Below, piece after piece: positions 1-60,737 of a DNA stretch of 60,737 nucleotides; position 1 is the stretch's first letter, and every line of letters begins with the position of its first letter. Location: positions 1-60,737 of the forward strand of contig JAFSAT010000037.1 of NCBI GenBank assembly GCA_017442185.1, read 5' to 3'. Both the position numbers and the translations under genes were made by a program. Below the pieces are notes generated by a model. It was not told the DNA's origin and did not search any database. It saw nothing but the letters and a program-made list of their open reading frames with translations. This stretch comes from Bacteroidaceae bacterium. GTDB lineage: Bacteria > Bacteroidota > Bacteroidia > Bacteroidales > Bacteroidaceae.

Positions 1-18
1 CAAGTAGATAAAGAATGA
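1..18 (+). CDS. nusG: transcription termination/antitermination factor NusG, last codons only
   Basis: The first 18 bases read in frame as QVDKE followed by TGA. This matches the usual C-terminal tail of NusG (E. coli ends QVEKA). NusG is the standard gene immediately before rplK. NusG links RNA polymerase to Rho or to the ribosome. Only the tail lies in the window, so the call rests on the tail sequence and on position. Confidence 0.6.
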
Positions 19-73
19 TGCGGCTTCCACACATCGTTCAAAATTAGTTGTTAATTTTATAGATTTTTTTACA

Positions 74-517
74 ATGGCAAAAGAAATTGCTGGACTTATC
101 AAGTTGCAGATTAAAGGTGGCGCAGCAAATCCTTCTCCTCCGGTTGGACCCGCACTCGGTTCTAAGGGTATCAACATTATGGAGTTTTGCAAAGCGTTTA
201 ATGCCAGAACCCAGGATAAGGCCGGAAAAGTTTTGCCTGTTATCATTACTTATTACGCAGACAAATCTTTCGATTTTGTTGTAAAGACTCCCCCCGTGGC
301 AATCCAGTTGCTTGAGGCTGCCAAGGTAAAGGGTGGTTCTGCCGAACCTAATCGCCGCAAGGTGGCTTCTATCACTTGGGAGCAGGTTGAGGCTATTGCA
401 AAAGACAAAATGGTAGATTTGAACTGCTTTACCGTAGAGGCAGCTATGAAGATGGTTGCAGGTACGGCAAGAAGTATGGGTATCAGTGTGAGTGGAACTT
501 TTCCCGGAAACAATTAA
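74..517 (+). CDS. rplK: 50S ribosomal protein L11
   Basis: This 147-residue protein has the full L11 length. L11 binds the GTPase-associated centre of 23S rRNA and helps recruit elongation factors and the stringent factor. The N-terminal domain has the proline-rich [14 protein letters not shown] segment. The C-terminal RNA-binding domain has the [15 protein letters not shown] helix, which contacts the rRNA. It lies 55 nt after the nusG stop and 14 nt before rplA, the conserved order. Its promoter must lie upstream of the window. Confidence 0.98.
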
Positions 518-531
518 AAAATTAGATTAGA

Positions 532-1227
532 ATGGGTAAACTGACGAAAAATCAAAAGTTGGCAGCCGCAAAAGTTGATACAGCTAAGGCTTATCCGCTT
601 ACAGAGGCAGTTGCTTTGCTGAAAGAGATTACTTTCACAAAGTTCGATGCTTCTGTGGATATCGACGTACGCTTGGGCGTTGACCCCCGTAAAGCTAACC
701 AAATGGTAAGAGGTGTAGTATCTCTTCCCAGCGGTACAGGTAAGGAGGTTCGCGTTCTCTGTTTGTGTACGCCCGATGTAGAGGAAGCAGCCAAAGCTGC
801 CGGCGCCGACTATGTTGGTCTTGACGAATATATCGAGAAGATCAAAGGTGGTTGGACGGATATAGATGTTATCATCACAATGCCGTCTGTAATGGGTAAA
901 TTGGGAGCTTTGGGTCGCGTGCTTGGTCCTCGCGGACTTATGCCTAACCCCAAGAGCGGTACCGTTACTATGGATATACCCAAGGCTGTTAAGGAAATCA
1001 AGCAGGGTAAGATTGACTTCAAGGTAGATAAAGCGGGTATTGTTCACGCTTCTATCGGTAAGATTTCTTTCTCTCCCGAGGCCGTTATTGCCAATGTTAA
1101 GGAGTTTATGGCTACAATTCACAAGCTAAAACCCTCTACAGCCAAAGGTACATACGTTAAGAGTGTATTCCTGTCGACTACGATGAGTAAAGGTCTGAGA
1201 ATAGATCCCAAGTCTATCGATGCTTAA
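532..1227 (+). CDS. rplA: 50S ribosomal protein L1
   Basis: This 231-residue protein is collinear with bacterial L1, the mobile L1-stalk protein that helps eject E-site tRNA. Visible family motifs are the central [19 protein letters not shown] segment and the preceding [10 protein letters not shown] strand. L1 is often an autogenous translational repressor of the L11-L1 mRNA. I did not see a recognisable L1-binding mimic in the short spacers here. It is followed by rplJ after 12 nt, so co-transcription is very likely. Confidence 0.98.
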
Positions 1228-1239
1228 TTTGATTGAACT

Positions 1240-1758
1240 ATGAAAAAGGAAGATAAAGTTAAGAAGATAGCCGAGATTGGCGAAATCATAAAGGAATACG
1301 CACATTTTTATTTGGTAGACGTTACAGCAATGGACGCTGCTGCTACCAGTGCTATGCGTGCAAAATGTTTCAAGCAAGAGGTTAAGATGCTTGTTGTAAA
1401 GAACACACTTCTTCACAAGGCATTAGAGGCCGCCGAGGTGGATTTCTCACCCCTGTATCCTTGCTTGAAAGGAACAACTGCTCTGTTGCTTTGCAATACA
1501 GCTAATGTCCCTGCAAAATTGATTAAGGATGTTGCTGCCAAGGCCGAGATACCTGCACTTAAAGGTGCTTATGCCGAGGAGAGCTTCTATGTAGGTGCTG
1601 ACCAGCTCGAAACTCTTATTCATATCAAGAGCAAGAACGAACTTCTTGCAGAAGTTGTGGCTTTGCTGCAGTCTCCTATCAAGAATGTTGTTTCAGCGCT
1701 TCAATCAGGTGGTAACACCATCCACGGAGTTCTTAAGACACTCGGTGAAAGAGAATAA
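1240..1758 (+). CDS. rplJ: 50S ribosomal protein L10
   Basis: This 172-residue protein is the base of the ribosomal stalk, to which L7/L12 dimers attach. The N-terminal globular part has the family pattern YLVDVTAMDA and KNTLLHKAL. The C-terminal helix that carries L12 dimers follows the QSPIKNVVSALQSG segment. In many bacteria an L10-L12 complex represses its own mRNA through a leader. The rplA-rplJ spacer is only 12 nt, so any such leader must overlap rplA. Start choice: the ATG follows the rplA stop directly with no better alternative. Confidence 0.97.
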   Translation: MKKEDKVKKIAEIGEIIKEYAHFYLVDVTAMDAAATSAMRAKCFKQEVKMLVVKNTLLHKALEAAEVDFSPLYPCLKGTTALLLCNTANVPAKLIKDVAAKAEIPALKGAYAEESFYVGADQLETLIHIKSKNELLAEVVALLQSPIKNVVSALQSGGNTIHGVLKTLGERE

Positions 1759-1802
1759 TCAATTATTTAATTCAGTAAAAAACAATTTAAATTTATACAA
1801 AA

Positions 1803-2180
1803 ATGGCAGATTTGAAAGCTCTTGCAGAAGAATTGGTTAACTTGACAGTAAAGGATGTTAACGAACTTGCAACAATCCTTAAAGAAGAATATGGTATCGA
1901 ACCCGCTGCTGCTGCAGTAGCAGTTGCTGCTCCCGCAGCAGGTGGCGCCGCTGAGGCAGCTGCTGAGAAGACTGAATTCGACGTAGTATTGAAGTCAGTA
2001 GGTGCTCAGAAACTTCAGGTTGTAAAAGCTGTTAAGGAGGCTTGCGGTCTTGGCTTGAAAGAGGCTAAGGACCTCGTAGACAACGCTCCCAGCACTCTTA
2101 AGGAAGGCCTTCCCAAGTCGGAGGCTGAGTCTCTGAAGAAGACCATCGAGGAGGCCGGTGCTGAGATTGAACTTAAATAA
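1803..2180 (+). CDS. rplL: 50S ribosomal protein L7/L12
   Basis: This 125-residue acidic protein has the complete L12 architecture. An N-terminal dimerisation helix pair (about residues 1-35) leads to a long Ala/Gly/Pro hinge (about 36-55). The C-terminal factor-binding domain contains EKTEFDVVL and the [12 protein letters not shown] helix, which contacts EF-Tu and EF-G. It lies 44 nt after rplJ, and a terminator-like hairpin follows at 2211. That arrangement fits the need for L12 in excess over RNA polymerase subunits. Confidence 0.98.
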
Positions 2181-2210
2181 GTTGACTCAGGCCCTGAGAT
2201 AAGGGTTATT

Positions 2211-2246
2211 GGTTATGAACCCCCTGTAGAGGGTTCATAACCTTTT
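2211..2246 (+). terminator. terminator/attenuator hairpin between rplL and rpoB
   Basis: A perfect 12-bp inverted repeat (2211-2222 with 2231-2242, loop of 8 nt) is followed by TTTT. It lies between the ribosomal protein genes and rpoB. No convincing promoter was seen in the remaining 45 nt before rpoB. It is therefore best read as a partial terminator or processing hairpin that sets the ratio of L12 to RNA polymerase. Confidence 0.75.
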
Positions 2247-2287
2247 GTGCGTAAAAACAAAATCTAAGTTCTAAAACATTTGCCACA

Positions 2288-5200
2288 ATGTCGTTGAAAC
2301 ATAATAATCAAAGAATTAACTTTGCTTCTATCAAAGATCCGATGCCCTGTCCGGACTTTTTGGAAGTGCAGCTGAAGTCGTTTGAAGACTTCCTACAACT
2401 GGATACTCCCCCGGAAAAGAGGGTGAATGACGGTTTGTATAAGGTGTTTGCCGAAAACTTTCCTATCACCGATACTCGTAATAACTTCGTCTTGGAGTTT
2501 CTGGACTATTACATAGATCCGCCTCGTTATTCAATTGCCGAATGTTTGGAACGCGGCCTTACATATAGTGTTCCCTTAAAAGCAAAGTTAAAACTTTACT
2601 GTACCGATCCCGATCACGAGGAATTTGACACCGTAATCCAAGATGTGTTCCTCGGCCCCATTCCCTATATGACAAAGCAGGGAACATTCATAATTAACGG
2701 TGCAGAGCGCGTTGTGGTATCACAATTGCACCGTTCTCCCGGTGTATTCTTTGGTCAGAGCGTGCATGCCAACGGAACACCGCTCTACTCGGCGCGTATT
2801 ATTCCGTTCAAAGGTTCGTGGATAGAATTTGCCACAGACATCAACAACGTGATGTATGCGTACATCGACCGTAAAAAGAAATTACCCGTAACAACACTTT
2901 TGCGTGCCATCGGCTTTGAAAGCGACAAAGATATTCTGGAAATATTTGATTTGGCCGAGGAGATAAAAGTAAACAAAACAAACTTAAAGAAAGCCATCGG
3001 TCGCAAAATGGCCGGTCGCGTTGTAAAGACAAAGCAAGAAGACTTTGTAGATCCCGATACAGGCGAGGTTGTATCTATTGAGCGTAGCGAAGTGGTTGTC
3101 GACAGAGAAGCCATTTTGGAAGCAGACCTCGTAGACCGTATCTTGGATAGCGGGGTTGAGAGCATATTGCTTCACAAAGAGAGCAGCGACCCCGATGCAC
3201 TCGATTATACACTTATATTCAACACACTCGATAAAGATACAAGTAATTCCGAAAAAGAGGCGGTAAACTTCATATTCCGTCAATTGCGCAATGCCGACCC
3301 GGCTGATGATGCAAGTGCACGCGAAGTAATAAACAACCTCTTCTTCTCGGAAAAACGTTACGACTTGGGTGATGTGGGTCGTTACCGCATCAATCGCAAG
3401 TTGGGACTTTCTACCGACATGTCGGTGAGAGTACTTACAAAAGAGGACATAATAGAAATTATCAAATATCTTATAGGTCTTGTAAATTCAAAGGCAGTTG
3501 TCGATGATATCGACCACCTAAGCAACCGTCGCGTGCGCACAGTAGGTGAGCAGCTGTCTAATCAATTTGCAATAGGCCTTGCACGTATGGCACGTACCAT
3601 ACGTGAGAGAATGAACGTACGTGACAATGAGGTATTCTCTCCAACCGACCTTATAAACGCAAAGACAGTGTCGGCTGTGATAAATACGTTCTTCGGAACA
3701 AACGCATTGTCGCAGTTCATGGATCAAACAAACCCATTGGCCGAGATTACTCACAAGCGTCGTCTTTCGGCGCTCGGCCCCGGCGGTCTTTCGCGTGACC
3801 GTGCAGGATTTGAGGTGCGAGACGTTCACTATACGCACTATGGCCGTCTATGCCCCATCGAAACTCCCGAAGGCCCTAACATCGGTCTTATCTCTTCACT
3901 TTGTATATATGCAAAGATAAACGAGCTTGGCTTTATTGTTACCCCCTATCGTAAGGTTGCCGATGCAAAAGTAAACATAAACAACGAAGATGTTGTATAT
4001 CTGACAGCCGAAGAAGAAGAGGGCAAAATAATAGCTCAGGGAAATGCACCTCTTAACGAAGAGGGTGGCTTTATACGCAAGAAGGTTAAATCGCGTCAGG
4101 ATGCCGACTATCCCGTGGTAGTTCCCGGCGAGGTTGAGCTTATGGACGTATCACCTCAGCAGATAGCCTCGATTGCAGCTTCGCTCATTCCTTTCTTGGA
4201 GCATGATGATGCCAACCGTGCCCTCATGGGTTCTAACATGATGCGTCAGGCAGTGCCCCTGTTGACAACCGAAGCACCCATTGTGGGAACAGGTATCGAA
4301 AAACAGCTTGTCGAAGATTCACGCACACAGATTGTTGCCGAGGGCGACGGTGTGATAGAATTTGTGGATGCGTCAAGAATAGTAATAAAATACGACCGCA
4401 CCGAAGAAGAGGAATTTGTCAGCTTCGAGTCGGCGTCAAAGGAGTATAAAATACCCAAGTTCCGTCGTACCAATCAAAATATGACTATCGACTTGCGTCC
4501 TATTTGTGATAAAGGTCAGCGCGTGAAAGCCGGCGATATACTTACAGAAGGTTACTCTACACAAGGAGGTGAGCTTGCACTCGGAAAGAACCTGCTCGTG
4601 GCATATATGCCTTGGAAAGGATATAACTACGAGGATGCAATTGTGCTCAACGAGCGTGTAGTGCGTGAGGATATTCTCACATCGGTACACGTAGATGAGC
4701 TCTCACTTGAGGTTCGCGAAACAAAGCGCGGTCTTGAGGAATTTACTTATGACATTCCCAATGTAAGCGAAGATGCTACAAAAGATTTGGACGATAAGGG
4801 AATTATACGCGTAGGTGCATGTGTTAAGCCGGGCGATATTATAATAGGTAAGATTACTCCAAAGGGAGAGTCAGATCCTACCCCCGAGGAAAAACTCTTG
4901 CGTGCCATCTTTGGCGACAAAGCCGGTGATGTGAAAGATGCGTCACTCAAGGCATCACCCTCGTTGCAAGGTATAGTGATAGATCGTCGTCTTTTCCAGC
5001 GTGCCGAAAAGTCACGTTCAGCCAAAATGGCCGATAAAGCAAAGTTGCCTAAGATAGACGACGAATTTATGAAGAAAGTTGATGAGCTTAAAGAATTGCT
5101 CGTCTCAAAACTCATGAAACTGATAGGTGGTCGCGTATCGCAAGGCGTAAAAGACTACATGGGTACCGAAATAATAGCCAAAGGAGCCAAGTTCACCAAA

Positions 5201-6106
5201 CAAGAACTTGAGGCAATGGACTTTACATCGGTGCAACTGAGCAAATGGACAGCAGATGCGCACACCAACGAACTGATACGTGCATTGATAATCAACTTCC
5301 TGCACAAATACAAAGAACTTGATGCATCAGTGAAGCGCGAGAAATTTGCTCTCACCATAGGTGACGAGCTGCCATCGGGCACCATGAAGATGGCAAAAGT
5401 TTACATCGCAAAGAAACGTAAGATAGGCGTTGGTGATAAGATGGCCGGACGTCACGGAAACAAAGGTATTGTGTCGCGTGTAGTACGTCAGGAAGATATG
5501 CCTTTCCTTGCCGACGGAACCCCTGTGGACATAATTCTTAACCCTCTGGGTGTGCCCTCGCGTATGAATATCGGTCAGATATTCGAGACTGTGCTTGGTC
5601 GTGCAGGAAAAGAGCTTGGAGTTAAATTTGCTACTCCCATCTTCGACGGAGCAACACTTGACGACCTTTGCACATGGACAGATAAAGCCGGTTTGCCGCG
5701 TTTCGGAAAGACATATCTCTATGATGGTGGCACAGGCGACCAGTTTGACCAGCCTGCCACAGTAGGTGTCAGCTACATGCTCAAATTGGGGCACATGGTA
5801 GAAGACAAGATGCATGCTCGTTCAATAGGCCCCTACTCGCTCATCACCCAGCAACCCCTTGGCGGTAAAGCACAATTCGGAGGTCAGCGTTTCGGAGAAA
5901 TGGAGGTGTGGGCGCTTGAAGCCTTTGGTGCTGCACACATTCTTCAAGAGATTCTCACCATCAAGTCGGATGACGTTGCAGGACGCTCCAAGGCCTACGA
6001 AGCAATCGTCAAAGGCGATGCAATGCCTACACCCGGTATTCCCGAGTCGCTCAACGTGCTTTTGCACGAGCTGCGCGGTCTTGGACTGAGCATTTCATTC
6101 GAATAA
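2288..6106 (+). CDS. rpoB: DNA-directed RNA polymerase subunit beta
   Basis: This 1272-residue protein is complete and of normal Bacteroidota length. The rifampicin-pocket region reads [19 protein letters not shown], then LSALGPGG, and runs on into [11 protein letters not shown]. The positions equivalent to E. coli D516, H526 and S531 are the sensitive-type residues. The C-terminal part has the conserved [12 protein letters not shown] and [20 protein letters not shown] motifs that bind the template and the beta' clamp. It lies 31 nt before rpoC, the universal order. Confidence 0.99.
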
Positions 6107-6137
6107 TAAAGTTCTTCACGTTTGTCAATATATAATT

Positions 6138-9100
6138 ATGGCTTTCAGAAAAGAAAATAAGACAAAGAATAATTTTACGAAGATTACCATCGGTCTTGCC
6201 TCTCCGCAAGAAATTTCGGCAAATTCGTGTGGCGAGGTGCTGAAACCCGAGACAATCAACTACCGTACCTATAAGCCCGAGCGTGACGGATTGTTCTGTG
6301 AGCGCATCTTTGGCCCGGTAAGAGACTACGAGTGCCATTGCGGAAAGTATAAACGTATTCGCTATAAAGGCATTGTATGCGACCGTTGCGGTGTAATGGT
6401 AACAGAAAAGAAAGTGCGTCGCGAGAGAATGGGACATATACAGCTTGTTGTGCCTGTGGCACACATCTGGTACTTCCGTTCCCTCCCCAACAAAATAGGT
6501 TATCTGTTGGGTATCCCCACAAAGATGCTCGATGCGGTTATCTATTACGAGAAATACATCGTCATACAACCGGGTGTGATGGCGCGTAAAGATGATGAAT
6601 CGCGTCAGGACATTCCCGGAAAAGACAATGTTCTTGACGGAGTAGAGCGCAATCAACTTCTTACCGAAGAGGAGTATCTTGAGATATTGGAAGGTCTGCC
6701 ACAAGGCAATCAGGCTCTTGACGACAACGACCCCAATAAATTCATTGCCAAGATGGGTGCCGAGGCTGTGTACGACCTGCTGTGTCGTCTCGACCTTGAT
6801 TCACTTTCCTATGAGCTGCGCAACAGAGCCAACACCGATATGTCGCAGCAGCGTAAAAACGAGGCTCTTAAACGTTTGCAAGTGGTTGAATCGTTCCGCT
6901 CATCCATGTCCGCCTCCAATGGCGGCAACCGTCCCGAATGGATGATAATGACGGTGATTCCCGTGATTCCGCCCGAACTGCGTCCGCTTGTACCATTGGA
7001 TGGAGGCCGCTTTGCAACATCCGACCTTAACGACCTCTATCGCAGAGTAATAATACGTAACAACCGACTAAAGAAACTTATCGAGATAAAAGCACCCGAA
7101 GTGATTCTGCGTAACGAAAAACGTATGCTTCAGGAGGCTGTAGACTCATTATTCGATAATTCACGTAAGGCCAGCGCACTTAAATCCGATGCAAACCGTC
7201 CGCTCAAGTCACTGTCAGACAGCTTGAAAGGTAAGCAAGGACGCTTCCGTCAGAATCTGTTGGGTAAGCGTGTCGACTATTCAGCACGTTCGGTAATCGT
7301 CGTAGGACCCGAACTGAAAATGGGCGAGTGTGGTATCCCCAAGCTCATGGCAGCAGAGCTTTACAAACCGTTCATCATACGAAAACTCATAGAGCGCGGT
7401 ATTGTAAAGACTGTGAAATCGGCCAAGAAGATTGTAGACCGTCGCGAACCTATCATCTGGGATATATTAGAGCATGTAATGAAAGGACACCCTGTGCTGC
7501 TCAACCGTGCGCCGACACTTCACCGTCTCGGTATACAGGCATTCCAGCCCAAGATGATAGAGGGAAAAGCTATTCAGTTGCACCCCCTCGCATGTACGGC
7601 TTTCAACGCCGACTTCGACGGTGACCAGATGGCTGTTCACCTTCCTCTGAGCAACGAAGCAGTGCTCGAAGCACAAATGCTAATGCTCCAGTCGCACAAT
7701 ATACTTAATCCCTCGAACGGTGCGCCTATCACAGTGCCTTCGCAGGATATGGTACTCGGTCTTTACTACATTACAAAGCTGCGTGAAGGAGCAAAAGGCT
7801 CGGGAATGACATTCTATGGCCCCGAGGAGGCTCTCATTGCATACAATCAAGGACGTGTAGACATACACGCCCCCGTAAAAGTAATGGTAGAAGACCTTGA
7901 CGAAAATGGCAACTATGTGAAAATCTTACGAGAAACATCCGTTGGTCGCGTCATTGTGAACCAGCTTGTTCCTCGCGAGATGGGTTACATAAACACCATT
8001 ATATCAAAGAAATCACTTCGCGATATTATCAGCGAGGTTATCAAGCGCGTCGGCGTTGCACGCTCGGCCGAATTCCTCGACGGAGTGAAGAATCTCGGTT
8101 ACCAAATGGCATTCAAGGGAGGATTGTCGTTTAACCTCGACGATGTTATTATTCCCAAGGAGAAAGAGGAACTTGTGCGCAAGGGTAACGAAAAAGTAGA
8201 AGAGATTCTTGCCGAGTATAACCTTGGTCTTATCACCGACAAAGAGCGATATAACAAGGTTGTCGATGAGTGGACACACGTTAACTCCGACCTTGCCGAC
8301 GTACTTATGAAGACTATTGCATCCGATGACCAAGGCTTTAATTCGGTATACATGATGCTCGACTCCGGAGCCCGTGGTTCGCGCGACCAGATTCGTCAGC
8401 TCTCAGGTATGCGTGGTCTTATGGCTAAGCCTCAAAAGGCCGGTGCCGAGGGTGCGCAGATTATCGAGAACCCCGTCCTTTCTAACTTTAAAGAAGGTCT
8501 CTCGGTGCTCGAATACTTTATCTCGTCGCACGGTGCACGTAAGGGTCTTGCCGATACAGCGCTAAAGACAGCCGACGCAGGTTATCTGACACGTCGTCTT
8601 GTAGACGTATCGCACGACGTTATAATAAACGAAGAAGACTGTGGAACACTGCGCGGACTTGTTTGCACTGCACTCAAAAAGGGCGACCAGGTGGATGCAA
8701 AACTCAGCGAGAGAATCCTTGGCCGAGTATCCGTACACGATGTGGTAGACCCGACTACAGGAAAAATTCTTGTTGCATCGGGTGAACTTATCACAGAGGC
8801 CATTGCCGATGAGATAGAAAAATCACCCATCGAAAGTGTCGAGATACGTTCAGTGCTCACCTGCGAGTCTAAGCACGGCGTATGCGCCAAGTGCTACGGT
8901 CGCAACCTTGCCACAAGTCGCATGGTAGAGAAAGGCGAAGCAGTAGGTGTGATTGCAGCACAATCCATCGGTGAGCCGGGTACACAGCTTACCCTCCGTA
9001 CATTCCACGCCGGTGGTACCGCAGCCAACATTGCAGCAGATGCAAGCATCAAGGCAAAGCATGCCTCACGTCTCAAATTCGAGGAGATGCGTACAGTTGA

Positions 9101-10490
9101 TACCCTCGACTACGACGGCTCTCCCGTGAAGATTGTCGTAAGCCGATTGAGCGAGGTACGTTTCGTGGATGTAAACACAGGCATCGTGCTATCGACCCAC
9201 AACATTCCCTACGGCTCAAAACTATATGCAGCCGAAGATGAGCTTGTAGAGCCTGGAAAAGTGATAGCAACGTGGGACCCCTTCAACGCGGTAATTGTAA
9301 CAGAAGTAGCCGGTAAGGTAGATTTTGAATCGGTTATAGAAGGTATTACATATAAAGTAGAGACTGACGAAAGTACAGGACTGCACGAAGTTGTCATCAT
9401 CGAATCTAAAGACAAGAACAAGATTCCGACAATACACGTGAACGACGAGAATGGCAACTCATTGCACAATTACAACCTTCCCGTGGGCGGACACGTTGTA
9501 GTAGAGAACGGACAGGTTCTTAAGGCCGGTGATATATTGGTTAAGATACCTCGCGTGTTCGGTAACGCCGGTGATATCACCGGAGGTCTCCCCCGAGTAA
9601 CAGAGCTCTTTGAGGCACGCAACCCGTCTAACCCCGCAGTGGTATCCGAAATTGACGGCGAGGTGTCAATGGGCAAAGTAAAACGCGGTAATCGCGAGAT
9701 TGTCGTTACCTCAAAGGTGGGCGACGTCAAGAAATATCTTGTGGCACTCTCAAAGCAGATTCTTGTTCAGGATGGCGACTATGTTCGTGCCGGTACACCA
9801 CTCTCCGACGGTGCAATCACTCCTTCGGACATTCTGGCAATCAAAGGACCCACCGCAGTGCAAGAATACATTGTAAACGAAGCACAAGATGTATACCGCT
9901 CACAGGGTGTGAAGATAAACGACAAACACTTTGAAATTATCGTGCGTCAGATGATGCGCAAGGTACAGATAAACGAGCCAGGCGATACCAGATTCCTTGA
10001 ACTCCAAATTGTAGATAAACTCGATTTCCAAGAGGAGAACGACCGCATCTGGGGCAAGAAAGTCGTAGTAGACGCCGGAGACTCCGAGAATCTGAAGCCG
10101 GGACAGATTGTAACTGCACGCAAACTGCGTGACGAGAACAGTACACTCAAACGCCGCGACCTTAAACCCGTTGTGTCGCGCGATGCCGTTCCCGCAACAT
10201 CTACACAGATACTTCAGGGTATAACCCGCGCAGCATTGCAGACATCAAGTTTCATGTCGGCAGCATCGTTCCAAGAGACTACCAAAGTGCTAAACGAAGC
10301 AGCGATAAACATGAAGAGCGACAATCTGCTTGGAATGAAGGAGAACGTAATATGCGGTCACCTCATACCAGCAGGAACAGGACAACGCGAATTCAGTCGC
10401 ATCATCGTTGGCTCAAAAGATGATTACGAACGCATAGCAGCCAATAAAAAGAATGTCCTCGACTTTTCAGATGTAGACGATAAACAGTAA
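6138..10490 (+). CDS. rpoC: DNA-directed RNA polymerase subunit beta'
   Basis: This 1450-residue protein carries the catalytic Mg-binding motif NADFDGDQM. The N-terminal zinc site is CHCGKYKRI...CDRCG and the second zinc site is C-x6-C-x2-C in [11 protein letters not shown]. The bridge-helix/trigger-loop region ([19 protein letters not shown]) is intact. It is the last gene of the L11-RNA polymerase transcript, and a very strong hairpin terminator starts 14 nt after its stop. Confidence 0.99.
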
Positions 10491-10503
10491 TACAAAAAAA
10501 CAG

Positions 10504-10553
10504 AAACAAGAGCAGGAAGATAACAAAAGTTATCTTCCTGCTCTTGTTTGTCT
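10504..10553 (+). terminator. strong rho-independent terminator after rpoC
   Basis: A perfect 21-bp inverted repeat (10504-10524 with 10529-10549) has an AAAA loop. A-rich sequence precedes it and a short T-containing run follows. It closes the long ribosomal protein and RNA polymerase transcript just before the next promoter. Confidence 0.92.
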
Positions 10554-10561
10554 GCAATTAT

Positions 10562-10592
10562 TTTGAATTATGGAAAATAAAAAGTAATTTTG
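10562..10592 (+). promoter_or_regulatory. Bacteroidota-type promoter for the acyltransferase pair
   Basis: TTTG at 10562-10565 is separated by 19 nt from TAATTTTG at 10585-10592. This fits the Bacteroidota consensus of TTTG, 19-21 nt, TAnnTTTG. It follows the rpoC terminator directly. It places transcription start near 10599, so the ATG at 10637 is favoured over an upstream in-frame ATG at 10544 that would not be transcribed from here. Confidence 0.85.
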
Positions 10593-10636
10593 CAATCAAT
10601 TTAAAACTTCTTACACACTTCTTACAGTCGGGGAGA

Positions 10637-11461
10637 ATGAGTAAAGTTATTCAAATAGATATAGATGCTATCTTAGCAGATAAGGCCGGTTCAAAAGCAC
10701 GTTACGTACCGGGTTTTCTTGTGTCGTACCTAAAGAAGATTATCCATCAAGATGAGGTAAATGCCTTTCTTGCAGCAAACAGCGACAAAGAAGGGCTCGA
10801 ATTTATTCGCTCCTTTATGGAGTATTTTAACAACACTTTCAATGTACGAGGAATAGAGAATCTCCCAAGCAGCGATAAACGTTATACCTTTGTAAGCAAC
10901 CATCCGTTAGGGGCACAAGACGGTCTGGGGCTTGGTCTTATTTTGGGCGAGCACTACAACAGCAAGATAAAATTTCTTGTAAACGACCTCTTGATGAATA
11001 TCCCGCAGATAGCATCCCTCTTTATACCCATAAACAAGACAGGCAAGCAATCCCGTAATCTGCCGCAACAGGTGAGTGAGGCATTCAATTCAGATAACCA
11101 CATTGTAATGTTTCCCGCAGGAATATGTTCGCGTCGGCAAAAAGGCATAGTGCGTGATCTTGAATGGAAAAAAACATTTGTCACAAAAAGCATACAGTCG
11201 CAACGCGATGTAGTGCCTATACATTTTGAAGGGCAAAACTCAAACTTCTTCTATCGCCTTGCCAATATAAACAAAATGTTGGGTATAAAGTTCAACATCG
11301 CCATGCTCTATCTGAGCGACGAAATGTTCAAAAACAGAAACAAAAAATTCACGATTACAATAGGCAAGCCTATTCCATGGCAGACATTCGATAGCAGTCG
11401 TCGCCCGGCCGAATGGGCACAATATGTGCAGGATATAGTTTATAGTCTGCCCAAGTCCTAA
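10637..11461 (+). CDS. glsA: PlsC-type lysophospholipid/lyso-glycine-lipid O-acyltransferase (GlsA/OlsA-like)
   Basis: This 274-residue protein of the lysophospholipid acyltransferase superfamily has the acyltransferase block NHPLGAQDG and a second block FPAGICSRRQKG, corresponding to FPEGTRSR of PlsC. It is followed 18 nt later by a GNAT-type N-acyltransferase. In Bacteroides this pair (GlsB then GlsA activity) makes glycine lipids, the Bacteroidota counterparts of ornithine lipids. The N-acyltransferase makes the N-acyl amino acid and this enzyme adds the second acyl chain. The start is set by the promoter at 10562-10592. The specific substrate is inferred from the gene pair, not seen in the sequence. 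Confidence 0.75.
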   Translation: MSKVIQIDIDAILADKAGSKARYVPGFLVSYLKKIIHQDEVNAFLAANSDKEGLEFIRSFMEYFNNTFNVRGIENLPSSDKRYTFVSNHPLGAQDGLGLGLILGEHYNSKIKFLVNDLLMNIPQIASLFIPINKTGKQSRNLPQQVSEAFNSDNHIVMFPAGICSRRQKGIVRDLEWKKTFVTKSIQSQRDVVPIHFEGQNSNFFYRLANINKMLGIKFNIAMLYLSDEMFKNRNKKFTITIGKPIPWQTFDSSRRPAEWAQYVQDIVYSLPKS

Positions 11462-11479
11462 ACTACACAACATATTATT

Positions 11480-12493
11480 ATGGAAAATATTATAGCACCG
11501 GTTCCGGTAGAACTATTAAAAGCAGAACTTACCGAGGAAAAACGCCTACGTTTTACACACCGCAGCAACAACGAGATATATGTGCTCACAGCATTCGATT
11601 CGCCCAATGTGATGCGCGAAATAGGGCGTCTGCGCGAGATTGCCTTTCGTGCGGCAGGTGGCGGCAGCGGTAAATCCGTGGATATTGACGAGTTCGATAC
11701 AATGGATAACCCATATAAGCAAATTATTGTATGGAACCCCGAGGCAAATGATATTGTAGGTGGTTATCGCTTTATACACGGACGCGAGGTGCGCTTCGAC
11801 GAAGAGGGAAAGCCAATCTTGGCAACCGCTCATAATATGTTCAAATTCTCGGAGCGCTTTATCAAAGATTATCTTCCGCAAACAGTGGAGTTAGGGCGTT
11901 CCTTTGTTTCGCTCGAATATCAATCAACACGCATGGGCTCAAAGAGTCTCTATGCTCTCGATAATCTATGGGACGGATTAGGTGCTCTTACCGTAGTTAT
12001 TCCCAATGTGAAATATCTTTTCGGCAAGGTCACCATGTATCCCTCATACGATACACATGCACGCGATCTTATTCTATATTTTCTTAAAAAACATTTTGCC
12101 GATCCCGATCATCTGATAGAGCCTATATCTCCTTTGCAGTTTGAAGAGGACGAGGCATCTCTTGCAGCTGTGCTTTGCGGCGACAACTTTAAATCAGACT
12201 ACCGCATACTGAAAAGCGAAGTTCACAAAGTCGGGTTAAGCATACCTCCGTTGGTAAATGCCTATATGGGACTCTCGCCTACAATGAAGATTTTCGGTAC
12301 AGCGGTAAACACCGATTTTGGCAATGTCGAAGAGACAGGAATATTTATAGCCGTTAATGAGATTATAGAAGATAAGTATGTACGATACATAGAGTCGTTT
12401 GCCAAAGAGAATCCATGGGCAATAAAAATAACATCCGGAGCCAACAAAGTATTCTACCATGCAAAGGACGGCAATCAAGAGAATAATGAATAA
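11480..12493 (+). CDS. glsB: GNAT-family N-acyltransferase (GlsB/OlsB-like)
   Basis: This 337-residue protein of the acyl-homoserine-lactone-synthase/OlsB branch of GNAT enzymes has the strand VGGYRFI (about residues 93-99). An ELGRSFVSLEYQ segment follows (about 138-149). The C-terminal segment is longer than in OlsB, as in Bacteroides GlsB. The expected reaction is transfer of a 3-hydroxyacyl chain from acyl-ACP to the amino group of glycine (or ornithine). It is the second gene of a two-gene operon and is followed by a terminator. Confidence is high for the family and moderate for the amino-acid acceptor. Confidence 0.75.
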   Translation: MENIIAPVPVELLKAELTEEKRLRFTHRSNNEIYVLTAFDSPNVMREIGRLREIAFRAAGGGSGKSVDIDEFDTMDNPYKQIIVWNPEANDIVGGYRFIHGREVRFDEEGKPILATAHNMFKFSERFIKDYLPQTVELGRSFVSLEYQSTRMGSKSLYALDNLWDGLGALTVVIPNVKYLFGKVTMYPSYDTHARDLILYFLKKHFADPDHLIEPISPLQFEEDEASLAAVLCGDNFKSDYRILKSEVHKVGLSIPPLVNAYMGLSPTMKIFGTAVNTDFGNVEETGIFIAVNEIIEDKYVRYIESFAKENPWAIKITSGANKVFYHAKDGNQENNE

Positions 12494-12509
12494 ACAAATA
12501 ATAAAGAGT

Positions 12510-12552
12510 AACTCCGGAAACAAAACACTGCTTTCGGAGTTTTCCTTTTTAG
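12510..12552 (+). terminator. terminator after the acyltransferase pair
   Basis: Inverted repeat AACTCCGGAAA (12510-12520) with TTTCGGAGTT (12532-12541) has one bulged G and a loop of about 11 nt. It is followed by TTTCCTTTTT. It separates the acyltransferase pair from dut. Confidence 0.75.
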
Positions 12553-12599
12553 AGGGAGCATTTTATTTATATTGATGGATTTTACAGAGTAAAACAGAA

Positions 12600-13031
12600 A
12601 TGAAAGTAGAGATTATAAATCGTTCAAAACATCCGATGCCCGAGTATGCAACACCGCTGTCGGCCGGAATGGATTTGAGAGCAAACCTCGACGAACCAAT
12701 GGTGTTGGCCCCCATGCAACGAGCTCTTGTTCCCACAGGCCTCTATATGGCCCTGCCGTGTGGTTACGAAGCACAAGTACGTCCGCGCAGCGGACTTGCG
12801 ATAAAAAAAGGAGTAACAGTGCTTAATTCCCCGGGCACAATAGATGCCGATTATCGTGGCGAGGTGTGTGTGATACTCATAAACCTCTCCGACACTCCTT
12901 TCACAATCACCGACGGCGAGCGCATCGCACAGATGGTGATAGCACGTCACGAAACAGTGGAGTGGCAGTCGGTGGATTCGCTTAGCGATACGGAGCGCGG
13001 CGAGGGTGGCTTTGGACATACAGGAGTGTGA
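12600..13031 (+). CDS. dut: deoxyuridine 5'-triphosphate nucleotidohydrolase (dUTPase)
   Basis: This 143-residue trimeric dUTPase has all five family motifs in order: [31 protein letters not shown] and the C-terminal GEGGFGHTG. The catalytic Asp of motif 3 (TIDADYRGE) is present. It hydrolyses dUTP to dUMP, keeping uracil out of DNA and feeding dTMP synthesis. It opens an operon of envelope genes: its stop at 13029-13031 lies directly before, or overlaps, the start of the TPR gene. Confidence 0.97.
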
Positions 13032-13033
13032 TT

Positions 13034-14797
13034 ATGTTGAGAAACTGTCTCATATTATTTTTCACGATGCTCACGGTGCAGCTCCCCTTGGCTGCACAAG
13101 AGACAGTACAACACTCCGCTACGACGATTGCCGCTGTTGACAGCGCCGCAAGCAGACGGGCATTTGACTATTTCTATTTACAGGCACTCTCTATGAAAGA
13201 GCAAGAGCGCTACGATGAGGCCTACGACCTGTTTGAGCACTGCCTTTCACTATCTCCCGAATCTCCCGCCATATATTATGAGCTATATTGGATGTACGCA
13301 TATCTTGGTCGTCAAAAAGAGGCTGTCGACATGATACAGCGTGCGGTAGAGGGCGACCCCGAAAATTATTGGTACAGTAAAGTTCTTGCATCGGCCTATG
13401 AAGAAGAGGGCATGCGCGACAAAGCCATACTTCTTTACGAAAAAATGTGCCGGCAATTCTCCTCACGCATCGAACTTTATTACTATCTATCCGCAATGTA
13501 TGCCGAGGATGCACAGTATGATAAAGCCATAGAAGCTCTTAACAACATAGAGCGCATCGAAGGAAGAAGCGAACAGGTTACGTTGCAAAAATATCGCATA
13601 TATATGCTCATGCAGCAGAAAGAACTTGCTGTCAGCGAACTTAAAGCCTTGGTCGACGAGTATCCCGATGACATGCGTATGAAAGTATTTCTCGGAGATA
13701 CCTATTTGCGTTTCGGAGATTCCGAAAAAGCCTTGACCATATACCGCGAAGTACTCGATTACGACTCCGATAATGCCTACGCACAAATATCCCTTGCCGA
13801 GTATTATCGCGAGCAGGGAAACGACAGCCTTTTTACATTCAATATGGAGCGTTTGCTGACAAACGAAAAATTTGCAGGCGAGGAGCGTGCCGCCACCATT
13901 GTAAAATATGTAGGATACAAGGAACGTACCGACACCTCCGGCTATAATCTCTCCCTCTTTGCACGTCTCATGGAGCTGCCCTTTGCGCAGGCAGAAACAG
14001 CCGAAATCTATGCCAACTACCTGCTGATGAAAGAGGTTGGCGAAGACAGTGTGGCACCGGTGCTCAAGCGCCTGCTCCATTACGAACCCGAGAACAGCTT
14101 CGCGCAACTGCAACTATTGAATTATGCCATAAAGCGTAACGACTATGCCGAGGTGGTTATGCGGTGCGACACAGCCATACTGTATAACCCCGAGATACTC
14201 GAACTTTACTACTACCGCGGTGTCTCATACTATCACATGAAACGCCCGCACGATGCCATCTCTTCATTTGAGAAAGGCCTGCAGATGCGTACAGATGAGC
14301 ATGAACCGGAAATGCTATCGGAAATCTTCGGTATTGTGGGCGACACATATCACGAAATAGGTAACATGCAAGCCTGTATGGAAGCCTATGACACGGCGTT
14401 GGTCTACAACAACAACAATATGTCGGTGCTCAACAATTATGCCTACTATCTTTCCGTAGAAGGAATATCGTTAGAACGTGCCGAGGAGATGAGCCTTCGC
14501 ACAATTAAAGCCGAACCCGAGAATACAGTATATATCGACACATACATGTGGATTCTCTTTAAGCTCGGACGCTACGACGAAGCACGAGCGTATGCCGAAA
14601 AACTTGTCACACTCGAAAAAGAGGAGATAGGCTCGGTGGAACTTCATCATTGCGGTGATATATATGCCCGATGCGGAGACATGGAGGCAGCTTTGGACTT
14701 TTGGAAACGAGCACAGGAGAAAGGCGACACCTCAAAGATTTTGAAGAAAAAAATTAAAAAGCGCAAATATATTTCCGATGAGAAAAACAAAAGGTAA
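13034..14797 (+). CDS. exported tetratricopeptide-repeat protein
   Basis: A predicted protein of 587 residues has an N-terminal signal peptide (LRNCLILFFTMLTVQLPLAAQ). Many TPR-like helical pairs follow, for example EERYDEAYDLFEHCLSLSP, and KPHDAISSFEKGLQM-like units near the C-terminal half. TPR arrays are protein-interaction scaffolds. An alternative GTG start at 13028 would overlap the dut stop, but ATG 13034 gives a cleaner signal peptide. Its place between dut and a LolB-like lipoprotein is a common Bacteroidota order and suggests an outer-membrane or periplasmic assembly role. No more specific function can be read. The lysine-rich C-terminus overlaps the next gene by 20 nt. Confidence 0.85.
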   Translation: MLRNCLILFFTMLTVQLPLAAQETVQHSATTIAAVDSAASRRAFDYFYLQALSMKEQERYDEAYDLFEHCLSLSPESPAIYYELYWMYAYLGRQKEAVDMIQRAVEGDPENYWYSKVLASAYEEEGMRDKAILLYEKMCRQFSSRIELYYYLSAMYAEDAQYDKAIEALNNIERIEGRSEQVTLQKYRIYMLMQQKELAVSELKALVDEYPDDMRMKVFLGDTYLRFGDSEKALTIYREVLDYDSDNAYAQISLAEYYREQGNDSLFTFNMERLLTNEKFAGEERAATIVKYVGYKERTDTSGYNLSLFARLMELPFAQAETAEIYANYLLMKEVGEDSVAPVLKRLLHYEPENSFAQLQLLNYAIKRNDYAEVVMRCDTAILYNPEILELYYYRGVSYYHMKRPHDAISSFEKGLQMRTDEHEPEMLSEIFGIVGDTYHEIGNMQACMEAYDTALVYNNNNMSVLNNYAYYLSVEGISLERAEEMSLRTIKAEPENTVYIDTYMWILFKLGRYDEARAYAEKLVTLEKEEIGSVELHHCGDIYARCGDMEAALDFWKRAQEKGDTSKILKKKIKKRKYISDEKNKR

Positions 14798-15599
14798 AAA
14801 ATATACTCTGTTATTCATTTTTGCGGCATTGATACTGGTTGGTTGCCGTTCTACAAAAAAAGAGCCTTCGATAAATGTGCCCGGTATTACGTTGCATCAG
14901 ATACAGCAGATGCAGGCGCTGAAGCCGGCAGCAGAGAGCTTCTCGGCCAAGGTAAGAATCTCGGCAGATATAAGCGGCAAGACACTCTCTTCCGCCGGAA
15001 CTTTGGGTGTTGAGCAGGGCAAAGGAATACAATTGGGGGTAACGGTGATGGGGCTTTTCGAGGTTGCATGCTTCGAGATAAATCCCTCTTACATCCGGTT
15101 AGTGAACAAAGCCGGAAAAGAGTATGTTTCTCTAAATTATTCCGAAGTGGATTTTTTTGAGCGCACAGGCTTGAACTACAATATTCTTCAATCCCTGTTC
15201 CTTAACAAACCATTTTTACCCGATGGAGGTGATTTTGCACAAAATTTAGAAAGCATGAATATGAGTATGGAACATGAAAAAATACTCACGATGGCAACCC
15301 CGAAAAAGAAGTTCATGCAATATCTGTTCAGCTTCGATGTCTCTTCGGGCAATCTTGTACGTACAAAGGTTATATATAACGACACAGTATATGTTGAGTG
15401 TAACTACTCCGATTTTACAGCCACAGATTCCGGAGATATGCCCGAAAGTATAAATATTACCGTTGAAGGTCTTGATAAGCCATTGTCGCTCGGTCTTAAA
15501 CTGAGCAATATTAAGCAAAACGGATATGTGTATAAAGAGAGTAACGTGAGCACATATACAAAACTGAACATAAGAAACATACAAGATATTCTGAAATAG
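14778..15599 (+). CDS. DUF4292 lipoprotein (LolA/LolB-like fold)
   Basis: This 273-residue lipoprotein has a lysine-rich N-terminus and the lipobox LVGC, with Cys at about residue 22. The mature part resembles DUF4292 proteins of Bacteroidota, which are related to the LolA/LolB half-barrel that carries lipoproteins to the outer membrane. The match rests on the SAKVRISADISGKTLSS start and the later VECNYSDF and PESINI strands. It overlaps the TPR gene by 20 nt, implying translational coupling. LolB is otherwise hard to find in Bacteroidota, so this family is a plausible substitute, but that is inference. Confidence 0.75.
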   Translation: MRKTKGKKYTLLFIFAALILVGCRSTKKEPSINVPGITLHQIQQMQALKPAAESFSAKVRISADISGKTLSSAGTLGVEQGKGIQLGVTVMGLFEVACFEINPSYIRLVNKAGKEYVSLNYSEVDFFERTGLNYNILQSLFLNKPFLPDGGDFAQNLESMNMSMEHEKILTMATPKKKFMQYLFSFDVSSGNLVRTKVIYNDTVYVECNYSDFTATDSGDMPESINITVEGLDKPLSLGLKLSNIKQNGYVYKESNVSTYTKLNIRNIQDILK

Positions 15600-15613
15600 G
15601 AATAATATCACAC

Positions 15614-16549
15614 ATGGACACGACAAATAAGTTTAAGGGAGTATTATATGCAGTGACAGCTGCCGCTACTTATGGCATGATTCCACTGTTTGCCTTGCCG
15701 CTCTATGGCGATGGCCTTAATCCCGATTCTGTGCTCTTCTTTCGTTATCTTTTTGCCATACTGATATTGGCTGCAATGATAAAACTGCGCGGACGCAGCT
15801 TTGCCCTTAAACGTAAAGAGATATTACCTCTTATGGCAATGGGTGCAATAATGTCACTCTCATCACTCACGCTGTTTGGCAGCTATCAATATATGGACGG
15901 TGGCATTGCCTCTACAATACTTTTTGTATATCCCATAATGGTTGCTGTTATAATGGCCGTTTTTTTTAAAGAGAAGATAACGCTTGTGACGGCACTCTGC
16001 ATTATGTTGGCATTGGGTGGCATTTTGTTGTTATATCGCGGCGAGGAGGGTGCCGAACTAAGTACCACCGGAACTGTGCTGGTGATGTTGTCTGCACTCT
16101 TTTATGCAATATATATTGTGTGTGTAAACCGTTCGGTGCTCAAAAAAATACCCACAGTGAAACTGACTTTCTACATGCTGCTTTTCGGTATTACACTATT
16201 TGTGTATCGTGTGGATTTTGGCTGTTCGGCAATAGTTCCCACCAAATGGTTCTTATGGGGAAATCTTTTTGCTCTGGCACTTTTCCCCACTGCAATATCT
16301 TTTATTTGCACCACCAAGGCTGTGCAATATATAGGCTCAACCCCCACCTCCATATTCGGAGCGCTCGAACCTGTGACGGCAATAATAATAGGTGTTACAG
16401 TCTTTAGCGAGCAGATGACACTGCGCATTGCACTTGGTCTTGCCATGATAATACTTGCCGTTACGTTGGTTGTGGCCGGAAACAGCATAAACGAATATCT
16501 GGTACGCTTCAAAAAGATGTTCCCTAAGATAAAAAGGAGGTCGAGATGA
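15614..16549 (+). CDS. EamA-type (DMT) inner-membrane permease
   Basis: This 311-residue hydrophobic protein has about ten transmembrane segments in two EamA repeats (about residues 8-140 and 153-290). Typical features are GMIPLFALPLY in helix 1, the GSYQYMDGGIASTILFVYP pattern in the first repeat and TPTSIFGALEPVTAIIIG in the second. Members export or import small metabolites such as amino acids. The substrate cannot be read. It sits between the DUF4292 and EnvC-like genes, and its stop overlaps the EnvC start (ATGA at 16546-16549). Confidence 0.88.
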   Translation: MDTTNKFKGVLYAVTAAATYGMIPLFALPLYGDGLNPDSVLFFRYLFAILILAAMIKLRGRSFALKRKEILPLMAMGAIMSLSSLTLFGSYQYMDGGIASTILFVYPIMVAVIMAVFFKEKITLVTALCIMLALGGILLLYRGEEGAELSTTGTVLVMLSALFYAIYIVCVNRSVLKKIPTVKLTFYMLLFGITLFVYRVDFGCSAIVPTKWFLWGNLFALALFPTAISFICTTKAVQYIGSTPTSIFGALEPVTAIIIGVTVFSEQMTLRIALGLAMIILAVTLVVAGNSINEYLVRFKKMFPKIKRRSR

Positions 16550-17832
16550 ATAGAAACACCATGGCCATACGGTTGCTGCTGCTGATTATGATGCTTCTTT
16601 TCCCACTCTCTTATGCTGCGGCACAGACGAGTGTCAAGGAGATGAGGAAACGCGCTGCACTTCTTCAGAAGCAGATTGACGAAAAGAGTACCATTCTGCT
16701 ATCGTCAGAAAAGGATGTCAAAAGTAAGCTCAAGAACATAAATCTGTTGACGGCAAAGATAAATGAGCGTAAAGAACTTATAAAAATCTTAAAAAGCGAG
16801 ATTCTCATGCTCGACGACACTATTGCCGATATTTCCCGTCAAGTCTCCGGCTACGAAAAAGATGTTGCCGAAGCTAAAGAACATTATGCTGAGGCGTTAC
16901 GTTCGACCCGGCGATACGGCTCTTTTCGCAACAAACTGCTATTCATTGTATCGGCCGAAGACTTTAATACAATGGTCAGACGATACCGCTATGCTCGTCA
17001 ATACATGAATGCGCACCGTTCACTTGCAGATGAATTGAAAGAGAAGATAGCATTGCTCGATGTTAAGCGCAGCGCTCTCGACTCTGTGCGCAGTTTAAAA
17101 TCTATATCCCTGCAAGAGCAAAATAAGCATCGTGACGAGATGTTGGCTCTCGAAAAACAGCAACGTGGTATAGTGGCAGATTTGCAAAAAGAGAATCGTA
17201 AAGTAAAAAAAGAACTTGAGCGTGAACAGAAGCGCCTCGACAAACTGAACTCTGAGATTAACAATCTTATAGCCAAAGAGATTGAAAAGCAGCAAAAGGC
17301 TCGTGAAAAGGCTATGGCTCGCAAGCAAGAGGAGCGCCGGCCTAAGCAGTCACAAAAAGAGGCTTCTTCGGCATCCAAGGGTAAAAATATGCGCAGCGAT
17401 GCAGGTGTAGGCAAATTGAGCAAATCTTTTCTTAAAAGCAAAGGTCTGTTGCCTGTGCCCATTACAGGTACCTATCACGCAGTAAATGAGTACGGGCGTC
17501 GGAAAGGTATTCTTGGAAAAGGAAATGTGATGCTCGACAAAAAGGGTATATCCTTTCATGGAACAGCCGGGGCCAAGGCTCGCTGTGTTTACGATGGAAC
17601 AGTGACATCTACCATTATAAGAGGCGACTATGCCTTTGTGCTTGTAAGTCATGGCGACTATTCCACCGCATACATCGGGCTTGAGAGTATAAGCGTGAAA
17701 CCGGGCGACAAGTTGAAAGCCGGTACCATAATGGGCAGCGTCGCACGCGATACCGACGGAAAGCCTGTCTTGTTGTTTCAGTTGTGGAAAGGCAAGGTCG
17801 CCATAAATCCCTCGGGGTGGATAAAAATGTAA
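16546..17832 (+). CDS. EnvC-like coiled-coil LytM (M23) factor, probably catalytically inactive
   Basis: This 428-residue exported protein has a signal peptide (to about residue 26) and long coiled coils (about 28-255) rich in K, E and R. A basic linker leads to a C-terminal LytM/M23-like domain (about 310-428). EnvC-type proteins activate cell-wall amidases during division. In the LytM domain the usual metal-binding His/Asp of the first motif is replaced (GISFHGTAGAKARC). The HxH motif, normally LHFEIRKG, reads LLFQLWKG. It therefore lacks zinc ligands, like E. coli EnvC, and probably acts as an activator rather than a hydrolase. It is translationally coupled to the permease gene. Confidence 0.85.
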   Translation: MNRNTMAIRLLLLIMMLLFPLSYAAAQTSVKEMRKRAALLQKQIDEKSTILLSSEKDVKSKLKNINLLTAKINERKELIKILKSEILMLDDTIADISRQVSGYEKDVAEAKEHYAEALRSTRRYGSFRNKLLFIVSAEDFNTMVRRYRYARQYMNAHRSLADELKEKIALLDVKRSALDSVRSLKSISLQEQNKHRDEMLALEKQQRGIVADLQKENRKVKKELEREQKRLDKLNSEINNLIAKEIEKQQKAREKAMARKQEERRPKQSQKEASSASKGKNMRSDAGVGKLSKSFLKSKGLLPVPITGTYHAVNEYGRRKGILGKGNVMLDKKGISFHGTAGAKARCVYDGTVTSTIIRGDYAFVLVSHGDYSTAYIGLESISVKPGDKLKAGTIMGSVARDTDGKPVLLFQLWKGKVAINPSGWIKM

Positions 17833-18564
17833 CTATTGCTTCGAGGTTATTCTTGCCAGATAGTCGTAGTGCTCACCATCCATGCACTTTTCGCATAATA
17901 AGCCGGCTTCGTTGGCATAGAATGAGAGTGTATCAAAGTCGATATACAGCCAGTCGAAACATTCTCCTTTAATACCCTTATAGCGCATCTCATAATCTAC
18001 CTCGCCATAGTAGCCGGCAGCAAGGTCAACGGTGAATGAACCATCCTCTTCCTCAAAGAGGTAGCGTAAATCCGAAGAGTCTAACAGCAATTGTCCGTTT
18101 GGTGCAAGCAGGCGTTTTACGCTGCGAAAAAACATTGGTAAACGCTCAATCTTGCCAACTATGCCTATTCCGTTCATTGCCATTATGATGGTATCGAACT
18201 TCTCGCAGAAAGTCTCGTCAAAGAAATTTATGAGACGGGCATCAATTCCACGCTCTTTCATCACCTGCACAGAGGGTTCCGAAATATCAATTGCAACTGT
18301 TTGCAGCCCGCGCTTCATAAGTTCCAGCGTGTGGCAGCCTGCACCGGCTCCAACGTCAAGCACGCGACCTCTTGCAAGGCGCAGCATCTCTATCTCCAAT
18401 GGCGGCATATCGTCGAGTGTGCGGAATAGGGTAGAGACGGGTATCTCATCTTCGTAGAACATTGATGATAATACTCGTAATTTTGCAGCCTTTCCCGTGG
18501 CGTGATAATCGGCTATAGCTCTCCCCATAGGGTCTTTCTTGGGATTCGATGTGCTATTGTTCAT
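17833..18564 (-). CDS. class I SAM-dependent methyltransferase
   Basis: This 243-residue protein has a Rossmann-type methyltransferase core: motif I VLDVGAGAGCHTLELMKRG, the acidic strand TVAIDIS, and the FDTIIMAMNGIG motif. The first about 50 residues form an unrecognised N-terminal helix region. The acceptor cannot be predicted. Its stop directly abuts the EnvC-like stop on the other strand (17832/17833), so the convergent genes have no terminator between them. No clear promoter was seen upstream. Repeat copy A lies between this gene and the glycosyltransferase. Confidence 0.85.
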   Translation of the reverse strand: MNNSTSNPKKDPMGRAIADYHATGKAAKLRVLSSMFYEDEIPVSTLFRTLDDMPPLEIEMLRLARGRVLDVGAGAGCHTLELMKRGLQTVAIDISEPSVQVMKERGIDARLINFFDETFCEKFDTIIMAMNGIGIVGKIERLPMFFRSVKRLLAPNGQLLLDSSDLRYLFEEEDGSFTVDLAAGYYGEVDYEMRYKGIKGECFDWLYIDFDTLSFYANEAGLLCEKCMDGEHYDYLARITSKQ

Positions 18565-18698
18565 CGTTTGTTTTTGTTGAGAGGGATTCTTAATTTAGAA
18601 GACCGATTGCCCGGCTTCTTTAATTTGTATCAGAATTATTCCTGTTGAGCTGTTTACTGCTTAAATTGTTAGAGTAAACGGTCAGTCTGAGATTTTCT
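18565..18698. other. non-coding part of the 18565-18878 gap
   Basis: The gap between the methyltransferase and the glycosyltransferase is 314 nt. Its right part is repeat copy A. The left part has only a short inverted repeat (GTTTACT at about 18651 with AGTAAAC at about 18673). I saw no clear promoter and no plausible gene. Confidence 0.5.
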
Positions 18699-18893
18699 AA
18701 GAAGCAGTTTAACTTCATCTCCTTGTGATTTTTATAGCTCTTTTTATATATAATGTATTTTATTTTTTATGGGTACGTGTGGGCTATGTAACCTTTTGTA
18801 AGGGAAAATCAGTCAAAAAAGAGAATAAAAAGGCAAGTAAAATTCGCTTATGATATAAACATAATGTTTGATAGAAATTTAAACAGCTTCTAA
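18699..18893 (+). repeat. palindromic intergenic repeat, copy A (subfamily 2)
   Basis: About 195 bp bounded by AAGAAGCAGTTTAA on the left and AAATTTAAACAGCTTCTAA on the right, which are imperfect inverted repeats of each other. Inside it shares with copy C the blocks CTTGTGATTTTTAT, GCTATGTAACC, AAAAAAGAG and AAACATAATGTTTGA. The right end runs into the glycosyltransferase gene and encodes its last residues and stop. Confidence 0.8.
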
Positions 18894-19934
18894 TATCTTT
18901 TTTACAATTTTTTCGGGAGGAATGTTTAAGCATCGGTAGTCATTCGTGCGACAAGGCTTGTTGCCAAAAACAGAGCAGGGCCGGCACTTTAATGGAAGTT
19001 CTATGCAATCTTCCATTTTCTGTCTCCAACCCAAAAAACCTGCGAGAGGCGAGGTTGCCCCCCATATTGACAATACTCTGGTGTTGACTAATGAGGCCAA
19101 ATGCATGTTTGCCGAGTCCATGCTTATCATAAGATTCAGGTTGCTTATAAGGCGTAACTCGCCATTGAAATTGCTTTTCCCGACAAATGATATTACATTG
19201 TTAAAATCGCGGCACCATTTTTCCACTATCTCCTCTTCTGCTTTGCCATTCCCGAAGCATATTATTTTTATGTCTCTCTCCTGCGACAGACGTTCGATGA
19301 CGCAACGCATAAGTTCCACAGGGTATATCTTGCCCTTGTGTTTTGCAAACGGGGCTATTCCCACCCATCTGTCGTTGCCCTTCGGGGGCAGGTAGCTCGC
19401 AAGGTCGTCGATGTTGCCTTTTTTCTCTCCGAACAGCGACACAAAATCCGATTCAACTTGTAACCCCAAGCGGGAAAATACATCGCGATAGCGTTCAAAT
19501 GTGCTTTTCAATTGCTTTCCATCTATGCTGCCATTCTTTACAAGTCGACGCTTTTCGGCACGTCCTTTCTCGATGTGTGCTGTGGTGGTATTACTAAAAA
19601 GGGTAAAGAACAGGCGCAATATCTTGGTTCGCAGAACATTGTGCAGGTCGGCAAAGGCGTCGGGTGCATATTCGGCTTTAAGTTCTTTGTATAGTCTGTA
19701 AAGTCCGCGCAAACCTTTGTAATGGTTGGGGTCTGCTTCTCTGAACTCTAAATTCTTGGGACAGTTGATGAAAAACTGTTTGAATCTTGGACGACTTACA
19801 AAAACGAAACGGTGATTGGGGTACTTCTCGGCAAGAGGATATAACACCGGCAGCGTCATGGCTATGTCTCCCACCGCCGAGAAGCGTGTCATAAGCACCG
19901 TCTGTGGCCTTTTTTTACTTTTTTCCTGCACCAT
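18879..19934 (-). CDS. glycosyltransferase family 9 (heptosyltransferase-like)
   Basis: This 351-residue protein of the ADP-heptose:LPS heptosyltransferase family has the N-terminal MTRFSAVGDIAMTLPVLYPL, typical of GT9 acceptor domains. The nucleotide-sugar half has VGIAPFAKHKGKIYP and the SMDSANMHLASLV motif. It probably transfers a sugar to lipopolysaccharide core or another surface glycan at the inner face of the inner membrane. The start overlaps DUF4254 by 20 nt, and an internal Met (residue 15) is an alternative start. The last codons (LEAV-stop) lie inside the terminal repeat of element copy A, suggesting the original C-terminus was altered by insertion. Confidence 0.9.
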   Translation of the reverse strand: MVQEKSKKRPQTVLMTRFSAVGDIAMTLPVLYPLAEKYPNHRFVFVSRPRFKQFFINCPKNLEFREADPNHYKGLRGLYRLYKELKAEYAPDAFADLHNVLRTKILRLFFTLFSNTTTAHIEKGRAEKRRLVKNGSIDGKQLKSTFERYRDVFSRLGLQVESDFVSLFGEKKGNIDDLASYLPPKGNDRWVGIAPFAKHKGKIYPVELMRCVIERLSQERDIKIICFGNGKAEEEIVEKWCRDFNNVISFVGKSNFNGELRLISNLNLMISMDSANMHLASLVNTRVLSIWGATSPLAGFLGWRQKMEDCIELPLKCRPCSVFGNKPCRTNDYRCLNIPPEKIVKKILEAV

Positions 19935-20529
19935 ATAGCACCGGATTGAGCGAAGGGTCGTTATACATCTTCATCTGGCGATAAACCTTCATGTACTTTT
20001 TCCCTGTTGCTATGTCATCAAGAAGTTGGTCTATGGAGGTTGTAAGGTCTTTGTATTGTTCGAGTAATACATCCAACTTGGCCTGACATTTTGCACGATG
20101 CTCGTCGCTTACGTTTGTGCGTTCAACCTCTTCTTTCATGTGGTAGATTTTAAGAGAGAGTATTGAGTATCGGTCTACTGCCCATGCAGGGCTTTCGGTG
20201 TTAATGGAAGCTGTTTCTGCGGGGGTTACCTCTTTGTAAATATCAAGGAAGTAGCTGTCTATAAGTTCAACAAGGTCGGTGCGGTCTTGGTTCGACTTAT
20301 CTATTCTGCGTTTAAGTGTCAGTGCTTCCACCGGGTCGATATGAGGGTCGCGTATTATATCCTCGAAATGCCATTGTACGGTGTCTATCCAACATTTCAG
20401 ATAGAGATAATATTCGATGCTTTTTACGGGATAGGGATTATTTATGGGAGTATCCACATTGTCTGTCTTGTGGTAGTCGTTGATGGCCTGATTGAAGATG
20501 GGCCAGCTCATCTCTGTGAACTTTTTCAT
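19915..20529 (-). CDS. DUF4254 protein
   Basis: This 204-residue predicted soluble, mostly helical protein is of the DUF4254 family, which in Bacteroidota usually sits beside a GT9 glycosyltransferase, as here (20-nt overlap). Recognisable segments are NPYPVKSIEYYLYLKCWIDT and LKRRIDKSNQDRTDLVE. The ATG at 20527-20529 was chosen because it lies downstream of the promoter at 20574-20605; a longer reading frame would start inside or above the promoter. The function is unknown. The pairing suggests a role in surface glycan synthesis. Confidence 0.85.
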   Translation of the reverse strand: MKKFTEMSWPIFNQAINDYHKTDNVDTPINNPYPVKSIEYYLYLKCWIDTVQWHFEDIIRDPHIDPVEALTLKRRIDKSNQDRTDLVELIDSYFLDIYKEVTPAETASINTESPAWAVDRYSILSLKIYHMKEEVERTNVSDEHRAKCQAKLDVLLEQYKDLTTSIDQLLDDIATGKKYMKVYRQMKMYNDPSLNPVLYGAGKK

Positions 20530-20573
20530 AATTGTTGTATGATTGTTGCGTGTATACGCATTGTTTATTTTGG

Positions 20574-20605
20574 CAAATCTAACGAAACTTTGCGATATAG
20601 GCAAA
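20574..20605 (-). promoter_or_regulatory. promoter for the DUF4254-glycosyltransferase operon
   Basis: On the minus strand TTTG (complement of 20602-20605) is followed after 20 nt by TAGATTTG (complement of 20574-20581). It matches the Bacteroidota consensus and puts transcription start about 40 nt upstream of the chosen ATG. Confidence 0.8.
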
Positions 20606-20715
20606 TATTAGCTGAAAACTAATTACCTTTACGGCTGTTTTGCTGAGTCTTGTCGGAGTACTTTTTGTATTTCGGGCAGGATATGTTTATTAATGTTTAA
20701 CGGATTGTTACGTAT

Positions 20716-21768
20716 ATGAAGATTGTGATGGATGAGAAGATTCCCTATCTGCGTGATGTGCTCACCGAAATGGGACATAGGGTGGTGGCACTTCCCGGAA
20801 GTGGCATCAAATGCGATGATATTATAGATGCCGAGGCTTTGTTTGTGCGTACACGCACAAGATGCAACGCCGCGTTGCTCGATGGTAGCGGAGTGCGCTT
20901 CATCGGAACCGCAACAATTGGTTATGACCATATAGATTCAGATTTTTGCAGCAAAAAAGGGATAAGGTGGACTAATGCTCCGGGTTGCAATGCCGATGCA
21001 GTGTTGCAATATGTGCAATCATCCATATATAGTTGGGCACGCGATTATAATGTGGAATTGCGCGGTTTGGCGATAGGTATCGTGGGTGTAGGGCAGATTG
21101 GCAGACGTGTTGCTCGCTGGGCGCACAATGTTGGTATGAGGGTGCTGCTTAACGACCCTCCGCGTGAGGCGTGTGGCGAGGAGGGGTTCTCATCGCTCGG
21201 CGAGATTGCTTCAAGTTGCGACATAATAACTTTTCATCCGACATTGAGCAGAGAGGGGCTGTTTCCGTCGTATCATTTGGCCGATGAGGCTTTTTTCTCC
21301 TCTTTGTCACATTGCCGTCTGCTCTTGAATGTTTCGCGCGGTCCGGTTGTCGACAATAAAGCATTATACGAAGCTCTTGAATGTGGAAAGTTACCCTGTG
21401 CAGTGCTCGATGTGTGGGAGGATGAGCCCGAAATAGATGTCTCGTTGCTCGGCAAACTATATATCGCAACACCGCATATAGCAGGATATTCGGCCGAAGG
21501 TAAAATGAATGCAAGCCGTATGATGGTGGAGGCCTTTGCACAATTCAGCAATCACACAGGAGTATTGCCGCAAATGTCGTTGCCTTCCCCTGTTCCGGTC
21601 CATGTGTTTGCTGCCGACGAAGCGGCAGCGCTACTCGATATATATTCGCCACTCGAAGATACGGCACGCCTTAAAGCTGCCCCAAGCCTGTTTGAAGATT
21701 TACGCAACAACTATAAATTGCGTCGCGAACCATCATCCTACAATATAATCCTAAAAACTGCTCTCTGA
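20716..21768 (+). CDS. pdxB: erythronate-4-phosphate dehydrogenase
   Basis: This 350-residue D-2-hydroxyacid dehydrogenase has the PdxB start (MKIVMDEKIPY) and the NAD-binding signature GIVGVGQIGRRVARWA. The catalytic region holds NVSRGPVVDN (Arg), DVWEDEPEID (Glu) and TPHIAGYS (His). The C-terminal extension of about 70 residues is the dimerisation domain specific to PdxB. It oxidises 4-phosphoerythronate in the DXP-dependent pathway to pyridoxal phosphate. It is transcribed alone, divergent from DUF4254. A hairpin overlapping its stop codon may terminate it. Confidence 0.95.
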   Translation: MKIVMDEKIPYLRDVLTEMGHRVVALPGSGIKCDDIIDAEALFVRTRTRCNAALLDGSGVRFIGTATIGYDHIDSDFCSKKGIRWTNAPGCNADAVLQYVQSSIYSWARDYNVELRGLAIGIVGVGQIGRRVARWAHNVGMRVLLNDPPREACGEEGFSSLGEIASSCDIITFHPTLSREGLFPSYHLADEAFFSSLSHCRLLLNVSRGPVVDNKALYEALECGKLPCAVLDVWEDEPEIDVSLLGKLYIATPHIAGYSAEGKMNASRMMVEAFAQFSNHTGVLPQMSLPSPVPVHVFAADEAAALLDIYSPLEDTARLKAAPSLFEDLRNNYKLRREPSSYNIILKTAL

Positions 21769-21793
21769 ACAACCCGGTATGCAGTTTTTCTTA
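21753..21793 (+). terminator. terminator overlapping the end of pdxB
   Basis: AAAAACTGC (21753-21761) pairs with GCAGTTTTT (21781-21789), with a 19-nt loop that contains the pdxB stop codon, and runs into a T-rich stretch. Confidence 0.6.
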
Positions 21794-21853
21794 TGTTTTT
21801 TGCACAAAAAGCAACGAATGTGCAAAAAATGGGTGCGATTTTTCTGTTTTTTC

Positions 21854-21884
21854 TTGGCAGTTTCTGATTTTTGTAATACTTTTG
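21854..21884 (+). promoter_or_regulatory. promoter for acpP-fabF-rnc
   Basis: TTG at 21854-21856 is followed after 20 nt by TACTTTTG at 21877-21884. It is the only good match in the 336-nt gap before acpP. It predicts an unusually long leader of about 215 nt, very AT-rich. The leader holds two fragments resembling the repeat termini (ACAGTTTC near 22051 and GCAGTTTCTTAT near 22072). Confidence 0.75.
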
Positions 21885-22104
21885 CCACATCTAACAATCC
21901 CGAAGCTGTTTGATTTTATATTATTTGTTTTTTGTAGAGTAAAAACAGAGAAGTTTAATTCTTTTAAATACAGTTTACAGATTAAGTGATTGATAAAAGA
22001 GATAAACACACATTTTTAAATATAGAGAACAGAAGAATAAAAAATAAAACAGTTTCAAAATAAAAACTTTAGCAGTTTCTTATTTATTCTTAAATTATAC
22101 AACT

Positions 22105-22347
22105 ATGTCAGAAATTGAATCAAGAGTAAAAGCTATTATCGTAGAGAAGTTCGGTGTTTCAGAATCAGAGGTAACTTCTGAGGCAAGTTTCACAAATGAC
22201 CTGAGTGCAGACTCATTGGATAGAGTAGAGCTCATCATGGAGATAGAGGACGAGTTTGGTATCTCTATACCCGAGGATCAGGCAGAGAACATCGCTACCG
22301 TAGGCGACGCTGTAAGATATGTAGAGAAAATGGTTGCCGAGAAGTAA
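22105..22347 (+). CDS. acpP: acyl carrier protein
   Basis: This 80-residue acidic protein has the phosphopantetheine attachment site ADSLDRVEL, with Ser37 as the modified residue. Helix II ([20 protein letters not shown]) is the recognition helix used by fatty acid synthesis enzymes. It lies 59 nt before fabF, the standard pairing. It also donates acyl chains to the lipid A and glycine-lipid acyltransferases. Confidence 0.98.
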
Positions 22348-22406
22348 TATTCCCAACCACATATATTACAAACTTACACACACATAAATCTAACTATTCA
22401 GATTAG

Positions 22407-23666
22407 ATGAAATCCAGAAGAGTAGTTGTAACAGGTCTTGGTGCAGTTTCTCCTATTGGTAATGATATTCCCACATTGTGGGACAATGTCTCCAATGGAG
22501 TGAGTGGAGCAGGGCCTATTACTCATTTTGACTCTTCTCTTTTCAAGACACACTTTGCTTGCGAGGTGAAAGATTTCGACCCAAAGAACCACATGGGTCG
22601 CGATGCTCGTAAGGTTGATAGCGATACACACTTTGGCGTAGACTCTGCCGTGCAGGCCATCAACGACAGCGGTCTTGATTTTGAGAAGGAAGATTGTACC
22701 CGCATAGGTGTTGTATATGGCGAAGGTATAGGTGGCATCCGCTCTCTCGAAGACGAGCTTGCTCCCTTTTTCCAAAATCCCGATAAAGGGCCTCGTTTTT
22801 CGCCATTCCTTATAACCAAGATGATTTCGGATATGACCACCGGTATCATCTCCATTCGTTATGGTCTTAAGGGGCCAAATTACGTTACTACATCAGCATG
22901 TGCATCAGCTTCAAATGCTATCATAGATGCCTACGACCAGATACGTCTTAATCGTGCAGATGTAATGCTTGCCGGCGGCTCCGAGGCTGCGATATGTCCC
23001 ACAGGTGTGGGAGGATTCAACGCCATGCATGCACTGTCTGTGCGCAACGATGACCCGGCAACCGCATCACGTCCGTTCAGCAAAAGTCGCGATGGTTTTG
23101 TGATAGGCGAAGGTGAAGCATGCCTTGTGCTCGAAGAGTATGAGCATGCAGTGGCACGCGGAGCAAAGATATATGCCGAATTTGTAGGTTCGGGCCTTAC
23201 AGCCGATGCTTACCACATGACTGCACCGCATCCCGATGGAGATGGAGCAATACGAGTGATGCAAAATGCCATTGCCGAAGCCGGATTAAAACCGGAGGAT
23301 GTCGATTATATAAATGTGCACGGAACATCGACATACGCAGGTGACATTGCCGAGATAAAGGCCATAAAAAGCCTGTTCGGCGAGCATGCCTACAAACTGA
23401 ACATCAGCTCCACAAAATCCATGACAGGACACTTGTTGGGTGCAGCCGGAGCATTAGAGGCTGTAATAACAGTGTTGGCTATGGCACACGACACAGTTCC
23501 TCCGACCATCAATTTTACTGAAGGTGACGAAGACCCGGACATTGATTATGCGTTGAATTTTACTTTCAATAAGGCGCAGAAGCGGAAAATCAGAGTAGCC
23601 ATCTCCAATACATTTGGTTTTGGCGGTCACAATGCATGCATTGCGTTTAAGAAAATTGAAGATTGA
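22407..23666 (+). CDS. fabF: beta-ketoacyl-[acyl-carrier-protein] synthase II
   Basis: This 419-residue condensing enzyme has the full Cys-His-His triad: Cys165 in TTSACASASNA, His in VHGTSTYAGD and His in SMTGHLLGAAGALEA. The C-terminal NTFGFGGHNA loop is the gating segment. It elongates acyl-ACP with malonyl-ACP in the cytoplasm. It lies downstream of acpP and 10 nt before rnc. Confidence 0.97.
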   Translation: MKSRRVVVTGLGAVSPIGNDIPTLWDNVSNGVSGAGPITHFDSSLFKTHFACEVKDFDPKNHMGRDARKVDSDTHFGVDSAVQAINDSGLDFEKEDCTRIGVVYGEGIGGIRSLEDELAPFFQNPDKGPRFSPFLITKMISDMTTGIISIRYGLKGPNYVTTSACASASNAIIDAYDQIRLNRADVMLAGGSEAAICPTGVGGFNAMHALSVRNDDPATASRPFSKSRDGFVIGEGEACLVLEEYEHAVARGAKIYAEFVGSGLTADAYHMTAPHPDGDGAIRVMQNAIAEAGLKPEDVDYINVHGTSTYAGDIAEIKAIKSLFGEHAYKLNISSTKSMTGHLLGAAGALEAVITVLAMAHDTVPPTINFTEGDEDPDIDYALNFTFNKAQKRKIRVAISNTFGFGGHNACIAFKKIED

Positions 23667-23676
23667 TAGCGTGACA

Positions 23677-24402
23677 ATGAATATAGCAGACAAGATAAGA
23701 CTTCTTTTTTGCAAAGATAAGAAGTCTTATCTTTTATTGTATGACATATTAGGCTTTCTGCCAAGAAATCTGAAGCATTACAACATAGCCTTAACACACA
23801 GCTCATTAGCTTCGGGGCGGCAAAAAAAAATATTCAGCAACGAGCGTCTCGAATTTCTTGGTGATGCTGTGCTCAGTTCTATAGTTTCGGAATATCTTTA
23901 TACTCATTATCGCAAAGAGCGTGAGGGCTTTTTATCAAAGTCCCGCAGCAGAATTGTTTGTCGAGAGAGTCTTAATGCGGTGGCCTTAGAGATTGGTCTT
24001 GATAAACTTGTTACATCGTCAAAGCTCGTTCAGCAGCACAACAGTTATATATACGGCAATGCTTTCGAGGCCTTTATAGGTGCGATATATGTCGATCTTG
24101 GTTATGCCCACTGTCGTAGATTCATATTTGAAAAAGTGCTGTCAAAGTTGATAGATGTGGATGCTGTGGCAATGGAGGACAAGAACTACAAGAGCCGTCT
24201 GATTGAGTGGTCGCAGAAAGAGCGTCACGAGGTCTCTTTTGTTCTTCAGAGCGAAGAACGGCGCAGTGACGGCTGCTATTTTGTGAGCGATGTTCTTGTT
24301 GATGGCGAAGTGCGCGGACACGGAGAAGGCTTTTCTAAGCGCGAGAGTCATCAGATGGCAGCAAAGGAGGCCCTCGAACATATTTTACAAATCAAAGATT
24401 GA
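23677..24402 (+). CDS. rnc: ribonuclease III
   Basis: This 241-residue protein has the RNase III signature NERLEFLGDAVLSSIVSEYL, with its catalytic Glu/Asp residues, and the second acidic cluster in YGNAFEAFIGAIYVD. A C-terminal double-stranded RNA-binding domain follows (about residues 170-241, ending KRESHQMAAKEALEHI). It processes rRNA and structured mRNAs. The ATG at 23677 begins at the conserved domain just after the fabF stop; upstream starts would overlap fabF. Confidence 0.95.
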   Translation: MNIADKIRLLFCKDKKSYLLLYDILGFLPRNLKHYNIALTHSSLASGRQKKIFSNERLEFLGDAVLSSIVSEYLYTHYRKEREGFLSKSRSRIVCRESLNAVALEIGLDKLVTSSKLVQQHNSYIYGNAFEAFIGAIYVDLGYAHCRRFIFEKVLSKLIDVDAVAMEDKNYKSRLIEWSQKERHEVSFVLQSEERRSDGCYFVSDVLVDGEVRGHGEGFSKRESHQMAAKEALEHILQIKD

Positions 24403-24441
24403 TACCTCTTTTTAATCAAATAAGGGAGCTAAAAAACTCTT

Positions 24442-26271
24442 TTATGATAATTCCAAATTTAGGCGGACGCGCAACCTCTCTATTATGGGATTCTTCTCTT
24501 TAAGTATCTCATATTGCTTAGTGCGGTCGTATATGTGCCGTTGAACCACAATTTTGTTTACCTCAATCTTCATGCGCAATTTCGTGTCGCCTTGTTCAAA
24601 CATCATTCCCTTTATGATGCGTGCCGATTCTTTTTGGAACATGTCGGCCACCAGCTGATTGTCGACGGCTATGGTGAATGTTGTGCTATCTTGCAATGTG
24701 GGTGTGATTATCTTCATGCGGTCGGCAAGTGCACGTTCATTTTCGGGCAGTTTCATTGCAAAAGACATCCATGCCTGTCTCAGATTCTCGTTTGTCAGCC
24801 GAGTGCTTGTCTGCTGTATCTCCTCTTGTGCATGTAGGTCGCTTTTCCCTGTTGATGTTATTGATGCGTCGGCCTTTTTAATTTCAGAATGTTGTGTTTG
24901 CGTGCTCATGGTGGAGCGGAACATACCTCCAAAGCCCGCACCTTTTGCGGGTGGGACAGGACGCATCGACTCGGGCCTTCCTTTTTGCAAGGTCGAGGAT
25001 TCACTCTCTTTTGTCGTGTTATTAATGATGGGCTGCTGTTGCACAGCCTTTTTCTCGGTGAGCGGTTGTTGTACCGGTGTTTGTGAGGTGTCGGTATGTG
25101 TGTTGCTCGCCTTGTGTTGTTTGTTAAATATGGGTTTCAGCTGCATAGGGCCACGCCCACCAATCTCATCGCCATCATCCTGAGTCAGTTGTGTGAGCTG
25201 TATTATTGTCAACTCCACAAGCAGACGTTTGTTGCGGCTGGTTCGATAGTTCATGCTGCAATCATTGCATAATTTTATTGCTCTGTACAATAATTTCGGA
25301 GTAAACTTTTGTGCCTGTTCAGTGTAACGACCGCGCAGTTCGTCACTCCCCTCAAAGAGTGGCAGGGTGCATGAGTCGCTGCTTATCAGCAGGTCGCGTA
25401 AATGCGATGCCAGCCCCTCGACAAATATATTTCCTTCAAAGCCCTTTACAAGAATTTCGTTGAAAAGCAGCAGTGCTTGTGCCGTTTCGTTTGTGATGAT
25501 ATGTTCGGCAATACGAAAGTAATATTCATAGTCGAGCACATTAAGGCTCTCGATTACTTTTGCGTAAGTGAGATTACCCTGCGTGAAACTTACCATTTGA
25601 TCGAATAGTGATAAGGCGTCGCGCATGCAGCCGTCCGACTTTTGTGCAATTATGCGTAAAGCCTCGTGCTCGGTGTGTATATTCTCTTTGTCGGCTATAT
25701 TGCTCAGATGAGCAATTATGTCGCTGCTCTCGATGCGGCTGAAGTCATATATCTGGCAGCGCGACAATATTGTGGGAAGAATCTTGTGCTTCTCGGTGGT
25801 TGCCAAAATAAAGATAGCGTGTGCAGGAGGCTCCTCAAGGGTCTTAAGGAATGCGTTGAAGGCTGCCTGTGAAAGCATGTGTACCTCGTCTATGATATAA
25901 ACCTTATAGTGTCCCACTTGGGGTGGAATACGCACCTGTTCGTTCAATGAACGAATATCTTCAACAGAATTGTTGCTGGCAGCATCAAGCTCATAAATAG
26001 AGTATGACCTTTGTTCGTTGAATGAGCGACATGACTCACACTCGTTGCATGGCTCGCCGTCGGGAGTAGGATTTGCACAATTTATGGTTTTTGCAAATAT
26101 ACGTGCACAAGTGGTTTTTCCCACTCCTCGGGGACCGCAGAAAAGATATGCGTGTGCTAATTTCCCACTATTGATGGCATTCTTAAGTGTAGTGGTGAGT
26201 GCCTTTTGTGCCACCACGCTCTCAAACGTGTCGGGACGATATTTACGGGCAGATACTATATAGTTCTCCAT
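24442..26271 (-). CDS. dnaX: DNA polymerase III subunits gamma/tau
   Basis: This 609-residue clamp-loader ATPase has Walker A GPRGVGKTTCARIFAK (about residues 46-61) and a zinc-binding cluster C-x9-C-x2-C-x2-C at about 65-82 (CANPTPDGEPCNECESC). Walker B lies in YIIDEVHMLS, and the sensor/arginine-finger region follows in TILSRCQIYDF. A low-complexity linker (about 375-475) leads to a C-terminal tau-like domain. A slippery A-tract long enough for E. coli-style frameshifting was not seen. It is convergent with rnc. Its leader appears to contain repeat copy B. Confidence 0.96.
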   Translation of the reverse strand: MENYIVSARKYRPDTFESVVAQKALTTTLKNAINSGKLAHAYLFCGPRGVGKTTCARIFAKTINCANPTPDGEPCNECESCRSFNEQRSYSIYELDAASNNSVEDIRSLNEQVRIPPQVGHYKVYIIDEVHMLSQAAFNAFLKTLEEPPAHAIFILATTEKHKILPTILSRCQIYDFSRIESSDIIAHLSNIADKENIHTEHEALRIIAQKSDGCMRDALSLFDQMVSFTQGNLTYAKVIESLNVLDYEYYFRIAEHIITNETAQALLLFNEILVKGFEGNIFVEGLASHLRDLLISSDSCTLPLFEGSDELRGRYTEQAQKFTPKLLYRAIKLCNDCSMNYRTSRNKRLLVELTIIQLTQLTQDDGDEIGGRGPMQLKPIFNKQHKASNTHTDTSQTPVQQPLTEKKAVQQQPIINNTTKESESSTLQKGRPESMRPVPPAKGAGFGGMFRSTMSTQTQHSEIKKADASITSTGKSDLHAQEEIQQTSTRLTNENLRQAWMSFAMKLPENERALADRMKIITPTLQDSTTFTIAVDNQLVADMFQKESARIIKGMMFEQGDTKLRMKIEVNKIVVQRHIYDRTKQYEILKEKNPIIERLRVRLNLELS

Positions 26272-26278
26272 GATATAT

Positions 26279-26472
26279 TTAAGAAGCAGTTTAAATTTCC
26301 AATAAATATTTTCTTAATAGAAACTGTATTGTCTGTTCCGCCATTTTTTATATTTAAAAATGTCTGTTTTTTCTTTTTAGTGGTTGCATAGCTTGCTATT
26401 CGACCTTAAAAAATAAACATCCTATTTTTATTCTGTAAAAAATTAGGCGAGATAAATTTAACAGTTTCTAAA
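26279..26472 (+). repeat. palindromic intergenic repeat, copy B (subfamily 1)
   Basis: About 194 bp from TTAAGAAGCAGTTTAAATTTCC to AAATTTAACAGTTTCTA. It contains the central near-palindrome GCATAGCTTGCTATTC and the arm blocks CCAATAAAT, TTCGCC-like, CATTTTT and AAAAATAAACATCCTATTTTT. It is closely similar to copy D over its whole length. It occupies most of the 340-nt gap between dnaX and the FtsB-like gene. Confidence 0.85.
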
Positions 26473-26526
26473 TGTAACTTCCGGTTTTTTATTCGATGGT
26501 TTATATTTTCGAGGTTACCTGAAACT

Positions 26527-26534
26527 CAAAGATA
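26527..26534 (-). promoter_or_regulatory. possible dnaX promoter, -7 element
   Basis: The minus strand reads TATCTTTG, a perfect TAnnTTTG element, about 256 nt before the dnaX start. No good TTTG lies 19-21 nt upstream. If used, the dnaX leader would include the whole of repeat copy B. It lies close to the divergent promoter at 26553-26585. Confidence 0.5.
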
Positions 26535-26552
26535 ATGAAAAATAAGAAATAG

Positions 26553-26585
26553 TTGTGTATATATAGCAAAAAAAAATTATCTTCG
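26553..26585 (+). promoter_or_regulatory. probable promoter for the FtsB-like gene
   Basis: TTG at 26553-26555 and TATCTTCG at 26578-26585, with 22-nt spacing, is a near match to the Bacteroidota promoter. It lies 26 nt before the ATG. Confidence 0.55.
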
Positions 26586-26611
26586 CATCATGAATGTAAT
26601 AAACAAAAGAA

Positions 26612-26911
26612 ATGAATGACAGTATCAGTGATATTATAAAATGGATATGCAGTCATAAATATCTGTTTGCGACTTTAGCATTTCTTGCGATAATAGTTAT
26701 TTTTGATGAGAATAATTTGCTGAAACATATTCAAAATCAGCGTGATATTGCATTGCTAAGGTCTGAAATAGACGAACTGCAAGAGCAGCACGACAGGCTG
26801 GTGAAGCAACTTCACGAACTTGATAAAGATGTGGATGTGATGGAGAAAGTGGCGCGTTCCAAATATGGCATGCACCTCGAAAATGAGGATGTGTTTATCA
26901 TTGAAGATTGA
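26612..26911 (+). CDS. FtsB/DivIC-family septum formation initiator
   Basis: This 99-residue protein has a short cytoplasmic N-terminus and one transmembrane helix (about residues 17-37, YLFATLAFLAIIVIF). A coiled coil follows (about 40-80, QRDIALLRSEIDELQEQHDRL) and then a short acidic tail with KYGMHLENEDVF. This order is the DivIC/FtsB pattern. FtsB joins FtsL and FtsQ in the divisome and signals to FtsWI. Membership is inferred from architecture and the RSKYGMHLENED-type ending rather than a long conserved motif. Confidence 0.85.
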   Translation: MNDSISDIIKWICSHKYLFATLAFLAIIVIFDENNLLKHIQNQRDIALLRSEIDELQEQHDRLVKQLHELDKDVDVMEKVARSKYGMHLENEDVFIIED

Positions 26912-26918
26912 TAGTGCG

Positions 26919-27254
26919 ATGAAGATAAAGCAATTACTATATTATGCAGGAGCTGTTCTGTTGCTTGCAGGTGCAGCCGTAAAGATGATACTCCCTGTTT
27001 ATGCACCGTATATATACACCGCAGGTGCCTTACTCTTTGCTGTTATGCAGTTTGTGTGTCGCGAGCGTGGCGGAGGCTTGGCTGTACGTCGGTTGGTCTT
27101 TCAGCAGCAGATAGGAGGTGTTGCACTTATTGCGGCAGGTATACTTATGTTCACTCATGTACGTAACGAATGGATTGTAGCAATGCTGATAGGCGCTCTG
27201 TTTGAACTATATACAGCATTTAGAATTCCGCAGGAGATTGCACGTAGTAAATAA
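26919..27254 (+). CDS. small four-helix inner-membrane protein of unknown function
   Basis: This 111-residue hydrophobic protein has four predicted membrane segments at about residues 5-23, 25-42, 62-78 and 82-100. Between them lies a basic loop with RERGGGLAVRRLVFQQQ. It starts 7 nt after the FtsB-like stop, so it is very likely co-transcribed and might be linked to division. Family not recognised beyond a general Bacteroidota small membrane protein. The ATG at 26919 is the start that gives the membrane topology without reading through the previous gene. Confidence 0.75.
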   Translation: MKIKQLLYYAGAVLLLAGAAVKMILPVYAPYIYTAGALLFAVMQFVCRERGGGLAVRRLVFQQQIGGVALIAAGILMFTHVRNEWIVAMLIGALFELYTAFRIPQEIARSK

Positions 27255-27350
27255 AAAACAATTTTGGTTGATATATTCGCAAGAAGGGTCTTCTCTTAAT
27301 TCTGTTCCTTGAAATAGAATCATCAACAAAGGCAAAGACTGTTTTTATTG

Positions 27351-27402
27351 AAAAATTATAGCAGACGAAAAATCCATGGATTTTTCGTCTGCTATAATTT
27401 TT
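27351..27402. terminator. bidirectional terminator between convergent genes
   Basis: A perfect 52-nt palindrome centred on CCATGG begins with AAAAA and ends with TTTTT, so it can end transcripts on either strand. It separates the small membrane protein gene from the S46 peptidase gene. Confidence 0.93.
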
Positions 27403-27416
27403 CTCTTTTATCTTGT

Positions 27417-29561
27417 TTATCGAACTATTGTAAGCTCGTCGATAAGTCGTTGGCAACCTCCGAATTTATCTATGATAAACAGCACATAGCGTATGTCTAC
27501 GTTTATACATCGCTGCAAATCTTTGTCGAAAGTAATATCTCCACTGAGCGACTCCCAATTGCCGTCAAAAGCAAGGCCGATAAGTTCTCCGCGAGCGTTC
27601 AATACACCGCTTCCGCTGTTTCCTCCGGTAATATCGTTTGTGCTTAGGAATGCAACGGGCATTTCGCCGTTGGGCATTGCATATCTGCCATAGTCTTTAG
27701 TGTTGTATAATTCTTTCAGTCGTGATGGAACTATAAATTCGCTGTTGTCGGGGTCTTCTTTTTCCATTATACCCTCTATGGTGGTGTAGTGGTTGTATGT
27801 AACACCATCGCGTGGAGTATATGGTTTAACATTTCCATACGTCAGACGCATGGTGAAGTTTGCATCCGGTGCGATGGGCTTGCCGTCTGCCATTTCAAGT
27901 ATACCCTTAAGGTAGGTTTTGTGCAGCGGATTTATCTCTTTGCGGAATGTTCCGTTCTTCTCTACCAAGCCCATGTATGTACCGAATATGGCATCTCTCA
28001 GCTGCATTGCCGGGTCTTTTTCAAATTTTTTGGCAGTGGGTTTTTTGATAAACTTCTCAAGGTTTTTCTTGTTGCTTAATATTGAATTGTCATATACATA
28101 ATCTATGTATTTATCCCAATTACCTTTGTATTTCTTCTCTATTTCGTTGAGCAATGCAGGTCGCTCCTCGGGTGTTGTCAGCGACATGTATAAAGGAATC
28201 AACGACTTTGCGATGCGACGGTCGATGTTGTGATTATAGTCGCGATTGTGTAGTCTGTCGAAGATGTTTCTTAGCTCTTCTCCGGCAGTCTCGGGTGTTG
28301 CTATGATGGTTTTGCTATGGCTTGTAAAGTTGCGCAATATAAACTCAACGCTGCTGATTAACTCGGTTGTGAGGGTTGTGAGATAGAGTGTTCTGTTGTT
28401 CTTTTCTACTGCTGCATTAATTTTCTCAACTACGGTGAGATAATCGTTGTTTCCTGCATTACGTGCAAATTCAGCAAATTTTGCTTCATTCTCTATTTTC
28501 TTCTCCACCACTTTATTCTCCACAATGGCTTTATTCATGCCTATGGAATTTTTCCAGTAGTTGCTTATCCTTGCCAATTTGTTGGCATACTGAATGTTTA
28601 CGGCTTCGCTTTTTTCCATCTCCTCGCGGATTATTTTAAGAGCTGCATCGCGCATTGTTATACGAGGCTCGTTGCTGCTGAACATACGGCTCTTGACCTC
28701 TCCGCTTGTGAGGAAGCGCGATGTGCTTCCGGGGAAGCCCATTATCATGGCATAGTCGCCCTCGTTGAGTCCGGCAAGTGAAATGCTCAGATGTTTGGGC
28801 GTGTTCAATGGTTCATTCTCTTTGCTGTATGCGGCGGGATTGCCATCCTTGTCGGCATATACTCTGAATACGGAAAAATCGCCTGTGTGACGAGGCCACA
28901 TCCAGTTGTCAGTTTCGCCGCCGAACTTTCCTATTGATGACGGGGGTGTTGCTACGAGACGTACATCGGTATACTCTTTGTAATATACGAGATAGTATTT
29001 ATTGCCTTCAAAATAGGGCAGAAGTTGAGGTCTTAGATACTGTTTCCCCTCTATTGTGTCGGCGCTGAACAGCTCCTCGGCTATCTTATGCAGCACTGCG
29101 CTTGAGAAACTTTCTTGTTCGGTGATTCTGCCGTCGGATATTCGTGTGTTAATTTCGTCGGTTACATCCTGTATCTTTATCACGAATGTAAACTTTATAT
29201 CTTCGCAGGGAAGTTCCTCGTCGTAGCTGTTCGACCAAAAGCCATCCTTAAGATAGTTATGCTCAACGGTGCTTAGCTGTTGTATAAAGCTGTATCCGCA
29301 ATGATGGTTGGTGAAAATAAGCCCTTTGGGTGATACAATCTCTCCGGTGCATCCTCCTCCAAAGATGCCTATTGCATCTTTCAGTGAGGGGGCGTCGGGT
29401 GAATAAATCTCGTCGGCCGATATTTCGAGACCTTGTTTGCGCATCTGCTCTTCGAGGTGTTGGCTGCGCATAAGTTGCAGAAGCCACATGCCCTCATCGG
29501 CAAACATTTGCAGGGGGAGTGCGGCAAGTGCAATAGTCAGTGAAAGGAAAATTTTTTTCAT
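27417..29561 (-). CDS. S46-family dipeptidyl-peptidase, DPP7-like
   Basis: This 714-residue exported serine peptidase has a signal peptide (to about residue 21, ending QMFAD). The catalytic His region is FTNHHCGYS (about 84-91) and the catalytic Ser is in GGNSGSGV near the C-terminus. Family S46 releases dipeptides from peptide N-termini in the periplasm and supports amino-acid use from host or dietary protein. The residue 18 after the catalytic Ser sets P1 specificity: DPP11 has Arg there, and this protein has Gly (AFDGNWE), as in DPP7, so hydrophobic P1 residues are expected. Transcription ends at the palindrome 27351-27402. Confidence 0.93.
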   Translation of the reverse strand: MKKIFLSLTIALAALPLQMFADEGMWLLQLMRSQHLEEQMRKQGLEISADEIYSPDAPSLKDAIGIFGGGCTGEIVSPKGLIFTNHHCGYSFIQQLSTVEHNYLKDGFWSNSYDEELPCEDIKFTFVIKIQDVTDEINTRISDGRITEQESFSSAVLHKIAEELFSADTIEGKQYLRPQLLPYFEGNKYYLVYYKEYTDVRLVATPPSSIGKFGGETDNWMWPRHTGDFSVFRVYADKDGNPAAYSKENEPLNTPKHLSISLAGLNEGDYAMIMGFPGSTSRFLTSGEVKSRMFSSNEPRITMRDAALKIIREEMEKSEAVNIQYANKLARISNYWKNSIGMNKAIVENKVVEKKIENEAKFAEFARNAGNNDYLTVVEKINAAVEKNNRTLYLTTLTTELISSVEFILRNFTSHSKTIIATPETAGEELRNIFDRLHNRDYNHNIDRRIAKSLIPLYMSLTTPEERPALLNEIEKKYKGNWDKYIDYVYDNSILSNKKNLEKFIKKPTAKKFEKDPAMQLRDAIFGTYMGLVEKNGTFRKEINPLHKTYLKGILEMADGKPIAPDANFTMRLTYGNVKPYTPRDGVTYNHYTTIEGIMEKEDPDNSEFIVPSRLKELYNTKDYGRYAMPNGEMPVAFLSTNDITGGNSGSGVLNARGELIGLAFDGNWESLSGDITFDKDLQRCINVDIRYVLFIIDKFGGCQRLIDELTIVR

Positions 29562-29742
29562 AATGCTTAATTTAGTGTTTTTTAGCTTTTAAAATGTTCG
29601 GATATTTTGTTCAAGTGCGAAGATACATTAAAAAAGTCTCTAAATAGGTGTGTGAGGTGACAAATTTCTATTTTTCATTGAAAATAGCCACACTTTGCGT
29701 CTTATTTCTCTTCTCCTATCTATGCTAAATAAAATTAATATA

Positions 29743-29775
29743 TTTGGAGGTGAATGGGAAAGTTTGTTATATTCG
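29743..29775 (+). promoter_or_regulatory. promoter for the DUF4369-like lipoprotein gene
   Basis: TTTG at 29743-29746 lies 21 nt before TATATTCG at 29768-29775. This is the Bacteroidota pattern with a common T-to-C change, and it ends 21 nt before the ATG. Confidence 0.75.
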
Positions 29776-29796
29776 CAATCACAAAAATAATAAATC

Positions 29797-30498
29797 ATGA
29801 TTCGACTGCTATGCAATATTGTGTTGTTAAAGATAGTTTTATTCGCTGCGTCGTGCAGTAGCGAGTATGTTCTGAATGGTAACACTGATAGTTTTTTTGA
29901 TGGTGCACGTGCTTATCTGAAGATTGAAAAAGATGGCAAACTGCTTGCCGTGGATTCTTGTGATATTTTACATGGAAAGTTTTCGATGCAAGGTGATGTG
30001 GATGTTCCGTTTGTGTGTGCGCTGTTCATTGGCGATGAGGCTATAATGCCCGTAGTGCTCGAAAAAGGTGATATCTCTGTGAAAATAGGTCGTCAGGATA
30101 TTGTGGTAAGTGGAACGGAACTGAATAATATGTTGTCGAACTTTATGGAGCAGAAAGAGCGATTTGAGCGTCACATGGCACTGCTCGAACGCAAAGAGGC
30201 GCAACTTATCCTTGAAGGATACACTGCCGAGGGTGCTGCTGCTTATATGCGCGATTCATTGGCAGCGGCAGGCGGACAACTTGACAGCTATGTAGAAGAT
30301 TTTATCAAAGAGCATTATAATACGGTATTGGGCCCCTGTGTGTTCAGGCTTCTTTGCAGCACCCTGCCTTATCCCTTTTTTACAAATCAGATAGAGCGTA
30401 TACTTGATGATGCTCCCGAGGTTTTTCTATCAGATGATTTTGTAAAGGATTTTGTGATGGCTGCCGAGGAGAATATGAGAAGATTGAAGGTTGATTAA
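29797..30498 (+). CDS. DUF4369-like lipoprotein
   Basis: This 233-residue lipoprotein has a signal peptide ending in the lipobox AASC (Cys at about residue 20). The mature N-terminus resembles the DUF4369 domain often fused to TlpA-like thioredoxins: a beta-rich part with LEKGDISVKIG and SGTELNNMLSNF. A helical segment follows (about 110-165, rich in E, K and R). No thioredoxin CxxC motif follows, so this is a stand-alone version. The function is unknown; the fold suggests a periplasmic binding or sensing role. Confidence 0.7.
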   Translation: MIRLLCNIVLLKIVLFAASCSSEYVLNGNTDSFFDGARAYLKIEKDGKLLAVDSCDILHGKFSMQGDVDVPFVCALFIGDEAIMPVVLEKGDISVKIGRQDIVVSGTELNNMLSNFMEQKERFERHMALLERKEAQLILEGYTAEGAAAYMRDSLAAAGGQLDSYVEDFIKEHYNTVLGPCVFRLLCSTLPYPFFTNQIERILDDAPEVFLSDDFVKDFVMAAEENMRRLKVD

Positions 30499-30527
30499 AG
30501 GATTTTTGTATAAAACACAATATTGGG

Positions 30528-30572
30528 ATAATTGATAGGCTCGCTTCATTTTGAAGCGAGCCTATCAATTAT
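30528..30572. terminator. bidirectional terminator between convergent genes
   Basis: A perfect 21-bp stem (30528-30548 with 30552-30572) has a TTT loop and AT-rich flanks. Its right arm covers the ispG stop codon, so it serves both the lipoprotein gene and ispG. Confidence 0.85.
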
Positions 30573-32269
30573 TTGCCATCATTCGCGATCAATTGCAGCA
30601 GACGTTCTATGGCTTCCTCTTCGGGAATGTTTTTTTCTACACACTCCTTGCGGCGGTAAAGGCTTACTTTCCCTCGGGCTGCACCCACATAACCATAATC
30701 TGCATCGGCCATCTCTCCCGGGCCGTTTACAATGCAGCCCATTACTCCTATTTTCAAACCTTTCAGATGTCCGGTTGCAGCCTTAATGCGTGCCAATGTT
30801 CCTTGAAGATCGTACATTGTACGTCCGCATCCGGGACATGCTATATATTCGGTTTTGCTTATGCGTGTGCGTGTTGCCTGTAATATTCCGAAAGAGAGTG
30901 CATTAATATCCTTGTCGGGGATTCCGTTGTTTTCTATCCATATACCGTCGGCAAGTCCGTCGATGAGCAATACTCCAAGGTCGGCCGAAGCCTTTATGCG
31001 CAGAGACTCAACAGATGTCTCTCTGTATATGCGATGTATTATAACGGGTGTCTCTATCCCCTCCGATGCAAGGCGATGAACTATGGCGCGTAATTCGCCC
31101 ACAGGATTCTTGTGGTTGCTGCTTGCCACAATCACACAGTTTTGCTCTTTTTTTATTTGTTGGAGCATTTCTGTTGTAAGGTCGTTCAGCGTTATGTGCC
31201 GGAACGAGATTGCGTCATCTTGGATTTCTCCATTATGTGTCACAAAATCGGGCATAAGCTCGGCATCTTTGTCATACGCGCTTATTACTACGGGAACTTT
31301 CTCTCCACCGACAATTCCTGCAGCTTTTGTGGTTCGACGCCGAGGCTCTGTGTAGTTGAATCCTTTGTATGTGCAGCCTTCTATCGGGGCATGTCCGGCT
31401 CGTTGTGTTATGTATTCTACAAGTTCCTTTGCCACGGGTATCTCATTTTCGGGTGCTTCGGCCAACGATACGCGAACTGTGTCGCCTATTCCATCGGCGA
31501 GCAGTGCTCCTATGCCTACTGCGCTTTTTATGCGTCCGTCCTCGGCGTCACCGGCTTCGGTGACACCTAAATGCAGCGGGTATTCTATACCCTCCTTTGC
31601 CATTACTTCGACAAGGTGACGCACTGTTGTCACCATGATGGGGGTGTTGCTTGTCTTTATTGACACTACAACATTGTTGAACTTTTCGTCGCGGCATATT
31701 CTGAGAAATTCCATGCAACTCTCTACTACCCCCGATGGGGTGTCGCCGTAGCGACTCATTATGCGGTCGGATAATGAACCGTGGTTCACCCCCACACGTA
31801 TCGTCTTGCCCTCTTTGCGGCAAAGGTCGATGAATGAGGTAAAGCGTTTGCGCAGGCGTGATAATTCCTCGGCATATTCTTCATCGGTGTAATCTATGTG
31901 TTTGAAGGTGCGTGCCGTGTCTATATAGTTTCCGGGGTTTATACGCACTTTGTCGGCATATAGTACGGCGGTGTCTGCCACCGATGCGTTAAAGTGTACG
32001 TCGGCGACAAGGGGCACATTGCATCCTTGCATGGCGAGTGCTGCTTTTATGTTGCCCATATTCACAGCCTCGCGGCTTCCTTGTGTGGTAAGTCGTACCA
32101 ATTCTCCACCTTTTGCTACTATGCGCAGTATCTGCTCTACGCAGCCATCGGTGTCATTGGTCGAGGTGTTGGTCATGGATTGCACTCTCACCGGGTCTTC
32201 GCTGCTGATGCCTGTTCCGGCTACTTTCACCTTCAGTGTCGCGCGGCGCTTGTAGTTGAAGAGATTCAT
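30569..32269 (-). CDS. ispG: 4-hydroxy-3-methylbut-2-en-1-yl diphosphate synthase, long form
   Basis: This 566-residue IspG/GcpE makes HMBPP in the DXP isoprenoid pathway, using a 4Fe-4S cluster. The N-terminal TIM-barrel half has VRVQSMTNTSTND and VADVHFN. The C-terminal half has the cluster cysteines in CPGCGRT and VMGCIVNGPGE. It is about 190 residues longer than the E. coli enzyme because of a central inserted domain (about residues 270-410), as in plants and Bacteroidota. It is last in a fbp-purE-ispG group, only 2 nt after purE. Confidence 0.96.
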   Translation of the reverse strand: MNLFNYKRRATLKVKVAGTGISSEDPVRVQSMTNTSTNDTDGCVEQILRIVAKGGELVRLTTQGSREAVNMGNIKAALAMQGCNVPLVADVHFNASVADTAVLYADKVRINPGNYIDTARTFKHIDYTDEEYAEELSRLRKRFTSFIDLCRKEGKTIRVGVNHGSLSDRIMSRYGDTPSGVVESCMEFLRICRDEKFNNVVVSIKTSNTPIMVTTVRHLVEVMAKEGIEYPLHLGVTEAGDAEDGRIKSAVGIGALLADGIGDTVRVSLAEAPENEIPVAKELVEYITQRAGHAPIEGCTYKGFNYTEPRRRTTKAAGIVGGEKVPVVISAYDKDAELMPDFVTHNGEIQDDAISFRHITLNDLTTEMLQQIKKEQNCVIVASSNHKNPVGELRAIVHRLASEGIETPVIIHRIYRETSVESLRIKASADLGVLLIDGLADGIWIENNGIPDKDINALSFGILQATRTRISKTEYIACPGCGRTMYDLQGTLARIKAATGHLKGLKIGVMGCIVNGPGEMADADYGYVGAARGKVSLYRRKECVEKNIPEEEAIERLLQLIANDGK

Positions 32270-32271
32270 TT

Positions 32272-32778
32272 TCAGTTTGTCTTGTATTCGTATTCAAGTC
32301 CCTTAAGTTCCTCGTTGGCCTTTTCTATTTTCTTTTTGAGATTCTCTTTGTATGCAGAAAGGCGTTCGCAAAGTTCTGCATCTGAGAGTGACAGCATCTC
32401 TACTGCGAGTATGGCTGCGTTGAGTGACGCATTTACGCCTACTGTTGCAACCGGTATTCCCGGAGGCATTTGCACTATTGCCAAGAGTGCGTCCATTCCA
32501 TCGAGTGTGCTGTTTATGGGTACGCCTATTACGGGCAGAGTGGTGCTTGCTGCTATTACTCCGGGCAGATGGGCTGCCATGCCTGCCGCAGCTATTATTA
32601 TTTTTATACCTCGCTCTTTGGCTCCTTTTGAGAATTTCTCAACGGCCTCGGGTGTGCGGTGTGCCGATAGTGCATTTACCTCGAATGGTACTTTCATTTC
32701 GTTCAGAAAGTCGGTGGCTTTCTTCATTACGGGCAGGTCGCTTGTGCTGCCCATTATTACGCTTACTATAGCTTTCAT
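32272..32778 (-). CDS. purE: N5-carboxyaminoimidazole ribonucleotide mutase
   Basis: This 168-residue PurE class I has the substrate loop MGSTSDLPVM, the SAHRTPE motif with the catalytic His, and GAAGMAAHLPGV-type core residues (IAAAGMAAHLPGVIA). It converts N5-CAIR to CAIR in purine synthesis. The partner purK is not beside it. It lies 33 nt after fbp and 2 nt before ispG, so the three genes probably share a transcript. Confidence 0.97.
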   Translation of the reverse strand: MKAIVSVIMGSTSDLPVMKKATDFLNEMKVPFEVNALSAHRTPEAVEKFSKGAKERGIKIIIAAAGMAAHLPGVIAASTTLPVIGVPINSTLDGMDALLAIVQMPPGIPVATVGVNASLNAAILAVEMLSLSDAELCERLSAYKENLKKKIEKANEELKGLEYEYKTN

Positions 32779-32811
32779 ATATCTGTTTTTTTGTCTGTTT
32801 GTGATTGTATG

Positions 32812-34803
32812 CTACGGGCGCTCTTTTATTATGCCCTTGCGATAGGCTGCAAGCAGTCGTTCAAGGTCGGATATTTTTATCATTATGCCGCGTCCTATGT
32901 CTGTGTCGCGCACCATTTCGCGACGTCCCATCATCTCAACTATTTGCGTGGTGCCGTGAATGTCGGTTCCGTTCAGTATGGCCTCTTCGGTTGATGTGAA
33001 TGGCTCGTGTTGAACAAGTTCAAACCCCTTGCTGTGATATACCAAAGTGTAGCCGGCAATGCCTGTTCGGTTGTGATACACGCGCGAGAATCCTCCATCT
33101 ATCACCATGAGACGTCCGTCGGCTTTTATTGGAGTTTCGCCCTTTCCCACACGCACCGGAACGTGTCCGTTTATTATATGTCGATGCTCGCCTTTTACAC
33201 CAAATTCATCGAGGATTCTGTCGCATATCTGTGGATTGTCGCGCAGAATGTAGTACCATCCCTTAGGCTCTTTTTGTACCTCTTTGTCGGTGAGCAGATA
33301 GCGCTCGAATGTTGCCATTTTTTGCTTGCCGAACAGGGGCGATTCGGGGCCGCACCACAGATACCAAAAGAAGTCGGCCGAGTAGTTGCGTGTCTTTTCG
33401 TCAACATCGTTGTCGAATGCCGAGCGTGCTATGTGTTCCACTTTTTTCATCAGTTCCTTGCCTTTTACGGGTGTGCCGTCGAAGATAACCTCGCGCATCG
33501 AACCATCCTCGTTTATGGGTACTGCTGCGTGGAACATCAGATTGGAATTGTATATTGCATACATGCCGCCTCGCATAAGTAGGCAGTTGACGTGGCTTTG
33601 CAGGCGTTCGCTTCGCATGAAAGAGTGTCGCAGACGCTCCATCACATCCTGCTCTTCGGGGGTTAATGCATAGGGATTATCGGTGTCGAGTGTGGGCCAT
33701 AGCTTGTCTTTCATTTCATACTCCTTGCCGTCAATCTTTATGGTACCTTTCTCTTTGTCTATAAATTCCATAAGACAACGGTCGTGCATGTTCCATTCGG
33801 GGTGTTGCATGGCTATCTGTCCCGATAGCTTGAACTCTATCACCGAAACGGCTTTGTGCATTTGTGCTATCAGGCGTATGTCTTTGTCGGTGAAATTGGT
33901 GCGCTCCTCGTCTACTCGCGGCAGGTATATGGTGCAAGGGTCGTCGGTATATTGTTCCATTGCGAATGTTGCAAGCGGCACCATATTGATGGCATATCCA
34001 TCCTCGAGTGTGGTGGTGTTTGCGTCGCGCAGCGAGAGACGCAGTACGCTGGCAATGCAGCAGGTGTTTCCGGCGGCAGCGCCCATCCATAGGACATCGT
34101 GGTTGCCCCAAGTGATGTCGAGATGGTGATAGTCGCACAGTGCGTCCATGATGTGGTGTGCTCCCGGGCCTCTATCGAAAATATCGCCCAAAATGTGCAG
34201 ACGGTCTATCACTAAGCGTTGTATAAGATAGCATATGGCTGTTATGAAGTGTTCTGCACGGCCTGTTCCTATTATGGTTTGTACTATCACGCTCAAATAG
34301 GCCTGACGATTGTGAAAATCGTTGGCTTCGTGCATAAGCTCTTCTATTATGTAGGCATACTCCTCGGGGAGGGCTTTGCGCACTTTTGAACGGGTGTACT
34401 TTGATGATACATTGCGACAAACCACGATAAGCCTGTTGAGCATTGTTGAGTAGTACTCGTTGAGGTTTGTTCCGGTCTGTCTTACTAACTTCAGCTTCTC
34501 TTCGGGATAATATATGAGTGTGCAAAGTTCTTTTTTTTCTTCGTCGCTTATGCTGCCTGCGAATAGCTCGTTTACTTTGCGTTTGATGTTTCCCGATGCG
34601 TTGCGCAGTATGTGTCGGAATGCTTCATGCTCGCCGTGAAGGTCGGCAAGGAAGTGCTCGGTGGGTTTGGGCAGATGCAATATGGCTTCCAGATTTATTA
34701 TCTCTGTGGTTACGCTTGTCACTGTGGGAAAGTCGCGTGCCAATAGGCGTAAATACCTGAGGTCTTCCTTTACCTCTTCTATCGTTACTTGCTGTTTAGA
34801 CAT
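32812..34803 (-). CDS. fbp: fructose-1,6-bisphosphatase, class III
   Basis: This 663-residue class III FBPase of the metallophosphoesterase type, found mostly in Firmicutes and Bacteroidota, has metal-binding motifs GDIFDRGPGAHHIMD and GNHDVLWMG. The C-terminal NGHVPVRVGKGETP contains the last His ligand. It carries out the fructose-1,6-bisphosphate to fructose-6-phosphate step of gluconeogenesis. ATG 34801-34803 was chosen over an upstream in-frame ATG because it follows the promoter and leader hairpin (34820-34886). The gene starts a fbp-purE-ispG group. Confidence 0.95.
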   Translation of the reverse strand: MSKQQVTIEEVKEDLRYLRLLARDFPTVTSVTTEIINLEAILHLPKPTEHFLADLHGEHEAFRHILRNASGNIKRKVNELFAGSISDEEKKELCTLIYYPEEKLKLVRQTGTNLNEYYSTMLNRLIVVCRNVSSKYTRSKVRKALPEEYAYIIEELMHEANDFHNRQAYLSVIVQTIIGTGRAEHFITAICYLIQRLVIDRLHILGDIFDRGPGAHHIMDALCDYHHLDITWGNHDVLWMGAAAGNTCCIASVLRLSLRDANTTTLEDGYAINMVPLATFAMEQYTDDPCTIYLPRVDEERTNFTDKDIRLIAQMHKAVSVIEFKLSGQIAMQHPEWNMHDRCLMEFIDKEKGTIKIDGKEYEMKDKLWPTLDTDNPYALTPEEQDVMERLRHSFMRSERLQSHVNCLLMRGGMYAIYNSNLMFHAAVPINEDGSMREVIFDGTPVKGKELMKKVEHIARSAFDNDVDEKTRNYSADFFWYLWCGPESPLFGKQKMATFERYLLTDKEVQKEPKGWYYILRDNPQICDRILDEFGVKGEHRHIINGHVPVRVGKGETPIKADGRLMVIDGGFSRVYHNRTGIAGYTLVYHSKGFELVQHEPFTSTEEAILNGTDIHGTTQIVEMMGRREMVRDTDIGRGIMIKISDLERLLAAYRKGIIKERP

Positions 34804-34819
34804 GATGTTATTATTTAGC

Positions 34820-34840
34820 GGATGGGTACAATACCCATCC
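34820..34840 (-). promoter_or_regulatory. leader hairpin just upstream of fbp
   Basis: GGATGGGTA and TACCCATCC form a perfect 9-bp stem with a 3-nt loop. It lies between the predicted transcription start (near 34849) and the fbp ATG and ends 16 nt from the start codon. There is no T-tract, so it looks like a leader structure that could affect translation or mRNA stability, not a terminator. Confidence 0.6.
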
Positions 34841-34855
34841 AATCTATGTTTACCG

Positions 34856-34886
34856 CAAAATTAATTTTATTTTTCCAAACGACAAA
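34856..34886 (-). promoter_or_regulatory. promoter for fbp-purE-ispG
   Basis: On the minus strand TTTG (complement of 34883-34886) is followed after 19 nt by TAATTTTG (complement of 34856-34863), an exact consensus match. Confidence 0.85.
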
Positions 34887-34951
34887 TACTTATGTTGTTG
34901 TTTTAATTGATTCCGCAGGTTTTTGGAATCGCTGTCAGAGGTTGTTTGATT

Positions 34952-35058
34952 TTAGAAACTGTTTAAATTTATATCGCCAAATTTTTTATATTCAAAATGT
35001 CGAAACTAACAATATAGTTTCTATTAAGGAGAGATTTATTGGAAATTTAACAGCTTCT
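34952..35058 (-). repeat. palindromic intergenic repeat, copy E (short derivative of subfamily 1)
   Basis: About 107 bp. Read on the minus strand it starts AGAAGCTGTTAAATTTCC, continues with AATAAATCTCTCCTTAATAG as in copies B and D, and ends ATAAATTTAAACAGTTTCTAA. The central GCATAGC core and one arm, about 85 bp, are missing. It lies between rpoN and the fbp promoter in a 315-nt gap that otherwise holds only the fbp leader and promoter. Confidence 0.85.
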
Positions 35059-35118
35059 GTTTTTTGTGCTTTTGTTCATAAGCAGATGAAGTGTTTTTAA
35101 CACTCTTCGGTTGTTTTA

Positions 35119-36588
35119 TCACTCTTTTCTCAGGCGTGCCACAGGGATATGCAACTGTTCGCGATACTTTGCCACTGTGCGGCGTGCAAGTGTAAAGCCT
35201 TGCTCTTTGAGTTGCTCCACAAGCTCTGTGTCGGTTAACGGGGTGGTTTTGTCTTCGTTCTCCACAAGCTCGCGCAGGCAACGATGCAGCTCGCGTACAG
35301 AGCGCTCGTTGCCATCGTCGGTGGTCACTCCATCGCTGAAGAAGTATTTCAGTGGGTATATGCCCCACGGCAGTTGCACATATTTGCTGCTGCTCACTCG
35401 TGATATTGTTGAGGTGTCGTATCCTGTGGATTTTGCTATGTCGTCGAGTATCATCGGCTTTAGTAGAGACTCGTCGCCGCCGTTCATGAGAAAATCGTGT
35501 TGTATGTTGGCTATGGCTTTCATGGTGGCGGTCAGTGTCTGTTCGCGTTGTTTTACTGCGTTTATGAAGTTTTTGGCGCCCTCTATCTTTTGTTTGAGGA
35601 ACAGGGCTGTTGCTTTGTATTTGGGGTCGTTGCTGTTTATCTGTTCGTCGAGCATACGGCGGTATTCGTTGCTCACGCGCAGCTCGGGTATATACATGTT
35701 GTTTAGTTGTATGCTCAGTGTGTCGCCTTGTGTGTCTATCGTAAAATCGGGTATAATCTGTTGGCGGCTTTGGTTGAGGCTCTCTGCAAGGGCTGCTCCC
35801 GGACGTGGATTCAGGCGGGTTATATACTCTATGGCTGCGCGGCACTCTTCTTCGTTTATACCCGATTTTTCGGGCAGTATGTCCCAGCGTTTTTTGCGAA
35901 ATTCTTCATAATATTGACGCAGTATGCACTCGGCTGTGTCGAGTGTCGATGTCTGCTCCGAGGCCTCTTCTTTTTCACGTCTTATTTGCAGCAGCAGACA
36001 CTCTTGCAACGAGCGTGCGCCGATGCCTGCCGGGTCGAATGTCTGTATCATTTGCAGAATTTCCGTGATTTTCTTTTCATCTACATGTATGTCATGATAA
36101 ATGGTCAGTTCATCCTCTATCTCCGAGATGGGCTTGTGCAGAAGTCCGTCATTCTCCAATGAGCCTATGAGGTATTCTCCTATGGTACGCTCGTCGTTGT
36201 TGAGACTCAGCTCTCCCAACTGTTCCAAAAGTATATCTCCGAATGAGGTGTCGGCAGATACCGGTATCTCTTCGGGCAGTTCGCCGGGTGCGTGATATTC
36301 CCAACCGTTGTAGTCGGGAATGTCATCCTCGTTGCGATAGTCGTCGTTTGAACTTATGGGTGAACTTGAGAAATTCTCATCGTTGCCATCAATTGTGCCG
36401 TCGATGCTGCTTGTTTCGGGTTCTATGGCTTCGAGAGCGGGATTGTCCATAAGTTCGCTGCGAACCTTATCTTCAAATTCTATGGTGGTAAGCTCAAGGA
36501 GGCGTGCCGCCATCACCTGTTGGGGCGACAGTGACATCGTTTGCACCTGTGTCTGTGCTTGTGTTTGTGTGAGCGAATTTTTTGCCAT
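35119..36588 (-). CDS. rpoN: RNA polymerase sigma-54 factor
   Basis: This 489-residue sigma-54 has a Gln-rich region I (about residues 5-50, ending in LTTIEFEDKVRSELMDNPALE). An acidic region II (about 55-110) leads into the core-binding domain. The -12 helix-turn-helix region includes STISRVSSSKYVQLPWG, and the C-terminal RpoN box ARRTVAKYRE recognises the -24 element. It needs an AAA+ activator, and none is adjacent. It lies 11 nt downstream of the nucleoside kinase gene and is probably co-transcribed with it. Confidence 0.96.
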   Translation of the reverse strand: MAKNSLTQTQAQTQVQTMSLSPQQVMAARLLELTTIEFEDKVRSELMDNPALEAIEPETSSIDGTIDGNDENFSSSPISSNDDYRNEDDIPDYNGWEYHAPGELPEEIPVSADTSFGDILLEQLGELSLNNDERTIGEYLIGSLENDGLLHKPISEIEDELTIYHDIHVDEKKITEILQMIQTFDPAGIGARSLQECLLLQIRREKEEASEQTSTLDTAECILRQYYEEFRKKRWDILPEKSGINEEECRAAIEYITRLNPRPGAALAESLNQSRQQIIPDFTIDTQGDTLSIQLNNMYIPELRVSNEYRRMLDEQINSNDPKYKATALFLKQKIEGAKNFINAVKQREQTLTATMKAIANIQHDFLMNGGDESLLKPMILDDIAKSTGYDTSTISRVSSSKYVQLPWGIYPLKYFFSDGVTTDDGNERSVRELHRCLRELVENEDKTTPLTDTELVEQLKEQGFTLARRTVAKYREQLHIPVARLRKE

Positions 36589-36599
36589 CGTATCTGTGT

Positions 36600-38243
36600 T
36601 TAGTATGTGAAACTGCTTCCTCCCAAAAATTCGCGTATCAGCGATGTTGGCGGCAGTTCGCTATCTTCCAGCGGTATTATATATTCGAGGATGTTGAGAA
36701 GCCTGCGTGCAACTGCATATTCGGGAATATTCTGAGGTACGCGGCGCAGCAGTGGCTCAACATGCGGCTTCAGTACGGCTAATTCGTAGAGCAGTGCGGA
36801 ATTAAACATTACGTCGGCATTTTCTTGATAGGGGAATATCCACTCCTCCTCGCCCTCTCGCACGCTTGGCCAGCGTCTGATTGTCTCTACCGCCGAGTAG
36901 CCGCGATATTTTGAATCGCGCAGCATACGACGTAAAAGACGATTGTCTGATGTTGGAATATAGTTGTGGTAGTCGAGCTTTATCGAGGTGAGCGCCGATA
37001 CGTATACACGATATTTCTCACCATCCGGTATTTGTGCGGTGAGCATCGGGTTAAGGCCGTGTGTACCCTCTATCACCAGCACCATCTGTGGCGATAGCTT
37101 CAGCGTGTTGCCCGGAAATTCCCGCTCACCTTTTTGGAAATTGTATCGTGGAAGTTCTACCTCTTCTCCGGCAAGAATCCTGTTTAGCGATTCGTTGAAG
37201 TAGGGCAGGTCTATTGAGTATATCGACTCAAAGTCGTAGTCTCCCGATGGCTTGCGAGGCGTTTGTGTGCGATTCAGAAAATAGTCGTCGAGTGAGATTG
37301 CAAATGGCTTCAGCCCGCAGGCCATTAGGTGTACGCTTAGGCGTTTGCTTGTTGTTGTCTTTCCCGATGATGAAGGCCCTGCTATGAGAACCACGCGCGA
37401 ACCGCGATTTTTAATCTCGTCGGCAATGTATGCTATACGCTTCTCCTGAAGGGCTTCAGATACATTTACAAGGTCTATTCCGTAACCGTTGCATATAGCT
37501 TTGTTGAAGTCTCCGATAGTTTCTACACCCATAATCTGTTGCCATCGCTGACGCTCCGAGAAGCGCTCTTGCAGCTTCTCTTGCGGTACTTTATCTTCGA
37601 GCGAGATTGGGCGTTCGCGGTCGGGTACGCGCAACAGAACACCTTCGCCAAACTTCTCTATCTCGAACAATTTGATGTATCCGGTACTTGGAAGCAATCC
37701 TCCATAATAGTAGTCGATGTAATCCTCAAGAGCATAGTAGCTTGAATATAAAGAGTCGTATGTCTCCAGCAGGCGCACCTTGTCCTTGCGGCCTATCTGC
37801 GAGAAGATTTCTATGGCCTCGGATGTGTGACATTCTATGCGGCGAAAATGTATGTCGCGTTCTATTATGCTGTGCATAGCTTCGCGTATCTTCCCAACCT
37901 CGTACTCTGTCAGTTCGGTCTCCATGCGGCAATAGTAGCCTTTTGATATAGGGTTTTCAAAGCGTACCACTCTGCCGGGGAAAAGCTCGTGCATGGCTTT
38001 CATCATCACAAAGGTGAGTGAGCGAACATACATGCGCATACCATCTTCCGATGTTATATCAAGGAATTCGACATCTTTGTTGCGATATACACGAAAGGTA
38101 AGTCCCACTGTTTCGTTGTTCACACGGGCGGCAACAGGCTCGTATGGCATTTTGAGATCGAAACCTTTATATATGTCTATTAGCGACGAGCCTGACTTGA
38201 ATTGTTTGCTCTCTTTGTTGTTCTTACAAAAAATCTGTACCAT
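36600..38243 (-). CDS. uridine kinase-like P-loop kinase fused to a ThrRS-type N-terminal region
   Basis: This 547-residue protein has a TGS-like segment (about 1-60) and then a threonyl-tRNA-synthetase-like second additional domain (about 65-230, with HFRRIECHTSEAIEIF). A uridine kinase/phosphoribulokinase domain follows (about 280-490), with Walker A IAGPSSSGKTTTSKRLS and the FAISLDDYFLNR motif. This fused nucleoside kinase occurs widely in Bacteroidota and clostridia. Phosphorylation of a nucleoside is expected. The exact substrate, and whether the N-terminal part binds tRNA or a nucleotide, are not readable. Confidence 0.9.
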   Translation of the reverse strand: MVQIFCKNNKESKQFKSGSSLIDIYKGFDLKMPYEPVAARVNNETVGLTFRVYRNKDVEFLDITSEDGMRMYVRSLTFVMMKAMHELFPGRVVRFENPISKGYYCRMETELTEYEVGKIREAMHSIIERDIHFRRIECHTSEAIEIFSQIGRKDKVRLLETYDSLYSSYYALEDYIDYYYGGLLPSTGYIKLFEIEKFGEGVLLRVPDRERPISLEDKVPQEKLQERFSERQRWQQIMGVETIGDFNKAICNGYGIDLVNVSEALQEKRIAYIADEIKNRGSRVVLIAGPSSSGKTTTSKRLSVHLMACGLKPFAISLDDYFLNRTQTPRKPSGDYDFESIYSIDLPYFNESLNRILAGEEVELPRYNFQKGEREFPGNTLKLSPQMVLVIEGTHGLNPMLTAQIPDGEKYRVYVSALTSIKLDYHNYIPTSDNRLLRRMLRDSKYRGYSAVETIRRWPSVREGEEEWIFPYQENADVMFNSALLYELAVLKPHVEPLLRRVPQNIPEYAVARRLLNILEYIIPLEDSELPPTSLIREFLGGSSFTY

Positions 38244-38345
38244 GATTCTCTTGATATATTTAGGTTATGATATGCGAAAATAGAAATAAATTTGCTCAAA
38301 ATTGTAGTGTGGTTTATAATTTTCACATTTATTTAACTATCATCA

Positions 38346-38376
38346 TTTGCACAGGTGCAATAAATGGCTAATTTTG
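38346..38376 (+). promoter_or_regulatory. promoter for the ATPase-DUF4435 pair
   Basis: TTTG at 38346-38349, a 19-nt spacer and TAATTTTG at 38369-38376 form an exact consensus promoter. It predicts a start near 38383 and a leader of about 15 nt. It rules out the in-frame ATG at 38347, which lies inside the promoter. Confidence 0.87.
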
Positions 38377-38397
38377 CGCAGAGAAGAACATAATGCA

Positions 38398-39222
38398 ATG
38401 GAGAAGTTTGCACATTATATCAAAAGTATCGAGATTGATTCTCTGTGGAGCAACCGTAAACATGTCTATTGGAAATTGCGTCCGGATGTGAATATTTTGA
38501 GTGGAAGCAACGGCGTTGGCAAAAGTACCATAATAAACCGTTCGGCTGCACATTTGAAGATGATGCGCGAATGTGTGGTGACAAGTAATCCCGAAGAGGG
38601 GGTGCACATAAGTTTTTATCCCGAGGATGCCACCATGATACACTTTGATGTCATCAGCAGCATCGACCGTCCGGTCTTAAACAGTGAATTATTGGGGCGA
38701 ATATCCGGAGCAGATGTTCGCACCGAGCTTGATTGGCAGCTCTATCATCTGCAACGTCGCTATCTTAACTATCAAGTGAATGTGGGCAACAGAATAATAT
38801 CATTGCTTACATCAAGCAATCCCGAGGAGCAGAAGCTGGCTGCCGAGCTTACAAAGCCAAAAAAGATTTTTCAAGACCTTATCGACGAACTGTTTGCTCC
38901 AACGGCAAAAACCATTGTACGCAGCAGGAACGAGATTTTCTTCAGTCAGTATGGCGAGGAGATTACCCCCTATATGCTCTCCTCGGGCGAGAAACAGTTG
39001 CTGGTTATAATGCTTACGGCGTTGGTGATGGAGAATCGTCCGGGTGTGTTGCTTATGGACGAGCCGGAGGTGTCGCTGCACATAGAGTGGCAGCAACGTC
39101 TGATAACACTCATACGCACGCTTAACCCAAATGTGCAGATTATACTCTGCACGCACTCCCCGGCTATAATAATGGATGGCTGGATGGATGCTGTCACCGA
39201 AATAGAAGAGATTACAAAATAG
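38398..39222 (+). CDS. ABC/AAA15-type ATPase, PARIS AriA-like (compact)
   Basis: This 274-residue ATPase has Walker A GSNGVGKST (36-44), an ABC-like signature LSSGEKQ (194-200), Walker B VLLMDEPE (217-224) and switch His253 in CTHSPAII. This is the OLD/RecF-like AAA15/AAA21 pattern. It is followed 29 nt later by a DUF4435 protein. The same gene order (AAA ATPase then DUF4435 TOPRIM nuclease) defines PARIS anti-phage systems, where AriA senses a phage trigger and releases AriB. This protein is much shorter than typical AriA and lacks a long coiled-coil insert, so it may be a distinct subtype. Confidence 0.8.
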   Translation: MEKFAHYIKSIEIDSLWSNRKHVYWKLRPDVNILSGSNGVGKSTIINRSAAHLKMMRECVVTSNPEEGVHISFYPEDATMIHFDVISSIDRPVLNSELLGRISGADVRTELDWQLYHLQRRYLNYQVNVGNRIISLLTSSNPEEQKLAAELTKPKKIFQDLIDELFAPTAKTIVRSRNEIFFSQYGEEITPYMLSSGEKQLLVIMLTALVMENRPGVLLMDEPEVSLHIEWQQRLITLIRTLNPNVQIILCTHSPAIIMDGWMDAVTEIEEITK

Positions 39223-39251
39223 AACAAAGTGCAATTATTGCCAACAGGCTC

Positions 39252-40271
39252 ATGAAGAAAAGAAAAACGCTCACCGGTTATCTTAATTCCGTATTCATAG
39301 AGGCTGCCAATGCCCTACGTCCCAAGGGTGCGCGAATAAAAATTATAGCCTACGTAGAGAGCTACGACGATGTCTCTTTCTGGCGTTCTGTCTTTGATGA
39401 GTATGAGAATGATAAGTTCCACTTTGAAGTTCTGCTGCCCGCGCAAAATAAAAGTCTCACAAAAGGCAAAAAACGCGCCATGATGAATATGTTGGGCAAA
39501 GGGGTGGGCAAAAATATGATAGCCTGTGTAGACAGCGATTATGACTATCTTCTGCAAGGAGTGACAGATACGTCGCGACGGCTTATCGAGAATAAATATA
39601 TACTGCACACCTATGCCTACGCAATCGAAAATTTCAAATGCTGCGCCGACGGTCTTAAGCGCGTTTGTGTGCAGAGCACGTTGAATGATTCCGAGATTCT
39701 CGATTTTGAGGCGTTCATGAAGCTTTATTCCCGTATATGCTATCCATTGTTCGTGTGGAATATCTTGCTTTATCGCGAGCGTGACCTCAAGACCATGAGC
39801 ATGCAGAAATTCTGCGAAATAGTGCGATTATCCTCGTTCAGTATAGCATCTCCCGAGATTTCACTGAAGCAGCTTACGCAACGTGTGAATCATCATGTCC
39901 GCCTTTTGGAGAAGAATTTCCCCCACCTGCTCGATAAGTATGTTTCTCTTAAAGAAGAATTTTCCCGCTTGGGAATTGTTGAGGACGATACCTATTTCTA
40001 TATACAAGGGCATCATATAATGGATAGTGTCGTACTGCGTATGCTTATCCCTATTTGCAGACATCTGCGCAATAAACGCGAAACAGAAATTCAGCGTCTT
40101 GCCTGTCATCGGCAGCAATATAACAATGAGCTGTCGGCCTATCGACACAGCCAATGCGATGTGCGGCTTATGCTTCAGAAGAACACCTTTTATAAGAGTG
40201 CCACACCCTATAAATGGCTGCTGAAAGATGTTGAATTGTTGCTGCTCTCAATAGAGGCCGAGACGAGGTAG
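39252..40271 (+). CDS. DUF4435 TOPRIM-like protein, PARIS AriB-like
   Basis: This 339-residue protein has a DUF4435/TOPRIM-type acidic layout: Glu36 in IIAYVESYDDVSFWRSVF, an acidic DSDYD cluster at 94-98 after a hydrophobic strand (NMIACVDSDYD), and YAIENFKC at 123-130. The C-terminal half (about 180-330) is helical, basic and not recognised. In PARIS the equivalent AriB is a toxic nuclease that cleaves tRNA when released from AriA. The retained Glu and DxD residues suggest an active enzyme. The gene shares the promoter at 38346-38376 and ends just before a strong terminator. Confidence 0.8.
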   Translation: MKKRKTLTGYLNSVFIEAANALRPKGARIKIIAYVESYDDVSFWRSVFDEYENDKFHFEVLLPAQNKSLTKGKKRAMMNMLGKGVGKNMIACVDSDYDYLLQGVTDTSRRLIENKYILHTYAYAIENFKCCADGLKRVCVQSTLNDSEILDFEAFMKLYSRICYPLFVWNILLYRERDLKTMSMQKFCEIVRLSSFSIASPEISLKQLTQRVNHHVRLLEKNFPHLLDKYVSLKEEFSRLGIVEDDTYFYIQGHHIMDSVVLRMLIPICRHLRNKRETEIQRLACHRQQYNNELSAYRHSQCDVRLMLQKNTFYKSATPYKWLLKDVELLLLSIEAETR

Positions 40272-40329
40272 CTCGAGCAAAAATCTATGTTTGCAGCGTA
40301 TCAGACTAAGTGATTTTTTATAAAAACAG

Positions 40330-40367
40330 AGCAGTTGCTGTGCCATGCGGCACAGCAACTGCTTTTA
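40330..40367. terminator. bidirectional terminator between the DUF4435 gene and pckA
   Basis: A 15-bp GC-rich stem (40330-40344 with 40349-40363) has an ATGC loop and is followed by TTTTAT; the other side is A-rich. It serves the convergent DUF4435 and pckA genes. Confidence 0.88.
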
Positions 40368-40386
40368 TGTGCTGAGATGTTATTTA

Positions 40387-41988
40387 TCAGAGCTGGGGTC
40401 CTGCTGCTACAAGAGCCTTGCCTGCGTCGTTGCCTGTGTACTTTGCAAAGTTCTTGATGAAGCGACCTGCAAGATCCTTGGCCTTTGTCTCCCATTCCGA
40501 AGCATCTGCGTATGTGTCGCGAGGATCGAGGATTGCGGGATCTACGCCGGGCAGAGCTGTGGGAACTACAAAGTCGAAGTAGGGGATTGTCTTGGTAGGA
40601 GCAGTGTCGATTGAACCGTCGAGGATTGCGTCAATGATACCGCGTGTATCTTTGATAGAGATACGCTTGCCTGTACCGTTCCAACCTGTGTTCACCAGAT
40701 AAGCCTTGGCGCCGTTCTTCTCCATCTTCTTAACAAGCTCCTCGCCATACTTTGTGGGGTGCAGGCTGAGGAATGCTGCTCCGAAGCAAGCCGAGAATGC
40801 GGGAGTGGGCTCGGTGATTCCGCGCTCTGTTCCTGCGAGCTTTGCGGTAAATCCGCTCAAGAAGTAGTATTGTGTCTGCTCGGGTGAAAGGATTGACACG
40901 GGAGGAAGCACACCGAATGCATCTGCCGACAAGAAGATAACCTTCTTTGCGGGGGCTGCCATAGAACCGGGCTTGATGTTCTGAATGTGGTTGATGGGAT
41001 AAGATACGCGAGTATTTTCTGTAACGCTCTTATCGGCAAAATCTATCTTGCCATTTTCGTCAACTGTTACATTCTCAAGAAGTGCGTCGCGACGGATTGC
41101 GTTGTAGATGTCCGGCTCGCTCTCTTTGTCAAGGTTGATAACTTTTGCATAGCATCCACCCTCGAAGTTGAACACAGACTCATCGTCCCAACCGTGCTCG
41201 TCGTCACCGATAAGCATACGTTTAGGATCGGTAGAGAGTGTGGTCTTTCCTGTACCGCTGAGGCCGAAGAAGATAGCTGTCTCGCCCTTCTCGTTGGTGT
41301 TTGCCGAGCAGTGCATTGATGCAATGCCTTGGAGGGGAAGGTAGTAGTTCATCATAGAGAACATACCTTTCTTCATCTCACCGCCGTACCATGTGTTCAG
41401 AATAATCTGCTCTTTGGTGGTAAGGTTGAATACAACTGCTGTCTCTGAATTAAGACCAAGCTCTTTGTAGTTGGGAACAGCTGCCTTAGATGCGTTGTAA
41501 ACAACAAAGTCGGGCTCGCCAAAGTTGGCAAGTTCCTCGGCTGTGGGGCGGATGAACATGTTGGTAACGAAGTGTGCCTGCCATGCAACCTCCATAACGA
41601 AACGTACTTTCAAACGTGTGTGGGGGTTGGCTCCGCAGAATGCGTCAACAACGTAAAGTTTCTTGCCCGAGAGCTCTTTTGTAGCAATCTCCTTAAGAGC
41701 ATCCCATGTTGCGGGAGTCACAGGCTTATTGTCGTTTTTATATTCTTCTGATGTCCACCATACGGTGTCTTTTGAGGTCTCATCGTATACAAGGAACTTA
41801 TCTTTGGGAGAACGTCCGGTGTAAACACCTGTCATAACGTTCACTGCGCCAAGTTCTGTAACCTGACCTTTCTCGTAACCCTCGAGACCCGGCAATGTCT
41901 CTTCTGCAAAAAGCTGCTCGTATGAGGGGTTGTAAATCACCTCGGTAGCGCCGGTAATACCATACTTGGTAAGATCTATTGTTGCCAT
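40387..41988 (-). CDS. pckA: phosphoenolpyruvate carboxykinase (ATP)
   Basis: This 533-residue ATP-dependent PEPCK has the kinase-1a motif [11 protein letters not shown] and the kinase-2 motif [12 protein letters not shown]. The Mn/substrate segment is [10 protein letters not shown], and the N-terminal [10 protein letters not shown] lies in the PEPCK-specific domain. In gut Bacteroidota this enzyme often runs in the carboxylating direction, fixing CO2 into oxaloacetate on the way to succinate and propionate. A consensus promoter at 42097-42128 gives a leader of about 100 nt. Confidence 0.98.
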
Positions 41989-42096
41989 AATTATAAAATA
42001 AATTAGGTTAATAAATTCGTAAGTATTTTATGGAGAAATCTCGGCCGAAAGGCTTTTTGATGGTAAACTTTCTGCGGAGCCGAAATTTTCCAAGTG

Positions 42097-42128
42097 CAAA
42101 GATATACCTTTTTAGTTAAACTGTCAAA
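42097..42128 (-). promoter_or_regulatory. pckA promoter
   Basis: On the minus strand TTTG (complement of 42125-42128) is followed after 20 nt by TATCTTTG (complement of 42097-42104), an exact match. It lies in the 309-nt gap between pckA and upp. The rest of that gap holds a weak TATCTTAG element for upp (42220-42227) and one repeat-terminus-like fragment (TAAACAGTTTC near 42247). Confidence 0.85.
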
Positions 42129-42297
42129 ACAATTAAAGAAATTTTTCTTTAATTAGTGTGAAAATGCCCTCTCAGTCTAAAAAAAGCGGTAAAACTATGT
42201 TTCTTCCGTTAAGATAGTGTATCTTAGCGGCACGAAAAACAGATTCTAAACAGTTTCATAAATCTAATGTTAATGAAATTAAAAATTCTTTTTTAGT

Positions 42298-42948
42298 ATG
42301 AAGATTGTAGACCTTTCCAAGCAGAATACTATACTTAATAAATTCGTTGCACAGATTCGAGATATAAAGGTGCAGGGCGATAGTATGCGTTTCCGTCGTA
42401 ACATTGAGCGCATAGGCGAGATTATGGCCTATGAGATAAGTCGCGAACTTGACTATGCTTCCACCACGGTGACTACGCCTTTGGGCAAGAGCACACAGAA
42501 CACTCCGGTGGATAAGTTGGTGCTTGCCACCATACTGCGTGCCGGCTTACCTCTGCACACAGGATTTCACAATTATTTCGATGATGCCGAGAATGCCTTT
42601 GTGTCGGCTTTTCGTGAGTACACCGACGATACTCATTTTGATGTGCGTGTCGAGTATCTTGCTTCTCCATTGTTGGATGGCAAGACATTGCTCTTGGTCG
42701 ACCCTATGCTTGCCACAGGACATAGTGCCGAACTTAGTCTACGTGCTTTGTGCACAAAAGGTGCTCCCTCTAAGGTGGTGGTTGCAGCGGTAATAGCAAG
42801 TAGCAGGGCTGTCGAGTATGTGAGAGAGCATTTTCCGCAGGATACGATTCTTTATTGTGCCGCCATCGACCCTGAACTTAACGAGCACAGCTATATAGTG
42901 CCGGGGTTAGGCGATGCCGGTGATTTATGTTTCGGTGCCAAAGATTGA
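42298..42948 (+). CDS. upp: uracil phosphoribosyltransferase
   Basis: This 216-residue type I PRTase has the PRPP-binding loop LLVDPMLATGHS. The uracil-specific C-terminal part has AAIDPELNEHSYIVPGLGDAGD. It salvages uracil to UMP. The glycine normally after ATG in the PRPP loop (ATGGS in E. coli) is His here; variation at that position occurs in the family. It is transcribed alone and ends at a strong hairpin. The start follows an AT-rich leader. Confidence 0.95.
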   Translation: MKIVDLSKQNTILNKFVAQIRDIKVQGDSMRFRRNIERIGEIMAYEISRELDYASTTVTTPLGKSTQNTPVDKLVLATILRAGLPLHTGFHNYFDDAENAFVSAFREYTDDTHFDVRVEYLASPLLDGKTLLLVDPMLATGHSAELSLRALCTKGAPSKVVVAAVIASSRAVEYVREHFPQDTILYCAAIDPELNEHSYIVPGLGDAGDLCFGAKD

Positions 42949-42996
42949 ATAAATATGGCGGTGTCAAAATTTTTAATTTGACACCGCCATATTTAT
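42949..42996. terminator. bidirectional terminator between upp and the TlpA-like gene
   Basis: An 18-20-bp stem (42949-42968 with 42977-42996) has an 8-nt AT loop. It lies directly after the upp stop codon, and A/T-rich ends allow function on both strands. Confidence 0.9.
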
Positions 42997-43020
42997 AAAC
43001 AGTTTATTGGTTCGCTGTTT

Positions 43021-44103
43021 TTATTTTCCCATTAGTTCGGCTACAAATGCCTTCATTGCTTCGCCGCGCAGGTCGCGTTTGATGATTTTTCCATCGGGGC
43101 CGAAGAGCATTATCTGAGGAATGCCGGTGATTCCGTAGAGCTTTGTTGCCTCTTGGTTGTCAGAGGCATACAGTTGTGCATAGTTTATTCCCTCAGCTTC
43201 AAGCGCCTTTTTAAATTCAGCTTCTTGGTCCCATACATTTATGCCGAGTACCATGAACTTCTCGCCACCGAACTTCTCTTCAAGTTCGCGCAGATTGGGA
43301 ATCTCTCTGCGACAGGGGCCGCACCAGCTGGCCCAAAAGTCGGCTAACACATATTTGCCTTTGCCCACAAAGTCTGAGAGCTTGGCAGGTGTGCCATCTA
43401 TGTTTTTGCCGTCAAAGTCGATGAACATAGAGCCTTCACCGCTTTTTTCCAATGCTTTTAGCTTCTCTTTTTGTTGCTTTGTTTGTTCAAAATTGTAGGC
43501 ATACTTAACAGATGCCGCCGCTGCGTCAAGTTCGGCAACTGTTGGGTATTCACTTGATAGCATCGCAAACAGGTAGCCGCCCAAAATGTTATCTTTGTTG
43601 CTCTCTATTGCATTCTTATATATGCTTAACATCTCCTGCTGCATGCTTGTCAAAAGCTGTTGTATTGAATCTTGGCTTGCTCCGTTTTGCATCAAAGTGC
43701 CGTATGCTTCGCGCATTTGCATGCCCTTCTCCTGTACTTGGCTGAGTATTTGAGCGAGCTTGTCGTTGTTGCCGCCGTTGTCATTTACTGCCGGAGGTGT
43801 TGATAGTGTGACATTTGCCACTGTGCCCTCTTCTACAAGGATTGTGGCACGCATGCGACCAAGGTTGGCGGTGAGACATGTGGGGTTTGTTATAGGCTCT
43901 TTTTTTGTGAATGAGAATGAAAGGTTTTCGATTTTTGCCGAGTCTATGGCCTGTGTGGCATCGCCGTTGATGTCTACAAGGTAGACCGTCTCTCCGTTAA
44001 GCGTTGAGTCGGATACGGTTCCTGTGATGGTGTAACCTGTTTGATTGCTGCATGATGTCATGGCTATGAGTGCCAACGATGCAATGGTGATTGTCTTTTT
44101 CAT
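43021..44103 (-). CDS. TlpA-like thiol-disulfide oxidoreductase lipoprotein with DUF4369 domain
   Basis: This 360-residue lipoprotein has the lipobox MTSC (Cys18) and an N-terminal DUF4369 beta domain (about 25-120). A helical linker (about 125-230) leads to a C-terminal thioredoxin fold with the redox motif WASWCGPCRREIP and the cis-Pro segment GITGIPQIMLF. It is expected to reduce or oxidise cysteines of periplasmic proteins while anchored by its lipid. Its predicted promoter (44326-44333) lies beyond repeat copy C, so the repeat is in the 5' leader. Confidence 0.92.
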   Translation of the reverse strand: MKKTITIASLALIAMTSCSNQTGYTITGTVSDSTLNGETVYLVDINGDATQAIDSAKIENLSFSFTKKEPITNPTCLTANLGRMRATILVEEGTVANVTLSTPPAVNDNGGNNDKLAQILSQVQEKGMQMREAYGTLMQNGASQDSIQQLLTSMQQEMLSIYKNAIESNKDNILGGYLFAMLSSEYPTVAELDAAAASVKYAYNFEQTKQQKEKLKALEKSGEGSMFIDFDGKNIDGTPAKLSDFVGKGKYVLADFWASWCGPCRREIPNLRELEEKFGGEKFMVLGINVWDQEAEFKKALEAEGINYAQLYASDNQEATKLYGITGIPQIMLFGPDGKIIKRDLRGEAMKAFVAELMGK

Positions 44104-44138
44104 CTTTTTTTGTATAAATTAAAAATGTTGTTGTGATT

Positions 44139-44314
44139 TTAAGAAGCTGTTTAAATTTAACTGCTTGTGATTTTTATGGCTCTTTTGTTTATATGATGTT
44201 TTCATTTTCTAAGTGTGCATAGCGAGCTATGTAACCGCAAAAAAGAGCATAAAAAGACCGGTAAATTCACTCACGATTAAACATGATATTTGAAAAAAAT
44301 TAAACAGTTTCTTA
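44139..44314 (+). repeat. palindromic intergenic repeat, copy C (subfamily 2)
   Basis: About 175 bp from TTAAGAAGCTGTTTAAATTTA to TTAAACAGTTTCTTAT. The centre has GCATAGCGAGCTATG, an exact match to the centre of copy D read on the opposite strand. It shares outer blocks with copy A. Confidence 0.85.
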
Positions 44315-44325
44315 TCACTTTCTCG

Positions 44326-44333
44326 CAAAGGTA
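44326..44333 (-). promoter_or_regulatory. probable -7 element for the TlpA-like gene
   Basis: The minus strand reads TACCTTTG, a perfect TAnnTTTG, with a TTAG about 18 nt upstream as a weak -33. It lies between repeats C and D and would place copy C inside the leader of the TlpA-like gene. Confidence 0.55.
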
Positions 44334-44387
44334 ACGCATTTTGTTAAAAAACTAAGGCTTTTAACAGAATTTATTATTTGGTGTTTT

Positions 44388-44585
44388 TTAGAAACTGTTT
44401 AAATTTCCAATAAATCTTTTCTTAATGAAAATTGCATTGTTTGTTTCGCCATTTTTATATTTAAAAATCTCTGTTTATCTCTTTTTTCTCGGTTGCATAG
44501 CTCGCTATGCGGCCTTAAAAAATAAACAAAAAATCCTATATTTGCTCTATAAAAAATGGCTATATAAATTTAACCGGTTTCTTAG
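44388..44585 (+). repeat. palindromic intergenic repeat, copy D (subfamily 1)
   Basis: About 198 bp from TTAGAAACTGTTTAAATTT to AAATTTAACCGGTTTCTTA, with the central palindrome GCATAGCTCGCTATGC. It is nearly collinear with copy B. Its right end overlaps the stop codon of the adjacent 5'-nucleotidase gene. With copy C it fills most of a 478-nt gap. Confidence 0.88.
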
Positions 44586-45403
44586 TTTTTGAGATTTACC
44601 GATAGAGTGCCTAAGTGGCGTCCGTACTTTCCTGTCTGCTGTATCACAACCTCCTTACCTTGTCTGTTCTTGTAACGTAGAGGTTTTTCAAAATAGTTGT
44701 GTGAATGTCCTCCGAGTATTATATCTATATTGTTTGTTTTTGTGGCAATTTTTTCATCGTCAAAATCTTTCTGCCCTTTCCAACCGAGATGCGACAGGCA
44801 TATTACCAAATTGCATCCTTGTGCACGCAGGGTGTCGGCGCACTCTTGCGCGGCCTCAAGTGGCGAGCGAAAGACCACTCCCTCGTAGTTCTCTTTGAGT
44901 ACAAGCCCCTCGAGCCTTGGCGATACTCCGAAGATTCCTATGCGCATCCCGGCACGCTCGATGATAGTGTATGGCTTTGTAAGTCCTTCGCACACTGTTC
45001 CTGTGAAGTCGTAATTTGCGCAGAGGATTGGAAAGTCGGCTCTCTTTAGCAGGTGAGCAAGATTGTCAAGGCCGAAGTCGAATTCGTGATTGCCTAACAC
45101 CCCCGCATCGTAGTGCATGGCGTTCATAAGGTCTGTCTCTATTTCGCCTTTATAGACGTTGTAGTATAGTGAACCTTGTGAAAAATCGCCACAGTCGAGC
45201 AGCAGGCAGTTTTCGTGCCCCACACTGTCGGTAATGTGTTCGATAAGCAGTGCGCGGTTGAGCGCTCCTCCGCTTTTGTCCTTTTCGGGTTCTATATGAC
45301 TGTGGGTGTCGTTGGTGTGCAGTATTGTCAGCTTGCTGCTGTTATTGGTGCATGCTGCAAAAAGTATTGTCAGCACAACTGTTGCTGTTATTCTTGTATA
45401 CAT
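44582..45403 (-). CDS. metallophosphatase half of a 5'-nucleotidase (UshA N-terminal domain)
   Basis: This 273-residue lipoprotein-like protein has the lipobox FAAC (Cys18). It has the complete metallophosphatase motif set of 5'-nucleotidases: HTNDTHSHIEP, LLDCGDFSQGS, LGNHEFDFG and GGHSHNYFE. The C-terminal substrate-binding domain of UshA is absent and is encoded by the next gene upstream, 6 nt away (45410-46177). The two products probably act together on periplasmic nucleotides. Its stop codon overlaps the end of repeat copy D. Confidence 0.92.
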   Translation of the reverse strand: MYTRITATVVLTILFAACTNNSSKLTILHTNDTHSHIEPEKDKSGGALNRALLIEHITDSVGHENCLLLDCGDFSQGSLYYNVYKGEIETDLMNAMHYDAGVLGNHEFDFGLDNLAHLLKRADFPILCANYDFTGTVCEGLTKPYTIIERAGMRIGIFGVSPRLEGLVLKENYEGVVFRSPLEAAQECADTLRAQGCNLVICLSHLGWKGQKDFDDEKIATKTNNIDIILGGHSHNYFEKPLRYKNRQGKEVVIQQTGKYGRHLGTLSVNLKN

Positions 45404-45409
45404 GTTCTT

Positions 45410-46177
45410 TTATCTGTTTTCTGTGATGGTTATTCTTCCGTCTGTTGTAGCCGACACGCTTACACCGTTGCTGTGCAGCTGTGCAATGTGGTTTATCATG
45501 ATGTCGCGTATTGTTACACCAAGATTCTCTTTTTCGCTTCCTTTTGCAAGTGTATGCAGTCCGTCGTTGCCTTGCGACAGATAGTCAGAGGTAGCTATGC
45601 GATAGTTTGCCGATGGGTTTATCGGTTTGCCGTCTACTGTGGCAGAGATTAATTCCCCATCGGGTGAGATTGTCAGGCGGGCACCGCTGATTGCTTCGCC
45701 ACCCTCGGCGGCTATTTCCGAGAATAGCTGTCTCAACTGTTCTCCGTTCAGTGTTAGCAGGGTAAGTGTATTTTCAAATGGGAATACATTATATATATCG
45801 CCGAATGTTATATTGCCCTTGTGAATATCGTTGCGCAGTCCTCCTTTGTTGGTTACGGCAATATCTATTTTTTGTGAACTGTGGCGGCGTGCCTCGGTCA
45901 GCAGTGCATCGGCGGCAAAATTCATAAGCGTGCTTTCGGGCGTATTGACGGTGAGCGTCATTGATGCAGTTCCTATTATGGGTGCTTTAATGCTGTCTAT
46001 CTGCTTTTGTCCCTTATTTATAATGGCTCTTACTTTTTCGGCACCTTGTGCGTTTTCAAGTGCAGCAACGGGGATGTTTCGTCCCTCTATAATTAAATTG
46101 CATTTCTGCTCATGAGTGCATGCGATGCTCATTAGCAGGCATGTTGTTGCCAGAGTGTATAAAATAAATTGTTTCAT
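45410..46177 (-). CDS. 5'-nucleotidase C-terminal-domain lipoprotein (UshA C-terminal domain)
   Basis: This 255-residue lipoprotein has the lipobox SIAC (Cys about 19). The mature part is a lone 5'-nucleotidase C-terminal domain: NFAADALLTEARR, VTNKGGLRNDI, GDIYNVFPFENTLTLLTLNGEQLRQL and the C-terminal YRIATSDYLSQGNDGL that stacks on the base. It is the first gene of the pair, with the metallophosphatase half 6 nt downstream. The internal start MKQFILY was chosen because it gives a clean lipoprotein signal and lies downstream of the promoter at 46335-46367. Confidence 0.92.
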   Translation of the reverse strand: MKQFILYTLATTCLLMSIACTHEQKCNLIIEGRNIPVAALENAQGAEKVRAIINKGQKQIDSIKAPIIGTASMTLTVNTPESTLMNFAADALLTEARRHSSQKIDIAVTNKGGLRNDIHKGNITFGDIYNVFPFENTLTLLTLNGEQLRQLFSEIAAEGGEAISGARLTISPDGELISATVDGKPINPSANYRIATSDYLSQGNDGLHTLAKGSEKENLGVTIRDIMINHIAQLHSNGVSVSATTDGRITITENR

Positions 46178-46190
46178 ATAAATGGTTTTT

Positions 46191-46334
46191 GATGGAATTT
46201 TAAACAACTTCTTGAATATATTGAAAATATGTAGATGTTATTGATTTTGCTCTGTTTCACTGCATCGAAGCGAAACAAATATCGGGTATCTCATAATCAT
46301 ACATTTGACAAGGATGGCAAATGATTTATTATAG
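46191..46334. other. leader of the 5'-nucleotidase pair, with a remnant of the repeat terminus
   Basis: This is part of the 416-nt gap between the 5'-nucleotidase pair and rplS. The segment TTTTAAACAACTTCTTGAA near 46199 resembles the terminal inverted repeat of the element family, but no second end was found. No gene is evident in the gap. Confidence 0.45.
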
Positions 46335-46367
46335 CAAAGTTACTAAATATATGTGTAGCTGTTCAAA
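46335..46367 (-). promoter_or_regulatory. promoter for the 5'-nucleotidase pair
   Basis: On the minus strand TTTG (complement of 46364-46367) is followed after 21 nt by TAACTTTG (complement of 46335-46342). It fits the consensus and gives a leader of about 150 nt. Confidence 0.8.
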
Positions 46368-46479
46368 TTTACAGGATTTATTTTTATCGGCAGTTTGGTT
46401 TTTTATATATTCACAAAAGACAGCATCCTCTTTTTTTGTTCGATATGAGAAGATTTATAAAAAATATTTCACGCTTTTC

Positions 46480-46509
46480 GGGCTGTTACAAAAAAAAGCA
46501 TTATCTTTG
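46480..46509 (+). promoter_or_regulatory. rplS promoter
   Basis: TATCTTTG at 46502-46509 is a perfect -7 element. The -33 side is weaker (TTCG ending near 46480, spacing 21). It predicts a leader of about 80 nt before rplS, the usual place for L19 regulation. Confidence 0.7.
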
Positions 46510-46593
46510 CGGTCGCTTCCGTCGTAATCGCTGTCAAGGAAGAGTAACTTGATATGTTGCGTTGGAAATAAACAATTTAAACAAAATCATACA

Positions 46594-46959
46594 ATGGATT
46601 TAATTAAAATTGCTAAAGAAGCATTTGCTACTGATGTAAAGCGCGAAATGAATTTCGGCCCCGGTGATACCATCACAGTAGCTTACAAAATTGTCGAGGG
46701 TACAAAAGAGCGTATTCAGATGTACCGCGGCGTTGTTATCAAAATTGCAGGTCATGGCGAGGAGAAGCGCTTCACCGTACGCAAAATGTCGGGTACAGTA
46801 GGTGTTGAGCGTATCTTCCCTCTTAATTCACCTGCCATCGACAAAATCGAGGTTAACAAGAGAGGTCGAGTACGTCGTGCCAAGCTCTATTATCTGCGTG
46901 CACTCACAGGTAAGAAAGCACGTATCAAAGAGATTAAAGATACAAAGGCTAAGGCTTGA
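46594..46959 (+). CDS. rplS: 50S ribosomal protein L19
   Basis: This 121-residue L19 has the typical [22 protein letters not shown] start of the SH3-like domain. The rRNA-binding segments are [18 protein letters not shown] and [14 protein letters not shown]. It sits at the 30S-50S interface. ATG 46594 starts at the usual [11 protein letters not shown]; an upstream in-frame ATG at 46549 would only add a non-conserved tail. It stands alone, ending at a strong bidirectional terminator. Confidence 0.97.
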
Positions 46960-46976
46960 TAATAATCTTGAAGACG

Positions 46977-47024
46977 TATTAATAAAGATGAGCAGCTCCT
47001 TTGAGCTGCTCATCTTTATTAATA
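46977..47024. terminator. bidirectional terminator between rplS and the DUF2007 gene
   Basis: A perfect 22-bp stem (46977-46998 with 47003-47024) with a CTTT loop and AT-rich ends separates two convergent genes. Confidence 0.92.
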
Positions 47025-47030
47025 AAATCA

Positions 47031-47282
47031 TCAATTGAACGGATTGGACGAGAGCTGATTATCTTTTATAATTCCCGCTGCCATCTCCTCGTCGCAACAA
47101 TTTACCAACACCCAAACTTCGCCACCCAAAGTTGCATAGGGCGATGTGACAGCCGACATAGTGTCGTTCTCCAACATACAATGTATGTGGTTCGACTCAA
47201 GCAGACCTTGCACCAACTGTGCCTGCCATAGATTACCGTTGAATACTCTTACCAAATGATTCTGTTCTACTTTGCCTGACAT
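47031..47282 (-). CDS. DUF2007 protein
   Basis: This 83-residue protein has the DUF2007 pattern (FNGNLWQAQLVQGLLESNHI, GGEVWVLVNCCDEEMA). The fold is a small ferredoxin-like alpha/beta domain related to PII-type signal proteins. The function is unknown. It is single-gene, convergent with rplS. The region 47283-47528 upstream is shared with the frr promoter. Confidence 0.85.
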   Translation of the reverse strand: MSGKVEQNHLVRVFNGNLWQAQLVQGLLESNHIHCMLENDTMSAVTSPYATLGGEVWVLVNCCDEEMAAGIIKDNQLSSNPFN

Positions 47283-47430
47283 AACTACCTCCTCTTTTAA
47301 CGTTAAACAAATAGCCTCTTAGTTGCTCGTGCCACCACGAATGTATATATTACATTTCAAAATAGATTCGATTATACATTATTTAATTGTTAAAAAAACA
47401 AAAACCGTTTCTCTGTACCCCTTAATTCAC

Positions 47431-47438
47431 TATTTTTG
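47431..47438 (+). promoter_or_regulatory. frr promoter, -7 element
   Basis: TATTTTTG is a perfect TAnnTTTG. A TTTC about 19 nt upstream is a weak -33. It predicts a leader of about 85 nt. Confidence 0.6.
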
Positions 47439-47528
47439 TAAAAAGGTGGCACACAGTGCATGAATAGTCGTTCATGGATGTTCGATTATTTTAATAAAAA
47501 TTCAAATAACTACTAAAATAAGAATAAG

Positions 47529-48089
47529 ATGCTAGACGTAAAAACCTGCCTCACAGAGGCCGAAGAGATGATGGACCTCGCAATAATGCACCTCGAGGAT
47601 GAGTATTCACATATACGCGCAGGAAAGGCTAATCCCCATCTGCTCGACTGTGTACGTGTAAGTTCCTACGGCTCCGAAGTGCCGCTCAACAACGTGGCAA
47701 CTATTACAACTCCCGACTTGCGCACCATAAGCATAAAGCCTTGGGATAAAAGCATGTTCAGTGCCATAGAAAAAGCCATCATAGACTCTCCCGTAGGCAT
47801 TATGCCTGCAAACAACGGCGAGGTCATAATAGTGGCAATCCCACCCCTCACCGGTGAGCGTCGTGCCCAATTGGTTAAACAATGCTCACACGAATTAGAG
47901 ACAGCCAAGATAAGCATACGCAATGCACGTCGAGATGCAATAGATGCACTGAAAAAAGCGGTGAAAGACGGTCTGCCCGAGGATGCACAGAAAGATGGCG
48001 AAGAAAAATTGCAAAAGATACACGATAAATTTATTAAAAAGGCCGAGGATATTTTTGCATCCAAGGAGAAAGAGATAATGACAGTATAA
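47529..48089 (+). CDS. frr: ribosome recycling factor
   Basis: This 186-residue protein of standard RRF length has the long three-helix-bundle signature. The helix 1 segment is HLEDEYSHIRAGKANPHLLD. Domain II starts at YGSEVPLNNVATI, and the basic helix SIRNARRDAIDALKK contacts rRNA. With EF-G it splits post-termination ribosomes. It is followed 10 nt later by rsgA, another ribosome-cycle factor, so the two are probably co-transcribed. Confidence 0.97.
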   Translation: MLDVKTCLTEAEEMMDLAIMHLEDEYSHIRAGKANPHLLDCVRVSSYGSEVPLNNVATITTPDLRTISIKPWDKSMFSAIEKAIIDSPVGIMPANNGEVIIVAIPPLTGERRAQLVKQCSHELETAKISIRNARRDAIDALKKAVKDGLPEDAQKDGEEKLQKIHDKFIKKAEDIFASKEKEIMTV

Positions 48090-48099
48090 AATCCTGCAA

Positions 48100-49032
48100 G
48101 TGAAAGGGGTTGTCATAAGAAGTGCCGGCAGCGTATACACAGCGCGTCTCGATGGAGGCGCGCTTGTCGAGTGCAGGGTAAAAGGAAATTTCCGTCTAAA
48201 AGGAATAAAGAGTACTAACCCCGTTGTGGTGGGTGACCATGTAAATATCGAAGTGCGTAACGACGGTACAGCCTACATCACCGAGATAATGCCACGCAGT
48301 AACTACATAGTTCGCAAAGCCTCCAACCTGTCGAAGCAATCTCACATACTTGCCGCAAATCTCGATCAATGCTTCCTTGTAGTGACCGTCAACCATCCGG
48401 TAACCTCCACCACATTCATAGATCGTTTCCTCGCATCCGCCGAGGCCTATCGAGTGCCTGTGGTTATACTGTTCAATAAGGTTGACATATATAATCAGGC
48501 AGACAGCGAAGAGCTCGACTACCTCATATCACTATATGAGAGTATCGGCTACCATTGTTTGAGAACATCGGCCGAGGATGGCACAGGCATAGATGAACTA
48601 AAAGAACTGATGCGTGACAAAGTCTCTCTTCTTGCCGGAAACTCAGGTGTTGGAAAGTCGAGCCTTGTAAACGCCATTTCTCCGTCGATAGGGGCAAAGG
48701 TGGGTGAGATTTCGCGCATACATGATACGGGTATGCACACAACTACATATACCGAGATGTTCGAGCTTTTGCCCGGCAGTTTTCTCGTGGATACACCGGG
48801 TGTGAAAGGCTTCGGCTCCTACGACATGGAGGCCGAGGAGATTGCCCACTACTTTGTGGAATTTTTTGAACTTTCGTGCGATTGCAGATACAGTAATTGC
48901 ACGCACACGCATGAACCCGGCTGCGCAGTGCTTGCGGCTCTTGAACAAGGGCACATTGCTCCCACGCGCTATCAGTCATATCTGAGTATGCTCGAAGATA
49001 AAGATGAGGGAAAATATCGGGCAGCCGAGTAG
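48100..49032 (+). CDS. rsgA: small ribosomal subunit biogenesis GTPase RsgA
   Basis: This 310-residue circularly permuted GTPase has motif order G4 (LFNKVD), G1 (LLAGNSGVGKSSL), then G3 (DTPGVKGF). An N-terminal OB-fold (about 1-70) binds the 30S subunit. The C-terminal zinc knuckle CDCRYSNCTHTHEPGC supplies the Cys/His ligands. It acts late in 30S maturation. The start is GTG at 48100: no ATG fits the N-terminal strand KGVVIRSAGSVY, and the spacing to frr is 10 nt. Confidence 0.95.
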   Translation: MKGVVIRSAGSVYTARLDGGALVECRVKGNFRLKGIKSTNPVVVGDHVNIEVRNDGTAYITEIMPRSNYIVRKASNLSKQSHILAANLDQCFLVVTVNHPVTSTTFIDRFLASAEAYRVPVVILFNKVDIYNQADSEELDYLISLYESIGYHCLRTSAEDGTGIDELKELMRDKVSLLAGNSGVGKSSLVNAISPSIGAKVGEISRIHDTGMHTTTYTEMFELLPGSFLVDTPGVKGFGSYDMEAEEIAHYFVEFFELSCDCRYSNCTHTHEPGCAVLAALEQGHIAPTRYQSYLSMLEDKDEGKYRAAE

Positions 49033-49078
49033 ACCTCTTATCATCACTTTGACGACAGGTGATATTGCTAAATAAATC

Positions 49079-49120
49079 AATGGCAGCATCAGGATACTGA
49101 AATCCGATGCTGCCATTCTT
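49079..49120 (+). terminator. terminator after frr-rsgA
   Basis: AATGGCAGCATC (49079-49090) pairs with GATGCTGCCATT (49106-49117). Extra pairing extends toward the loop, and TCTT follows. It closes the frr-rsgA transcript. Confidence 0.78.
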
Positions 49121-49140
49121 AAGAAATAATATTCCGTTAT

Positions 49141-49228
49141 TTGGAAGCTGTTTGAATTTATATCGCCAATTTTTATAGAGCAAAAATAGGATGTTTTCTT
49201 ATTTTTTAGAAATTCAATCAGCTTTTAG
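49141..49228 (-). repeat. palindromic intergenic repeat, copy F (short derivative of subfamily 1)
   Basis: About 88 bp from TTGGAAGCTGTTTGAATTTA to AATTCAATCAGCTTTTAG. It keeps the arm absent from copy E: the ATATCGCCAATTTTTATAGA and AAAAATAGGATGTTTTCTTA blocks match the reverse complement of copies B and D. The GCATAGC centre and the other arm are missing. Its right end contains the asd stop codon. Confidence 0.82.
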
Positions 49229-50225
49229 GATTCTTAATAAGATATTCCGCTATTTGCACCGCGTTAAGTGCTGCGCCTTTCTTTATTTGGTCGCCCACAA
49301 TCCACATTGTTATTCCGTTGGGATTGGTAAGGTCTTTGCGTATGCGGCCCACATAGACAGGGTCTTTTCCTGCCAGGAATAGCGGCATAGGGTACTCTTT
49401 CTTTTCGGGGTTATCCATGAGTATAAGACCATCGCCATTTGTGATTGCGTTGCGCACTTGCTCAAGCGTCAGAGGCTCCTCGGTCTCAATCCACAGAGCT
49501 TGTGAGTGTGAACGAAGGGCTGGAACACGCACGCAAGTGGCACTTACGGCAACATCGCTGTGCATAATCTTGCGTGTTTCGTTAAACATCTTCATCTCCT
49601 CCTTTGTGTATCCATTCTCTGTGAATACATCTATTTGTGGAATTACGTTAAATGCCAATTGATAGGCAAACTTTTCCACTGTGGGTTCTTCGCCTGCAAG
49701 CACTTGGCGGTATTGTTCATACAATTCTGCCATGGCCGAAGCACCGGCTCCGCTGGCTGCCTGATATGTTGATGCGTGCACACGCTTTATGTGCGAGAGG
49801 TTTTCGATGGCTTTAAGTGCAACCACCATCTGTATTGTGGTGCAGTTGGGATTGGCAATTATGTTGCGTGGGGTATTATATGCGTCGGTGGGGTTAACTT
49901 CGGGTACAACAAGGGGAACATCGCTATCCATGCGGAAAGCGCTTGAATTATCTATCATTATTGTACCGTGCTTTGTTATTGTTTCGGCAAATTCTTTGGA
50001 AACGCTGCCGCCGGCCGATACAAAAGCATAGTCGATACCTTTAAAATCGTCATTGTGCTTCAGCTCTTTGACGATATATTCTGTTCCGCGGAAGTTATAT
50101 TTCTGCCCCGCACTGCGAGCCGACCCGAATAGTACAAGTTCGTCGATGGGAAAGTTCCTTTCATCGAGCACGCGAAGGAATTCCTGTCCCACTGCGCCAC
50201 TTACGCCTACAATAGCAATCTTCAT
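49218..50225 (-). CDS. asd: aspartate-semialdehyde dehydrogenase
   Basis: This 335-residue ASADH has the N-terminal NADP motif [15 protein letters not shown], the active-site Cys in NPNCTTIQM and the catalytic His region in [13 protein letters not shown]. It makes aspartate semialdehyde for lysine/diaminopimelate, threonine and methionine. The last codons (KS-stop) lie within the terminus of repeat copy F, so the native C-terminus may have been modified slightly. Confidence 0.96.
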
Positions 50226-50376
50226 CTCTTTTCTCTTATTTTTATATGTTAATCTTCTGTTATATATTATGCCAAAAAAAGTTCTGTATTTTACACTTTT
50301 CGACTTTTCGCTGCAAATTTATAACAAATTTCATATAAAACCTTGCTTCTGCTTTGTTTTTTTTGAAATTACTATC

Positions 50377-51408
50377 CTATTCTGTTTGCATTGTATCTCC
50401 CACAATTCTCACTGTAAAAGGTTTTCTGCCTACTTTAAGTTTGAACATGTTGCCATCGTCATCTGAGAGCATATATGTACCCGGCATGAATTTTACGGCT
50501 GTTCCGTTTTTCCACTCTTTTATTCTTTTGTTGTCTTTGTAGATGTATTTTGAGGTTGCATATATTGTGACGGGTGTCGCATGTACTATGTCTATATTCT
50601 CATTTTCCACCAATTTATATTCTAAATGAGTGGTGTTTGCATCTATGACTATTTCGGCTTCATGGTCGATGTATTTGTTCTTCGAGATGCGTATGTGGTG
50701 CTTCCCTTGGGGAATCTCTTTGCTTCCCGATTGTCCGTAGTCTATGTTGTCTATGAATATTGTGGCATCCTTGGGTGTGCAATTAATCTGTACGCGATGC
50801 ATTATAGGGCGAAGCGCAAGGGATATACTCTTCTTCTCCGAGTCTCTTATTTGTACCATACCTTGTGTGGGTTTATGATTCTCTGCCTCTATTTTGTATC
50901 GGTAGGTGTCGGGCATGGCAGGTATTTCGTACATACCATTTTCGTTGCCACTGTATATCTCTCCGTTGAATGTTATTGTTGCGTCGGAGGGGGTTACTTT
51001 GAATACCACAAAGCTCGGACTTTCGGGCAGAATAAGTTCTATCATATATGTCTTACCCTTTTCCAAGGTTTTCATACCCAATGAGTCATATACTATTTCA
51101 CCTGCAAGAAAGTCTTTGTGCTTATACTCAAGTTTTGTCAGCCCTTTGGGAATGTAGGCATAGTATATGCCGTTGTTGTACGTTACTGTGCCTTTGTAGT
51201 TCTTCTTATTATGGAAGTCCAATCCTTCGAGGTTTGGTGTTTTTATCTTCAGCAGTGCGCACAGTTCACCGTTATTGTCGTAACAGGGCGATTCGGTGGC
51301 CGTATTATCGTCGGCAAGCAGTTTTATGTCGGTAAATGTCAAATCCTGTGCCGACACATACATGATTGACATGATGGTCAGCATCAGGAGTGTGGATATT
51401 CTTTTCAT
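50377..51408 (-). CDS. exported PEGA-domain protein (last gene of the tubulin-like operon)
   Basis: This 343-residue protein has a signal peptide (to about residue 20, ending MYVSAQ). An N-terminal domain (about 21-125) contains the DNNGELCALLKI motif. At least two PEGA-type beta domains follow (about 128-210 and 215-290), with VTPSDATITFNGE and CTPKDATIFIDNIDYG. The C-terminal about 50 residues are a further beta-rich tail. The DNNGxxCA domain also opens the next gene product, so the two are paralogues. PEGA domains are small beta-sandwiches, often on surface or periplasmic proteins. ATG 51406-51408 was chosen for the signal peptide. It lies 20 nt after its neighbour. Confidence 0.85.
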   Translation of the reverse strand: MKRISTLLMLTIMSIMYVSAQDLTFTDIKLLADDNTATESPCYDNNGELCALLKIKTPNLEGLDFHNKKNYKGTVTYNNGIYYAYIPKGLTKLEYKHKDFLAGEIVYDSLGMKTLEKGKTYMIELILPESPSFVVFKVTPSDATITFNGEIYSGNENGMYEIPAMPDTYRYKIEAENHKPTQGMVQIRDSEKKSISLALRPIMHRVQINCTPKDATIFIDNIDYGQSGSKEIPQGKHHIRISKNKYIDHEAEIVIDANTTHLEYKLVENENIDIVHATPVTIYATSKYIYKDNKRIKEWKNGTAVKFMPGTYMLSDDDGNMFKLKVGRKPFTVRIVGDTMQTE

Positions 51409-51428
51409 ATTGTGCTTATTGTGTGTGT

Positions 51429-52835
51429 TTAATAGAATCTGTAACCAAGTTTTATGGCAGGGTACAGGCGTCCGCCGTTCAAACTGTGGCTGCACTCTCC
51501 GCTTATGGAGAAGCTCTTTATGTCGAGTCTTATTGTTGCTCTCAATCCGTAGTCGTAGTCATACTCCTTGTCGTCAATCTGTTTTTGAGGAGTGGTTGTC
51601 TCTCTTGCTGATATTTTGCTCTTGTCATCATTGTCACCCTCATCATCTTTCTCTATCATGTAGCCGCGTGCATAACCACCGGCAAGAATAGAGAGGGTAT
51701 TCTGGTTGAATCGTCCGAAAGGTATTCCTATACCCAATTGAAGAGGAATTTCCAAAAAGTACGACTCGCTCTTTATGCTGTCGCCATATAGTTCCTGTTT
51801 ATGTTCTTTGTCAAATGTCATCAAACCCAACGAAAGTCCGGGTTGTATCTGAAACACTCCAAGGAATGTGTGTGTATAGGTGTATTCAAGTTTTGCACCC
51901 CATTCATATCCGAAATATTTGCTCTTATCGTAAAGCTCGCCGCCTATTGTTATATGGTGCGATGGGCGTATGCTTATGCTTGTGCGTGTGCGTTCTTTTT
52001 TTAGTACGATTCTCTCTTGTTCCATCTGCACAAGGGCCACGTCGAGTGTTGCCGATTCTCCGGCCTGCACATAAATCTGTTTGCTGAAGTCGTTATATGT
52101 GGGTGATTTAAGCTGTACAATGTGTGTACCCTCGGTGACTTCTATGTTTCCGGCATCCTTTATCTTGCCATAAGATACGTTGTCGATGAAAAGTTCGGCA
52201 CTGTCGGGTTTGCAGTTTATGATAAGGGGGAATTTCTTCTCCTCCATTGTTACATTTGTGATGGTGGTCATCTCCTCGTCGATAAGCTCTATTGTGCCGC
52301 TTACGGGTGCGTAGCCTTCGCAGGTGACGTTGTATTCATATTTGCCTATGCTTGTCTCCACGATAGCCATTCCCGTTTCGTCGAGATTCACAATCTTTCC
52401 ATCAAAGCTGAGGGTTGCCGTCTCGGGATAGACCGAAAATACGGCGGCACGCATCTTGTTTTCCGATTCAAACACTATCTGGTATACGCTTTTTTGAGCG
52501 ATTGTAATATCATAGTCGGCAAAGATAATTTCGCCCGAGAAATTTTTGCTTGCGCTGTTATATCGCAGAGATTTTGTGTTCTCCGACAGATATACTATAT
52601 ATTCTCCGAGTGAGTAGTCGACATCTCCCACTGCATCGGGGAATTTAAGGTCGTTTATTCCTATAATGTCAACTTTTACCATAGCGCAGGGTGTGCCGTT
52701 GTTGTCGTTGCGAGGTGCTGTTCGGGCGCGGGCATCTTTTTGGCGATATGTAACCGATTTTATGCTATATTCTTGTGCGTTTATGGTTGTTGCGAAAATA
52801 CATGTGAGCAACAGGCTTGTTAAAAATGTTCTCAT
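51429..52835 (-). CDS. PEGA-domain protein with C-terminal outer-membrane beta-barrel
   Basis: This 468-residue protein has a signal peptide (to about residue 20, ending TINAQ). The shared N-terminal domain has DNNGTPCAMVKVD (about 44-56). Two PEGA units follow (about 125-200 and 205-280), with YPETATLSFDGK and CKPDSAELFIDNVSYG. A C-terminal region (about 300-468) has alternating amphipathic strands and ends LGYRFY, the terminal aromatic typical of outer-membrane barrels. It contains an acidic loop DKEYDYDYG. It probably sits in the outer membrane and displays PEGA domains in the periplasm, making it the outermost part of the operon's product set. Confidence 0.85.
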   Translation of the reverse strand: MRTFLTSLLLTCIFATTINAQEYSIKSVTYRQKDARARTAPRNDNNGTPCAMVKVDIIGINDLKFPDAVGDVDYSLGEYIVYLSENTKSLRYNSASKNFSGEIIFADYDITIAQKSVYQIVFESENKMRAAVFSVYPETATLSFDGKIVNLDETGMAIVETSIGKYEYNVTCEGYAPVSGTIELIDEEMTTITNVTMEEKKFPLIINCKPDSAELFIDNVSYGKIKDAGNIEVTEGTHIVQLKSPTYNDFSKQIYVQAGESATLDVALVQMEQERIVLKKERTRTSISIRPSHHITIGGELYDKSKYFGYEWGAKLEYTYTHTFLGVFQIQPGLSLGLMTFDKEHKQELYGDSIKSESYFLEIPLQLGIGIPFGRFNQNTLSILAGGYARGYMIEKDDEGDNDDKSKISARETTTPQKQIDDKEYDYDYGLRATIRLDIKSFSISGECSHSLNGGRLYPAIKLGYRFY

Positions 52836-52883
52836 GGTGTTTCTGCTTTATTTTGTTGAATGTTTTTTTTCATGTGTAGGACA

Positions 52884-53840
52884 TCAGATGTCGAAGTCTC
52901 CTATGCTGAATATTTCATCCTCAGGAAGTCTGCTGCCGTTTATTCTGTCGGGCTGCCATGTGCGTACATGTATCTGAGGATTGTTCTCGTCGATAAAGTC
53001 CCACAGAAGGAACAGATAGCCCTCATCGTGATATGTGTCGGAGCTCCAGCCTTGATGTAGTGTCACGCCGTAGAAATTCTCGTCTACGGGATGCATGGTA
53101 ACTTCAATCTCGTCAAATGATACGCGGATTCTCTTGTTGTTATCGAATACTCTGCCAAGATTTGTAAGATATTCTTTCTTGCTTTGTACCTTATATTCTA
53201 TTTTGTCGGGGATGGCTATTTCGCTTTTTGTCGCTTTTATCACTTTGCCGGTGATTATCAGGGCGTCGTCGCTGAATACTTTTTGGAGAAAGTCCATGTC
53301 TTTTGTTTCGTACGATGTGCGGAATTGCTCAACAAAGTCGAGTATCATTTGGCGACGGCGGAAGTCGGTCACTTGGTTGTTGCTCTTCATCACCTGATAG
53401 TAGAGATTTTGTGCTATCACCATGCGAAAGTCTGTGATGGTACCACTCATGTCGAACCTCACCGCTACTTCGTGGTATTGGTCGGCCTTGTCTAAATCCG
53501 AGAATATGAGCGGAATGTTTCTTATCTCATATTCTGTGCCCCCGTATGTTGCAAGTGCCGATTCGGCAATCTCGCTCTCCATGCAGCGGAACGGTGAATT
53601 TTCCCACATTATGGCTATGGAATTCATAGCCTGTTCGCTTATGTTTATACCTGCCATTCGGGGTGTACGTTTCTCGGCCTCGGCACTGTTAAGTTCGGAT
53701 AGTAGGGCAGTGAGTGAGGCTTCTACTTTGCTTGTAAGGCTCTCATTGTCGAGGTCGGTTACATATACCTCTGTTCGATGCTGAGCGTTAAGTACCAGCA
53801 TTGAACACATGCATAAGATTGTCAAGAATGTTTTTTTCAT
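52884..53840 (-). CDS. exported protein with NTF2/SnoaL-like C-terminal domain, unknown function
   Basis: This 318-residue protein has a signal peptide (ending VLNAQ, about residue 19). Residues about 25-150 form an unrecognised alpha/beta domain (VAVRFDMSGTITDFRMVIAQ near its end). Residues about 165-300 look like an NTF2/SnoaL fold: VEQFRTSYETKDMDFLQKVF, SDDALIITG, later GVTLHQGWSSDTYHDEGYLFLLWDF. Such domains bind small ligands or dimerise. No catalytic set is evident. It lies between the PEGA-barrel gene (48 nt) and an exported acidic protein (15 nt) in the tubulin-like operon. Confidence 0.75.
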   Translation of the reverse strand: MKKTFLTILCMCSMLVLNAQHRTEVYVTDLDNESLTSKVEASLTALLSELNSAEAEKRTPRMAGINISEQAMNSIAIMWENSPFRCMESEIAESALATYGGTEYEIRNIPLIFSDLDKADQYHEVAVRFDMSGTITDFRMVIAQNLYYQVMKSNNQVTDFRRRQMILDFVEQFRTSYETKDMDFLQKVFSDDALIITGKVIKATKSEIAIPDKIEYKVQSKKEYLTNLGRVFDNNKRIRVSFDEIEVTMHPVDENFYGVTLHQGWSSDTYHDEGYLFLLWDFIDENNPQIHVRTWQPDRINGSRLPEDEIFSIGDFDI

Positions 53841-53855
53841 GATTTTGTAGGTATG

Positions 53856-54704
53856 TTATTTATATATTATTATCCACATTTTGGGGTATTTGGCATAATC
53901 TTCCCATGTTTTTGTTTCGGTGCTCATTATGTTTTTCAATTCTTTGTCGAATGCAGCTATCAGCTCTTGTGAAGCATTGAAAATCAGCCAGAAGCAATCT
54001 TTTACATCGTCTTTTTTCACAAGACGGTATTTTATGTCGTATGAGGTGTTTTTCTCTTTATCGAGATATTGTTGTATCTCTTTATAGTTGCTCATACCGA
54101 GAATATTGTCGAGAATCTCTTTTTCGCGGGCTGTGTATGTGGGGTTGTCTGTTTTTATTTTTTTCGCGGTTTCGATGTTTGTTTCTGCTTTCACAGGGTT
54201 GACGGGGTTGTCTTCTGCGATAATCTCAATGGGGGTCTCTTTCAACGGTTCCTCTTTTTTTTCTTCTGCGGTGGATTCCTTGGTTCTCTTTGCCGTATCT
54301 GCTGTTTCAATTATTTTCACAGTTGTGTCTGCCTCTTTTTTCTCGTCGACACTGTAAATGGGAATAATGTCGTTTTTGTGAACATATAGGCACACCACTT
54401 TTATCTGAAGCGTGCGTTCGTATGTCAGCTTGTGGGTCTTGCTTTGCAGATTTTCTATTATGAAGGCATCAATATTTGTCTCTCCGCCGTTTTCTTGCAA
54501 ATGTTTTTTTATTTTTTCCATGAGCTTCTCTCTGGCAATTTCGTAGCAGACATCTTCATCTTCGCCGGCAGCCTCGCCATATATATACTCGGAATTTTTC
54601 TTTATTTGTATGCTTTTTTTCTTTGCATCGTCTTGTGCTTGCAGTGGTGCGGACACGGCAAGCATGAGTATAATGGTTATGAGTGTTGTTATTTTGTGTA
54701 TCAT
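53856..54704 (-). CDS. exported protein with charged linker, unknown function (tubulin-like operon)
   Basis: This 282-residue protein has a signal peptide (ending APLQAQ, about residue 24). A first domain (about 30-120), with EYIYGEAAGEDEDVCYEIAREKL and a following beta strand, vaguely resembles LPP20-type domains. A long Lys/Glu/Thr-rich linker follows (about 125-190), then a small C-terminal domain. The start at 54702-54704 overlaps the stop of the preceding gene (ATGA), implying coupled translation. The long charged linker suggests it spans a distance in the periplasm. The function is not recognised. Confidence 0.75.
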   Translation of the reverse strand: MIHKITTLITIILMLAVSAPLQAQDDAKKKSIQIKKNSEYIYGEAAGEDEDVCYEIAREKLMEKIKKHLQENGGETNIDAFIIENLQSKTHKLTYERTLQIKVVCLYVHKNDIIPIYSVDEKKEADTTVKIIETADTAKRTKESTAEEKKEEPLKETPIEIIAEDNPVNPVKAETNIETAKKIKTDNPTYTAREKEILDNILGMSNYKEIQQYLDKEKNTSYDIKYRLVKKDDVKDCFWLIFNASQELIAAFDKELKNIMSTETKTWEDYAKYPKMWIIIYK

Positions 54705-55804
54705 TGTTTCTTCTTTGTTTTTTCTTGGAATAGCGATTTGAGATTGTGTGTGGGTATGTAGCAATATATGTGTGATTTTATCTCTCCCTGTTTGTTGTTT
54801 ATCACTGTGGGGCTTATCTCTGTGTAGAGCATGTGGTTGTAGCCAAATTCGCTGTTCTCATATACCACTACTGCTTTAATACTCTCTTTTTCGATTGATT
54901 CTATGCCTATGTAAGGCTTGCATCCTTGTTCTGTGCAGAATGTGTGCAGTTTGTTTTGTGCTACTCGGTAGCTTATCTTGCGGTTGCCGTAGAGATGTTG
55001 TGTTACATTGAGTATAAATTCTCCGTCAAGAAGCGAGTGGAACAGGTTCGATACTGTTTCCGAAGGATATTTGGCATCTTGCAACGGAATCAGACGCTGT
55101 TCGCTGTTTTTTACAAAGTATGTATCGGAGTGCATCTCTTTTATTACATAACTGCCTCCTTTGTATACATAGTAGGCAGAGTCTTCTGTTGCTGTAACGT
55201 GTTCAAGAGAGGGGTATGATATTTTTGTGCCCGATGTCTCTTTTTCTTGTGTCGTTATCAGTTGTTTTATGAAATCTTCCTCTATCTCTATTTTGTTTTT
55301 GCCGTAAATGAGCTGTATCTCTTTGGGCATGTCAATGCGGCAGATGTTTTCTCCCTTTCTGCTCCACGTCAGGTGTATCCCTTTTTCGTCGTTCCATATT
55401 TGAAAGGGACACATGCTGTCGATTTTTGCAACAGCTGTAAGGTCAGCTTCAACTTTGTCATCGGCCATATATCTGTTTCGCTCGTGTGTGGGAAGAAGAC
55501 TCATGTGCAGCATATAGCGTTCCACAAAATCATATATGGGTGATGGGGCTGAGGCTGTTGCTGTGCGTGCAAAGAGTGGTGTTCCGATGTGTATTACTGT
55601 GCCTGATGTATCGGTGCGCACCTCGTAGCTTTTGAATGTGTGGTTCTCTTTGAGGGGGATTATTCCGCATTTGTCTGTGGCGTTGCCTTTTTGTTGCAGC
55701 AGGTTGCCAATCTCTTGCAGCTTTAAAGTGGCATAGCTTCCCTGCGCCGTTGCCATTGCAGGGAAGCATATTGCCAATAGGATATGTATCAGGCGTGTGC
55801 CCAT
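54701..55804 (-). CDS. exported protein of unknown function (tubulin-like operon)
   Basis: This 367-residue protein has a signal peptide (ending PAMATAQ, about residue 21). The mature protein is a mixed alpha/beta chain with no motif I recognise, a few scattered cysteines and a basic C-terminus (KTKKKQ). Segments of interest are the helical YDFVERYMLHMSLLPTHERN (about 90-110) and the beta-rich YYVYKGGSYVIKEMHSDTYF region. It sits 15 nt after the zinc-ribbon gene and is translationally coupled to the next. It may be specific to this operon type. Confidence 0.75.
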   Translation of the reverse strand: MGTRLIHILLAICFPAMATAQGSYATLKLQEIGNLLQQKGNATDKCGIIPLKENHTFKSYEVRTDTSGTVIHIGTPLFARTATASAPSPIYDFVERYMLHMSLLPTHERNRYMADDKVEADLTAVAKIDSMCPFQIWNDEKGIHLTWSRKGENICRIDMPKEIQLIYGKNKIEIEEDFIKQLITTQEKETSGTKISYPSLEHVTATEDSAYYVYKGGSYVIKEMHSDTYFVKNSEQRLIPLQDAKYPSETVSNLFHSLLDGEFILNVTQHLYGNRKISYRVAQNKLHTFCTEQGCKPYIGIESIEKESIKAVVVYENSEFGYNHMLYTEISPTVINNKQGEIKSHIYCYIPTHNLKSLFQEKTKKKQ

Positions 55805-55819
55805 ACGGGATTTGTTTTG

Positions 55820-56452
55820 TTATTTCTCGTCGTATGTCTCGCCGGGAGCTGTGCCTATCATGACGGAACCTATAAGTTCGCCATTGGCTTTGTAGAGTCG
55901 TCCTTGTATAAAGAATCCTCTTTGGAATTCGCCAATGATATATTCTCCTGCCGAGGCTTTGCGCTTCTTCATGTCGTAGCGGTTTATCTGACGCTCTTTT
56001 GAGTATGTCAGGCGACCTTGTCCGTGAGGATAGCCGTCTTTTATGTCGCCGCTGTATAGACCGTAGCTCAATTTTAGATAACCGTTACCGTTTACTACGG
56101 TGTTGACATTATCGGGGATTTCGGGAATAACAGGGTCTGTCGGCTTTTTGCCCTTTCCTTGGTGGTCAACTACTTCCTGTTGAGTTTCTGTTTCGGAGGT
56201 TTTCTTGCTCTCTCCTCCAAATATAGCAAATACTCCTATCACTAAAGCGATTACTGCTGCGCCTATTCCTGCAAACAGTTTTATGTTTACGCCACCTTTT
56301 TGAGGTATCTCTTCAAGCTCCTGTTTGCAGTGCGGACATTTGATATTACCCTCCAGAATATCAAGTTCTTCAAGTTCAATCTCTATGTTGTTGTCGGCGT
56401 TGGGACAGCCGTTACCGTAGTTTGTACAGCGGAATTTCTTTTTGTTTGCCAT
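55820..56452 (-). CDS. zinc-ribbon, single-TM, MORN-repeat protein (tubulin-like operon)
   Basis: This 210-residue protein has an N-terminal cytoplasmic zinc ribbon with Cys9, Cys16, Cys39 and Cys42 (CTNYGNGC and CPHC). One transmembrane helix lies at about 57-79 (KLFAGIGAAVIALVIGVFAIF). A Lys/Glu/Thr linker leads to a C-terminal MORN-like region (about 130-200, YSGDIKDGYPHGQGRLTY and GEFQRGFFIQGRLY). The topology puts the ribbon inside and the MORN part in the periplasm. MORN repeats often bind membranes or other proteins. It directly follows the tubulin-like gene and is the best candidate for carrying a signal across the inner membrane. Confidence 0.82.
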   Translation of the reverse strand: MANKKKFRCTNYGNGCPNADNNIEIELEELDILEGNIKCPHCKQELEEIPQKGGVNIKLFAGIGAAVIALVIGVFAIFGGESKKTSETETQQEVVDHQGKGKKPTDPVIPEIPDNVNTVVNGNGYLKLSYGLYSGDIKDGYPHGQGRLTYSKERQINRYDMKKRKASAGEYIIGEFQRGFFIQGRLYKANGELIGSVMIGTAPGETYDEK

Positions 56453-56472
56453 TTTTCTGTCTGTTTTTTTAT

Positions 56473-59400
56473 TTATCCTTTAATAAGTTCTAATGCCTTC
56501 ATTGCTGCTGCTCGGTAGAAGAGGAACTCCTCGGAGCCGGCATTGCCGCCGCACTCGGGAAGCAGAATCTTCTGTGCAATCTCCTGTACTTTGGGAATGA
56601 GTGTCGTTTGACGTTCGTTTATGTTCAGGTAGGTTGTCTTAAATTCTTTTTCTATTATCTCTTTGTACTCTTCGCAGAAGTCTTCGGTGAATTTTTCGCA
56701 ATAGCCTATGCCTGTGAATTTATCGGCAAGGGGCGAAAGGGTCTCGAAGCCAAGGTCGTCGCGTTCTATTGTTCCGTAGGCTTGACGTCCGGTGCCGTCT
56801 TCCAATGTTCCATGCTTAATCTTGCCCATTGCAAATGCAAGTATTATGTAGGGCATGTACTCTTTGCGAAGCTCCGAACCTAATTTTTCGGGAGCAATGA
56901 ACAGTACGGGGAACTGCTCGCCTGTGCCCTCGGTGTGCAGCACGGTTCTGTTTTCTCGGGCTTGAGTTTCGTTGGGGGTGTTAATAAGGCGGTTGTAGCA
57001 CTCTTCGTAGAAGCGGAGATTTTTGAGACAGCGTATGGGGAAGCAGTATTGTATTGTCATCACTGTCATCTCGTTCTTATGCTCTCCGTTCATGTCTACT
57101 TTTACCTCTATACCACCCTCTACACTGTTAATAAGGGCATCTTTCAACCTGTTTGCAAATGCTTGAACGCGGTCGTTGCCCTCTACTTTGGGCAGATTGA
57201 CAAGCACTATTTTGCGACTTATGTTTTGCCCGATTTCGGGTATTGCATTGTTGGTTACGGCGCGGCTTATCTCTGTCTCGTCGAGCTCAAGGAACACTCC
57301 GCTCTCTTCAATTATTCTCTTTGCAAACAGACGAAGGTCGTCGGGCGAATTGTATTTCTCGCTCAGCTGTTCGAGTATGTTGCGGTTTATTATTTTTTCG
57401 TTTGCCTCTTTTAATTCGGCGTCGTGTATGCTTATTGCTTTTTCGCGCACTGTTGTCTCCATTATTTGCATAATGGTTTCAACGTCTATTGCAGCGTTGG
57501 CTCTTTCAAATGTCTGCTCCGAACCTATTATCTCAACGATGCGGTCGCGAACAAGGGCGCTGATGCTGTCTTGATGTTTTTTGTTGTGTATTACGTCGTT
57601 GGTGAAGTCTTTGACTTCGGCCTGATTGTAGAAGCGTATTATCGTCTGGTTCAGGTTGCTGATGCCGCCTTGGTCTTTGCAACGTGCTGCCGCAAGTGTC
57701 TCTGTCTGGGTGATTGATTCGTTGAGTGTGGCTACGAAAATCTCTATGCGGTTGCGCAGTTTGTTCAACTTGCCGCTTAACACTCCTGTCAGTTCCACTG
57801 CAAAGTTCAGTGCTTCACTCTCGGTGCGCTTCATCATCAGCTTTTGCATGATGACGGAGTGGCCGAGAATCAGTCTGCCTTTCATCAGTGTGGCGCGTAT
57901 AATACTCTTTGAGTAATCTGTTGCACTTGCTTCGCGCTCTTTGTCGAGCAGTTCTATGGCTTTGCGCACTTGTGATATTTTCCCCTCAAAAGTCTTTCGG
58001 CGTGTGTTCACATCCTCTATCAGGGTGTCGATGAATTGCAGCATGTTATAGAGCGACAGGTCGCCTGTCTTCCATTTGTTGAAGATATATTGTTCAACGT
58101 GTTGGGCTATTTCGTTGGCATGCTCTTCGCGTGCTGCGCTCTTGTTTTCAAAGAATCTCTTCACACCGAGTGTTCTGAACTGTTCGGCAAATGCTTTGTT
58201 GAACATGGCCTCTAATCGGCTGATTGGTTGGTCGGCCTGTTGTGCGGTTTCTGCCCAACGGGGTGCATTGCCGCTCCAATATGCAGCGAATGTTCCGAAT
58301 TTTCCATCGTCGGTTGGCAGGATGGGTATGTCGAGCATCAGGTGCTTGTCGGTCATGCGCCACTTTTCGAGCTTTTCACTATCTTGAACGTCGGTGCGAT
58401 AGTCGCGATTTTCGGGTATGTCGCGGTAGCCGAGGTCGTCGTTCCAGTTGCTGTAACGCATTTGCAGAAGCGATTGTCTTGCAAATGAGTATGTAAAATA
58501 TTCTATTATCTCTTCTTCGGGGATAACCACTCTCTTGATGCCGAATGTGCTTACGGCTTTTGTGCGATAGGGGACAACTTTTCCGGGCTTTGCTTTTTCC
58601 CAAAGTTCGTTACGCCAGTCGTTGATGTTCTCGAAACTGTATGCGCGGCAATACTCTTGTGTGTTGTCGTTGTTTTCGAGGAATATGCGGCTGTATGTGA
58701 AGTCGCTGACAATTTGTGGCAGCTCGTTGAATGAGTCTACTATTATGCCATTTTCGTTTACATTTGAGTATAGTATGAGGCCGTCGGCTACTTTACTTAG
58801 GGTGTCAATGGGAAGACGCTCGTTCTGTCCGGAAACGTCGTAGGGGTTGTGTGTTTTTGTGAGCAGTGAATTAAGCTCGGTGAGGGCTGCAAAGCCGTTT
58901 GCGTGGTATCTGCCTGCATCGCTTTTCCCCGGAGGGGTCAGCTCGGGTACCATGCAACTTACCACAATACCTGTGCCGCTTTTGCCGTCGTTGGAGAGAG
59001 GGCTGCGGAATTCGGGTATCATGCGGGTCTGGGCTATTATGTCTACAATTGAGCCTGAGCCGGTTCCGCCTGCAAGTCCTGCGAAAATGTATATGTTGGT
59101 GCGTGCGTGATGGCTGCGTTCGTTTATCTTTCTAAACTGTCCGGTTATTGCTCTTTTGTATTTTGCTATGTTTGTTCCGAACAGAATACGTCCGGCTCTG
59201 CGTTTTTGTGCAGCAGCTTCGCCCACTTCGCCAAGTGTTTTTTTCATTATCTCGGCATCGCCGATTATGCCTTTTAGGCCGGGGTAGCTTGCAGGGCTTG
59301 CAAATACCGAATTTAGGTCGATGCCTTTTATGTTTACAAATTCGTTTTCTGTGAATTGTGCATTCTCTCCGAGTACATACCATGTCTTATCATCGGGCTT

Positions 59401-59559
59401 CATCATTTCGATTGTGGAATCGACGTATACGAAGCCTATCGGGAGCTCTGCACGCTCTTCGGGTGAGTATTCTTGGAATATTCTTTTCTTGAAGGCTTTC
59501 AGAATCTTGCCTCCCGTTCCGCCTACTCCTACAAGGATGTGGTTCTCGCTGATTTTCAT
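56473..59559 (-). CDS. tubulin/FtsZ-superfamily GTPase, large form
   Basis: This 1028-residue protein has an N-terminal tubulin-like core. A glycine-rich T1-type loop GVGGTGGK lies at about 11-18. The T4 tubulin signature GLAGGTGSGS lies at 161-170. A later strand, DGLILYSN, resembles the pre-H7 strand of FtsZ. This matches the bacterial tubulin-like family (FtsZl/Tubulin_2) rather than cell-division FtsZ. The remaining about 600 residues are mostly helical and may form a polymerisation or partner-binding domain. It probably binds GTP and forms cytoplasmic filaments. It lies 19 nt after a membrane protein gene and 20 nt before the zinc-ribbon gene. Which lateral contacts it makes, and whether it is catalytic, are not readable. 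Confidence 0.88.
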   Translation of the reverse strand: MKISENHILVGVGGTGGKILKAFKKRIFQEYSPEERAELPIGFVYVDSTIEMMKPDDKTWYVLGENAQFTENEFVNIKGIDLNSVFASPASYPGLKGIIGDAEIMKKTLGEVGEAAAQKRRAGRILFGTNIAKYKRAITGQFRKINERSHHARTNIYIFAGLAGGTGSGSIVDIIAQTRMIPEFRSPLSNDGKSGTGIVVSCMVPELTPPGKSDAGRYHANGFAALTELNSLLTKTHNPYDVSGQNERLPIDTLSKVADGLILYSNVNENGIIVDSFNELPQIVSDFTYSRIFLENNDNTQEYCRAYSFENINDWRNELWEKAKPGKVVPYRTKAVSTFGIKRVVIPEEEIIEYFTYSFARQSLLQMRYSNWNDDLGYRDIPENRDYRTDVQDSEKLEKWRMTDKHLMLDIPILPTDDGKFGTFAAYWSGNAPRWAETAQQADQPISRLEAMFNKAFAEQFRTLGVKRFFENKSAAREEHANEIAQHVEQYIFNKWKTGDLSLYNMLQFIDTLIEDVNTRRKTFEGKISQVRKAIELLDKEREASATDYSKSIIRATLMKGRLILGHSVIMQKLMMKRTESEALNFAVELTGVLSGKLNKLRNRIEIFVATLNESITQTETLAAARCKDQGGISNLNQTIIRFYNQAEVKDFTNDVIHNKKHQDSISALVRDRIVEIIGSEQTFERANAAIDVETIMQIMETTVREKAISIHDAELKEANEKIINRNILEQLSEKYNSPDDLRLFAKRIIEESGVFLELDETEISRAVTNNAIPEIGQNISRKIVLVNLPKVEGNDRVQAFANRLKDALINSVEGGIEVKVDMNGEHKNEMTVMTIQYCFPIRCLKNLRFYEECYNRLINTPNETQARENRTVLHTEGTGEQFPVLFIAPEKLGSELRKEYMPYIILAFAMGKIKHGTLEDGTGRQAYGTIERDDLGFETLSPLADKFTGIGYCEKFTEDFCEEYKEIIEKEFKTTYLNINERQTTLIPKVQEIAQKILLPECGGNAGSEEFLFYRAAAMKALELIKG

Positions 59560-59578
59560 AGTGGTTCTATTTTATTTA

Positions 59579-60169
59579 TTAGTAATCTGTCGAGTATAAA
59601 TCGTCGTCGTCGAGTGAAAAACTTCTGCGCTTGGGGCGTGTGAAAAGTATTACAGCCGATGCGACTGCAATAGCGCCTGCCATCCATAGTATTCTGCGCA
59701 CTATGTAGCTGTTTATCTTTTTGTTGACATTTGCGACAATTTGTTCGGCTAATGTTGCATAGTTGCTTCCGGATATTATCTCTGTGCTTATGTCTCCTAA
59801 GATATATTCTATCATAGGATAGTGCTCGGAGATTGCTTCGTTGAGCTTTTCATTCTCTAATATTGTGTTTGCCGATGCTTCTATGTTTGAGATGCTGTTG
59901 TTTATTCCTTGGCTTGTTTCTGCTATTATGGTTGTGACAATCTCTCCTATTCCTTCGGTGTACTCTTTTGCGTAACTTGCTCCAACAGCCAAGGTGCATT
60001 GAAATGTGAGAAATATAATAAGTAACAAATAGGTAATCAGGCTTATAGATGAGGTTGCGTGGTAATCGTCAAACAGTTTGATTATGAAAAATAATATAAT
60101 GACAACAGCCAATGATATTATTAATCCCCACACTGCAGCGCCAATAAGTGACCCTATTATGCTTATCAT
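59579..60169 (-). CDS. three-helix membrane protein (first gene of the tubulin-like operon)
   Basis: This 196-residue protein has two N-terminal membrane segments (about 2-30 and 42-64). A helical domain of about 90 residues follows (about 66-155, NSISNIEASANTILENEKL). A third segment lies at about 158-178 (ILWMAGAIAVASAVILF). The acidic tail ends SFSLDDDDLYSTDY. It is the promoter-proximal gene of the eight-gene operon and may be the inner-membrane anchor for the tubulin-like protein. The aspartate-rich tail is a possible contact site. Family not recognised. Confidence 0.78.
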   Translation of the reverse strand: MISIIGSLIGAAVWGLIISLAVVIILFFIIKLFDDYHATSSISLITYLLLIIFLTFQCTLAVGASYAKEYTEGIGEIVTTIIAETSQGINNSISNIEASANTILENEKLNEAISEHYPMIEYILGDISTEIISGSNYATLAEQIVANVNKKINSYIVRRILWMAGAIAVASAVILFTRPKRRSFSLDDDDLYSTDY

Positions 60170-60233
60170 ATCTGATTGTTTAATTTATCGGTATTTAACT
60201 TAATAAATGCTTGCTTCTGTTTAAAAGAAGAAT

Positions 60234-60252
60234 TATCTCTTACGAAGAGATA
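60234..60252. promoter_or_regulatory. hairpin near the start of the tubulin-like operon transcript
   Basis: TATCTCTT, loop ACG, AAGAGATA form a perfect 8-bp hairpin next to the predicted transcription start (near 60255) of the minus-strand operon. The same stem sequence forms part of the terminator at 60423-60461. Confidence 0.55.
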
Positions 60253-60261
60253 CGGATTCTG

Positions 60262-60291
60262 CAAATGTATGTTTTATTTTTTAAATTCAAA
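60262..60291 (-). promoter_or_regulatory. probable promoter of the tubulin-like operon
   Basis: The minus strand reads TACATTTG (complement of 60262-60269), a perfect -7 element. TTTG (complement of 60288-60291) lies 18 nt upstream, one nt shorter than the usual spacing. It gives a leader of about 85 nt before the first gene. Confidence 0.65.
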
Positions 60292-60590
60292 ATATTTATT
60301 ATTAAAAACTTTTGCAATTAACTATTGGTGACTTTGTTCTTGGCGTTGTTGTAAGAATTTTTGTATATTTTTTCATTATCTCTTTTTTGAGTGAATTAGA
60401 GCATTGATTGTCAACTGTATATAAAAAGTCCGTATCTCTTCGTAAGAGATACGGACTTTTTGTTCGTTTTTTTTGCTGTCGCATGTACTTTGTTTATTCT
60501 GTTAATTTGTAGCTGTCTGATTTTGGTGATTATATTATTGTGTGGTATTTGAATAAGCGGACTGATTCGGTTTTTCATCCTTTTTTGTTA
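60292..60590. other. non-coding region upstream of the tubulin-like operon
   Basis: This part of the 568-nt gap to the window edge is AT-rich and has no convincing gene. It contains the bidirectional hairpin at 60423-60461 and leads into an 85-bp repeat. Confidence 0.5.
60423..60461. terminator. bidirectional terminator
   Basis: A perfect 18-bp stem (60423-60440 with 60444-60461) has a CGT loop, begins with AAAAA and ends with TTTTT. It may end a transcript entering from outside the window. It contains the same TATCTCTT/AAGAGATACGG stem seen in the hairpin at 60234. Confidence 0.85.
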
Positions 60591-60737
60591 AATAATAAAG
60601 CGAGCTTTATTTTATTTCGCTCGTTTGTCGTTATCTTTGAGGTAAACCTCGAAGATAAGCCTGCACTCGCTGCAAAATAATAAAGCAAGCTTTATTTTTA
60701 TTTCGCTCGTTTGTCGTTATCTTTGAGGTAAACCTCG
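60591..60737. repeat. 85-bp tandem repeat, second copy cut by the window edge
   Basis: Copy 1 runs 60591-60675 and copy 2 runs from 60676 to the end. They differ by one base in the GCGAGC/GCAAGC loop and by one extra T. Each unit holds a perfect hairpin AATAAAGC/GCTTTATT (60594-60611 in copy 1) and a longer hairpin around TTATCTTTGAGG and CCTCGAAGATAA (60631-60658). TATCTTTG inside the second hairpin matches the Bacteroidota -7 element. Confidence 0.85.

Follow-up and report, generated by a model that had tools for sequence, protein, structure and literature searches.

Does a tubulin-like GTPase in the cytoplasm of a Prevotella-like bacterium act across the inner membrane and the periplasm on the outer membrane? 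The question is raised by an operon of eight genes, all on the minus strand, in a window of 60,737 nucleotides (the whole stretch of DNA analysed), for which an earlier sequence-only reading had proposed such an inside-to-outside layout. The features of the operon are the following.

60262..60291, minus strand: Bacteroidota-type promoter match (TTTG-N18-TANNTTTG), from a pattern search, 92 nt upstream of gene 1
59579..60169, minus strand: gene 1, 196-residue membrane protein with three hydrophobic helices, from its sequence and homologues
56473..59559, minus strand: gene 2, 1,028-residue tubulin-like protein of the Tubulin_2/FtsZl1 family (PF13809, E 1.5e-54; T1 and T4 motifs)
55820..56452, minus strand: gene 3, zinc-ribbon-like N-terminus (four Cys), one transmembrane helix and a MORN-like domain, from sequence and Pfam; the proposed bridge
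54701..55804, minus strand: gene 4, exported 367-residue protein without a Pfam match, weak NTF2/ketosteroid-isomerase-like structural match
53856..54704, minus strand: gene 5, exported protein, LPP20-type domain in some relatives
52884..53840, minus strand: gene 6, exported protein; its NTF2-like signal is weak (Cds6_C 9.5e-05 and SnoaL_3 0.013, both below cut-off)
51429..52835, minus strand: gene 7, exported protein with two PEGA stretches (2.2e-12) and an outer-membrane barrel (OMP_b-brl_2, 3.6e-06)
50377..51408, minus strand: gene 8, exported protein with two PEGA stretches (1.4e-10), a paralogue of gene 7

The gaps between genes 1 to 8, calculated with ATG starts for gene 5 (54704) and gene 8 (51408), are 19, 20, 15, −4, 15, 48 and 20 nt, in agreement with the earlier description of eight same-strand genes separated by at most 48 nt, with one overlap (4 nt). 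The single promoter placed ahead of them is also recovered: with the consensus that we take to be that of Bacteroidota, the window holds 7 matches where shuffled sequence gives a mean of 1.86, and from 50377 to the end of the window the match at 60291–60262 stands alone. The G+C content of the operon (0.439) does not differ from that of the rest of the window (0.449). The N-termini of genes 4–8 are signal-like as judged by eye, and a pattern check of these N-termini found no lipobox. Most of the parts named by the sequence-only reading hold, namely the three-helix membrane protein, the 1,028-residue protein with GVGGTGGK and GGTGSGS motifs and the two PEGA proteins, one with a barrel, the OMP_b-brl_2 match of gene 7 being barely above its cut-off. 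Two descriptions need amendment. The zinc-ribbon/transmembrane/MORN protein keeps its four N-terminal cysteines and single helix, but its MORN match is weak and below cut-off (E 0.0021); the three exported proteins said to be of unknown function do have export-like N-termini, but one of them, gene 6, carries the NTF2-like signal.

Gene 2 matches PF13809 over residues 8–363 with 186.1 bits (cut-off 27), which places it in the FtsZl1/Tubulin_2 domain family; the match to PF00091 falls below cut-off (E 0.0084). Its GVGGTG(GK) motif at residue 11 (T1) and GGTGSG(S) motif at residue 164 (T4) are both present, and GGTGS is invariant in 31 of 31 aligned sequences. The tubulin-type T4 loop is shared with FtsZ, whereas FtsZ_C (PF12327) has no Pfam match in gene 2. 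In a profile comparison against 30 FtsZ proteins, the alignment is confined to 15 columns at T4, in agreement with the remark of Makarova and Koonin in 2010 that the T6–H7 elements of the FtsZl1 family are not identifiable (PMC2875224, available part). Neither tubulin nor FtsZ appears among PDB sequence matches of gene 2 with E up to 10, and the AlphaFold2 model, built from a four-sequence input, is poor (pLDDT 42, pTM 0.33), so the assignment of a tubulin fold rests on the Pfam matches. The likeness of E-N-x-D/N near residue 310 to an FtsZ-type T7 loop is a by-eye one and is not claimed.

Gene 2 might be a soluble, non-polymerising GTP switch that reads the state of a periplasmic complex via genes 1 and 3, signalling rather than structural; we regard this as possible but unlikely. 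It would fit the T7 catalytic loop that profile comparison does not recognise, the likewise unidentified T6–H7 elements of the family (PMC2875224, available part), the large helical C-terminal part (long helices 503–551 and 557–626, predicted by AlphaFold2 at the low whole-model pLDDT of 42) and the C-terminal GYF_2 domain that Pfam finds in nine relatives of one branch (L064 and eight more) and in an Azospirillum homologue. However, in L076 and L079 the intact copy stands beside a tandem paralogue lacking both GTP motifs, more readily imagined as a partner in co-assembly, and characterised members of the tubulin superfamily form filaments according to the authors' response in the available part of PMC2875224.

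The same paper by Makarova and Koonin described the FtsZl1 family, included Bacteroides caccae in its alignment and, in the part available, linked the family to membrane and OmpA-like proteins. The earlier claim of a new kind of trans-envelope system is thus weakened, since the paper already ties the family to proteins of the membrane, the periplasm and the outer membrane. Like FtsZl1 systems, the operon joins a PF13809 member of about 1000 residues to membrane and exported proteins. Unlike them, it combines a proposed zinc-ribbon bridge with three families of exported proteins, in place of the vWA, P-loop GTPase, kinase or OmpA proteins that are frequent but not universal in FtsZl1 operons (PMC2875224, available part); none of these four domains is found among Pfam matches of the eight proteins with E up to 1. 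The central coiled coil and mostly helical C-terminal domain that characterise FtsZl1 proteins may be reflected in gene 2 by the helices 503–551 and 557–626 of its low-confidence model. Some neighbours in the operon may already be listed in Additional Files 5 and 6 of that paper. No description of this operon was found in the PMC open literature; what is new here is genes 1–6 as a conserved mobile unit, the exchangeable last two genes and a swap of the gene-3 anchor. In the same literature, Synechocystis Sll0445 (Sll0445–Sll0447), which shares the Tubulin_2 domain with gene 2, is the sole family member found with a reported mutant. Mutants of Sll0445–Sll0447 show impaired phototaxis and an altered fluorescence rise, and putative contacts with pilus-assembly and photosystem proteins are given (PMC9880817, available part); Sll0445 is deregulated in a comFB mutant (PMC12313861, available part). 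Unlike those of gene 2, the neighbours of Sll0445 are FtsA-like and DivIC-like, and no outer-membrane partner is described in the available part of PMC9880817.

Homologues of gene 2 do occur without the present neighbours in the wide family, a finding that the sequence-only reading had set down as counting against it: they lie beside trypsin-like and Hsp70-like genes (L024), calpain-like and vWA genes (L083), a caspase gene and DUF4384 (L087) or, as annotated, near three caspase-family, three OmpA-family, two DUF4384 genes and one PEGA gene (L088). Such company would suit a conflict (anti-invader) system in which the tubulin serves as a platform for GTP-dependent assembly and a periplasmic or surface signal triggers the response, as would the patchy, horizontally spread distribution of the operon. 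Kaur et al. 2020 described conflict systems that combine tubulin with DO-GTPase/GAP1, vWA and HSP70, and listed among their effectors an FGE-type domain of C-type-lectin fold (PMC7159879, available part), and the PEGA-FGE proteins of relatives of this operon carry an FGE-sulfatase domain. Common to those systems and this operon are membrane-bound extracellular partners and a tubulin with a C-terminal part that is helical or coiled-coil, in gene 2 by prediction. By analogy the operon could thus be a conflict system, but we find this doubtful: no vWA, Hsp70-like or GTPase domain besides gene 2 is found at Pfam E up to 1, none of the eight proteins has a significant effector, nuclease or peptidase domain in Pfam, PADLOC matches begin at E 0.026 and are otherwise weaker, and genes 4–8 look exported. 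GAP1-N2 tubulin neighbourhoods are confined to Firmicutes and Actinobacteria according to the available part of PMC7159879.

In contrast to the wide family, the clade of gene 2 hardly ever lacks these neighbours. All of genes 1–6 are present in 25 of its 30 loci (Bacteroidales), and in two others the contig ends within the locus. Gene 1, with 25 homologous proteins among the first set of 39 loci, is not recognisable in L027 and L074, nor upstream in L022. A single locus of the 30 (L084), whose gene-2 copy has a degenerate T4 loop, lacks genes 3–6 after gene 2 though the contig continues. Co-occurrence is likewise conserved across the genomes of the family. Among 201 genomes of the family, a gene-2 relative (E < 1e-60) is present in 22 and a gene-6 relative in 66, the 22 lying entirely within the 66; the gene-6 family is therefore found in 22/22 genomes with the tubulin clade against 44/179 without it (hypergeometric p 1.4e-12, which ignores genome relatedness). 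At E ≤ 0.001 the gene-2 relatives amount to 24 genomes, of which G477 and G433 were dropped as weak. In the gene-2 tree members of one genus lie apart, and L076 and L079, which belong to different genera, share a 12.8-kb match of 86% that stops at the operon edges. By sequence comparison, genes 1–6 are a conserved unit in Bacteroidales that passes between genera with sharp edges.

Genes 4–6 are present in other Bacteroidota without a tubulin gene, and this genome itself has tubulin-free copies of genes 4 and 6 and none of gene 5; their coupling to the tubulin may therefore be optional. Gene 4 has 26 homologous proteins in the first set of loci. Its AlphaFold2 model (pLDDT 62) finds an NTF2-like protein as best Foldseek match (E 6.5e-03, TM 0.15 to the query), a resemblance that is a hint only. 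Gene 6 is better conserved than gene 4, with a mean column identity of 49% (alignment of 27) against 34%, these two being the exported genes aligned for conservation. Pfam finds no LPP20 match in the window's own gene 5; LPP20 is matched in a relative fused to gene 6 in L125 (E 8.6e-08) and, below cut-off, in L110 (0.0084). L126 and L128 have gene-6 relatives that are similar in length.

Gene 8 matches gene 7 at 4.3e-31, and most loci carry a different pair at this position, PEGA-FGE proteins or another pair, so that PEGA and barrel proteins are not core. The "outer-membrane PEGA" end is the variable part of the operon, and its last two genes are exchangeable. The usual protein at the gene-7 position (c1) was considered as a PEGA homologue and not accepted, its hhalign alignment (probability 69.6%) beginning in the signal peptide.

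The proposed bridge, gene 3, differs between tubulin-linked and tubulin-free loci. All 28 tubulin-linked copies called, one of them from a betaproteobacterium, carry CxxC somewhere in residues 1–90, followed by their strongest hydrophobic segment, whereas CxxC is found in 0/4 copies from tubulin-free loci, a sample of only four; a lipobox is present in three of these, the fourth having a plain signal-like N-terminus. Five tubulin-linked copies (L018, L020–L022 and L063) also match the loose lipobox pattern, inside the Cys ribbon. Big_2, an extracellular-type domain, lies C-terminal of the transmembrane segment in the copies of L018 and L064. One family thus presents the same outer domain either on an export signal or, beside the tubulin, on a zinc-ribbon membrane anchor; no other observation speaks as strongly for gene 3 as a coupler of the tubulin to the periplasm. 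Gene-2 distances track those of gene 1 (r 0.64) and gene 3 (r 0.62) best and those of the remaining genes at 0.29–0.42, in a comparison without L022, L067, L084, L085 or any locus from other Tubulin_2 branches. Ranking the genes from inside to outside by these correlations was rejected: c1 (r 0.42, 18 rows) and c2 (r 0.41, 16 rows) are no lower than genes 4–6, and both fall below the largest of 2000 shuffles (0.47 and 0.44), which ignore relatedness.

The anchor swap also bears on whether the periplasmic and tubulin modules are merely co-transcribed and travel together without touching. Genes 4–6 exist without the tubulin gene and wider-family gene 2 without genes 4–6, which speaks for this reading; nevertheless it is improbable, given that the gene-3 anchor differs beside tubulin and that the gene-6 family accompanies the gene-2 clade in every family genome that has it.

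The reading we prefer, at about an even chance, is a horizontally transferred, modular envelope apparatus that extends from gene 2 to an outer tip and serves an accessory function, rather than cell division, since FtsZ of the same genome (G000) is encoded separately, on contig 44. Gene 2 would bind GTP via its tubulin-type T1 and T4 loops, as the motifs suggest, and gather at the cytoplasmic face of the inner membrane, by analogy with its superfamily. There it would dock on gene 1 and the gene-3 zinc ribbon, to which co-evolution and the anchor swap point. Single-pass gene 3, as the comparison of its copies supports, would show its MORN- or Ig-type domain to the periplasm and there engage exported genes 4–6; these in turn would hold the exchangeable outermost part, a PEGA-barrel pair here and PEGA-FGE or another pair elsewhere, both contacts being suggested by gene order in the operon and by the exchange. 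The apparatus would most likely serve to position or switch, from inside the cell and with GTP in control, an outer, surface-near complex. In a more specific version, a cytoskeletal, GTP-driven tubulin assembly would be mechanically coupled via gene 3 to the periplasmic complex and exchangeable outer-membrane tip; the dynamics of the tubulin would then organise the outer surface, and the system would have arisen by conversion of a free-standing periplasmic lipoprotein system. This version seems to us rather unlikely. The inside-to-outside layout first proposed thus gains from the anchor swap and co-occurrence, and loses in that its PEGA/barrel end is not core and genes 4–6 also occur tubulin-free. 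A reviewer in PMC2875224 (available part) had found it puzzling that a protein of the cytoplasm should stand next to periplasmic and outer-membrane proteins; the gene-3 anchor swap offers an answer as to how a tubulin relative inside the cell might cooperate with partners in the periplasm and the outer membrane. Three parts can be told apart in the operon, one of tubulin and inner-membrane genes, one exported and one an exchangeable tip, which makes contacts predictable pair by pair.

As to the site of the operon, rsgA was found in 36/41 genomes of the genus, and 20 rsgA stretches of genus members have asd near rsgA in 16 cases and genes 2 and 6 in none, some stretches ending soon after asd. 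A divergent operon, L069, found in a different species of the genus, is likewise close to rsgA–frr, so an insertion hot spot is possible. No phage matches the operon, IMG/VR has no match for gene 6 and one distant short match for gene 2, and two plasmid records match gene 2. An origin from a mobile element is not supported, phage and virus matches being nearly absent and the operon resembling the rest of the window in G+C.

The operon reads from 60169 to 50377 on the reverse strand as a membrane protein (gene 1), the tubulin-like protein (gene 2), a zinc-ribbon/membrane-helix/MORN protein (gene 3), three exported proteins (genes 4–6) and two exported PEGA proteins (genes 7 and 8), gene 7 with an outer-membrane barrel. 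The arrangement of eight same-strand genes behind one promoter proposed by the sequence-only reading holds: gaps are 19, 20, 15, −4, 15, 48 and 20 nt, assuming ATG starts for genes 5 and 8, and a pattern search with the Bacteroidota-type consensus places a promoter match 92 nt before gene 1. Comparison with loci from other genomes (L-numbers) shows the operon core to behave as a conserved unit. The set of close Bacteroidales relatives of gene 2 (the clade) comprises 30 loci including the window, with 3 from a named-genome scan, 4 from an order sample and 22 from a family sample. The order sample carries PF13809 (Tubulin_2) in 14 of 295 genomes at 17 places, of which other Tubulin_2 branches (L024–L026, L028 and L030), weak matches (L029, L031 and L032) and four further places with unfetched flanks were left outside the set; the family sample gave gene-2 matches in 24 of 201 genomes, less L083 (genome G477, another branch) and a weak match in G433. 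The three named genomes with gene-2 relatives belong to Prevotella/Prevotellaceae (gene 2 identity 61%).

The predicted co-occurrence is borne out by six-frame profile searches, in which genes 1–6 are complete in 25 of the 30 clade loci; the profiles derive from the very loci scored, but the same pattern is apparent even when each protein of the window is searched as a single sequence. Among the remainder, L022 and L085 are truncated by contig ends, with gene 1 absent upstream in L022 and genes 3–6 following a gene-2 end on a separate contig of the L085 genome (L249); L027 and L074 have genes 2–6 and no recognisable gene 1, and L084 has gene 2 without genes 3–6. Of the 201 family-sample genomes, 66 carry a member of the gene-6 family, and every one of the 22 that have the gene-2 clade is among them (p 1.4e-12). 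In L074, the place of gene 1 ahead of gene 2 is taken by a protein of 251 residues that combines a Cys ribbon with two or more hydrophobic segments.

Gene 2 matches PF13809 over residues 8–363 (E 1.5e-54) and PF00091 under its cut-off (E 0.0084). The T4-loop GGTGS is unchanged in 31/31 aligned relatives, and both T1 and T4 patterns are found in 34 of 39 gene-2-labelled proteins of the first locus set, the exceptions being L028 (T4 only), L067 (a fragment), a tandem paralogue in L076 and L079 (neither) and L084 (T4 degenerate, start truncated by the contig end). PDB sequence matches to the gene-2 alignment included no tubulin or FtsZ, and the structure model was too poor to use. A GYF_2 domain ends gene 2 in 9/9 tested members of one Bacteroidales branch (L064, E 3.6e-15; L065, L066 and L068–L073, E 2.1e-13 or better) and a distant Azospirillum homologue (L088:9938-13582, E 2.7e-14); the domain search found none in gene 2 of the window or L074. 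The tandem paralogue (L076:5980-8304; L079:5587-7911) has 774 residues, lacks the T1 and T4 GTP motifs and lies between gene 1 and intact gene 2, resembling an inactive partner subunit. Makarova and Koonin 2010 (PMC2875224) describe this family as FtsZl1, with an N-terminal FtsZ-like domain followed by a coiled coil and helical C-terminus, and with vWA, GTPase, kinase and OmpA-like operon partners; they propose membrane remodelling, and a reviewer there raised a compartment objection. PMC9871819 connects Tubulin_2 with those FtsZ-like proteins.

Gene 3 combines four N-terminal cysteines, a single membrane helix and a MORN-like domain, and comparison shows its zinc-ribbon anchor to accompany the tubulin. 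Each of the 28 tubulin-linked copies counted carries one or more CxxC motifs within its first 90 residues, with the strongest hydrophobic segment downstream (the L075 call has an overlong start; copies in L019 and L078, missed by the caller, are uncounted); 5 of the 28 also match a loose lipobox pattern, within the Cys ribbon. CxxC occurs in 0/4 tubulin-free homologues: a signal of the lipoprotein type is present in L122, L239 and L240, and L242, matching only in the MORN-like part, has a plain signal-like N-terminus. The outer domain is thus exported where tubulin is absent, and anchored in the membrane behind a ribbon where it is present. On a Paraburkholderia megaplasmid, a tubulin 27% identical to gene 2 precedes a ribbon-TM protein with TPR repeats that matches the gene-3 profile N-terminally (ribbon and helix), not in the MORN part. 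Correlation with gene-2 distances is highest for genes 1 and 3 (r 0.64 and 0.62; largest of 2000 shuffles 0.30 and 0.36), and this lead is the only feature used; the shuffles ignore relatedness. Genes 4, 5 and 6 give 0.41, 0.34 and 0.29 (largest shuffles 0.33, 0.33 and 0.28).

The exported part is, again by comparison, more widespread than the tubulin part. A phylum sample of 395 genomes has the gene-6 family in 25, and gene 2 is absent from all 20 stretches fetched (L109–L128) from the 34 listed gene-6 places outside two known tubulin operons; these hold varying combinations of genes 4, 5 and 6 and PEGA proteins. One, on contig 39 of the window's own genome (L109; 25000-44999), reads TPR protein, gene 4, gene 6 and a c1-like protein, with neither tubulin nor gene 5. 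Among 15 loci examined for neighbours, L109 and 14 of the family sample, a piece of gene 2 is present in L249 alone; the gene caller overlooked gene 6 itself in L245 and L251. A fused gene-5/6 relative in L125, with an LPP20 match (E 8.6e-08), suggests that genes 5 and 6 act together.

The PEGA/outer-membrane end, taken by the sequence-only reading as part of the system, is present in the window but variable elsewhere, most loci having other proteins there. Clustering places 19 proteins of a family c1 (~510 aa) and 17 of a second family c2 (~255 aa) at the gene 7–8 position, and profile searches contribute a few weaker members. PEGA or gene-7-like proteins stand there instead in the window, L020, L027, L068, L073 and L074 (in L074 by profile only, at a contig end), with a PEGA-FGE-sulfatase fusion in L020, L068 and L073. 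Because other families occupy this position, the gene 7 barrel is not a constant component. Distance correlations of c1 (0.42) and c2 (0.41) resemble those of genes 4–6, yet lie under their own largest shuffles.

Comparison thus shows an exchangeable end, and transfer of the operon as a single block. Genera are scattered over the gene-2 tree, a quick-method tree with several long branches: 11 changes over six genera against a shuffled mean of 11.5, a value as low in 98/200 shuffles. L076 and L079, from different genera, match at 86% across 12.8 kb, a stretch that starts ~0.6 kb ahead of gene 1 and runs to the c2 end, the sole other match in their 20-kb stretches being 0.6 kb between the tandem gene-2 copies within the operon. 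Two plasmid records and no phage records searched carry a gene-2 relative. A tubulin/FtsZ-like protein of 365 residues, with the loop AAGGTGSGS, is encoded on an IMG/VR contig of 250 kb (L086:9956-11053).

In the mechanism we favour, gene 2 would bind GTP and be recruited by genes 1 and 3, with coupling across the membrane and assembly at the outer membrane. As to purpose, our first choice is organisation of the envelope or surface, since the partners resemble membrane-bound or exported proteins and Pfam and PADLOC searches found no effector domain in the eight operon proteins. Its main rival is a conflict system, a class whose GTPase-centred members include tubulins according to Kaur et al. 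2020 (PMC7159879); the patchy spread of the operon speaks for it, as do neighbours of gene-2 relatives elsewhere. Outside the clade, Bacteroidales Tubulin_2 genes adjoin trypsin-like, Hsp70-like and thrombospondin-3-repeat genes (L024, the last vWA-like by eye), VWA_2 and calpain-like genes (L083) or a weak VWA_2 match (L026), and proteobacterial ones (L087 and L088) adjoin caspase-family peptidase, DUF4384, Gly-zipper, OmpA or PEGA genes. Within the literature searched, the only FtsZl1 mutant is that of Synechocystis Sll0445, with impaired phototaxis and altered fluorescence (PMC9880817).

The next gene downstream of the operon, on its strand, is asd, preceded by a 151-nt gap containing, by eye, a promoter-like stretch with no match to the pattern used for the operon. 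The window is an entire contig of a 2.36 Mb genome, and three elements lie at its other end:

60234-60255, leader between promoter and gene 1: hairpin sequence CCGTATCTCTTCGTAAGAGATA, then T-rich sequence
60421-60463, listed for the forward strand: strong terminator-like hairpin, upstream of the operon promoter match
60590-60737, contig end: near-perfect direct repeat (cgaggtttacctcaaagataacgac..., two copies)

The leader hairpin sequence is found again inside the terminator-like element, and an attenuator in the gene 1 leader is conceivable. The direct repeat may be why the assembly stops at the contig end.
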